In this document: piece after piece, positions 1 through 34,974 of the stretch
Position numbering within the stretch: position 1 is the stretch's first letter
Layout of the letters: every line of letters starts with the position of its first letter
DNA from: a virus
Strand: one strand, 5' to 3'
DNA: 34,974 nt
Virus record (IMG/VR): IMGVR_UViG_3300011116_000549
Location: 1 to 34,974 of that record
Notes under the pieces: model-generated
Seen by the model: the letters and a program-made list of their open reading frames with translations, nothing else
Databases searched by the model: none
Told to the model about the DNA's origin: nothing
Program-made: the position numbers and the translations under genes

Positions 1-201
1 AGCAACTCCAACTGAAGTTGGTGAGCCTATTGTAAATGAAGCACTAGCAGAACAAGATGCTAAAATAGCTGATAAACAAGCAAAGAAAAATAGAACATAT
101 GGTTATAATACAAGAGTTCCTACTGGCGGTATTTTACCCGATGGAACAGAGTTTGTAAACTTTGAGGATGCTCCACCATCAGACCTAACTATGGGGCAAC
201 T
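1..201. repeat. Left copy of the circular overlap
   Basis: Matches 34774-34974 with four mismatches (window bases 2, 60, 63 and 75) and no gaps, in the same reading frame. True terminal repeats of one molecule would normally be identical, so this looks like assembly overlap from a circular or circularly permuted genome with population variation. A tandem duplication inside the gene is the alternative. Confidence 0.9.
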
Positions 202-3200
202 ACAAGAAGCACAAAATACAACAGCAGAGTTAGCTAGACGAAAAAATGCTGAAATAAATAAGTTAGAGCGAGATGGTCAAGCTGAAATAGCTAAGGCAGC
301 AGCAGACCTACAAGCAGCACAACAACAAGTAGCTAACTTACGACAACAAGCTAAACCAACCGCTGGAAGACCAGCAGCAGAAATAGAAGCAGAATATAAA
401 CTAAATGCTAAAGTTGTTTCTGATAATATAAAACAAGTAAATAAAGCATCAGATGCCCAAGTAAAAGCAGCAGAGAAGGCTGCTACTGAAGCAGCTAGAG
501 CTATAAATAAAGATAAAACTTTATCACCAGATGAAAAGAAAGCTGCTTTACAAGATGTAGAAGCCAAGAAAAGAGATGCTCTAAGAAATATTGAAACTGA
601 TAGAACTAATAATATAAACCAACTTACTCAGCAACAAGCAGACTTATTACAAGCTAAAGAAGCAGAAGTTCAGCAGTCAATACAAACAGAACAAGATATA
701 ACTCAACAAGAACTAAAGCTAGAACAAGCTATTAGAGAACAAAAACTTATTCTCAATAGAAAGGGTGCTAGACTAACTGAACTAGAAGATAGTATTTTAG
801 AACAACAAAAACAAGCACAAAAACTACAAGATAAAACAAATGAGTTTAGACTAGAAAGAAGTCAAAGAGAAACTGCTGCTGTAGAAAGAACTACGAAAGC
901 AGTAAAAAAACTAGAGGCACCACCAGAAAAGGGTGTCTTTATGAAAGAAGAAGGTATTGACCCAGCTACTGGACTAAGAGTTGGTGGTGGTCTTATTGGT
1001 AGAAACCCATCACTAGAAGCATCAGTTGTTTCTTTTGATACAAAGGGTTATAGAACTGGAGTATCTGACTTTGTTCGTCAAAAGCTACAAGAACTAAACT
1101 TTGAGCCAACAGATAGAGGAACATTTAGACCACCAAGAGAACTAACAGATACTGAGTTTTATCAACTAGAAGGAACCTTGACTGATAATATTGTAGAAGA
1201 CTTACAAAAAAGGTTTCCAGTATTGTCTGAAACAAGAGAAGCACAAATAGACCCAAGAACAGGAAAACCATCAGCAGCAACTATTACACAAGCTCAAAGA
1301 GAGTTAGCTAATATTGTAGCTACTGGTGTTATTGAGGTATTATCAGACCAAGCAATAGCAGTTCTAAAAGACCCAAAGATGAGAGGAAGAGTAGCTAGAG
1401 GTCTTGCTGATAAGGTTTCTTGGGAAAGCGGAAAAGCCAAAGCACAAGCAATAGGACAACTAGAAAGACTATTAGAAACATCAGATATTGGTGATATTAT
1501 TATTGAGTTGCCCGGTTTAGAACCAATAACAGCTAATAGACTAATAAGCCATATAAACGAAATACTTATTGGAGAGAAGGCAACAAGAGAACATAGTTTA
1601 GCTATAGAAGCTAAAAAAGCTGACTATGCTAGAAGAGGAATACCAGAAACAGAAATACCAGCTATTGAGCTTATACCTCCACAAATGAGAGCTGCTATTT
1701 TAGATAGAGTATTACCAAGAGTTGAGAATAAAGCTTTCAAACAAAGTCTAAAAGAAAGTATGTTAGCTGAAACCATTGGCTTTGTAGATACTGCTACAGG
1801 AGATGCTATATTACTTACACCAGAAAATGCTCCCTCATTTGCTGATGGTGTAAAAAGAACCATACAAGGTTCAGGCTCAATGCCTTTTGCTGTTAGAGTA
1901 GGAAGCGAGTCGCAACTTGGAACACTTATTACTGAACTAGGTAAAACAAAAGAAGGTCAGTTTGCCGCAGAAGCATTATCAAAATATGAAAGACCATCAG
2001 TAGAAATGAAGAGACTTGGCTTTACTGATAATGACTTTATTGACCCAGCAGTAAATAGTGCTTATACATCTATACTAAGAGCTATGGATAATATTTCTAG
2101 TGTTGATGAAGGTATCTTTGGTCGTCTATTATCAGAAGCCAAGAGAGTTTATACAAGTAGAAATATATCTTCTGCTATGAATAACTTCAAAAGCAATGAA
2201 CTATTATTTACATCTTATTATGGCTTAGGAAGAGGTATTGCTGCTTTATATGGTGCCCTAAAAACAGGAGCACCAGATGTGGCTATGAAAAGTATTTATG
2301 ATAGATACTTACTAAATGAACCTACAAACTTAGGTAAAGCTGGAGCAAGAGAACTATCTTTATTCCAAGGTATCCGTGAAAGCGGTATCCTAGATAATAC
2401 AGCAGCACAAGCTGAAGGTATTATGATGGATAGAGGTGGTGGTGTTGGACCAGACTTACTAAATAGAGTTGGTGCTAAAAGAGCAGAACAAGCTGTTCGC
2501 TGGTGGAACGAGAAGCAAGACCGCTTCTATACATTTGGTGATAACTACTTCAAGTTCTTAGGTGCTATGGAAGAAGCAGGACAAGCATTATCAATATGGG
2601 ATAAACTTGCTGAAGGTGATAGAAGCACAATAAGAGTAGGCAAGTATGGTGAAAGACAAGTTGTAAAACTACCTAATGGCGAAGCACAACTTATGGAACC
2701 TATGTATGATAGCCAAGGTAAATATGTTGGTGAAAGAAGCGGAAGAATATTATCCGCAGATGAACTAACAAGACTATTTGCTAAAGAAGGAGCAAGACTA
2801 GCTGGTGAAAAGTTTGTTGACTATGGACGAGTTCCACAACTACAAAACTGGCTTCGCTCATCTCCAAAAGGTATTGGTGGTTTAGCATCACTATTTACAA
2901 CTTGGTATTGGAAGATGATGGATATACCTCTACTAAAGAAAGGTATTGTTAGCCACTTTATAGAAAGCCCAAGTATCATAAAGAGTGTATCTGGTGAAGG
3001 TTCAGCAGAAGCAGCTAACTTTATGAGAAATGAAATGGCTAAGAGAAACTTTGGTAGAGCAGCCTTGTTCGGTGTTGGTGCTAGATATACCAATAGAGCA
3101 GAAGGCGAGAAGATGGAAAAGCTTTTATCTCAAGCTATGAACTGGGAGAAGGGTGCTATGCCTACAACCTCAGTAATGATAAGCAATGCTGACCCAGCAC

Positions 3201-4114
3201 AAGGAGTTTATTTAGATGCTACTAGTGCTAACTTCTTTGGTCCAAGCGACCAAGCAGCAAGAGCAATGATATTTGGTGGGCTAAAAGCAGGAGAACTTGG
3301 AACTAGAGCTTGGAGAAATATTATAAGTGATGCTGCTGATGCTGCTGAAGTTCCAAGAGATGTTCTTGTAGCAGACCTAGAAGCTTCAGCCCAAGAGGCA
3401 GGAAGAGAAGATAACTTACTAAAGAAAGAACTAAGAAGAATATATACAGAGAATAAAGCTGGTCAGTTTGTATCACCAAGAGAACTAGCAACAACTATGA
3501 TGCTTCGTGGTGGTGGTCCTTTATTTGACTTAGTATCTGTTATGTCTAACCCAAAAAGCACTATGGAAAATGTAGATAACTTTGTAAAAAGGTCATTACT
3601 ACAGATAGGTATGGGTGGAACTAATAAGAAAATATTCTGGGATAATGTATTCCCTGACCTACAAGGTGTCTATGAAAATGCTTCTCCAGCAAGAAGAAGA
3701 GAACTAGCAGCAGAAGCAAACAATAAACTAGCCTCTGCTCCATTTCAGCCAGACCGCTTTGGTTATCCAGTATTAGAAAGATATGTAGATAGTATCTTAG
3801 GTATTGGCTGGAAGACTGCTTATCTAACTCAAATAGGAACAGATGGTAAAACTGACTTAGGTAAAATGGGTCAGTGGATGAAACAATATGAAGATAGTCT
3901 AAAGGCAAGCTTAGTCAAAGAATATGAACAAAAGTATAATATGCTTGTTGATGCTGGTGTTGACCCAACTGACCCAAGAGTTATTGAGCTACAAAAGAAA
4001 TATGACTATCTACAAAATGTCGTAGATAAGCAAGTGAATAATATGAACCTTAGAATAGATGAATACTTTACAAGTCCAAAGGTTCAGAGAACACCACCAA
4101 CGGGTGGTAAATAA
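1..4114 (+). CDS. Giant internal virion protein, C-terminal 1370 residues (gene continues from 33269)
   Basis: The frame is open from base 2 and the gene's start lies at 33269, across the circular join; the ATG at 191 is internal (residue 566). Residues visible here include a long Ala/Gln/Glu/Lys-rich coiled coil (about residues 565-810 of the full protein), then a mostly helical body with aromatic patches such as AVRWWNEKQDRFYTFGDNYF, and a basic C-terminus. No lysozyme or transglycosylase motif was seen. It is the largest gene, follows two other helical Gln/Ala-rich proteins, and lies downstream of portal, adaptor and nozzle genes, as expected for a podovirus internal core protein released with the DNA. 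That role is inferred from size, composition and position. The stop TAA is followed at once by a GGAG site for the next gene. Confidence 0.85.
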   Translation, partial: ATPTEVGEPIVNEALAEQDAKIADKQAKKNRTYGYNTRVPTGGILPDGTEFVNFEDAPPSDLTMGQLQEAQNTTAELARRKNAEINKLERDGQAEIAKAAADLQAAQQQVANLRQQAKPTAGRPAAEIEAEYKLNAKVVSDNIKQVNKASDAQVKAAEKAATEAARAINKDKTLSPDEKKAALQDVEAKKRDALRNIETDRTNNINQLTQQQADLLQAKEAEVQQSIQTEQDITQQELKLEQAIREQKLILNRKGARLTELEDSILEQQKQAQKLQDKTNEFRLERSQRETAAVERTTKAVKKLEAPPEKGVFMKEEGIDPATGLRVGGGLIGRNPSLEASVVSFDTKGYRTGVSDFVRQKLQELNFEPTDRGTFRPPRELTDTEFYQLEGTLTDNIVEDLQKRFPVLSETREAQIDPRTGKPSAATITQAQRELANIVATGVIEVLSDQAIAVLKDPKMRGRVARGLADKVSWESGKAKAQAIGQLERLLETSDIGDIIIELPGLEPITANRLISHINEILIGEKATREHSLAIEAKKADYARRGIPETEIPAIELIPPQMRAAILDRVLPRVENKAFKQSLKESMLAETIGFVDTATGDAILLTPENAPSFADGVKRTIQGSGSMPFAVRVGSESQLGTLITELGKTKEGQFAAEALSKYERPSVEMKRLGFTDNDFIDPAVNSAYTSILRAMDNISSVDEGIFGRLLSEAKRVYTSRNISSAMNNFKSNELLFTSYYGLGRGIAALYGALKTGAPDVAMKSIYDRYLLNEPTNLGKAGARELSLFQGIRESGILDNTAAQAEGIMMDRGGGVGPDLLNRVGAKRAEQAVRWWNEKQDRFYTFGDNYFKFLGAMEEAGQALSIWDKLAEGDRSTIRVGKYGERQVVKLPNGEAQLMEPMYDSQGKYVGERSGRILSADELTRLFAKEGARLAGEKFVDYGRVPQLQNWLRSSPKGIGGLASLFTTWYWKMMDIPLLKKGIVSHFIESPSIIKSVSGEGSAEAANFMRNEMAKRNFGRAALFGVGARYTNRAEGEKMEKLLSQAMNWEKGAMPTTSVMISNADPAQGVYLDATSANFFGPSDQAARAMIFGGLKAGELGTRAWRNIISDAADAAEVPRDVLVADLEASAQEAGREDNLLKKELRRIYTENKAGQFVSPRELATTMMLRGGGPLFDLVSVMSNPKSTMENVDNFVKRSLLQIGMGGTNKKIFWDNVFPDLQGVYENASPARRRELAAEANNKLASAPFQPDRFGYPVLERYVDSILGIGWKTAYLTQIGTDGKTDLGKMGQWMKQYEDSLKASLVKEYEQKYNMLVDAGVDPTDPRVIELQKKYDYLQNVVDKQVNNMNLRIDEYFTSPKVQRTPPTGGK

Positions 4115-4133
4115 CACAAGGAGATAAATAAAT

Positions 4134-4475
4134 ATGAGTATAGATATCAATAGTGCCCAAAGAGGAAACCTACCAGTATGGAGTGCTGGAACTAAAGCAG
4201 GAAAGATAACACTTGCTGCTGCTACAGAAACATCTATTGCCGCTGCTATTGGTTTTGGATACAAAGCGGTTACTCTTATTGCATCAAATACTGCGACTGA
4301 TGTTGTTATCGGTGCTTCTGGTGTAGGCGCAGATGGTTTTCCTATTCCTCATATTCCTAACTCACCAAATGCTACTCACTCTCAAGGTTTCTGGCTCATT
4401 GTAGACCCAGATGTTCCATCACCAGTTTTATATTCTACTGCTGGTGGAGATGTATTTTATGTTGCTTGGAAATAA
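4134..4475 (+). CDS. Small beta-rich probable virion protein
   Basis: A 113-residue protein preceded by AAGGAG with good spacing. It is rich in Ala, Gly, Thr, Ser and Val with alternating hydrophobic pattern (for example KAVTLIASNTATDVVIGASG), which suggests a small beta sandwich, and it ends in an aromatic strand, DVFYVAWK. It has no signal peptide or membrane segment. Together with the similar-sized gene at 5312 it could be a head decoration, head fibre or tail-associated protein. No family is recognised; the structural role is inferred from composition and its place at the end of the late block. Confidence 0.8.
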   Translation: MSIDINSAQRGNLPVWSAGTKAGKITLAAATETSIAAAIGFGYKAVTLIASNTATDVVIGASGVGADGFPIPHIPNSPNATHSQGFWLIVDPDVPSPVLYSTAGGDVFYVAWK

Positions 4476-4493
4476 CCAAGCTTGGAGGTTATT

Positions 4494-4541
4494 ATGAAAG
4501 GTAAAGGCGGTAAAGGTAAAGGCGGCAAAGGCTGTAAATAA
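4494..4541 (+). CDS. 15-residue Lys/Gly micropeptide
   Basis: The ATG follows a strong GGAGG (4484-4488) by five bases and the frame reads MKGKGGKGKGGKGCK before TAA. The peptide is two KGKGG units plus KGCK: seven lysines, six glycines and one cysteine. It lies between two genes with their own ribosome binding sites, and the next gene's GGAGG begins right after its stop, so the spacing is that of a real gene. A highly basic, flexible peptide could bind DNA or RNA or be packaged with the genome; nothing proves this. It is far below the size limits of gene finders. Confidence 0.6.
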   Translation: MKGKGGKGKGGKGCK

Positions 4542-4550
4542 TAGGAGGCT

Positions 4551-4706
4551 ATGATGGATAAAGGTTCTATTTTAGCATTAGCATTAGCAGTTCTTCCTCA
4601 CATTGTAGCATTAGTTCCTGCTATTGCTAAAGGTGAAGGTATCTTATCAGCAGTTCTAAACTTCCTAGCAGGAAACTATGCTGCTGCTGAGAATAAAAAA
4701 AAATAA
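4551..4706 (+). CDS. Small membrane peptide, holin candidate
   Basis: A 51-residue peptide starting at the ATGATG after AGGAGG (start at 4551 or 4554). Residues 6-27 form a hydrophobic helix (SILALALAVLPHIVALVPAI), followed by a second moderately hydrophobic stretch (ILSAVLNFLAGNYAAA) and a basic tail ending KKK. Size, one or two helices and a lysine tail fit small holins, but internal membrane peptides of virions look the same. It sits in the late block near another membrane peptide (5054) and a lipoprotein (6019), which would suit a lysis cluster. The endolysin, however, is at 9769. Confidence 0.7.
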   Translation: MMDKGSILALALAVLPHIVALVPAIAKGEGILSAVLNFLAGNYAAAENKKK

Positions 4707-4733
4707 AAGTCAAAGATATACTGGAGAAAAAAT

Positions 4734-5054
4734 ATGGCGGCATCAATAGGAACAATGCTTCCAGTTCTGAAAGACTATTATGGAAAGGGGAAAGCAGCAG
4801 AACAACTACCAACCCTAAAACAAAGTTATAGTAAGTCAGAGAAGGAGCAAAAGAAATATATGAAAAGCACTATGAAAAAAGCAGAAGCTAAAAGAGCTGC
4901 CGCTAAACGACTATCTCTAGCTAAAACTCTAAAGGATAGAGGTGGTGAAACATTTGATAGTAAGGTTGAGTTTGTAAAGAAGCACATGCCCGATATTACA
5001 AACCCTGAAGCATTTGTTGCTGCCGCTTTACGAGAAGCAGGAGAAATAGAATAA
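4734..5054 (+). CDS. Small Lys/Ala-rich hypothetical protein
   Basis: A 106-residue, strongly basic helical protein. The middle (residues 30-70) is rich in Lys, Ala, Glu and Arg; the C-terminus (VEFVKKHMPDITNPEAFVAAALREAGEIE region) looks like a short folded helical domain. A GGAG-type site lies upstream of the ATG. Its stop overlaps the start of the next gene (TAATG), so the two are likely translated together. No family is recognised. The basic central helix would suit a DNA-contacting or head-associated protein, but this is only a guess. Confidence 0.8.
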   Translation: MAASIGTMLPVLKDYYGKGKAAEQLPTLKQSYSKSEKEQKKYMKSTMKKAEAKRAAAKRLSLAKTLKDRGGETFDSKVEFVKKHMPDITNPEAFVAAALREAGEIE

Positions 5055-5257
5055 TGCATTTAGAGTGGGCTTCTATCGTTAGTTTAGTTACAGGACTAGT
5101 CATTATTGGCGGTCTTGGATGGAAGCTTGCTACAGAACTAGCAGGAATAAAAACCTGCTTACAAGTATTCATAGCCAAAAGCGAAGCCACTGAAAGAGCT
5201 TTTGAGCTAAGACTTACAGGTATTGAAAAGAGACTTGATAAGTTAGAGAGTAAATAA
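5054..5257 (+). CDS. Membrane-anchored coiled-coil peptide
   Basis: A 67-residue peptide with one N-terminal membrane helix (about residues 6-24, SIVSLVTGLVIIGGLGW) and a C-terminal heptad-like coiled coil (AFELRLTGIEKRLDKLESK). The start overlaps the previous stop as TAATG. This shape is shared by some holins, hemolysin XhlA-like phage proteins (which have the order reversed) and inner-membrane spanins. With the lipoprotein gene at 6019 it could form a two-component spanin pair, but the absence of N-terminal basic residues makes the topology unclear. Confidence 0.75.
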   Translation: MHLEWASIVSLVTGLVIIGGLGWKLATELAGIKTCLQVFIAKSEATERAFELRLTGIEKRLDKLESK

Positions 5258-5311
5258 AGTGGTAATAACAGGAACCAATAAAGGTTCATAATAAATAAAG
5301 GAGAAAATAAA
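5258..5311 (+). promoter_or_regulatory. Intergenic leader with AGTGGTAA motif and small hairpin
   Basis: The gap before the 5312 gene starts with AGTGGTAA (5258-5265), an 8-mer also found in the gaps at 13148 and 18014, followed by a five-pair hairpin GAACC/GGTTC (5272-5276 with 5283-5287) and an AAGGAG ribosome site. Its function is unknown. Confidence 0.4.
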
Positions 5312-5683
5312 ATGGCTGTCCCACAAACTTCAACATGTGTCGTTACCCTCGGTGGCGGTGCTTCAGCTTCATACACAATGCAAGAAAGCAACTGGAAAGT
5401 TATTGATGTATGGGGCAAAGTCCTTGTCGCTGGTGTTGGTGCTGGTGCTGTTGTATCTATTTCTAAAAATGTTTCTACTGGTATTGCTCCAGTAGGTGCT
5501 GGCTTTATGGCTATCTCAGCAGGCACACAACTACAAAAAGGTTCTGCGGCTGGAACAACTTTCCGTCCATCAACCTTTACATCTTCAGCAACTTCACCAG
5601 TTCTAGCTCAAGGTGATACTCTCAACTTATCTAGCGATACCGGTGGTCAAGTTGAAGTATATATCACACTACAAAGAGTATAA
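5312..5683 (+). CDS. Small beta-rich protein, possible head decoration protein
   Basis: A 123-residue protein rich in Gly, Ala, Ser, Thr and Val with alternating beta pattern and no charged clusters. The N-terminal half has a Gly/Ala/Val-rich segment (GKVLVAGVGAGAVVSISKN) and the end is a regular strand (GQVEVYITLQRV). Its codon use, with more C-ending codons (GTC, CTC, GGC, TTC), is closer to that of the major capsid gene than to its neighbours, which suggests high expression. An abundant capsid-decorating or head-fibre protein is a reasonable inference; no specific family is recognised. Confidence 0.8.
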   Translation: MAVPQTSTCVVTLGGGASASYTMQESNWKVIDVWGKVLVAGVGAGAVVSISKNVSTGIAPVGAGFMAISAGTQLQKGSAAGTTFRPSTFTSSATSPVLAQGDTLNLSSDTGGQVEVYITLQRV

Positions 5684-5709
5684 TATCCTCTTATCCATAG
5701 GAGGTTATT

Positions 5710-6003
5710 ATGTCTGCGAAACAAGAAGCGGCTGTAAAGCTAAAAGGTAAAAAACTAAACCAACCATTTAGAACCCCAGATGGTCCTAAAAAGTTTGCTG
5801 TTTATGTAAAAAATAAACAGGGTAGAGTTGTTATCGTAAGGTTTGGCGACCCTAATATGGAGATAAAGAGAGACGACCCTGAACGACGAAAGTCATTTAG
5901 GGCAAGGCATAACTGCGACCAAGCTAACGACCCAACTACACCTAAGTATTGGTCTTGTAGGATGTGGGATAGTAGCGAAAGTGTCGGAGATGTGTTAGAC
6001 TAA
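5710..6003 (+). CDS. Conserved phage protein with FRARHNCD...YWSCRMW motif
   Basis: A 97-residue protein after an AGGAGG site. The core has a beta hairpin (FAVYVKNKQGRVVIVRFGDP) followed by EIKRDDPERRKSFRARHNCD (residues 51-70) and YWSCRMW (80-86). This combination is known to me from many tailed-phage head-region proteins, where it also occurs fused to other proteins; its biochemical function is not established. The paired Cys and the His could form a small metal site. It lies among late small proteins and ends just before the lipoprotein gene. Confidence 0.85.
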   Translation: MSAKQEAAVKLKGKKLNQPFRTPDGPKKFAVYVKNKQGRVVIVRFGDPNMEIKRDDPERRKSFRARHNCDQANDPTTPKYWSCRMWDSSESVGDVLD

Positions 6004-6018
6004 CGGAGGTTTATTTAG

Positions 6019-6192
6019 ATGAAGAAACTTATTCTTATTCCTTTTTTATTATGTTCCTGTGCTAAGGAAGAAGCTTCCTGCCCTGTTGATGTATCGGCTG
6101 TTGAAGTTGATGCTGATGCTTCTGATGCGGTAGATGCTTCTGAAGATGTTAGCCCTGTTGCTGTGGCTTCTGATGCGACAAGTGCTGACTAA
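6019..6192 (+). CDS. Small lipoprotein, outer-spanin candidate
   Basis: A 57-residue peptide preceded by GGAGG. The N-terminus MKKLILIPFLLCSCAKEE is a short lipoprotein signal: basic start, hydrophobic core, lipobox LCS followed by Cys14. The mature part of about 44 residues is composed mostly of Asp, Ala, Ser, Val and Glu, acidic and probably disordered, with one further Cys at position 21. Phage lipoproteins this short are often outer-membrane spanins (Rz1-like), though those are usually Pro-rich; this one is acidic. It is the last gene before the late terminator. Superinfection exclusion is another possibility. Confidence 0.75.
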   Translation: MKKLILIPFLLCSCAKEEASCPVDVSAVEVDADASDAVDASEDVSPVAVASDATSAD

Positions 6193-6219
6193 ATAGGGAA
6201 CTTATAGTTCCGTTTTGTG

Positions 6220-6254
6220 GAGGGTAGGGCGAAAGCTCTGCCCTCTTTTTTTTT
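6220..6254 (+). terminator. Intrinsic terminator at the end of the late block
   Basis: An 11-pair stem (GAGGGTAGGGC, 6220-6230, with GCTCTGCCCTC, 6235-6245; two G-U pairs) with a GAAA tetraloop, followed by nine T residues. A smaller hairpin, GGAACT/AGTTCC, precedes it at 6197-6211. This separates late transcripts from the early promoter just downstream. Confidence 0.95.
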
Positions 6255-6257
6255 CAC

Positions 6258-6286
6258 TATACATTATTTTTGTTTCGTGGTATGAT
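6258..6286 (+). promoter_or_regulatory. Sigma70-like promoter P1
   Basis: TATACA (6258-6263), 17-base spacer, TATGAT (6281-6286), with TGG just before the -10 box (extended -10). It overlaps nothing coding and lies right after the terminator, so it would start transcription near 6293 into the structured untranslated region and the GIY-YIG gene. Confidence 0.65.
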
Positions 6287-6292
6287 GCTTCT

Positions 6293-6660
6293 AAGAAATA
6301 AGCAGACTATTTATTATAAGAACTGCGAGTTCTTTGCAACGAGTAAAACCGATACTTGAGCCACATACCAAGACAACTTATTCCATACGGGGTGAGAGCC
6401 TCAACCAGACACAGAAAGCCCATTTAGAGGATGTGCCTAGAGCAAGTTTTATAAGTGAAGATATATATAAATGGATAAATAGTAGTTTGACTTTCAGTTT
6501 TGATAAGCACAGCAATAGCGGTTTTGGATGTCCGCAGGATAAAGTTTGCTGGAATAGAACTACTTGATACAGAATAAACAATACTATCGGCGGATAAGTT
6601 GTTTATTTTCATTTATAGTATAAACTTCTACCTGTCCTCCTTGTCGGGGATGGGTAGTCG
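6293..6660 (+). ncRNA. Candidate structured noncoding RNA upstream of GIY-YIG gene
   Basis: About 370 bases with no credible gene, starting at promoter P1. Helices visible by eye: AAGAACT/AGTTCTT (6318-6324 with 6328-6334); CGAGTA/TACTTG (6340-6345 with 6353-6358); CTTATTCC/GGGGTGAG (6377-6384 with 6389-6396, ATAC loop); a nested domain AGTAGTT/AACTACT (6481-6487 with 6558-6564) enclosing CAGCAA/TTGCTG (6510-6515 with 6546-6551) and GCGG/CCGC (6518-6521 with 6532-6535); AATAAACAA/TTGTTTATT (6573-6581 with 6599-6607); and CTACCTGTCC/GGATGGGTAG (6628-6637 with 6648-6657). ATACTAT (6581-6587) can also pair with ATAGTAT (6615-6621), which would make a pseudoknot. I could not fit it to RNase P, tmRNA, SRP RNA or the group I core. 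Ends are approximate and the fold is unproven. Confidence 0.5.
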
Positions 6661-6672
6661 TGTCTGGGAGGA
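6628..6672 (+). promoter_or_regulatory. Possible RNA switch over the GIY-YIG ribosome binding site
   Basis: A ten-pair hairpin (6628-6637 with 6648-6657) contains part of TCCTCC (6635-6640), which is exactly complementary to the ribosome binding site GGAGGA (6667-6672) of the nuclease gene. The two pairings exclude each other. Hidden ribosome sites are known for phage homing endonuclease genes such as I-TevI, so translational control is plausible here. Confidence 0.4.
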
Positions 6673-6678
6673 AGGGCG

Positions 6679-6978
6679 ATGTGGAACAAACGAAAGAAAC
6701 ATAGTGGAATATATCTGATAAAAATAAAAGAAACATACTACATAGGACAGAGTGTAGATATAATGTCTCGCTGGAACACTCACCTAACTCAACTATTCGC
6801 TGGAACTCATCACAATAAGTTTCTATTAGAAGAGTTCAATAATAATAACTATAGAGATATAAACTTTAGTATTCTAAAGCTATGTAAAAAGAAAGAGCTG
6901 GATAAATATGAGAAAGAATATATAAAACTTTTTTCTTCAGAAGGTAAAAATATTGTAAATATTTTACTGAACAAGTAG
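6679..6978 (+). CDS. Single-domain GIY-YIG endonuclease
   Basis: A 99-residue protein consisting only of a GIY-YIG catalytic domain. GIY is at 10-12 and the second motif reads YYIG at 20-23; Arg31 (SRWNTH) matches the conserved arginine, and Glu78 in KYEKEYIKLF matches the metal-binding glutamate. The family cuts DNA, as in I-TevI of T4 and free-standing Seg enzymes. Those enzymes carry an extra DNA-binding region, and none is present here: only about 20 residues follow the catalytic Glu. Codon use is very A-rich. It lies directly downstream of the structured RNA candidate with GGAGG seven bases before the ATG. It could be a homing element, a defence against rival phages, or a nuclease working with another factor. 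Confidence 0.9.
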   Translation: MWNKRKKHSGIYLIKIKETYYIGQSVDIMSRWNTHLTQLFAGTHHNKFLLEEFNNNNYRDINFSILKLCKKKELDKYEKEYIKLFSSEGKNIVNILLNK

Positions 6979-6996
6979 AACTTTCTCTGCTATGAT
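6968..6996 (+). promoter_or_regulatory. Sigma70-like promoter P2
   Basis: TGAACA (6968-6973), 17-base spacer, TATGAT (6991-6996) with TGC just before it (extended -10). The -35 box lies in the last codons of the GIY-YIG gene. It would drive the small genes from 7021 onward. Confidence 0.6.
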
Positions 6997-7010
6997 ACTA
7001 GTTATAGTAT
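6995..7010. promoter_or_regulatory. Palindrome at the P2 start site, possible operator
   Basis: ATACTA, four bases, TAGTAT: a perfect six-base inverted repeat that overlaps the -10 box and covers the expected start of transcription. This is a typical place for a repressor site; as RNA it could also form a short 5' hairpin. Confidence 0.4.
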
Positions 7011-7020
7011 AGGAGGAAAT

Positions 7021-7128
7021 ATGAAAAAGAAAAATGGTATGAGAGATAACTTTACTGAAGATAATATTATTGATGCTATTGATAGGAGACTAAAGAAAAA
7101 TGCAAAAAGACTACAGCGAGTTCAATAA
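7021..7128 (+). CDS. 35-residue basic peptide
   Basis: Starts seven bases after the first base of a strong AGGAGG site and a short leader from P2. The sequence begins MKKKNGMRDNFTEDNIIDAI and continues as a basic amphipathic helix rich in Lys and Arg (RRLKKNAKRLQRVQ). It is the first gene after the promoter and overlaps the next gene by 29 bases. Small basic helical peptides of this size early in a phage genome often bind host proteins or nucleic acid, but no family is recognised. Confidence 0.6.
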   Translation: MKKKNGMRDNFTEDNIIDAIDRRLKKNAKRLQRVQ

Positions 7129-7276
7129 AAAGAAAGAACTAATAAAGATATTGTTTGAGGAACCTATCTCGGCTGAAGACCTAGAACTAACACCAGAAGA
7201 AGAAAAGGTATTACTATTACAAGGTCTTCCTCTTAGTGTGAAAGGTAGCTTTGATAAACAGGATGGAGATAAATGA
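7100..7276 (+). CDS. 58-residue hypothetical protein
   Basis: Begins inside the end of the preceding gene in another frame, with AGGAG about eleven bases upstream. The product is a charged helical protein: a basic N-terminus (NKKKELIKILFEE), an acidic middle (AEDLELTPEEEKVLLLQGLP) and a polar tail. It ends in ATGA overlapping the start of the next gene, a sign of translational coupling. Function unknown. Confidence 0.6.
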   Translation: MQKDYSEFNKKKELIKILFEEPISAEDLELTPEEEKVLLLQGLPLSVKGSFDKQDGDK

Positions 7277-7488
7277 TAGTAAAACTAAATGAAGATATAA
7301 TGGAACTAATAAATAAAGAACCAATGAAAACATTTATAGTTCTAAAAGTATTAGGTTCAGCTTCTCTATATTCTGTATCAGGTAAAGCTTATTCAGAAGA
7401 AGCAGTAGAAGAGTTTATAAAAACTATGTATTCTGAAATAAACCCAGAGGAACCTACATACTCTAATAAACTAGAGGATATAAACTAA
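7273..7488 (+). CDS. 71-residue hypothetical protein
   Basis: ATGA overlap with the gene before and TAATG overlap with the gene after. The protein has a helical N-terminus (LNEDIMELINKEPMKTFIVLKVLG), a short Ser-rich turn and an acidic helical C-terminus (SEEAVEEFIKTMYSEINPEE). No membrane segment, signal or known motif was seen. Its tight coupling to both neighbours shows that it belongs to the early P2 operon. Function unknown. Confidence 0.75.
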   Translation: MIVKLNEDIMELINKEPMKTFIVLKVLGSASLYSVSGKAYSEEAVEEFIKTMYSEINPEEPTYSNKLEDIN

Positions 7489-7847
7489 TGAGACAAGAAC
7501 TGGATAATAATACTTTAGTTGATGAAGGTGGAATATATCCAGCAGATAGAACTGAATACTCTCAGTATGTAAAGGACTATCCAAGTGGAGCATCACATCC
7601 ACAGAGTCCATTAGAACACGGATATAGAAGAGTAATAAAACTACTCAACTTACTCGTAAAGGTAAATAAAGGTAATAGAATACCTAATGATAGGTTGATA
7701 GTAGAAAGTCAGATATCCGCTATCTGCGAAGCATTACGAATACTCAAACAAGAACTTCAAATAGAAGGAGGAGAAGACCCAAATGTTATTAGAGAACGAG
7801 AACAAAATAGAAGAACAGACAAACGAAAAAGTCCTTGGAGCAAATGA
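7488..7847 (+). CDS. 119-residue hypothetical protein
   Basis: Coupled to the gene before it. The N-terminal part (residues 1-45) is polar with aromatic residues (GGIYPADRTEYSQYVKDYPS); residues 46-95 form helices (HGYRRVIKLLNLLVKVN, ESQISAICEALRILKQEL); the C-terminus is very basic (REREQNRRTDKRKSPW). The last 65 bases also encode the start of the next gene in another frame. No family is recognised; a helical bundle with a basic tail would suit a nucleic-acid or host-target binding protein. Confidence 0.75.
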   Translation: MRQELDNNTLVDEGGIYPADRTEYSQYVKDYPSGASHPQSPLEHGYRRVIKLLNLLVKVNKGNRIPNDRLIVESQISAICEALRILKQELQIEGGEDPNVIREREQNRRTDKRKSPWSK

Positions 7848-8340
7848 ACCAGAACTAGTTGATGATAAACAAGTAAAGTTTTTTGGTAATGAACTAGGCT
7901 TTTCTACTAATAGTGTTCCAGCATTTATTGTAGAAGGTATGTTAGGAGAAGCTATTACTCAGGTCTTTCAGCAAGTAAACTATTTCAATGAACTCTATTC
8001 AGATAAGAACCATCCAAAACATTTTGAGTGGGTATTACAGATGAAGAGTTTATCAGTCATCGTTTATAAAGAAGCAGAGCAAGTTGTAGAGTGTCTGAAA
8101 GATATGAAGGATGCTACACTATCACCAAAGCATAGAGCAATAAGAAGCATCACAAAGACCTTGCTTTCTCGTATGGAAGAAAGAGAACAAGAGATGCTTA
8201 TAGCAACAGAAGAAAACCACGACCCAGTATTTACTGATGTAATGAAACTAATATTAGAGTGGCTAAAGAGTTCTACTATTATATTATCTTCTTATACACA
8301 TAACAAAGACATAGCAAAATATACTAGAAAGTGGAAGTAA
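7783..8340 (+). CDS. 185-residue helical hypothetical protein
   Basis: The ATG lies nine bases after GGAGGAG inside the preceding gene, giving a 65-base overlap. The protein starts with an acidic, probably disordered stretch (residues 1-30) and then is almost all helix, with segments VPAFIVEGMLGEAITQVFQQ, WVLQMKSLSVIVYKEAEQVV and DVMKLILEWLKSSTIILSSY. It has no membrane segment or catalytic motif that I recognise. It is the last gene before the intrinsic terminator at 8347, so it closes the P2 operon. Confidence 0.8.
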   Translation: MLLENENKIEEQTNEKVLGANEPELVDDKQVKFFGNELGFSTNSVPAFIVEGMLGEAITQVFQQVNYFNELYSDKNHPKHFEWVLQMKSLSVIVYKEAEQVVECLKDMKDATLSPKHRAIRSITKTLLSRMEEREQEMLIATEENHDPVFTDVMKLILEWLKSSTIILSSYTHNKDIAKYTRKWK

Positions 8341-8346
8341 GCAAAG

Positions 8347-8375
8347 ACCCTCGGCAGAAATGTCGGGGGTTTTTT
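8347..8375 (+). terminator. Intrinsic terminator between early and lysis/methylase genes
   Basis: A ten-pair stem (ACCCTCGGCA, 8347-8356, with TGTCGGGGGT, 8361-8370; two G-U pairs), GAAA loop, and a run of six T residues. No promoter is visible between it and the next gene at 8396, so the downstream genes probably rely on read-through. Confidence 0.92.
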
Positions 8376-8395
8376 GTATTTGGAGGAAGATAAAT

Positions 8396-9172
8396 ATGGC
8401 TCAAGTAAATAAATGGGGAGCAACAAAACTAGCATCATGCCCAACCCACGGAGATAAACATCTATTATCTTCTGGTTTATGCACCGACTTATCCTGTATC
8501 AAAAAGGTTATCTACAACCATAGTAAAACTTGGAAGATGATAAGTAAGAACTGGAGAATAATAGTATCTCTAGGTTGTGATGATGACTGCTGTATCTTCT
8601 TGGTAAATGAACTACTACGAGAAGAGAAACAATACAATAAGAAGCCTACTCTAAACCCTTGGTGGCTAAAGTTTAGGCTAAAGAAATATATGGTTCAGGG
8701 TGTAAAGTTTTCTAACTTACCTATTCAGCTTGTCCCTGAAAATATGAAGAACATCGTAGATAAGCATCTAGTATCCTACGATAAACTGAAAGAAGAACAC
8801 CCTGACTTCTTTGAGGACATTTTACATAATGCTATGGGTCGGCAAGATGAAGACGACATACCAGCAGAACAAGCTCTAATACATAGACAACTTATGGAAG
8901 AGATAGGAAAGAAGTTTGGCGAACCTCTTATGCTTTATCTGAAAGACGAGATAAACAGAGGAGAGTTCGTAAAGCTTTCAGGTCTAACAATAGAGGGAGC
9001 CTTGCTCTACAAGGACTTTGCTAGAGAAGCTATCAAACATTTCTATATTCATGGTGAGTGGACACAAGCAGACATAGACGAAAGAATAAAATATTTTTGG
9101 GAAAGATATAGTAAAAAGAATAAAGCGAACTATTTATTAGAGCAGGAGGAAAATGCTAATGGAAAACTATAA
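8396..9172 (+). CDS. Hypothetical protein with N-terminal Cys/His cluster
   Basis: The start at 8396 is chosen because GGAGGAAG lies just upstream; an earlier in-frame ATG at 8360 lies inside the terminator stem. The 258-residue protein has Cys15, His18, His22, Cys29 and Cys34 near the N-terminus, a likely small zinc site, and further Cys at 61, 65 and 66. The rest is helical and charged, with a Trp-rich patch (NPWWLKFRLKKYM) and a C-terminal helix-turn-helix-like region (LTIEGALLYKDFAREAIKHF). A DNA- or RNA-polymerase-binding regulator is possible, but no family is recognised. It overlaps the next gene by 20 bases. Confidence 0.8.
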   Translation: MAQVNKWGATKLASCPTHGDKHLLSSGLCTDLSCIKKVIYNHSKTWKMISKNWRIIVSLGCDDDCCIFLVNELLREEKQYNKKPTLNPWWLKFRLKKYMVQGVKFSNLPIQLVPENMKNIVDKHLVSYDKLKEEHPDFFEDILHNAMGRQDEDDIPAEQALIHRQLMEEIGKKFGEPLMLYLKDEINRGEFVKLSGLTIEGALLYKDFAREAIKHFYIHGEWTQADIDERIKYFWERYSKKNKANYLLEQEENANGKL

Positions 9173-9659
9173 AGAACTACTTGATAAAGCAAGACAACTA
9201 AACATAGAAGAGAATAAAAAGTATAACGATAATGGAGATACTTGTCTCCGTGAAAGTGGTTTCGTATTAGAAGACCGACACCAACTACTATATCCTAAAC
9301 TGAATAGGCTGTCCAGTCGTGGAAAGAAAGGCGACTGGGACTTTGCTCTCAACGATATTCTTATTGATGTAAAAGGATGCTGGGCGAATAAGTATGGTGG
9401 AACTATCTTCATAGAAAGAATAGCAAACATACAGAAGAATACTATACCCTGCTTTCTAAAAGAACAATATAAGAATAATAAAAAAGCATTATGGTATATA
9501 GACTTTGAGACAGGAACAGAATATATAATAAAGCTGAACGAGCTATTACCTAAACTAAAGTATGAGAGAACAACTCTCGGTGGCTATAATAAAAATGTAT
9601 TAGGCTGGAAGATAAACCCTAATGACTGGTCAGACATAACAATAAAACGGAGGGACTAA
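9153..9659 (+). CDS. PD-(D/E)XK-type nuclease, possibly a junction resolvase
   Basis: A 168-residue protein starting after AGGAGG, within the end of the gene before. Residues 60-75 read GDWDFALNDILIDVKG: Asp63, then Asp72-x-Lys74, the spacing of the PD-(D/E)XK nuclease core. The same layout occurs in T7 endonuclease I (Asp55, Glu65, Lys67). An upstream Glu (34 or 40) could complete the site. A Holliday-junction resolvase that trims DNA before packaging is the favoured role; a restriction enzyme paired with the methyltransferase at 10194 is the main alternative. Assignment rests on the motif alone. Confidence 0.7.
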   Translation: MLMENYKELLDKARQLNIEENKKYNDNGDTCLRESGFVLEDRHQLLYPKLNRLSSRGKKGDWDFALNDILIDVKGCWANKYGGTIFIERIANIQKNTIPCFLKEQYKNNKKALWYIDFETGTEYIIKLNELLPKLKYERTTLGGYNKNVLGWKINPNDWSDITIKRRD

Positions 9660-9662
9660 TGT

Positions 9663-9857
9663 ATGAGTATGATAGAGATGATAACAATAACATATTGTAG
9701 CTTTTGTTTAGGTTGGTTATTACCAAGCTGGATAGAACTAACACAACAAATATGGAGGGACTATCAAAATGGGAAACTGGGTAGAAAGAATAAAGAACTT
9801 ACTGATGATAAAACCACCAATAAGATATCAGATGGGAGCAGACAGAACAACTGGTAA
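9663..9857 (+). CDS. Small membrane protein before the endolysin, holin or spanin candidate
   Basis: A 64-residue protein with one N-terminal membrane helix (about residues 4-25, IEMITITYCSFCLGWLLPSW) and a polar, basic C-terminal tail. GGAGGG precedes the start. The last 89 bases overlap the start of the endolysin gene in another frame. One membrane helix directly before an endolysin is typical of holins or inner-membrane spanins; which of the two cannot be decided from the sequence. Confidence 0.65.
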   Translation: MSMIEMITITYCSFCLGWLLPSWIELTQQIWRDYQNGKLGRKNKELTDDKTTNKISDGSRQNNW

Positions 9858-10197
9858 TGACCCTGCCCTTGACTGCTCTGCCTTTATCTGGCGAGTATTG
9901 GGTGAAAGAAAGTATGACCCTGATATAGATGTATGGAGAAATACAAGTTGGGTCTATGATGATATAGATAAATACAATACCAAGTTTGATAAAGTAAAAC
10001 TAGAAGATGCTATTGGTGGTGATGTTATTGTCTATGGCTGGGAGAAAGGTAAAGCAGGACACATAGCCATTATTACAGGAGTAGATAAGAAAGGAACTAT
10101 TATGGGATGGGACTGCTCTTCATCTGCTAATGGAATAAGCTATAGAAACCTTACCTTCTTCAAGCGAAAGAAATACCTAATAGGAAGATACAAATGA
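9769..10197 (+). CDS. NlpC/P60-type endolysin
   Basis: A 142-residue cysteine peptidase. LDCSAFIWRVLG places the catalytic Cys at 36, and KAGHIAIITG places the catalytic His at 98; Asp115 in MGWDCSS may be the third residue. The family cleaves peptide stems of peptidoglycan, usually next to meso-diaminopimelate, as in gram-negative hosts. There is no signal peptide or cell-wall binding domain, as usual for compact endolysins that need a holin. GGAGGG precedes the start, which lies inside the membrane-protein gene. Its ATGA end is shared with the methyltransferase start. Confidence 0.85.
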   Translation: MGNWVERIKNLLMIKPPIRYQMGADRTTGNDPALDCSAFIWRVLGERKYDPDIDVWRNTSWVYDDIDKYNTKFDKVKLEDAIGGDVIVYGWEKGKAGHIAIITGVDKKGTIMGWDCSSSANGISYRNLTFFKRKKYLIGRYK

Positions 10198-11195
10198 TAA
10201 TACATAGAGATAGTTTAGAGTGGCTGAAAGAACAAGAAGCAGACAGCATAGACCACATTATTACTGACCCACCTTACCTTATTGACTTTATGAATAAAGG
10301 TTGGGATAGTGAAGATAATGTAGCAGGCAGTAAAGAGTATTGGGAACAAGCATTACGGGTATGTAAAGCAGGTTCTTATGCTTTAGTATTTGGTCATAGC
10401 AGAACTCACCATAGAGTAATGGTTGCTATGGAAGATGCTGGTTGGGAAATAAGAGATACTATTATGTGGTTATATGGAGAAGGTTTTCCAAAGAGTAGAA
10501 ACCTTGGCGATGGTTGGGGTTCTTGTCTCAAACCAGCATACGAACCTATCATCCTTGCTCGCAAACCTTTTGATGGTTCATTACAGGATAACTGGAAGAA
10601 GAATAGTTTAGGTGGTCTAAACATAGATGCTTGTAGAGTTAGGGCAGAAGACAAAGCAAAGTTCCCTGTCGGTGAATATACAACTGATACTTCAGTAGGT
10701 AAGATAAGACCAACTAATAGAACAGAAGACCCAAACCCAGAAGGTAGGTTCCCTGCTAATATTATCCTTGATGAAGAAGCAGGAAAACTATTAGACGAAC
10801 AAGTTGGTAGAGTATCTCGCTTCTTCTATTGTGCTAAAGTAAAGTCAAAAGAAAGAAACCTTGGTTGTGAAGAACTAGAAGATAAACCATCTCAACTAAA
10901 CAGCGGTGGTTTAGGTAGAAAAATATCCGTGAATAAAAGAATAGAGAAACACGGAACTAATACACCAACAGCAAAGAACACTCACCCAACTATCAAACCA
11001 ATAAAGCTTATGGAATACCTAGTCAAACTGGTAAGTAAAGAAGGACAAACTATCCTTGACCCCTTCGCTGGTTCAGGTTCTACTGGACTTGCTTGTAAGA
11101 ACCTAAAGAGAAACTATATATTAGTTGAGAGGGAAGATGAATACATCCCCATCATTAGAGCGAGGGTCGGTGAAAAAGAAAACAAAGACACTTGA
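10194..11195 (+). CDS. DNA methyltransferase (N6-adenine or N4-cytosine, beta order)
   Basis: A 333-residue protein with the catalytic motif DPPY at 25-28 and the S-adenosylmethionine motif FAGSGST at 291-297; motif IV before motif I is the beta class. The motifs KPAYEPIILARKP (113-125) and HPTIKPIKLMEYLVKLV (264-280) are typical of phage and restriction methyltransferases. DPPY fits N6-adenine more often than N4-cytosine. With no clear partner endonuclease it is most likely an orphan enzyme protecting phage DNA from host restriction. The region between (about 130-260) would hold the target recognition part. The start overlaps the endolysin stop. Confidence 0.92.
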   Translation: MIIHRDSLEWLKEQEADSIDHIITDPPYLIDFMNKGWDSEDNVAGSKEYWEQALRVCKAGSYALVFGHSRTHHRVMVAMEDAGWEIRDTIMWLYGEGFPKSRNLGDGWGSCLKPAYEPIILARKPFDGSLQDNWKKNSLGGLNIDACRVRAEDKAKFPVGEYTTDTSVGKIRPTNRTEDPNPEGRFPANIILDEEAGKLLDEQVGRVSRFFYCAKVKSKERNLGCEELEDKPSQLNSGGLGRKISVNKRIEKHGTNTPTAKNTHPTIKPIKLMEYLVKLVSKEGQTILDPFAGSGSTGLACKNLKRNYILVEREDEYIPIIRARVGEKENKDT

Positions 11196-11397
11196 TAGTT
11201 TTATATTAGAAGAAAAAGAAAAACAAAAACTCCGTCAGCAAGCAGAAGAAGAAGCAAGGAGAAACTTCTTTTATCTGAATACTGACGGAGTAAGTGATGA
11301 CTGCTATGAGTGGTGGCTAGTAGTTCTGAAATACTATGACTATAAACTACACGACCCACTACCTATTTGGATGAAGGAACTATTTATACCTTGGTAA
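11137..11397 (+). CDS. Small charged hypothetical protein
   Basis: Overlaps the methyltransferase end in another frame. The ATG at 11137 is preceded by GAGAGGGAAG; a TTG at 11125 and a GTG at 11170 are in frame too, so the start is uncertain. From 11137 the product has 86 residues: a charged helix (LEEKEKQKLRQQAEEEARRN) and then an aromatic-rich C-terminus (CYEWWLVVLKYYDYKL, PIWMKELFIPW). Function unknown. It is the last rightward gene, and its stop lies one base from the stop of the opposing gene. Confidence 0.7.
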   Translation: MNTSPSLERGSVKKKTKTLDSFILEEKEKQKLRQQAEEEARRNFFYLNTDGVSDDCYEWWLVVLKYYDYKLHDPLPIWMKELFIPW

Positions 11398-11398
11398 G

Positions 11399-11581
11399 TT
11401 AGTTTATCTTTACATAGTTCTTTTCTAATAACCAAGCATCTACACTATCTACTGGGATACCAACAAACCCGTGTTCGTCTTGTGTTATTCCGTGGGGTAT
11501 TACAAACCAATAGTGTTTGTCTTCTTTGTGGGTATAAATAATATAGCTATGTTCATTTCTAAAACTATCACCTTGTCTCAT
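11399..11581 (-). CDS. 60-residue hypothetical protein, last gene of leftward operon
   Basis: Starts in a TAATG overlap after GGAGG on the minus strand. The protein is short and probably beta-rich (HSYIIYTHKEDKHYWFVIPH, GFVGIPVDSVDAWLLEKNYV) with many His and Tyr. No family is recognised. It shares operon structure with the four genes upstream, all of which are spaced for coupled translation. Confidence 0.75.
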   Translation of the reverse strand: MRQGDSFRNEHSYIIYTHKEDKHYWFVIPHGITQDEHGFVGIPVDSVDAWLLEKNYVKIN

Positions 11582-11862
11582 TAGTTTCCTCCGTTATGTA
11601 AAACATCTAGTTCAGCTTTGCTAATAACCCAAGCATCGCTACTTGGTTTTAGACCAGCCATAACTCTTTCAACATTAGTAAAACAAGAAGGGCAGTCATC
11701 ATCCAGTTCTACTTCATAGAGTTTCTGAACTGCTTCCCAAATGGTTAGCATCTTATCGTAAGATAGTTTCTTTCCTTCCATAAAGTCCGCTTTCTTTCCG
11801 TGATAAAAATAATGATAACCATATTCATTTTCTGTCTTCATAGACATAGACCAGTAATACAT
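11581..11862 (-). CDS. 93-residue hypothetical protein
   Basis: GGAGG lies seven bases before the ATG, which overlaps the upstream stop as TAATG. The N-terminus is rich in Tyr and His (YGYHYFYHGKK), the middle is helical (DKMLTIWEAVQKLYEVEL) and there is a CPSC pair followed by a short C-terminal helix. The Cys pair could bind metal with nearby His residues. The C-terminal pattern DAWVISKAELDVLHN resembles VDAWLLEKN of the next gene and VVDAWVSKTND of the gene at 12128, hinting at a shared short motif. Function unknown. Confidence 0.75.
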   Translation of the reverse strand: MYYWSMSMKTENEYGYHYFYHGKKADFMEGKKLSYDKMLTIWEAVQKLYEVELDDDCPSCFTNVERVMAGLKPSSDAWVISKAELDVLHNGGN

Positions 11863-12086
11863 TACTTTACCTCCGTCTTCCAGTTGAATACTCGGAAACC
11901 ACTAACATCCAAGTCCCACACCAACTCATTACCTTCCGCATAGTTCTTCTTCTTTTCTGAACCAGTTGGCGGAGGAATAGAATAAATATCATAGTCCTCA
12001 TAAGATAGTTCAGATAGACGAACAAACTTCATAGTTCTTTGACCGCCATCCTTTTTGATAAATGTCTTGTTGTAAATAGTAGCCAT
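11862..12086 (-). CDS. Small protein resembling SH3-like WYL_2/DUF2693 phage proteins
   Basis: The start at 12086 is preferred over an in-frame ATG at 12128 because GGAGG lies eight bases before it. The 74-residue product begins MATIYNKTFIKKDGGQRTMKF and continues VRLSELSYEDYDIYSIPPP. The KKDG-x-R-T-M-x-F pattern is reminiscent of small phage proteins with an Sm/SH3-like barrel (DUF2693, WYL_2), recalled from memory and not checked. Such proteins are early accessory factors without a proven function. Confidence 0.65.
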   Translation of the reverse strand: MATIYNKTFIKKDGGQRTMKFVRLSELSYEDYDIYSIPPPTGSEKKKNYAEGNELVWDLDVSGFRVFNWKTEVK

Positions 12087-12127
12087 ATCAATAACCTCCA
12101 TAGTGTAAGTGTCTAAAATGTATCTCA

Positions 12128-12559
12128 TTACTCTTCGTCTTCGCAGTCATCATCTTCTTCATCGCCCAGTTCTACATAGTCAATAGCTTCGGCATTTTCA
12201 GTAAGTAGTTCATCATAGTTATTCTTTGCTACTTGTGATAACTCAAACTCATTTCCATCACTATTCTCAAAAGTGTCCCAGAGCAAGTCATCTTCGTCAT
12301 TAGTCTTACTTACCCAAGCATCAACAACAGCGGTGGCGAAAGAGATATCATCTTTAGCAAGTTGAATAGTCTTATCAAAGTTTATCTTATTGTTATAACC
12401 TTCTACATCTACATCAATATCAGCAATACAACCCTCAAAACCCCGCTTGTAATAGCGGAGGGCAATGGGAGAAATAGGGTCAAGTTTAGATAGTTCCTCT
12501 ATTTCAGCCTTTAGTTTATCAATAAGTTCTTCAGCAGTTAGTCGTTCAAAGTTATTCAT
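12128..12559 (-). CDS. Acidic hypothetical protein, possible host-factor inhibitor
   Basis: The ATG at 12559 lies one base after the upstream stop and is preceded by GAGG; longer in-frame starts reach 12577. The 143-residue product has a helical N-terminus (ERLTAEELIDKLKAEIEELS), a mixed middle and a strongly acidic end (GDEEDDDCEDEE). The high negative charge is typical of DNA-mimic or anti-restriction proteins such as Ocr, though acidic tails also occur in many unrelated early proteins. Function unknown; the mimic idea is only inference. Confidence 0.75.
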   Translation of the reverse strand: MNNFERLTAEELIDKLKAEIEELSKLDPISPIALRYYKRGFEGCIADIDVDVEGYNNKINFDKTIQLAKDDISFATAVVDAWVSKTNDEDDLLWDTFENSDGNEFELSQVAKNNYDELLTENAEAIDYVELGDEEDDDCEDEE

Positions 12560-12560
12560 C

Positions 12561-12959
12561 TTAGTCCTCATCCTCATCGTTAGTGTTATCGTCTTCGTCG
12601 TTGTCGCCTTCCCAACCCCACTCTTTCGCTTGTTCTATATCAACAACATCTGCGGTTAGGCAAGTAAAAATATCTACATCATTATATTTGGTTTCCCCTC
12701 TCAGAACATCGGTAATGTAGTCGTTCTGCTCGGAGAAGTCATAGTTCATAAGAGCTTCTCCGTATGCTTTGATAACCAGTTCAGAAGTTTCTTCATCCAG
12801 TTTAGCATCCTCCTTTAGAAGTCCGTCATACTGAAAGTTTATAATATCCTCAGCAGTTTCAATATGACCGCCAAACAGATAAACATTATCAACATCACTC
12901 ATCTTATCTAGTTCCATCAAAGTTCCCAATAGCTTTTCTCTTGCTTCCCAAACCTTCAT
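12561..12959 (-). CDS. Acidic hypothetical protein, first gene of leftward operon
   Basis: The ATG at 12959 follows GAGGA; an in-frame ATG at 12995 lies upstream but has no good ribosome site. The 132-residue product starts MKVWEAREKLLGTLMELDKM, contains a mixed alpha/beta middle with HIETAEDIINFQ and ITDVLRGETKYNDVDIF, and ends in a tail of Asp, Glu and Asn (GDNDEDDNTNDEDED). It is the promoter-proximal gene, about 40 bases from the start of transcription expected from the promoter at 13006-13034, so probably among the first proteins made. Confidence 0.75.
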   Translation of the reverse strand: MKVWEAREKLLGTLMELDKMSDVDNVYLFGGHIETAEDIINFQYDGLLKEDAKLDEETSELVIKAYGEALMNYDFSEQNDYITDVLRGETKYNDVDIFTCLTADVVDIEQAKEWGWEGDNDEDDNTNDEDED

Positions 12960-13005
12960 CTTATCCTCTCTGTTGTTGGTCGCTGTCTCTCTCACTCACA
13001 CCCTC

Positions 13006-13034
13006 ATCATAGCACCCCCTTAGAACCTCGTCAA
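13006..13034 (-). promoter_or_regulatory. Strong sigma70 promoter P3 for the leftward operon
   Basis: On the minus strand: TTGACG (13034-13029), exactly 17 bases, TATGAT (13011-13006), with TGC before the -10 box (extended -10). It is the best promoter match in the window and points into the five-gene leftward operon. Confidence 0.85.
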
Positions 13035-13205
13035 GCACGGCTAGAAGGGGAGAACTACAGGGGAAGAATAAGAGAGTAATAGAGAGTGAATAATACCAGC
13101 TAAATGTTTTGACCTGACCCTTTTCCATTTCCCGTCAAGGGGGGTAAAGTGGTAAAAAGTGGGGTAGAGCATCTTATTTATAACCCTATTTAGGAGAATA
13201 ACATT
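13035..13205. promoter_or_regulatory. Divergent control region
   Basis: Noncoding stretch between the leftward operon and the rightward late block. It holds a TTGAC...GTCAA inverted pair (13114-13138 area), a second CGTCAAG copy like that in P3, and the 13-base GGTAAAAAGTGGG (13151-13163) that recurs before the scaffold gene, preceded by AGTGGTAA (13148-13155). A rightward promoter is expected here but no good -35/-10 pair is visible; TATAAC at 13179 is a weak -10 candidate. Confidence 0.45.
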
Positions 13206-13403
13206 ATGGCGAGTGTAGAAGAAAAACTATTAGAACAATATATGCTAATGAAAGCCCGTGAAAACCCTGTAAAAGTTGAACCCTCTGTTGTGGTGGCTGA
13301 AAAAAAAGAAGAGCTTCTAGGGGCAAAAGCAGAGCAAATAGAGGTATCTGCTAAGGTTGCGGAGGAAGATAAAAAAGTAAGTAAGGTAAAGAAGGAGAAA
13401 TAA
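13206..13403 (+). CDS. Small charged hypothetical protein
   Basis: A 65-residue protein preceded by AGGAG. It is a Glu/Lys/Val-rich helix-forming protein: MASVEEKLLEQYMLMKAREN followed by repeating Val-Glu-Lys segments and a basic end (KKVSKVKKEK). No family is recognised. It is the first gene after the control region in the rightward block. Confidence 0.65.
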   Translation: MASVEEKLLEQYMLMKARENPVKVEPSVVVAEKKEELLGAKAEQIEVSAKVAEEDKKVSKVKKEK

Positions 13404-13427
13404 CTTTATAGGTTATTCAGTATTACT

Positions 13428-13553
13428 ATGGATAAGGATAGAACAGATAAAGATAAGAGAAGGGATAGGTGGGATAGGAAAAAAAATAAGAAGGTAAAAC
13501 CCTATGATAAGAAGGATAAAAAAAATAGGGATACACAGGAATACGAAGAATAA
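13428..13553 (+). CDS. Doubtful 41-residue Asp/Lys/Arg-rich micro-ORF
   Basis: ATG to TAA in the purine-rich gap. The product is nearly all Lys, Asp, Arg and Asn, starting MDKDRTDKDKRRDRWDRKKN and ending TQEYEE. No ribosome binding site of the usual type lies at the right distance, unlike almost all other genes here. A purine-only strand will give such a protein by composition alone, so it may not be translated. Confidence 0.25.
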   Translation: MDKDRTDKDKRRDRWDRKKNKKVKPYDKKDKKNRDTQEYEE

Positions 13554-13713
13554 AAAAAAATAGTATAGTATTCAGGGTAAATAAATATATAGGCAGGGTA
13601 AGGAAAAAAGATAATAAGATATTTTATTGAGAAAGCCTTAGATAGATAGTTGATAGAATACAGCAAAAACACAGGCAAAAAGACGACTTGACTTTGTAAA
13701 TAAAAAAATGCAT

Positions 13714-13739
13714 GCCCTCAAAATACGGGGCTTATTTTT
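13714..13739. terminator. Weak possible bidirectional terminator
   Basis: A five-pair stem GCCCT/GGGGC (13714-13718 with 13727-13731, one G-U pair) with an eight-base loop, an A-run before and TTATTTTT after. The short stem and the broken T-run make it weak. Confidence 0.35.
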
Positions 13740-13784
13740 GACTTTTAGGGTTCTTAGCTTTTGGGTTTTATATAGGAGTTTATA

Positions 13785-13961
13785 ATGAAGAAAAGAATAC
13801 CAAGACAAGCAGCAGCAGTAGCACTTATGCAAGAGGTTTTTGATAACCAACCTGTTCCTGCTAAAACAAAAAGACGAAGAATAAAAAAACAACCTATAAA
13901 AACTTCTACTGAAATGGCTGAAAAGATGGAAGGAGGAGTTGGAAATGAAGGAGCAATATAA
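13785..13961 (+). CDS. 58-residue basic hypothetical protein
   Basis: ATG preceded by AGGAG with seven bases between. The protein starts with a basic helix (MKKRIPRQAAAVALMQEVFD), then a Pro/Lys/Arg-rich segment (PAKTKRRRIKKQPIKT) and a Gly-rich end. It overlaps the next gene by 17 bases. The basic middle suggests contact with nucleic acid; no family is recognised. It opens the cluster of small head-region genes upstream of the terminase. Confidence 0.65.
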   Translation: MKKRIPRQAAAVALMQEVFDNQPVPAKTKRRRIKKQPIKTSTEMAEKMEGGVGNEGAI

Positions 13962-14349
13962 ACAAGGCTTATCACCTTCTACAGCAGCTCGTAGAGAAGC
14001 TGCTCAAAAGATAAAGACCAAACAATATAAAGAAGGTAATAAAGCTGCCTATAAACAAGACCTTCCCGGTGATGAAAAGCCTGCTAAAGAAAAGTCTAAG
14101 TATTCTGAAGGTAAAGGTTCAGGTTCTTTAGAAGAACTAGCCCAAAGAGAAAATGCTCCTTTGTCTGCTCTTCGTAAGATATATAATAAAGGTCTAGCTG
14201 CTTGGGCTTCAGGTGGTCATAGACCCGGTGCTTCACAACATGGCTGGGCTATGGCTAGAGTAAAGTCTGTATTAGCTGGAGGAAAAGCTAGAGATGTAGA
14301 TGCTAAAGAGTGGGCTGAAATACAAGCTCATAGAAATAAAGGAGAATAA
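13945..14349 (+). CDS. DUF5824-like phage head-region protein
   Basis: The start at 13945 follows GGAGGAG; a TTG at 13939 is in frame but less likely. The 134-residue product has a basic helical N-terminus and a C-terminal block LRKIYNKGLAAWASGG (76-91) plus HRPGASQHGWAMARVKSVL (92-110). This RPG-x(5)-WAMARV pattern is known to me from the DUF5824 domain found in many tailed-phage head-gene clusters, sometimes attached to proteases. No function is established. It is encoded just upstream of genes for other virion-related proteins. Confidence 0.85.
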   Translation: MKEQYKQGLSPSTAARREAAQKIKTKQYKEGNKAAYKQDLPGDEKPAKEKSKYSEGKGSGSLEELAQRENAPLSALRKIYNKGLAAWASGGHRPGASQHGWAMARVKSVLAGGKARDVDAKEWAEIQAHRNKGE

Positions 14350-14351
14350 TA

Positions 14352-15590
14352 ATGGCTGATAGAGAAATAACCTTACCAGAAGAAATAATATATGGCGATG
14401 TTCCTATGACTAGGAAAGATGCTAATATGTCTAAGAAGCTTCCTCCTAAAGAAACTATGACTATGGCTGATGTAGCCGAAGACTTTCTTCCAGCAGAATA
14501 TAGATATCTAAGAGACTTGTCCCCAGAACAACAAAGTAAAGAACTACTTAGACTACAAGAACAATGGATACGACAAGAACCAAAAGCACCTGTAAAAAAA
14601 GATGATGGTGTTAGAGATGTAATAGCTTCTGATGCTTATGGACAAGGTGTAGTTATGCCTAAAGAAAACTACCCTGAGTTCCAACGAAAAGTAAAAATGC
14701 AAGAAGCAGAACAAGAACTTCAGAGACAACAACTTCCTTGGGAACTGCTAATGGGTCTTGGTGGTGGTCTTGCTGGTATTAGTGCGGGAAAAGACTTTGG
14801 TAGAAACCCTTATATGGAAGGAAGACCTACTACAACTATGAGTATGCCTTCAGTTTCTCCTAGAGCAGCAGCAGCATTGACTGCCTTAGCAGCAGTTGCT
14901 AAACCAGAAGTAGCAGAAGCAGCTAGAATACCAATAGATAGACTTGAATACCAAGCTCCAACAGCAGTAGAACCATCAAAGTTTCTTTCAACATCTGCTC
15001 CAAAAGGTCTTTCAACTTTTGCTAAACCACTACAAGGTCCAAGAGAAGCTAGAGTTATAACATCTGGTGCTGGAGAAGGTAGTGCTTTTGACCTTGTTGA
15101 TAGTTTATTAGGAGACTATGCTCGTTGGAATATAAATAAAAAAATGGAACCTAGAGAATATATTAGAAGTCGTCTAATACAAGCAGGATATAACCCAAAA
15201 CCAGAAACAATGGATAAAGCTATGCAAGAACTAGAACCACTAATAGAAACTGCTATAGCCAAACTACCAGAATATGCTAAAGCAGAAGAAGCTGATAGGT
15301 CGCTTAGACTAGCAGAAATGTCTGATGAACGAGTTGCTAAAGAGTGGGATACAAGAGATGCTCCTAGAACAATAAGAGGATATTCACATCCTAAACTAAA
15401 AGAAAAAGTTTTGAAAGCTTTAGAAGAACTTGGTATAGAACCTACTGCGGGTGGAAAAGGTATTGACTTTTATAACCAACTAAAAGAAGCTTGGAAAGCA
15501 AAACTAGAAGCAGCTCAAAAAGCTTTACAAGACCTAGAACAACAAGGAAAAGAAAGAGAAACTACTAGAAAACAACAAAGAAGGAGATAA
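14352..15590 (+). CDS. 412-residue probable virion protein with ADREITLPEE tag
   Basis: Preceded by AAGGAG. The N-terminus MADREITLPEEIIYG matches a segment near the N-terminus of the giant virion protein (residues 50-59 there). Further on are a hydrophobic Gly-rich stretch (PWELLMGLGGGLAGISAG, about residues 129-146), an Ala-rich stretch (SPRAAAALTALAAVA) and a long helical C-terminus ending in a basic, Gln/Arg-rich coiled coil. No enzyme motif was seen. Composition and the shared peptide suggest an internal or ejected virion protein, although the gene lies upstream of the terminase, far from the other internal proteins. Confidence 0.8.
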   Translation: MADREITLPEEIIYGDVPMTRKDANMSKKLPPKETMTMADVAEDFLPAEYRYLRDLSPEQQSKELLRLQEQWIRQEPKAPVKKDDGVRDVIASDAYGQGVVMPKENYPEFQRKVKMQEAEQELQRQQLPWELLMGLGGGLAGISAGKDFGRNPYMEGRPTTTMSMPSVSPRAAAALTALAAVAKPEVAEAARIPIDRLEYQAPTAVEPSKFLSTSAPKGLSTFAKPLQGPREARVITSGAGEGSAFDLVDSLLGDYARWNINKKMEPREYIRSRLIQAGYNPKPETMDKAMQELEPLIETAIAKLPEYAKAEEADRSLRLAEMSDERVAKEWDTRDAPRTIRGYSHPKLKEKVLKALEELGIEPTAGGKGIDFYNQLKEAWKAKLEAAQKALQDLEQQGKERETTRKQQRRR

Positions 15591-15593
15591 ACA

Positions 15594-16118
15594 ATGTTAG
15601 ATAAAATGGCTATGCAAAAAGCAGCAATGGATATGCTCTCTAAAATGAAAGAGTTGGATATGTCCAAGGTATCTTCAGTAACAATATCATTTAGTGATAT
15701 GTCTGATGAAGAACATGGAGAAGAAGGCGAAAGTGAAGGTGAAGGATGTGAATATTGTGGTTGTGATGAAAAACGAAGAGGTGGTGGTGCCTGCTGTGAT
15801 AGATGCGGTAATGGTGAGTGCCCTGACTGCGGAGCAGAGATGGAAGATAATATGTGCCCAGAGTGTGAGTATGAAGATACAGATGACCAAGACCTATGGA
15901 GGATGAAACATAAATACGGCATCCCTCATATGATGAAGATGAAAGAGCATATGAAGAAAGGTATGTCTCCTATGGAAGCACATAAGAAAGTCTCTGGTAA
16001 AGCTGGTCCAAAAAGACTAGTTGAGAAACTTGTAAAGAAAGTAGCTGATACAGCTTTATCTGGTGCTGTAAAGGATGTAAATAAACTAGAGAAACCAGAG
16101 AAAGGAAGAGTGGGCTAA
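15594..16118 (+). CDS. Cysteine-rich zinc-ribbon protein
   Basis: A 174-residue protein preceded by AAGGAGA. It has ten cysteines between residues 52 and 91: C52, C55, C57, C67, C68, C71, C76, C79, C88 and C91. The last four form CPDCG...MCPEC, a zinc ribbon, and the earlier ones could bind a second metal. The N-terminus is Met-rich and helical, residues 35-51 are acidic, and the C-terminus is Met/Lys/His-rich and basic. A nucleic-acid or protein binding adaptor is likely. Its position two genes before TerL suggests a part in head assembly or packaging. Confidence 0.8.
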   Translation: MLDKMAMQKAAMDMLSKMKELDMSKVSSVTISFSDMSDEEHGEEGESEGEGCEYCGCDEKRRGGGACCDRCGNGECPDCGAEMEDNMCPECEYEDTDDQDLWRMKHKYGIPHMMKMKEHMKKGMSPMEAHKKVSGKAGPKRLVEKLVKKVADTALSGAVKDVNKLEKPEKGRVG

Positions 16119-16378
16119 TGACTACAAAAAAGAATAAGTTAGAAGCTTTACTAACATCTTTACCTTCAGCTGACTTATCTTCTTCAGATATCAAAGCTCT
16201 TGCTATTAGTTTTATCCTTGACCAAGAAGATATTGGTGATGATGATGTTGAGAAAAGTAGAGCTACCCGCAGTCGTCTAAAACTAGAAGCTTTACGACTA
16301 TTACACGATATCAATAAAAGTGAAAATGGTGGAGACTTAGATAGTGCTATCTTAGCTGTTATATCTAAGAAAGACTAA
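16118..16378 (+). CDS. Possible small terminase subunit
   Basis: An 86-residue protein whose start overlaps the previous stop (TAATG) and which ends 20 bases before TerL. It is helical, with NKLEALLTSLPSADLSSSDI at the N-terminus and a basic amphipathic helix SRATRSRLKLEALRLLHDIN (47-66). Small terminase subunits are very diverse, and position before TerL is the usual reason to call them. It is short for a TerS and no clear helix-turn-helix was seen, so this is tentative. Confidence 0.5.
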   Translation: MTTKKNKLEALLTSLPSADLSSSDIKALAISFILDQEDIGDDDVEKSRATRSRLKLEALRLLHDINKSENGGDLDSAILAVISKKD

Positions 16379-16398
16379 CCCCACAAAGAGAATACATT

Positions 16399-18015
16399 AT
16401 GAAAAAAGAAGAGCAACTAAAGATACTGGAAGAAGTCCAGCGATGTAAGAAGGACTTTTTCTATTTCGCCAATACTTATCTCAAAATAGTTGATAAAGAT
16501 GATAAGCTTGTTTCCCTACAACTAAACTATGCTCAGAACCTAATACACCAAGAGTTAGACCAAAATAAGTTTCTTAGTATTCTCAAAGCTCGTCAGCTAG
16601 GTTCATCAACCTATATTGCTGCTAGGTTTTTCTGGGAAGCATTATTCAATGTAAATATGAGAGTTGCTGTTGTTGCCCATACTCACTCAGCAGTAAAGAA
16701 CATTTATACTATCTATCAAAGGTTCTATGCTAACTTACCTAAGTTTCTTCAGTTAGAAACAACTGCTGCCTCTGCTAATGAACTAGCTTTCGTAACTGGT
16801 TCTTCTATCAAAATAGGCACAGCTAATAGTCAAAACTTTCGTGGTTCTACTTACTCTCGTATTCATGCATCAGAAGCTGCCTTCTGGGATAATATGAATA
16901 CAACTATTCAGTCATTATTCCAAACTGCTTCTAATGACCCTATTATTATATTAGAGACAACTCCTAATGGTCTAAATGACTTTTATACATTTTGGAAAGA
17001 CAACAATGGTTTCAATAAACTATTCTTGTCTTGGTTAGACCATACTGAATATAGAAAACAAGAACTACCTGAGAAATGGAAAGCCTCTGATGTAGAGTTT
17101 GACTATATCAAAGAGTATCCAATGTCTGAGTATCAACGAAACTGGTTTGTATATACACTCAGAACTCGTTGCGGAAACTCAATACATACTTTCAAACAAG
17201 AATATCCAGCCAAAGCAGAAGATGCCTTTATTGCTACAGGCACTTTCGTATTCCCTCATTTAGTAAAAGACTTAGTAGAAGCACCAAAGAGTTTTGGCTG
17301 GACCTTTTTTGCTGCTCCAAATAAATATAAGTCATATCTTCTTGGTGTAGATACAGCTTCAGGCGACCCAAATGGAGACTTTTCTGCTGCTGTTATGATA
17401 GATATTACTGATAAAAACAAGTATGAACTAGTAGCAACCTATTATGACCATGTATCTCTCAAGGAATATTCAGCACAAATACTAAGAGTATTAGAAAAAT
17501 ATAGACCACTTGTAGTCATTGAGAGAAACTCTTATGGTCAAGCCATCATAGAAGATGTAAGAGCCTCTGACTATCCCTATATATACATAGAAACTAAGTG
17601 GGATGTGATGAAAAATGCCTTCTCAGAACGAATAGGTTTTACAACATCAGCTAAAAGCAGACCAGTTTTGATGGCTAAACTAGTTGATACAATAACATCT
17701 AACAAGTTAGAAATAAAATGTCCTCGTCTTCGTTATGAGTTCTTACACTTTGTCTATAATGATAAGGGTAAAGCTGAAGCAGAGACAGGTTTCCACGACG
17801 ATATGATATTTGCTTTAGGTTTAGCTCTAATGGGAGAAGACCAAGCCTATCATTATGAAGAAGAAATAAAGAGACAACAACGACCAGACAACCTAAGAGA
17901 CATTATTGCCTTTGAGGTTGCTACTGGAACACCAATAAGCAATATTCCAAATGACTATTGGGCTGAAGAGACACAGCTTGATAGCCTAGTGGGTGCTTGG
18001 GAAGACCAACAATAG
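16399..18015 (+). CDS. terL: Terminase large subunit
   Basis: A 538-residue packaging motor. The ATPase domain has the Walker A-like KARQLGSST (63-71), the Walker B region SRIHASEAAFW (153-163) with catalytic Glu159, and the coupling motif ETTPNG (186-191). The nuclease domain shows Asp318 in LLGVDTASGD, Glu375 in VVIERNSYGQ and the Asp pair 467-468 in GFHDDMIFAL, the three acidic metal ligands of the RNase H-like fold. It translocates DNA into the prohead through the portal (21042) and cuts it. The ribosome site (AAAGAGA) is weaker than usual. Length is normal for the family. Confidence 0.97.
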   Translation: MKKEEQLKILEEVQRCKKDFFYFANTYLKIVDKDDKLVSLQLNYAQNLIHQELDQNKFLSILKARQLGSSTYIAARFFWEALFNVNMRVAVVAHTHSAVKNIYTIYQRFYANLPKFLQLETTAASANELAFVTGSSIKIGTANSQNFRGSTYSRIHASEAAFWDNMNTTIQSLFQTASNDPIIILETTPNGLNDFYTFWKDNNGFNKLFLSWLDHTEYRKQELPEKWKASDVEFDYIKEYPMSEYQRNWFVYTLRTRCGNSIHTFKQEYPAKAEDAFIATGTFVFPHLVKDLVEAPKSFGWTFFAAPNKYKSYLLGVDTASGDPNGDFSAAVMIDITDKNKYELVATYYDHVSLKEYSAQILRVLEKYRPLVVIERNSYGQAIIEDVRASDYPYIYIETKWDVMKNAFSERIGFTTSAKSRPVLMAKLVDTITSNKLEIKCPRLRYEFLHFVYNDKGKAEAETGFHDDMIFALGLALMGEDQAYHYEEEIKRQQRPDNLRDIIAFEVATGTPISNIPNDYWAEETQLDSLVGAWEDQQ

Positions 18016-18031
18016 TGGTAAATATTAGCCG

Positions 18032-18066
18032 CGAGGACACAACCTCGGTAAAAAGTGGGCGAGGAG
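18032..18066 (+). promoter_or_regulatory. Possible RNA switch at the scaffold ribosome binding site
   Basis: CCTCG (18043-18047) can pair with CGAGG on either side: 18032-18036 (loop of six) or 18060-18064, which is the ribosome binding site of the scaffold gene. The two hairpins exclude each other. The site also contains the 13-base GGTAAAAAGTGGG (18047-18059) shared with 13151-13163. Confidence 0.4.
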
Positions 18067-18075
18067 AAAGCGAAT

Positions 18076-18855
18076 ATGAGTTTCCTATCTACGGAACAAC
18101 AACAGGAAGTCGCTAACCTGTTTCAAAACAGCGGACAAGAAGATAACAGCACACAAGGAGTAGAAAATAGTCAAACACAGGCGATAAATGAGGCTTCAGC
18201 TTCGCCTACTGAGGCAGCTACACAAAATAGCAAAGACGAAGAAGGACATAGTGTTCCATACTCCCGTTTCAAAAGTGTTATAGAAGCTCGTAATGAGTAT
18301 AAAAGTAAAGTAGGTCATTTAGAAAAACAACTTACAGACTTACAAAACCAACTTACCGCTGTAAAAACAACACCTCAACAAGAAACATCACAAAAGCGAG
18401 ACTTTTTTGATGAGTTCTATGGAAATGTAAAGGATAGTTATGAAGAGCAAGAAGACCCTTACTCACAAAAACTACAAACCTTAGAGCAAAAACTCTATCA
18501 GTTTGAGGTTGATAAGGCTCAAAATGAACTTCAGAGAGAAATAGCTACGGCTACTCAAAAATATCCTATGGTTCCACAAGAAGTGTTGCTAAATGCTGTT
18601 ATTGAAAACCCAGAAACTAATGTATTTGCTGTCGCTGAACAATATAATACATTTGTTGTCTCACTAAAAGAACAAGCTATCGCAGAATACTTGTCTCAAA
18701 ATAAAGGACAGATGACTTCTAAACCTTCTGTTCCTCCAAGAGTAAGTCCAGCAGGCGGTTCTTTAGTGGGTAAGTCAGTAAGTGGCGGTCAAAGTCCTAA
18801 AACAATGGATGCTGCCCGTGATGCTCTATATGAATATCTAAAAGCCAATATGTAA
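18076..18855 (+). CDS. Head scaffolding protein
   Basis: The start at 18076 follows CGAGGAG; a GTG at 18055 is in frame but would overlap the ribosome site region. The 259-residue product is acidic and Gln/Ser/Thr-rich at the N-terminus, then EGHSVPYSRFKSVIEARNEY followed by a coiled coil (HLEKQLTDLQNQL), a helical domain, a flexible Pro/Gly/Ser segment and a short C-terminal helix (TMDAARDALYEYLKANM). This layout, with VPxxRF before a coiled coil, is typical of scaffolding proteins of short-tailed phages. It lies directly before the major capsid gene. The C-terminal helix probably binds capsid protein. Confidence 0.88.
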   Translation: MSFLSTEQQQEVANLFQNSGQEDNSTQGVENSQTQAINEASASPTEAATQNSKDEEGHSVPYSRFKSVIEARNEYKSKVGHLEKQLTDLQNQLTAVKTTPQQETSQKRDFFDEFYGNVKDSYEEQEDPYSQKLQTLEQKLYQFEVDKAQNELQREIATATQKYPMVPQEVLLNAVIENPETNVFAVAEQYNTFVVSLKEQAIAEYLSQNKGQMTSKPSVPPRVSPAGGSLVGKSVSGGQSPKTMDAARDALYEYLKANM

Positions 18856-18885
18856 TAACACAACAACTATAAGGAGGAATATACT

Positions 18886-20262
18886 ATGGCTGCTAATATC
18901 GCAACACTACAAGCGGTTCTAAAGAACTTCTATGCCGCTGCTGTCTCAGAACAGCTAAACCAAGAAGTGCTAATGCTTGACCTATTTGAGAAAGCAAAAC
19001 TTGACTGGTCTGGTAAACGAGTTATCGTTCCAGTCCATGTTGGTCGTAACCAAGGTGTAGGCTTCGCCGCAGAAGGTGCCGCTCTACCAACCGCAGGACA
19101 AGAAACCTACAGCGAACTAAACATTACTGCTAAGTTCCTTTATGGTCGCTTCCAAATAACAGGTCCAGCTATCTCATCTGCTAAGGGTGCTTACTCTTTC
19201 GGAAACTATATTGACCTAGAACTTCGCAAACTCGTTGAGGATGTTCGTAAGAAAGCCAATGTTTCCTGCTTCTCAGGTAATATTGTTATGGGTTATGTAA
19301 CTCGTCGTGTTGTAAATAACGCTGCTGCTGCTGGTGTTGCTTATACTTTCTCTGGCGACCTTGCTGAACTAGCTCGTAAAAGAGCAGCAGCTGTTGCCGC
19401 TGGTCAAAACTTAGTAGTTCGTCTAGTCCGCACAGATACCTACGCATTTGCTCCCGGCGCAGGTAATAACGAAGGCATCGTTTCCGCAGTTGACTTTGCA
19501 AATGATACTATCACCATCACATGTCTTGGTGCTGATACCATTGAAACAACTGCCGCTGCTGCTGTTCTTGCTGGTTCGCCACTAGACCCAACTTGTGGTT
19601 TCGCAGTAACTATTGTTGCTGGTGTAACTTCAGTAGGCACACAGGCTTTCCAAGATGCTCAACTAGAAATAACTGGTATTGCTACCAACCTTTCTAGCCG
19701 CACTCACTTTGGTATTGACCGCACTGATGCTACTGGTGGTTTCAATGTTGCTCTACAAACCAACAGCATCTTTACACAAAATGCTGACGGCGTAGATGGT
19801 AACTATCAAAACTTTGCTGCCCTAACTCTAGGTCGTATGCAAGGTGTAGTTGATAGCATCTTCACTGATAGCGGTCTTCAACCCGATATCATTATGATGA
19901 ACCCTGCTCAAAGAGCATCATACACAAACCTCTTGGTAGGAGCCAATGCTGCTAACCTTTTCAAATATACCGACTCAGCTAAGAACGGCGACGGCGGTTT
20001 CTCTGGTCTAGGTTTCAATGGTATTCCTATCAAGGTTTCTGTTGATGCTGGTCAACACTACTTACTCTTCCTCTACACAAAGGTTTGGAAACTAGCTGAA
20101 CTAGAGAAGCCCGGTTTTGCTGACCTAGACGGCAACATCCTTGCCCGTGCTGGTGTAGGAACTGGTGGTGTAGATGCTTACGAAGGCTACTATCGTATGT
20201 ATTGCGATGAATACTGCGAAAGACCAAATGCTAACGGAGCCATCATCGGTGTAAGCTTCTAA
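18886..20262 (+). CDS. Major capsid protein, HK97 fold
   Basis: A 458-residue protein after AAGGAGG. Residues 60-130 show the E-loop and spine-helix pattern of HK97-fold capsids (ETYSELNITAKFLYGRFQIT, then NYIDLELRKLVEDVRKKANV). Residues about 160-270 are an Ala/Val/Thr-rich beta insertion. The C-terminal part includes LQPDIIMMNPAQRASYTNLL and GIPIKVSVDAG, as expected of the P-domain region. Codon use shifts toward C-ending codons (TTC, AAC, GCC, CGC) compared with neighbours, a sign of high expression. Scaffold lies upstream, and a strong hairpin follows the stop. Confidence 0.95.
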   Translation: MAANIATLQAVLKNFYAAAVSEQLNQEVLMLDLFEKAKLDWSGKRVIVPVHVGRNQGVGFAAEGAALPTAGQETYSELNITAKFLYGRFQITGPAISSAKGAYSFGNYIDLELRKLVEDVRKKANVSCFSGNIVMGYVTRRVVNNAAAAGVAYTFSGDLAELARKRAAAVAAGQNLVVRLVRTDTYAFAPGAGNNEGIVSAVDFANDTITITCLGADTIETTAAAAVLAGSPLDPTCGFAVTIVAGVTSVGTQAFQDAQLEITGIATNLSSRTHFGIDRTDATGGFNVALQTNSIFTQNADGVDGNYQNFAALTLGRMQGVVDSIFTDSGLQPDIIMMNPAQRASYTNLLVGANAANLFKYTDSAKNGDGGFSGLGFNGIPIKVSVDAGQHYLLFLYTKVWKLAELEKPGFADLDGNILARAGVGTGGVDAYEGYYRMYCDEYCERPNANGAIIGVSF

Positions 20263-20278
20263 TAAGTTAGAACTTGTA

Positions 20279-20323
20279 GGGGGCTAGGAGTTTGGCGGGA
20301 ATACTGCTGGGCTTCTAGCCCCC
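20279..20323 (+). other. Strong hairpin after the capsid gene
   Basis: A 12-pair stem, GGGGGCTAGGAG (20279-20290) with CTTCTAGCCCCC (20312-20323), one G-U pair, loop of 21 bases. It is followed by TTCTGG, not a T-run, so it is not a standard intrinsic terminator. It may stabilise the capsid mRNA, act as a processing site, or lower read-through into the portal genes. Confidence 0.7.
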
Positions 20324-20347
20324 TTCTGGTAAAAAGAGGAATATAAA

Positions 20348-20563
20348 ATGGTTTATTGTATGTGGTTTATTTCAGTTGTTTTTTCTATCGGACTTTATTT
20401 CTTTCTAAAAGAACTACAAAAACTACGAACAGATGTATCTGCTTTATTATTATCACATACAATAAAAACAACCAAAGAGACTGAACACCTAGATATTGCT
20501 CTAAGAAGTCAAACACTAGAAGGTCAGTCCGTAAATGATATAATGGGGGACTACTATGGCTAG
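20348..20563 (+). CDS. Small membrane protein
   Basis: A 71-residue protein with an N-terminal membrane helix (about residues 2-20, VYCMWFISVVFSIGLYFFL) followed by a charged helix (KELQKLRTDVSALLLSH) and a polar end. GAGG precedes the start. It overlaps the next gene by eight bases. A membrane peptide between capsid and portal genes might be an internal virion protein, a holin or a DNA-entry factor; no family is recognised. Confidence 0.75.
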   Translation: MVYCMWFISVVFSIGLYFFLKELQKLRTDVSALLLSHTIKTTKETEHLDIALRSQTLEGQSVNDIMGDYYG

Positions 20564-21023
20564 TAAGTTATCAGCAGGAATATTTGGTAAAAGTGCGGAA
20601 GAAGAAGCCGCTAAAATAGGTCGTTCAGCTAGAGCAACTGCTGCTGCTAACATGATGGCTAAAGAAAAAGGTAGTGTAGTAAGTGGCTTAGGAGAACTAA
20701 TGCCTATTATTGGAGCTATTGGTGGAGGCATTGTTGGTGGTATGGCGGGCGACCCTGTAACTGGTGCTAAAATAGGTTCTGGTCTTGGTGAAAGTATTGG
20801 CGGTGTAATGAAAGGAACTGGAGAAGAACGAGCACAACAAGCTATGGAACAAGTTGCCGCCGAAGAAGCTATGGTTGAAGGTATGTCTCCCGCACAAACA
20901 AAAATGGCTAATATGGCTAAAGCTGATAAAAAGTCAGCAGGAAGTAAAATAGCTGGTGCTGGTATTGATATTATGGACTTATTATCTAAGAATAGTGATA
21001 AGTTATCTATAGGCGGTATGTAA
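20556..21023 (+). CDS. Glycine-zipper protein, probable internal or ejected virion protein
   Basis: A 155-residue protein. After a helical Ala-rich start (SAEEEAAKIGRSARATAAAN) comes a hydrophobic glycine-zipper region (about residues 42-85) with MPIIGAIGGGIVGGMAGDP and AKIGSGLGESIGGV, then a helical, Met/Ala/Lys-rich C-terminus. Glycine zippers of this kind form membrane-spanning oligomers and occur in podovirus ejection proteins. A role in making a channel through the host envelope is inferred. The gene sits between capsid and portal. GGGGGA before the ATG serves as its ribosome site. Confidence 0.8.
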   Translation: MASKLSAGIFGKSAEEEAAKIGRSARATAAANMMAKEKGSVVSGLGELMPIIGAIGGGIVGGMAGDPVTGAKIGSGLGESIGGVMKGTGEERAQQAMEQVAAEEAMVEGMSPAQTKMANMAKADKKSAGSKIAGAGIDIMDLLSKNSDKLSIGGM

Positions 21024-21041
21024 TAACATAGGGGAAAAATA

Positions 21042-23030
21042 ATGGCTTACGATACTACAACAGACGAAGATACATCTCAGTTTGACGACAAAGGCTATCC
21101 AAGAGGAATAGCATCAGTTATACAAAGCTCTAAAAATGCTAAGTTAGACCAAACTCGTCTTTGGGACTTATGTTTGATGTATCTAAATGGACAACAAAAT
21201 ATTCGTTATGATAAAAGTTTGCAACAATATGTAACATTACGAAACCAACCCGGTCGCAACCAACTTATTATCAACCTTATTCTAAATATGTATAGAGCTA
21301 TTGTATCTCGTTTAGCTACTAACTATCCATCTATTTCAGTTCTTCCTGCTTCTCCTAGTAATGAAGACATTATCAAAGCTAAGTCTTCTGAAGAAGCACT
21401 AAAGTATTTTTATCATAGAGAAAATGTAAAAAGAGATATTGAGAAGTTAGTTGAGTGGCTAGTATCTTGCGGCAATGCTGGACTACTAGAGTATTATGAT
21501 GCTGATAAAAAAGAAATAAAACTAAAAGTTATTTCACCATACGATATATTCTTTGAGGCTGGAACTAATAGCCCAGAAGAAAGTTCATTTGTTGCTCTTC
21601 GTTCTGTTGTCCGTAGAGATGACTTGATAAAAGCATACCCAGATAAGAAAGAACAAATAAAAAGCCAAGCAACATTATCAACAGAGAACGACCAAAGCGA
21701 TAATACTTATCCTCATACTCAGTCATACGATGGAGAAAGCTTTTTCTATCCCCGTGTAGAACTATATGAAATATATTTTACAGATGGTAGATATGCTTTC
21801 GTTGTAGGTAATGAATATCTATATAAAGGCGAAATACCTATTGAAAAAATACCATTTCAGTTTATTCGTTATACTAACCTCCCAGATAAGATGTGGGGTA
21901 AAGGTATGATAGAAAGCTGTATTGACTTACAGAACTTATATAATAAAGCTAGAAACCAAATAGTCCAAAATGTAGAACTAATGTCTAACCCTAAGTGGCT
22001 TATTCCTAAGACCGCTGGTGTAAATGGAACAGCTATTCGTGGAACCCCCGGTGAAATAATATTCTATAATGCTGCTGGTGGAACACCACAACAAGTAGCT
22101 TCTGTTCCTATTCCTTCTTATGTATTTGATAATATGACGAGACTACAACAAGAGATGTTGGATGTTTCAGGTATTCACTCAACTACACTAGGTCGTAGAG
22201 CAGTAGGTATTACATCAGGTAAAGCTATTTCTGCTCTTGCTGAACAAGATGTTACACAGCTTGTTATGACCCAAGACAATATAGAAGATGGTGTAAAGAA
22301 TATGGCTGAGTGTGTTCTTCTACTTATGAAGAAGTTTTACACTGAAGAGCGGTTTATTCGTATGATGGATGGTATGGGAGCTATGGTATTCCGTAAGCTA
22401 CACTCTACAGATATTGTTGATACACCAGAAATATTCTTAGAAGCTGGAACAATGTTTAGAGATGATACTGCTGACCGCGACCAGAAAGTATTACAACTAC
22501 TACAACTAGGTCTAATACCTCCAAATATTGCTCTACAAGAACTAAGTTTCAAAACAGGTAATGCTTTTGTCTTAGACGAAATAAGTAATATCAACCATGC
22601 AACAGAAATGCTTGATGCTACCAAACTTGGTGCTGAAATAGAAATATTTGCTACAGATGACCTCAAGGCTTTCAAAAAGGTCTTTGGCGACTATGTAAAG
22701 TCAGATGAATACTACACTCTTCCAACTCAAACAAGAGACTATATTAGAGATATTGTAGTTGCTATCTCAACATATCAACCACCAAACCCACAAGACCCAG
22801 TTGAGAACAAGATGAAATATAAAGTATTCCCAGCTCCAGTAAAACCAAATGAAGATGCTAAGTTTGCCCAAGAAGTATTAGCTTCATCACCTCAAGCACA
22901 AGAACAAATGCTACAGCAACAAATGGAAAATAGTATGTTAGCTGGTGCTTATGGACAAATAAAAGGTCAAGTATTACAAAAACCCCAAGGCAACGATGGA
23001 GCCGTGGTAAATAGAAGAGGAGTAGGATAA
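21042..23030 (+). CDS. Portal protein
   Basis: A 662-residue protein. The N-terminal part has the helical portal pattern (RLWDLCLMYLNGQQNIRYDK, RNQLIINLILNMYRAIVSRL), a clip/wing region with Trp-rich YTNLPDKMWGKGMIESCIDL, and a stem-and-crown region with SGIHSTTLGRRAVGITSGKA (about 385-404) and DNIEDGVKNMAECVLLLMKK. The C-terminus is Gln-rich. It forms the dodecameric ring through which TerL pumps DNA and to which adaptor and nozzle attach. Unlike the usual order, it lies after, not before, scaffold and capsid. Its ATG overlaps nothing; the next start overlaps its stop. Confidence 0.93.
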   Translation: MAYDTTTDEDTSQFDDKGYPRGIASVIQSSKNAKLDQTRLWDLCLMYLNGQQNIRYDKSLQQYVTLRNQPGRNQLIINLILNMYRAIVSRLATNYPSISVLPASPSNEDIIKAKSSEEALKYFYHRENVKRDIEKLVEWLVSCGNAGLLEYYDADKKEIKLKVISPYDIFFEAGTNSPEESSFVALRSVVRRDDLIKAYPDKKEQIKSQATLSTENDQSDNTYPHTQSYDGESFFYPRVELYEIYFTDGRYAFVVGNEYLYKGEIPIEKIPFQFIRYTNLPDKMWGKGMIESCIDLQNLYNKARNQIVQNVELMSNPKWLIPKTAGVNGTAIRGTPGEIIFYNAAGGTPQQVASVPIPSYVFDNMTRLQQEMLDVSGIHSTTLGRRAVGITSGKAISALAEQDVTQLVMTQDNIEDGVKNMAECVLLLMKKFYTEERFIRMMDGMGAMVFRKLHSTDIVDTPEIFLEAGTMFRDDTADRDQKVLQLLQLGLIPPNIALQELSFKTGNAFVLDEISNINHATEMLDATKLGAEIEIFATDDLKAFKKVFGDYVKSDEYYTLPTQTRDYIRDIVVAISTYQPPNPQDPVENKMKYKVFPAPVKPNEDAKFAQEVLASSPQAQEQMLQQQMENSMLAGAYGQIKGQVLQKPQGNDGAVVNRRGVG

Positions 23031-23737
23031 TGACTACATATGAAGTTGCTCAACTATTCAAACAATATGTAGATGATGCTGATGCTACATTTATGAGTGA
23101 TAATGATGCTGTTATGTTTCTCAACCAAGGCTATAGAGAGTTCTATTCTATGGTTGCTGAAAACGATAGCAACTTTTATGTCGCAAGAGCAGTATATGTA
23201 AATGTAAATAGCAAGACACTAAACCTTGCTACAACTGCCGCTACTCTTCCTTTAGGTGCTCTTATTGCTGGTTCAGGTGTAACAGCAACTACAAAAAGAC
23301 TTTATCGTTTGATGAGAGTAGCTGCTTGTGAAACTAACGGCGATGTTCGTTGGTATATGAACCCTTGTCGTTCTCTTGTAGAGTTGAGAAATGATACAAA
23401 TAGATATATGTTGAGAGGCAACGAACTATTATTTAGTGAAGTTAGAGATAATGCTTTATTAGAATATGTAGGTATAGAAGATAGTAAGTTTGACTTAGCT
23501 AATATTTCTACATCAGCAGGCGGTATATTTATTGATGACTTAGTTCAGTTCCACGACCTTATTTCTTTATTAGCTTGTAAGCATTATATGATAAAAGACT
23601 TTGCCGCAAACCCTGTATTAGTTCAGCAACTAGAACTAAGGATGAGAGCAATACAAGACTATCTATCTGCTGGTCGTTCTTTCTCTGCTCAAAATATGGT
23701 GATAGCAACTGATGAACTAACTTATCTGGGATATTAG
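23030..23737 (+). CDS. Head-to-tail adaptor protein
   Basis: A 235-residue protein whose start overlaps the portal stop (TAATG). The N-terminus (TTYEVAQLFKQYVDDADATF, then DNDAVMFLNQGYREFYSMVA) and the C-terminal helices (LISLLACKHYMIKDFAANPV, QQLELRMRAIQDYL) are the helical frame of phage adaptors of the P22 gp4 / T7 gp11 type, with a beta-rich middle. It would form the ring below the portal and give a base for the nozzle. The place between portal and nozzle supports this. Confidence 0.8.
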   Translation: MTTYEVAQLFKQYVDDADATFMSDNDAVMFLNQGYREFYSMVAENDSNFYVARAVYVNVNSKTLNLATTAATLPLGALIAGSGVTATTKRLYRLMRVAACETNGDVRWYMNPCRSLVELRNDTNRYMLRGNELLFSEVRDNALLEYVGIEDSKFDLANISTSAGGIFIDDLVQFHDLISLLACKHYMIKDFAANPVLVQQLELRMRAIQDYLSAGRSFSAQNMVIATDELTYLGY

Positions 23738-23749
23738 GAGGTGCTGTAA

Positions 23750-26611
23750 ATGGCTGCTAACAGACCAGAAGTTGATATTGTGGTTGATGGGACAGAACTA
23801 AAAGACCCAATAAACAACCAAACATTTATTCAGAACTTATATAAGAACAGAGGACTTTGGGAAAGCCGTGAAGGTTTCGGCACTATTGCTGAAATAAACG
23901 GGATGCTCAATGCTTTAGACTGCTCTGGTTCTGCTGGTGGTTCTTTATCGGCGGACAAAGTATATGGGTTAGAAGAGTGTTTAGGTGCTTATGCTTTTCA
24001 GACAGAGTTTGGACACGACCAAATAATAAGTATCTTTTATGCTCGCTCAAATACAGGTAATATTTATAATAGTGAAAGTGATAAAGTATATCATTATGTA
24101 GTTGTTATTTATGATGCTACAACCAATAACTATTGGTTTGAGACATTATATAAACATACTGGAGAACAAACTGAACCACTACAAGTTTCAGCTTACTATA
24201 AAGGTTATTATGAAACTAGAAACTATGGAACTGAGTTTCAGGGAACAGAACTAGCTAAACCACTAAACTTTTTCTTTAGAGACTATTTAGGCAAACTTTA
24301 TTTTGGTAATAAACAAGGTATTTGGGTTTATAACCCAGCATCATTTATTGATAACCGCTATAAGCAAGTCAACTATATAAACATTAGAAACGAACTCAAC
24401 GACCAACAAAGCAACCATTATAGCGAAACATCACTTATTACACCAATAGTTTTTGTAGATGGCTTATTCGCAGAAGACCAAGCATACTCTTATATTTCTG
24501 GTAATGATGTTTTTGACTATGTTGATATAGATACTATCAACGGAAGACTTATCTATGCTGCTGGTAAAACTATTTACTTTAGTGATATTGGAAACCCTAA
24601 TGCTGTTATAGGTCAGAACTCATTTACCTTTTGGGAAATGACTGGAAACATTACAGCTATACAATATCTAAATGATAATATTATTGTTTGGTCAGCAAGC
24701 CAAACATTTTTATATCAACCAAGCCAAGGTGTATTACTAAGCGCCGGTAGAGCTATTCGTATCCACGATGAAATAGGCTGTTTATCTCCTAATGCTGTTT
24801 TATTTAGAGAAAATGTAGTTTATTGGGTAGATGCTAATGGTGTTTATGTAACAACAAATGGACTACAACTAGAAGAACTATCTGGTCCTATCAAGCGGTT
24901 TTTTCAGTATGAAACTATAAACCCACTTATTCATTATTTTACACAAAATGGTTTTGCTGACCCAAATACTGGTAGCCCAGACTTTGTTTATAGAGCAGAA
25001 AAAAACTTTACAAATATTCATTTAGACTATGACCAAATAAACGAACAACTATTCGTTGTATTTCCTATGCTTGATATAGCTTGGGTATATAAAAATGGTT
25101 GGTATTTATGGAACTTTTCTACTATTGTAGAAAGCGAAACCGACCCAGAAACAGAAATAATAACTTATAAAACTGGTAGAAAAGTTCAGTGCGATAAACC
25201 TTGGTTTTCATCAACACAAACTAAAACTCATATTGTAGGCGGTAAAAGAGAATACGATATGTATTGTGTTGGTGGAAATGGTGAAACTGGATATGTAGAA
25301 ACAAATGTAGGAACATATACAAGCTTTCGTATCTTTGAGTGGAAAAGAGGTGGTGCCCAAGATGGTTCTACTTATGACTACATTGAGGGTAGAAGGTTTG
25401 CTGGTTTTTATAGACAACTAAGAACTAAAAACCAAATGACTATTCAGCCAAGTATTACTACATACTTTGACCCTGTAGAAAGGTTTGGTGGTTGGCTAAA
25501 TGCTGATAAAGCTGACTTTTATTATGAAGCCGATGATATGTGGTTATTACCTATTCGTATCAAACCAGACCAAGTTTCCGCTTTTGCTACTACAAATGGT
25601 ATCAAACGATATCAGTTATCATTTATTATTGATAGAACAAGATGGCGACCTGTCTATTGGGATAATAATGTAGGTAATAGTATTTATTTTATTTTACCAA
25701 CTGAAAGATGTGATGACTATACTGGATATTCTCCTAATGCTCCTGCTGCTCTAAGCGGTGTAACATTTGACTTAGCTTCAGGTCTTATTACTATCAAGTT
25801 TGATGTTGCTGCTGTTGCGGCTGGTAACTTATCTCAAGGTTGGATAAATATTCGTGGTCAAAATAAACATGACCTTATCTATATTCCATTACAAAAAGTA
25901 AATAGAAATAGAAATGCTCTTGGTGTTGGTATAAAACCACCAACAACAAATATTATTACTCAACTAGTATCATCAACATTTTTATCAACTAATGCTATGG
26001 GAACTGATGTAACAATAACTGATGGTGATGTATTTGACTGGAACCCCGGTTGGTTTCAATATGTTTCAGAGGAAGAAAGAACACAAGGTATAGACTGGGT
26101 TTATAAGTCAGCACAAATAGGTATGGAAGATACCGCACAACTAAAAGCCCGTGGTTCTTATTCACTTATCTCAACAACTGGCGAAGGAGAGCAAATAACT
26201 CCTTGGTATTTAGGTGTATGGAACTCTGTAGCTGGTTCAGACTATAAAGACTATGTAAGTCAAAATATAGACTTTGTTGGACAACCAGCAGTTAGAGAAG
26301 ACTTATTTGCTATAAATAATATAGACCCTGTAAGAACTCGTTATGAAAATATACTTGGTCTAAAAGAAAGATACTTTGCTGATAACTTACCTGCTGGTGC
26401 TATATATGGTGATGCTACAGCTCCATCTACAGGAAACTATTATGTAGATACACAAGAAGTAGATACTATTGCGACAAGCGATAGTGTTAGAGGAGAAAGT
26501 GTATCCTATACTTTCTTTGGTTTCTTACAGGATAAAGCAAATAAACTACTTATCAGAAACATCAAAATAGCCCTACAAGCCGTCGCAGGAAGAAGAAGGA
26601 GGGGTAGATAG
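23750..26611 (+). CDS. Tail nozzle / tubular protein B-like
   Basis: A 953-residue, mostly beta protein after AGGAGG. The central third has blade-like repeats typical of the beta-propeller in podovirus nozzles: YAAGKTIYFSDIGNPNAVIG, WEMTGNITAIQYLNDNIIVW, LYQPSQGVLLSAGRAIRIHD and YWVDANGVYVTTNGLQLEEL. Many Tyr, Trp and Asn residues and an Arg-rich C-terminus (AVAGRRRRGR) are seen. It corresponds to P22 gp10 or T7 gp12 by fold pattern and gene order; it closes the short tail and carries the appendages encoded next. It has the usual position after the adaptor. Confidence 0.85.
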   Translation: MAANRPEVDIVVDGTELKDPINNQTFIQNLYKNRGLWESREGFGTIAEINGMLNALDCSGSAGGSLSADKVYGLEECLGAYAFQTEFGHDQIISIFYARSNTGNIYNSESDKVYHYVVVIYDATTNNYWFETLYKHTGEQTEPLQVSAYYKGYYETRNYGTEFQGTELAKPLNFFFRDYLGKLYFGNKQGIWVYNPASFIDNRYKQVNYINIRNELNDQQSNHYSETSLITPIVFVDGLFAEDQAYSYISGNDVFDYVDIDTINGRLIYAAGKTIYFSDIGNPNAVIGQNSFTFWEMTGNITAIQYLNDNIIVWSASQTFLYQPSQGVLLSAGRAIRIHDEIGCLSPNAVLFRENVVYWVDANGVYVTTNGLQLEELSGPIKRFFQYETINPLIHYFTQNGFADPNTGSPDFVYRAEKNFTNIHLDYDQINEQLFVVFPMLDIAWVYKNGWYLWNFSTIVESETDPETEIITYKTGRKVQCDKPWFSSTQTKTHIVGGKREYDMYCVGGNGETGYVETNVGTYTSFRIFEWKRGGAQDGSTYDYIEGRRFAGFYRQLRTKNQMTIQPSITTYFDPVERFGGWLNADKADFYYEADDMWLLPIRIKPDQVSAFATTNGIKRYQLSFIIDRTRWRPVYWDNNVGNSIYFILPTERCDDYTGYSPNAPAALSGVTFDLASGLITIKFDVAAVAAGNLSQGWINIRGQNKHDLIYIPLQKVNRNRNALGVGIKPPTTNIITQLVSSTFLSTNAMGTDVTITDGDVFDWNPGWFQYVSEEERTQGIDWVYKSAQIGMEDTAQLKARGSYSLISTTGEGEQITPWYLGVWNSVAGSDYKDYVSQNIDFVGQPAVREDLFAINNIDPVRTRYENILGLKERYFADNLPAGAIYGDATAPSTGNYYVDTQEVDTIATSDSVRGESVSYTFFGFLQDKANKLLIRNIKIALQAVAGRRRRGR

Positions 26612-26613
26612 GT

Positions 26614-27255
26614 ATGAATAATGTTCGCCTTTTCTTGGACCCAAAGAACTCCAAACAGAACCTATTAGATAAGTCTCTGTTGGATAGTTCTCTTATAACT
26701 GAGAGAACCTTTGGAACTATTATTCAGGCTAACGACCCTGTTGTATTAGAAAAGAATATTGATAACAATATCTATTTAGAAAGTGGCGACCATAAAGGTT
26801 TTACTTCTAACAAACAAGGAACAATAATAAATGGTGCTTCGGGTGCTTATTTCAGTGCTCCTGTTATTTGCGACTCAGGCAGTTCTACTATATTTATCAA
26901 CTGCTCTTTTGTTCAAACAACAGCAAATACTAATGCTCTTGTTCAGATAAATAGTGGTGCTAAAGCAAGTTTTATCAACTGCTCATTTAGAAGGTTTCCT
27001 CTTACAGATAGAACAAGGGTAGGAAATGTAGATACAACTAATGCCTGCTTTATTGCTCTAAATACAGCATTATTAGGTGAAGCATTAGTAGTCGCATCAA
27101 ACCTTATGTTTTTTTCTGATGGTGATAGTGGAGCAGTAGAAATATTCAGAAATATAGGAACCGCTGCTGGTAATGGTTTTTGGATATTAGGTATGAATAA
27201 TACATCTCCATTAGTTCCAGTTGGTGCTGGTATATTCTCATTTGGAGTATTATAA
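26614..27255 (+). CDS. Beta-helix-like tail protein
   Basis: A 213-residue protein after GGAGGGG. The middle has repeated short strands with the same signature, IFINCSFVQT and SFINCSFRRF, spaced by about 22 residues, as in right-handed parallel beta-helices of tailspikes. The N-terminus (NNVRLFLDPKNSKQNLLDKS) may attach it to the nozzle. It is short for a tailspike with enzyme activity and no catalytic residues were identified. The start of the next gene overlaps its stop. A tail appendage or fibre part is likely. Confidence 0.75.
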   Translation: MNNVRLFLDPKNSKQNLLDKSLLDSSLITERTFGTIIQANDPVVLEKNIDNNIYLESGDHKGFTSNKQGTIINGASGAYFSAPVICDSGSSTIFINCSFVQTTANTNALVQINSGAKASFINCSFRRFPLTDRTRVGNVDTTNACFIALNTALLGEALVVASNLMFFSDGDSGAVEIFRNIGTAAGNGFWILGMNNTSPLVPVGAGIFSFGVL

Positions 27256-28268
27256 TGACGACAAGAACAATAACAAAATATCAGTTTTCACCAGATACAA
27301 CTATTGATGGAAATAGAATAGAACTATCATTACAAGATATACAAGATAGATACAATAGCCCAGAGTTTAGAGATATAGATATGTGGTCTGAAAACAAATA
27401 TCATTATGGTTTTACACCTCTAAATATAAATGGTGTTCCAAACTTAGTTCCATATAAACAAGGAAGTCCTTTCAACTGGGGAATAGAAAGCCAGATGTAT
27501 CCATCTGTTCCAAACTATGAAGGACCAAATAATGAGTTTCGTCTAAAAGGTGCCGCATTAGTTGACCCAGATACTGGTATTCCAAAGTTTGCTACAAACT
27601 CATTTGTCCCAACTGACTTATCTTTTTTTTGGACTGCTACACAATATTTTACAAAACCAACTATCTTACAAGACTGGACTATCTTTGGTTTTTATGATGA
27701 TAAGTTTGGTGCTGCTCCAACATCTAATAATAAATGGTATGGAAATGAGTGGGTATATTATGATGAAACATCAGAAACTATTATATGGACCGATAAATAT
27801 GTTTGTTGGATAGTAGTTGATAACCCACAAGATACAGGAAATACATTTATTAGAAATAGTGAAATACACTCTTGGGCTGCTAGTTCTGAAGGTTTGACTA
27901 TGGGTATAAACCAAAATATATATAACGGAACTACTGGATATTCTGATGAAACATTACAATATAACCCATCATTAGCTGGTCCAACAGAACAAAAAATAAA
28001 TGGTAATGCTGTTCGTTTTCATAACCTAAATATTCCAGTATTTGCTGGTAGTAGAGTTCGTTTTATATTTGGTCTTCCTGCTAACATAAAGTATGAACCA
28101 GAAGAAAACCAATATGTAGGTAATGCCGCAGAACTTCCATATTACCCAGATATAGGAACAAATACTGGAAATATTTGGGCAACTGGTAGAAATACAACTT
28201 ATCAAAATAACTTATGGAATATGTCTATCCATTGTTTAGAACCACTGGAGAAAATAAGAAATGTCTAA
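27255..28268 (+). CDS. Tail appendage or receptor-binding protein candidate
   Basis: A 337-residue, Trp/Tyr/Asn/Thr-rich beta protein coupled to the gene before it by TAATG. It has blocks such as WYGNEWVYYDETSETIIWTD and FHNLNIPVFAGSRVRFIFGLP-type strands. The pattern NLNI...S...FGLP resembles ENLNIQLSPDK...FFGVP in the next protein, suggesting that both contain related beta-sandwich domains. It starts with TTRTITKYQFSPDTTIDGNR. Location after the nozzle fits an outer tail protein that touches the host; the receptor is unknown. Confidence 0.75.
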   Translation: MTTRTITKYQFSPDTTIDGNRIELSLQDIQDRYNSPEFRDIDMWSENKYHYGFTPLNINGVPNLVPYKQGSPFNWGIESQMYPSVPNYEGPNNEFRLKGAALVDPDTGIPKFATNSFVPTDLSFFWTATQYFTKPTILQDWTIFGFYDDKFGAAPTSNNKWYGNEWVYYDETSETIIWTDKYVCWIVVDNPQDTGNTFIRNSEIHSWAASSEGLTMGINQNIYNGTTGYSDETLQYNPSLAGPTEQKINGNAVRFHNLNIPVFAGSRVRFIFGLPANIKYEPEENQYVGNAAELPYYPDIGTNTGNIWATGRNTTYQNNLWNMSIHCLEPLEKIRNV

Positions 28269-30177
28269 AATAACTCGTAAAAAACTTGTAAAAGGAACTA
28301 AACTACAAGCCCAACCTATCAGTGCTTTTGAGACAGCAGTATCATCTGGTCTAAATAACCAAGGTGTAAATGCCGATAACCTTGATAAGTATGAAAGTTC
28401 TTTTCGTCTAAACTGGTGGTTGCCTCAACTACAATATGGAAATGAACCAGACCTAATAAATAATGACCCACCTGATACAGCTTATTATGCTAAAGTTTGG
28501 TGGGATAAAGAACAAGTATATAACTTTCCTTTTATTCTTCCAGCAACACAAGATATTTGGACAACTGGTATCAACGAACAAAGTAAGTATTATACTCTTA
28601 GAGATATTACATTTACCCACGACCAAGGCGACGAACCAATATCTTATCTAGCTTATCCAGCAGTAAGTGGTTCTTGGAGTGGAACTGAATATGTAAAAAG
28701 CAATGATACAACTTATGCTCCTTATTTTTATGAGGCAAATACAAAAGACTTTGAGTTTAGTTTTCGTTTGACTTTATGGGCTAAAACTCCTAATAAAGTA
28801 AATACTGATATTACTATTTGGGAAGATGAACTAGGTTCTTGGGAAATACCATATACTGCTTTTATCAACCCAAATATGGGCTTCAACCCATTTGTTATTG
28901 AGAACCTAAATATTCAGTTATCACCAGATAAAAGTTATTGTTTTACATTAGAGTTTTTTGGTGTTCCACAAAGCCTTATTATCTTTTTACAAGGCGAGAC
29001 AACTGCTATTTCTAGGTATTGGGAACAATATCTAAAGAACCTTCAGTTTTCTTTTCGTTTTACAACACCACTAAGAAGTTTTGATGCTGAAGTAGGTGGA
29101 ACAAAAGCAGCACCACTTTCAGTTCAGAACTTTCCTTACAACTATAATAATACTCAAACTGATAATATTACTCTAAACCCAATAACTGCTGGAACACTTA
29201 TTGAGGCAAACCCTTTCCAAGAAAATATAGAAAGAATAGACCATCGTTTTCAGAATAAACTACAAGGTGGTCATAATACTTTATGGTCTAAGCCATTTGC
29301 TTCACAACAAACAAGTTTAGCAGCATATGATATTATTACTATTCAGTTGCTAAATAATACAGCAAATATGAGATGGGGTGGTTTTGATGTTAGCCAGTTT
29401 CCATATAGAACTTATAGTGGTGTGGGACCAGAAAGCAGACAAAACCTAACATCATTTGGTGATAGAAAAGCTATTAGTATCTATCATCCATTTACTATTC
29501 ACTCAGCTTATATTGGACTACAAACTAGAATAGATACTGCTGGTCTAATACACGGAAGTCCTTCTCGTAAATATCATCTAAACTCTAATACAAATGAGTT
29601 TTTTGATGGTGTATTAGATGTTGAGTTAGTTATGCATAGTGGATGGAGAGCAGATAGAACTGCTACTCAACAGATAGCTAGACTAACTATTGATGGCGAA
29701 GAGATGGGTTTCTCAAACTATATTGATAAAGCTATTGACCCAGTTATTCAGTCAAACCTAAGAACAAATGCTTCAAACTATCAAGTAGGTCTTCCTAGTA
29801 TTTGGTTATTTCAGATGAACCTAAATGGTTCTCAACCTCTAAGAGATATTGGTTTCTATGACCAAGGTTTGCCTTATTATATTGGTAGAGGTATTGGTTA
29901 TAATAGTGATGAAAGAACTTATGTAACAGATAGTGGTGGAACTATAAATGAACCAAAAACAAAAGGGCAAGAAAAACTCTTAGAAGCAAGAGTAAAAGTT
30001 AGTAATATTTCTATTCCTCCAGTTCCTACTATACCTACACCTATCCCACCACCAGAACCACCAATACTTCCGCCAGAACAACCACCAGAAACAACTAGAA
30101 TATGGGGAGGCTTATGTATTCCCGGTGTAACATTATATCTTGTAGTGAAAAAGAGCCTCGTAAAAAGCGAGTGGTAA
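28261..30177 (+). CDS. Large tail appendage protein with Pro-rich C-terminus
   Basis: A 638-residue protein, overlapping the gene before by eight bases. The N-terminus (KGTKLQAQPISAFETAVSSG) is followed by a large beta-rich body with many Tyr, Trp and Asn residues, and then a Pro-rich linker from about residue 581 (IPPVPTIPTPIPPPEPPILP) and a short hydrophobic end (IPGVTLYLVVKK). The body shares a NLNI...FG.P strand pattern with the 27255 protein. It is a likely tail fibre or receptor-binding protein. A Pro-rich linker before a hydrophobic tip is unusual and may anchor the tip to another virion protein. Confidence 0.75.
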   Translation: MSKITRKKLVKGTKLQAQPISAFETAVSSGLNNQGVNADNLDKYESSFRLNWWLPQLQYGNEPDLINNDPPDTAYYAKVWWDKEQVYNFPFILPATQDIWTTGINEQSKYYTLRDITFTHDQGDEPISYLAYPAVSGSWSGTEYVKSNDTTYAPYFYEANTKDFEFSFRLTLWAKTPNKVNTDITIWEDELGSWEIPYTAFINPNMGFNPFVIENLNIQLSPDKSYCFTLEFFGVPQSLIIFLQGETTAISRYWEQYLKNLQFSFRFTTPLRSFDAEVGGTKAAPLSVQNFPYNYNNTQTDNITLNPITAGTLIEANPFQENIERIDHRFQNKLQGGHNTLWSKPFASQQTSLAAYDIITIQLLNNTANMRWGGFDVSQFPYRTYSGVGPESRQNLTSFGDRKAISIYHPFTIHSAYIGLQTRIDTAGLIHGSPSRKYHLNSNTNEFFDGVLDVELVMHSGWRADRTATQQIARLTIDGEEMGFSNYIDKAIDPVIQSNLRTNASNYQVGLPSIWLFQMNLNGSQPLRDIGFYDQGLPYYIGRGIGYNSDERTYVTDSGGTINEPKTKGQEKLLEARVKVSNISIPPVPTIPTPIPPPEPPILPPEQPPETTRIWGGLCIPGVTLYLVVKKSLVKSEW

Positions 30178-30199
30178 TAAAAAGAACGGAGGATAATAA

Positions 30200-30892
30200 A
30201 TGGCTGCTGCTGATGAAACTAAACAAAAAACAGGTTATGAAACATTACAAGAAGAAAGAGATGCTGCTAAAGGTTTTGCTAGAGAAGCAGGAACTAGAGC
30301 AGAAGCTTCCGCACAAGAACTTCGTGGTTATTTACCAAGAGCACAAACATTAGAACAAACTGGTTTATCTGCTTTACAAGGTGCCCAACAAAGAGGAAAA
30401 CAAGCTGCTCGCCAAGAAGCAGCAAGAGGTTTAGCCGCCGCACAAGCTGGAGGTGGTTTTGGTGGTGGTGCTAGAACAGCACAACTACAAGCTACAGCAG
30501 AAGGTTTAGGAAAAAGTAGAGCAGATATTGAGGCAGAAAGCCAACTACAACAAGAGAAGTTCAAACAAAATGCTATGCAACAACAAATGGGTATCAGCGA
30601 AACTGCTGGTCAAGCTGAAGTAGAGTCCTCTGTTCAGAAGCTAGAGGGTGAAAAGTTTGCCCGTGAAGCTGGAACTCAAAGTGAAGATAGAGCAAATAAA
30701 CTTCGTCAATACCAAGAACAAATGGCTAAAATAAAAGCTGATGCTAAAGGTGGTTGGTTAGAAGATGATGATGAAGAAGGGGCACAACAAGCTATTCAGC
30801 AAATGGCTAATGCCGAACAAGACCCAGAACTAAAGAAAGTCCTACAAGCAGAAGCGGATAGAATAAAAGAAGAAGGCTTTATGGCTTTCTAA
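30200..30892 (+). CDS. Helical internal virion protein
   Basis: A 230-residue protein after CGGAGG, made almost entirely of Ala, Gln, Glu, Lys and Arg in helical pattern, with one Gly-rich segment (AQAGGGFGGGARTAQ, about residues 81-95). Such composition is typical of the first internal or ejection protein of short-tailed phages (T7 gp14-like position). The end is acidic (LEDDDEEGAQQ) then helical. Its place after the tail genes and before two larger internal proteins supports the assignment; no sequence signature proves it. Confidence 0.78.
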   Translation: MAAADETKQKTGYETLQEERDAAKGFAREAGTRAEASAQELRGYLPRAQTLEQTGLSALQGAQQRGKQAARQEAARGLAAAQAGGGFGGGARTAQLQATAEGLGKSRADIEAESQLQQEKFKQNAMQQQMGISETAGQAEVESSVQKLEGEKFAREAGTQSEDRANKLRQYQEQMAKIKADAKGGWLEDDDEEGAQQAIQQMANAEQDPELKKVLQAEADRIKEEGFMAF

Positions 30893-30911
30893 ATAAAACG
30901 GAGTAAAACAA

Positions 30912-33257
30912 ATGGCGAGACTTGTAAAGCTACCTAGCGGCGAAGTATTCAAAGAAAAACTAACACTTGGTCAAAACTACTATCGTCCAAAAGATATGTT
31001 TGGACTAGAGGCATTGAGTAAAACCATTGACTTTGCTGATAAAGTAGCAAAGAGCGAGGGTGTTGGTGCCCTTATGACTGCTGGTGAAAAAGTATATGAT
31101 GCCTTTTCAGAAGGTGATACTAAGACAGCAGTAGATACAGCGACTGCTGGTAGCGACCTTTTACAACAAGCGGCAGCAGCAAGAGTTGGAGCTAAGGCTA
31201 GTCCTATGGCTTCACCTACACCATTATTCCCAGAAAGAGTAGCTGGTGCTCAGAAAAGGATGGCTGCTGCGGCAGGACAACAAGGAGTAACACCAGAACA
31301 AACTGGAACTACAGCAGGTTTAGGTATTCAGGTTAGAGAAGATGAAGAACAAGCTCTAACACCACAAACTCCAACAGCAGTAAAACCTCCTGCTCCTGCT
31401 CAACCAGCAGCACCACAACCAACAGCACAACCTACAACAAGTCCTTTAGATATGAAACCACAAGGAACTCAAGGACAAGTTGTAAATGTTCCTATGGGTG
31501 GAAAAGATAACTTATTTGTTTTTGATAAAGGTGCTTATCGCCCTCTAACAGCAATAGAACAAAAAGAGTTTGCTACATTTGGTAGTTTAGGTGGTGAAAC
31601 ACCAGAACAACAAGCAGCAACAGAAAGAAGACTAGCTCAGTTCGCAGTAGAACAAGGTATGGCTCCTGCTCCACAAGCAGCCCCCGCTCCAGCAACTCCT
31701 GCTCCAGCACCTTCTCCTGCTCCTGCGGCTCCTCCAGCAAGGGCACCAATGCCTCCTTCTGGTAAAGGAACATCTGTTGTAGCCCAACCAGCTTCACCAG
31801 CACAAGGTCCAGTAAGCCAAGAGCCTCCACTAAGAAAAGGACAACAACAACCAGTTCCAGCATCAGCACCAGAGGGCGGTCCAACTGCTCCTGTTGGTGA
31901 AGGAACAGGGGTTCGTGCTGGAACTACAATGCCTCAAGCAAAACAAGAAGTGCTTGATACTATTGGTCAAGGTTTAGACTTTATTAGAAATGAATATGCT
32001 CGTAATGCTGAAAGAGCAGCGGCAACCATTGACTTATCTGGTTATGTATTAGGGCAAGATATGGATGCTGTAACACAAGCAGAAGCTCTAAATACATTGA
32101 TGGGTTATGCTAAACAGCTAGAACCTAAACAGCCAGATGGAAAACCTCTAAATATTCCACAAAAAGTTTCAGTAGAACAACTTATCGGTTTTGCTAGACA
32201 AGCAGCTACTACTGCTCAACAACAACAAGTATTAGAAGCATTTGCTAATAACCAAGTAACAGGTATGTATGCTCCAACAATAGCAAGCAGACTAACTGGA
32301 GACTACAAAAAACCTTTCCTAAAAACTATTTTAGAGAGTTTTCCGGGTCGTTCTACACCAGCAGCAATGCATCCTGTAGATGCTATGTATAAGTTAGCTG
32401 GTGCTGCTAAGACATATCAGTTTGGAGAAAAGACACAAGCTGAAATAGAAGCAGGCTTACCTCAAGCTATGGCTCAAAGAACAAGAGCACAAGCAGAAGC
32501 ACAAGCAGCAGCGGCTGGTTTATCAGCAGAAAAAGCTACAGAAGTAAGAGAACTATTACAAGCACGAAGAGCAGACCTACTAGCAAAAGCTAATAAAGCA
32601 ATAGCTGACCTAACCAAAGAAAAGAAAAAAGGTGGTGGAGGTGCTGGTAAGCCAGAAACTATTGACCAAAAACTTTGGATAGCAACAAATATTGGTCCTA
32701 TAGAAAAAAGACTAGATACTATTCAGCAAGAAAGAAGTAAACTAGAAACAAGACTAAGAGAACTATCTGGTAAAATAGCTGAACAAAGAGGTCTTGCTGG
32801 AAGAAGTCTTGCTGGTGTATCAGTAAGAAGCCAACTATATAGAGACATCCAAGAAGCAAAAGCTAAGTTAGCTGGTTTTGAGGAAGAAGCTGGTTTAGCA
32901 AGAACTTTATTAGGCGACCTTACTGCTGAAGAAAAAGATATGACGGCAAAAGCAAATGAGTTGAGAGAAACTGCTGCTGCTAATATTGGTAAAAGACAAC
33001 CACGGCTTTATACACCAGCAGAAGGAAGAGGCAAATATCATAGCGAACAGATGAAAAAAGAAGAAGCAGAAAAAGAAGAAAAGAAGTTTCCTGCTGCTGG
33101 TCAAAAAGCAGAAACACCAAAAGGAAGACCAACTGGTGCTGAAGCACCAAGAAAAGCAGCGGCAGAAAAACTAGCTGGTGGTCCAAAAGAAGGTGATGAA
33201 GCCACAGCTAATGGTAGAGCAATAGTATTTAGAAATGGTAAATGGGTTTATAAATAA
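30912..33257 (+). CDS. Internal virion protein with long Pro/Ala linker
   Basis: A 781-residue protein. The N-terminus (MARLVKLPSGEVFKEKLTLG) precedes a helical part, a long low-complexity region rich in Pro, Ala, Gln and Thr (about residues 100-345, with runs such as APAPATPAPAPSPAPAAPPA), and a helical C-terminal half with coiled coils and a basic end. The linker separates two ordered parts, which would suit a protein that passes through the tail in unfolded form. No lytic motif was recognised. It lies second of three internal-protein genes. CGGAG precedes its start. Confidence 0.78.
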   Translation: MARLVKLPSGEVFKEKLTLGQNYYRPKDMFGLEALSKTIDFADKVAKSEGVGALMTAGEKVYDAFSEGDTKTAVDTATAGSDLLQQAAAARVGAKASPMASPTPLFPERVAGAQKRMAAAAGQQGVTPEQTGTTAGLGIQVREDEEQALTPQTPTAVKPPAPAQPAAPQPTAQPTTSPLDMKPQGTQGQVVNVPMGGKDNLFVFDKGAYRPLTAIEQKEFATFGSLGGETPEQQAATERRLAQFAVEQGMAPAPQAAPAPATPAPAPSPAPAAPPARAPMPPSGKGTSVVAQPASPAQGPVSQEPPLRKGQQQPVPASAPEGGPTAPVGEGTGVRAGTTMPQAKQEVLDTIGQGLDFIRNEYARNAERAAATIDLSGYVLGQDMDAVTQAEALNTLMGYAKQLEPKQPDGKPLNIPQKVSVEQLIGFARQAATTAQQQQVLEAFANNQVTGMYAPTIASRLTGDYKKPFLKTILESFPGRSTPAAMHPVDAMYKLAGAAKTYQFGEKTQAEIEAGLPQAMAQRTRAQAEAQAAAAGLSAEKATEVRELLQARRADLLAKANKAIADLTKEKKKGGGGAGKPETIDQKLWIATNIGPIEKRLDTIQQERSKLETRLRELSGKIAEQRGLAGRSLAGVSVRSQLYRDIQEAKAKLAGFEEEAGLARTLLGDLTAEEKDMTAKANELRETAAANIGKRQPRLYTPAEGRGKYHSEQMKKEEAEKEEKKFPAAGQKAETPKGRPTGAEAPRKAAAEKLAGGPKEGDEATANGRAIVFRNGKWVYK

Positions 33258-33268
33258 AGGAATAAACA

Positions 33269-34974
33269 ATGGCTGAACCAAAAAGTGGTGATGAAGTCCC
33301 ATTAGACTTATTACCAGATAAACTAAAACCAAAGGCTCCAGCAGCCCCAAAGTCTGGCGATGAAGTTCCATTAGACTTATTACCAGATAAACTAAAACCA
33401 CCAATGCCTACTCCTGCTGATAGAGAAATAACTCTACCAGAAGAAACTATATTTGCTTCTAAGGAAGACTTCCGAAAAGCTATAGCTGAAAACCTTAGTT
33501 GGGCTGGTCTTACACCAGAGTTTTTAGCACAACAAGAAACACAACCTCCACAACAACCTACAGCAACTATTGAGGCTGCTAAACCAGTAAAAGAAGAACC
33601 TTGGTATAAAACTGGTGCTCGTTTATTTTTACCTAAAGCATTTGGTATTGAGGAAGGTTTATTAGGACCAGACCCAGATGAAGCACCAACTTATGATAAA
33701 GCTAAAGTAGAAGCAGATATTGCTAGATATAAAACTATAAAACCCGGTGAAAGTATATTTACCGCAGGACAACTAGTTCGTCCTCTTACATTTCTTGGTG
33801 GTGTAGCCGCAGAAACAGGTAAAAATGTTGTAGAGTTAGCTGCTGGACTACCAGAGTTAGCATTACAAGCTACAGCTCCATTTGCTCTTGGCTCACAAGA
33901 AGCACTAAAACAAGCAACTCAAGGAGCAAATGTAAATAGAGTATCAGCAGAAACCTTTAGAGGCGACCTAGAAAGAGGTCTTGGACTACAACAAGGAGCA
34001 TTAGAACCTAAAGCTACAAAGAGAGTTTTTACAGCACTTGGTGGAGGACCAGAAGCAATAGGTCAAACTCCAACTAAAGAAGAATATGCTCAAAGAGCAG
34101 CAGAAGCAGAAAGAGAAAAATACTTTCCAAAACCATCTCTTCCAAAACGGATGGGAGAAGATGTAGGTCAAGCTGTAACTGGTCTTCTTCAGTTTATCGG
34201 CACAGATATTCTTCCAGTATTACCTTCACCAGAAGGTGTTCCAGTAGGAGAAACATTTGTTGAGGGTGTAAAAAGAGAAGGTAAAGCTGCTTTTGAGAGA
34301 GGTAGTGAGTTTCCAGCAGGAGCAGGAGCATTTGCTCCAATATTAGTAAAGGCTGGAACTGAACTAGCTAATGGTGATGTTGCTAAAGCAGCAGATACAT
34401 TATTAGAAAAACCAGCAACAACAGCATTATCTATGTTGCCCTTCTTACATTATTATACTCCAAGAGTTCCTGCGGCAGTAGCAACATTTACTTATGATAC
34501 TATTGGAGCAGCACTTAGAGCGGCTGGTGGAAAACCTGCTGAGTGGGGTGCTACATTAGGTCGTTGGTTATCTGACCCATTACAAATGGAAACAGACCTA
34601 AAGAGTGCTAAAGCAGAGGCTATCTTTGAGAGAGCAAGACAAGAAAAAGGTAGAGCAAAAGAACAAACTAGACGAGCAGTTCAACAAGCAGTAAAAGTTG
34701 CTATGGAACCAGAGTTTGCTGAAGGTGGCGAAAAGCCTATTATAACAAGAGCCACAGAAACAGGTGAAATGGTATCAACTCCAACTGAAGTTGGTGAGCC
34801 TATTGTAAATGAAGCACTAGCAGAACAAGATGTTAGAATAGCTGATAGACAAGCAAAGAAAAATAGAACATATGGTTATAATACAAGAGTTCCTACTGGC
34901 GGTATTTTACCCGATGGAACAGAGTTTGTAAACTTTGAGGATGCTCCACCATCAGACCTAACTATGGGGCAACT
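33269..34974 (+). CDS. Giant internal virion protein, N-terminal 568 residues (continues at base 1)
   Basis: Starts at ATG 33269 after AAGG and stays open to the window's end; base 34964 aligns in frame with base 191, giving a full length of about 1,872 residues. The N-terminus has two 18-residue repeats (PKSGDEVPLDLLPDKLKP, residues 4-21 and 27-44) and then ADREITLPEE (50-59), also found at the start of the 14352 product. Later parts include Gly/Ala-rich hydrophobic segments (RPLTFLGGVAAETGKNVVEL, AGAGAFAPILVKAGTELANG) that could meet membranes, and a charged coiled coil. A giant ejected core protein is the best reading. Confidence 0.85.
   Translation, partial: MAEPKSGDEVPLDLLPDKLKPKAPAAPKSGDEVPLDLLPDKLKPPMPTPADREITLPEETIFASKEDFRKAIAENLSWAGLTPEFLAQQETQPPQQPTATIEAAKPVKEEPWYKTGARLFLPKAFGIEEGLLGPDPDEAPTYDKAKVEADIARYKTIKPGESIFTAGQLVRPLTFLGGVAAETGKNVVELAAGLPELALQATAPFALGSQEALKQATQGANVNRVSAETFRGDLERGLGLQQGALEPKATKRVFTALGGGPEAIGQTPTKEEYAQRAAEAEREKYFPKPSLPKRMGEDVGQAVTGLLQFIGTDILPVLPSPEGVPVGETFVEGVKREGKAAFERGSEFPAGAGAFAPILVKAGTELANGDVAKAADTLLEKPATTALSMLPFLHYYTPRVPAAVATFTYDTIGAALRAAGGKPAEWGATLGRWLSDPLQMETDLKSAKAEAIFERARQEKGRAKEQTRRAVQQAVKVAMEPEFAEGGEKPIITRATETGEMVSTPTEVGEPIVNEALAEQDVRIADRQAKKNRTYGYNTRVPTGGILPDGTEFVNFEDAPPSDLTMGQ
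33278..33400 (+). repeat. Tandem 18-residue repeat in the giant protein
   Basis: Two copies of PKSGDEVPLDLLPDKLKP, encoded at 33278-33331 and 33347-33400 and separated by five residues. The DNA differs at a few silent positions (for example AGTGGT versus TCTGGC for Ser-Gly), so the peptide is conserved more than the DNA. Confidence 0.9.
34774..34974. repeat. Right copy of the circular overlap
   Basis: Aligns with bases 1-201 without gaps and with four substitutions, all of which change the amino acid (residues 503, 522, 523 and 527 of the joined protein: Ala/Ser, Ala/Val, Lys/Arg, Lys/Arg). Confidence 0.9.

Follow-up and report, generated by a model that had tools for sequence, protein, structure and literature searches.

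Positions 6293-6978 of the phage record are best read, with a probability of roughly 0.45, as a free-standing, shortened homing-type nuclease gene preceded by its structured 5' leader. The region would form one transcription unit that comprises a promoter, a ~370-nt structured leader and a GIY-YIG open reading frame (ORF). The fold, the missing coding potential and the GIY-YIG catalytic domain were established by computation on the sequence; promoter activity and co-transcription of the RNA and the ORF are what we infer.

The window, the whole stretch of DNA that was analysed, is 34,974 bases long and carries genes for a terminase, a major head protein and a portal protein. Its two ends (the first 201 and the last 199 bases) share 98.5% identity; therefore the genome is taken to be close to complete at about 34.8 kb, and it is probably circularly permuted or terminally redundant. 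The mutual repeat, at 3-201 and 34776-34974, extends over 199 bases and contains three unexplained mismatches.

Transcription signals and fold of the RNA

A small operon closed by a terminator (6219-6246) precedes the unit, and a rightward operon with its start near 7022 follows it. The intrinsic terminator that closes the upstream operon (p5710 and p6019) occupies 6219-6255 on the plus strand, with a 12-pair stem (6219-6246), a 4-nt loop and a T-rich tail. The p5710 gene (5710-6003) encodes a small phrog_7595 protein with at least 594 relatives in IMG/VR. Directly 3' of this strong terminator lies a predicted extended -10 promoter, TATACA-N17-TATGAT with the TG element (6258-6286, plus strand), whose predicted start is near 6293. 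A second extended -10 promoter, TGAACA-N17-TATGAT (6968-6996, plus strand), would serve the genes from 7022 on. The count of such promoter-like sites in the region is not above that of shuffled sequences. However, TGNTATGAT has four matches in the whole window versus 1.45 expected, and three of them are located at transcription-unit starts, namely 6278-6286 (+), 6988-6996 (+) and 13006-13014 (-). This placement suggests that TGNTATGAT is an extended -10 promoter common to the units of this phage, in line with the dedicated promoter that the original prediction had put upstream of the RNA. A perfect inverted repeat with hairpin potential, ATACTA-GTTA-TAGTAT (6995-7010), covers the last bases of the second promoter and may be an operator; TTATAGTATA of this repeat is found again within the RNA, at 6613-6622. 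No terminator-like site is present between the RNA and the GIY-YIG ORF. With a promoter upstream and no terminator before the ORF, a leader of the nuclease mRNA is therefore the economical reading.

Region 6293-6678 is non-coding, as had been claimed for some 370 bases here. Its codon scores range from -0.5 to -1.1 and are negative in all six frames, whereas neighbouring phage genes score +0.17 to +0.46 by the same method, and a coding reading of the region was ruled out on these scores. The GC content is 39%, compared with 28% in the GIY-YIG gene. A minus-strand ORF within the RNA (6424-6612, 62 aa) matches phrog_37982 marginally (E 0.0022), probably by chance.

The minimum free energy (MFE) fold of the 386 nt from 6293 to the base before the start codon (6678) has an energy of -102.3 kcal/mol and a z score of -3.08, and none of 100 dinucleotide shuffles folds as well. 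The reverse strand folds less well (z -1.93). The core, 6399-6671, has a z score of -4.7, compared with a mean of -1.1 and a standard deviation of 1.3 over genome tiles; two of 174 tiles are as low, such that the core ranks third when placed among them. Comparably folded tiles are 6001-6273 (z -5.6), which contains the terminator, 20201-20473 (-5.2) and 5401-5673 (-4.4). The fold is thus unusual, in the top 1-2% of the genome, yet a few other tiles of this phage match it.

At least eight complementary helices had been proposed, and the MFE fold of 6293-6678 contains eight with a mean pair probability of 0.92 or higher, all of them thermodynamic predictions from one sequence: 6340-6345/6353-6358, 6377-6384/6389-6396, 6405-6412/6660-6667, 6421-6436/6442-6457, 6481-6488/6557-6564, 6572-6582/6598-6608, 6585-6588/6593-6596 and 6628-6639/6646-6657. 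Hairpins near 6318-6334, 6340-6358 and 6377-6396 occupy the 5' part. The main folded domain (6399-6671, plus strand) is delimited by a closing helix, CCAGACAC/GTGTCTGG, round a multi-branched interior; this helix (6405-6412/6660-6667) has 8 bp, is extended by CCTC/GAGG and has a mean pair probability of 1.00. Within it lies a nested branched subdomain (6481-6564, plus strand). It had been described as a nested three-helix domain, and its outer helix stands at 0.96 while the inner helices are less certain (0.52-0.77). The hairpin CTACCTGTCCTC/GGGGATGGGTAG (6628-6657, plus strand), originally given ten pairs, has 12 in the MFE fold and, because it lacks a U tract, is not a terminator by the terminator scan. 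On these predictions the structured non-coding RNA looks real.

The GIY-YIG protein and relatives of the locus

The ORF at 6679-6978 (plus strand) encodes a 99-aa GIY-YIG protein that consists of the catalytic domain only, as was first proposed. The assignment rests on Pfam PF01541 (E 2.7e-10, residues 9-91, with no further domain), on phrog_7168 (homing endonuclease, E 6.7e-11) and on alignment with I-TevI (1mk0/1ln0). By these matches the nuclease is a member of the homing-type GIY-YIG superfamily. Residues Y12, Y21, R31 and E78 align with I-TevI Y6, Y17, R27 and E75, such that four of the catalytic residues are kept; by its position, N91 is the likely counterpart of I-TevI N90. The Pfam search detected no separate DNA-binding region (NUMOD, HTH or zinc finger), and the ORF ends right after the catalytic domain. 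A structure prediction for the protein reached only a low confidence (pLDDT 59); the model resembles the I-TevI catalytic domain most closely, at a TM score of 0.5. The nuclease, if active, would cut in the manner of I-TevI and itself contribute little specificity of DNA binding.

Viral contigs were searched for relatives of the GIY protein, a 1307-aa protein, terL, the p8360 homologue and p5710. No terL relatives were found in genome contigs; those from viral contigs (L002-L006) are fragments, and the p5710 gene is present in two of them, L005 and L006. With a terL that is 65% identical, L005 stems from a related phage; this contig encodes a GIY relative at about 42% identity, whose NUMOD/HTH-like tail, recognised by eye, is in a shifted frame. 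The shifted tail points to a loss of parts among the homing genes of this phage group. Positions 2113-2469, 2487-2777 and 4452-5081 of L005 hold two GIY-YIG genes with NUMOD-like tails, one of them frame-split, at sites unlike that of the window gene; one follows a p8360 homologue and the other adjoins a p5710 homologue. Catalytic-only GIY proteins also occur in IMG/VR (L096, 104 aa; L098, 98 aa), and there the neighbouring ORF ends about 60-100 nt upstream, a gap too short for an RNA of this size.

Searches of phage, plasmid, IMG/VR and GTDB data revealed no relative of the RNA. Blastn against phages and plasmids returned nothing credible, and contig scans with exact DNA patterns of three RNA segments gave chance matches only. 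A single-sequence covariance model of the RNA (R1) detected only the window itself among related loci and loci with GIY genes (about 1.07 Mb in all), and had no match in four bacterial genomes. Neither L005 nor L006 contains the RNA, and the RNA has no long complementary stretch elsewhere in the window. The RNA therefore appears to be an orphan in the data searched. Its absence elsewhere is weak evidence because most relatives are contig fragments.

The group I intron question

Searching the RNA against Rfam 15 gave 0 matches at the gathering score, and an E-value search returned sub-threshold noise only. At E ≤ 1, the td intron region of Salmonella phage Melville (L090) gave no match and the nrdE intron region of phage Twort gave two sub-threshold snoRNA matches and no group I intron. 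Rfam 15 thus reported none of these known phage introns, so its silence weighs little against a group I intron here; the same applies wherever an Rfam negative is used against introns.

A second covariance model (R2) covers the P7-P9 part and was derived from two introns of the phage IA2 type, that of Melville td and one of Twort nrdE. This two-sequence model found the Melville td and Twort nrdE introns and three more in L131. It recovers four other Twort group I cores with roughly calibrated E values of 3e-8 or lower, and scores 42-126 bits on each of the six phage group I cores that the control records contain. The group I introns are located at 1929-2028 of L090 (Melville td), at 8442-8587 and 10594-10700 of L132 (Twort nrdE) and at 16731-17508 of L131. 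With filters off, the best R2 score in 5700-7500 of the window is 3.6 bits, without a group I core, and the paired R/S motifs (AACGACTA ... GATATAGTC) are absent from 6200-7100. Thus, a phage-type group I intron at this locus is unlikely. A manually built descriptor of the P3-P7 pseudoknot, which 13 of 60 shuffles also satisfied, did not pass its td control; R2 was used instead, and the shuffle count weighs little against an intron.

That the locus is a group I intron, or its remains, carrying its own GIY-YIG gene would fit the frequent association of such genes with phage group I introns such as td, and a silent Rfam is by itself insufficient to dismiss it. Nonetheless, R2 is null at the locus while finding every control core, the R/S pair is missing and no interrupted gene is seen in the ORF list, in which the unit lies between the terminator at 6219-6246 and the promoter at 6968-6996. 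The intron explanation is very improbable overall and, for the phage IA2 type, largely refuted. The original prediction had likewise fitted no group I core and seen no split gene, and the decayed intron that it offered as a simpler alternative now appears unlikely.

Alternative explanations and known systems

As a structured leader, the RNA would form a self-contained, multi-branched domain, closed by a helix that reaches as far as the Shine-Dalgarno (SD) sequence, and its fold may limit or time translation of the nuclease, or protect and insulate a short mRNA. The SD sequence GGAGG (6667-6671, plus strand) sits at the foot of the closing helix, with 7 nt separating it from the ATG, and with 400 nt of upstream sequence its opening costs 5.2 kcal/mol, the fourth highest among the phage genes tested (mean 2.9, standard deviation 2.3). 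However, the opening cost does not stand out from that of shuffled leaders (3.75 vs 3.81 ± 1.90; 72 of 160 as high), and the duplex between the SD and upstream sequence is matched by 236 of 1000 shuffles. Judged against shuffled leaders, occlusion of the SD is at chance level. The fold is notable, and its coupling to translation, or any other effect that it has on translation, is what we infer. A leader is favoured by the terminator and promoter that precede the RNA, by the uninterrupted passage into the ORF, by a non-coding RNA folded as strongly as the top 1-2% of the genome and by the homing-type GIY domain. Precedent exists in the RNA structures at the ribosome-binding sites (RBS) of T4 I-TevI, I-TevII, I-TevIII and segB and of Aeh1 mobE, which for I-TevI, segB and mobE conceal the RBS (PMC2988022, PMC3014915). 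Against it, a leader of ~370 nt far exceeds in length the simple hairpins described for T4, and since no homologues were found, the helices carry no covariation support for selection.

The RNA could instead be an independent phage non-coding RNA that has its own promoter and function, perhaps in host takeover, while a free-standing GIY-YIG gene came to lie next to it, homing genes being prone to settle in intergenic regions. This is a close rival that fits nearly as well as a leader, although on balance it is less probable. In its favour, the strong fold shows no adjustment to the SD, position 6667 closes the main domain ahead of the ORF, two other transcription units have matching promoters, and the GIY relatives of L005 sit elsewhere, next to the p8360 and p5710 homologues. 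Against it, no signal that would end the RNA, such as a terminator, was seen ahead of the ORF, and no related phage with the RNA alone was found. A still less likely explanation dispenses with a functional RNA altogether and regards the region as intergenic debris round a decaying homing gene that folds by chance. The nuclease without a DNA-binding part, the frame-split NUMOD-like tail of its L005 relative, the absence of the RNA from L005 and L006, some ordinary coding tiles of this phage that fold as strongly, and the closing helix and SD pairing, both within chance, are consistent with debris. Chance folding is harder to reconcile with a 386-nt fold that surpasses 100 of 100 shuffles, with a core ranked third among 175 stretches and with the raised G+C relative to the AT-rich gene downstream.

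The original prediction had raised the idea of a nuclease whose target or regulation comes from the RNA. In such a system the RNA would bind the GIY-YIG domain and provide the target recognition for which the protein has no DNA-binding domain. Only the arrangement, an RNA upstream of a nuclease devoid of a recognition domain, points this way. The collections searched yielded no second RNA-nuclease pair, there is no array or paired copy hinting at a guide, and the protein has only 99 aa. GIY relatives without the RNA (L005, L096 and L098, the last two catalytic-only) show that, within the searched data, such nucleases occur independently of it, an outcome that the original prediction had itself named as refuting. 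An RNA-guided or RNA-regulated nuclease is therefore highly improbable. Equally improbable is a new class of large structured phage RNAs, with this one as its first example, that binds the minimal GIY-YIG protein and stands in for its missing DNA-binding domain in target choice or regulation. An unclassified structured phage RNA before a shortened homing-type gene is plausible.

Among known systems, IscB and its omega RNA likewise combine a structured RNA with a nuclease gene directly downstream, whereas the nuclease fold here is unrelated, the RNA has no Rfam match and the RNA-protein pairing is not repeated. A real link to the nuclease would constitute a new kind of RNA-protein nuclease, which is currently unsupported. 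The td group I intron with I-TevI also joins a structured RNA to a GIY-YIG gene, but the present locus has neither a detectable group I core nor a split gene. Free-standing GIY-YIG (seg) homing endonucleases are, as here, intergenic, on the strand of their neighbours and alignable with I-TevI in the catalytic domain, although the 99-aa protein lacks a DNA-binding region. In Aeromonas phage 25, a highly stable hairpin immediately precedes the segD-like gene seg43, whose RBS lies just beyond the foot of the stem (PMC2988022), much as in this phage; a single hairpin there corresponds to a branched domain here. T4 I-TevI and segB and Aeh1 mobE likewise have stable RNA structure upstream of or at the RBS, and the free-standing ones are intergenic (PMC2988022, PMC3014915). 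Compared with those structures, the present one is a branched domain of ~270 nt within a ~370-nt leader, and its SD occlusion is not above chance. If functional, it would be a large structured phage RNA without a described family and would extend the structured upstream RNA of phage homing genes from simple hairpins to a branched domain.
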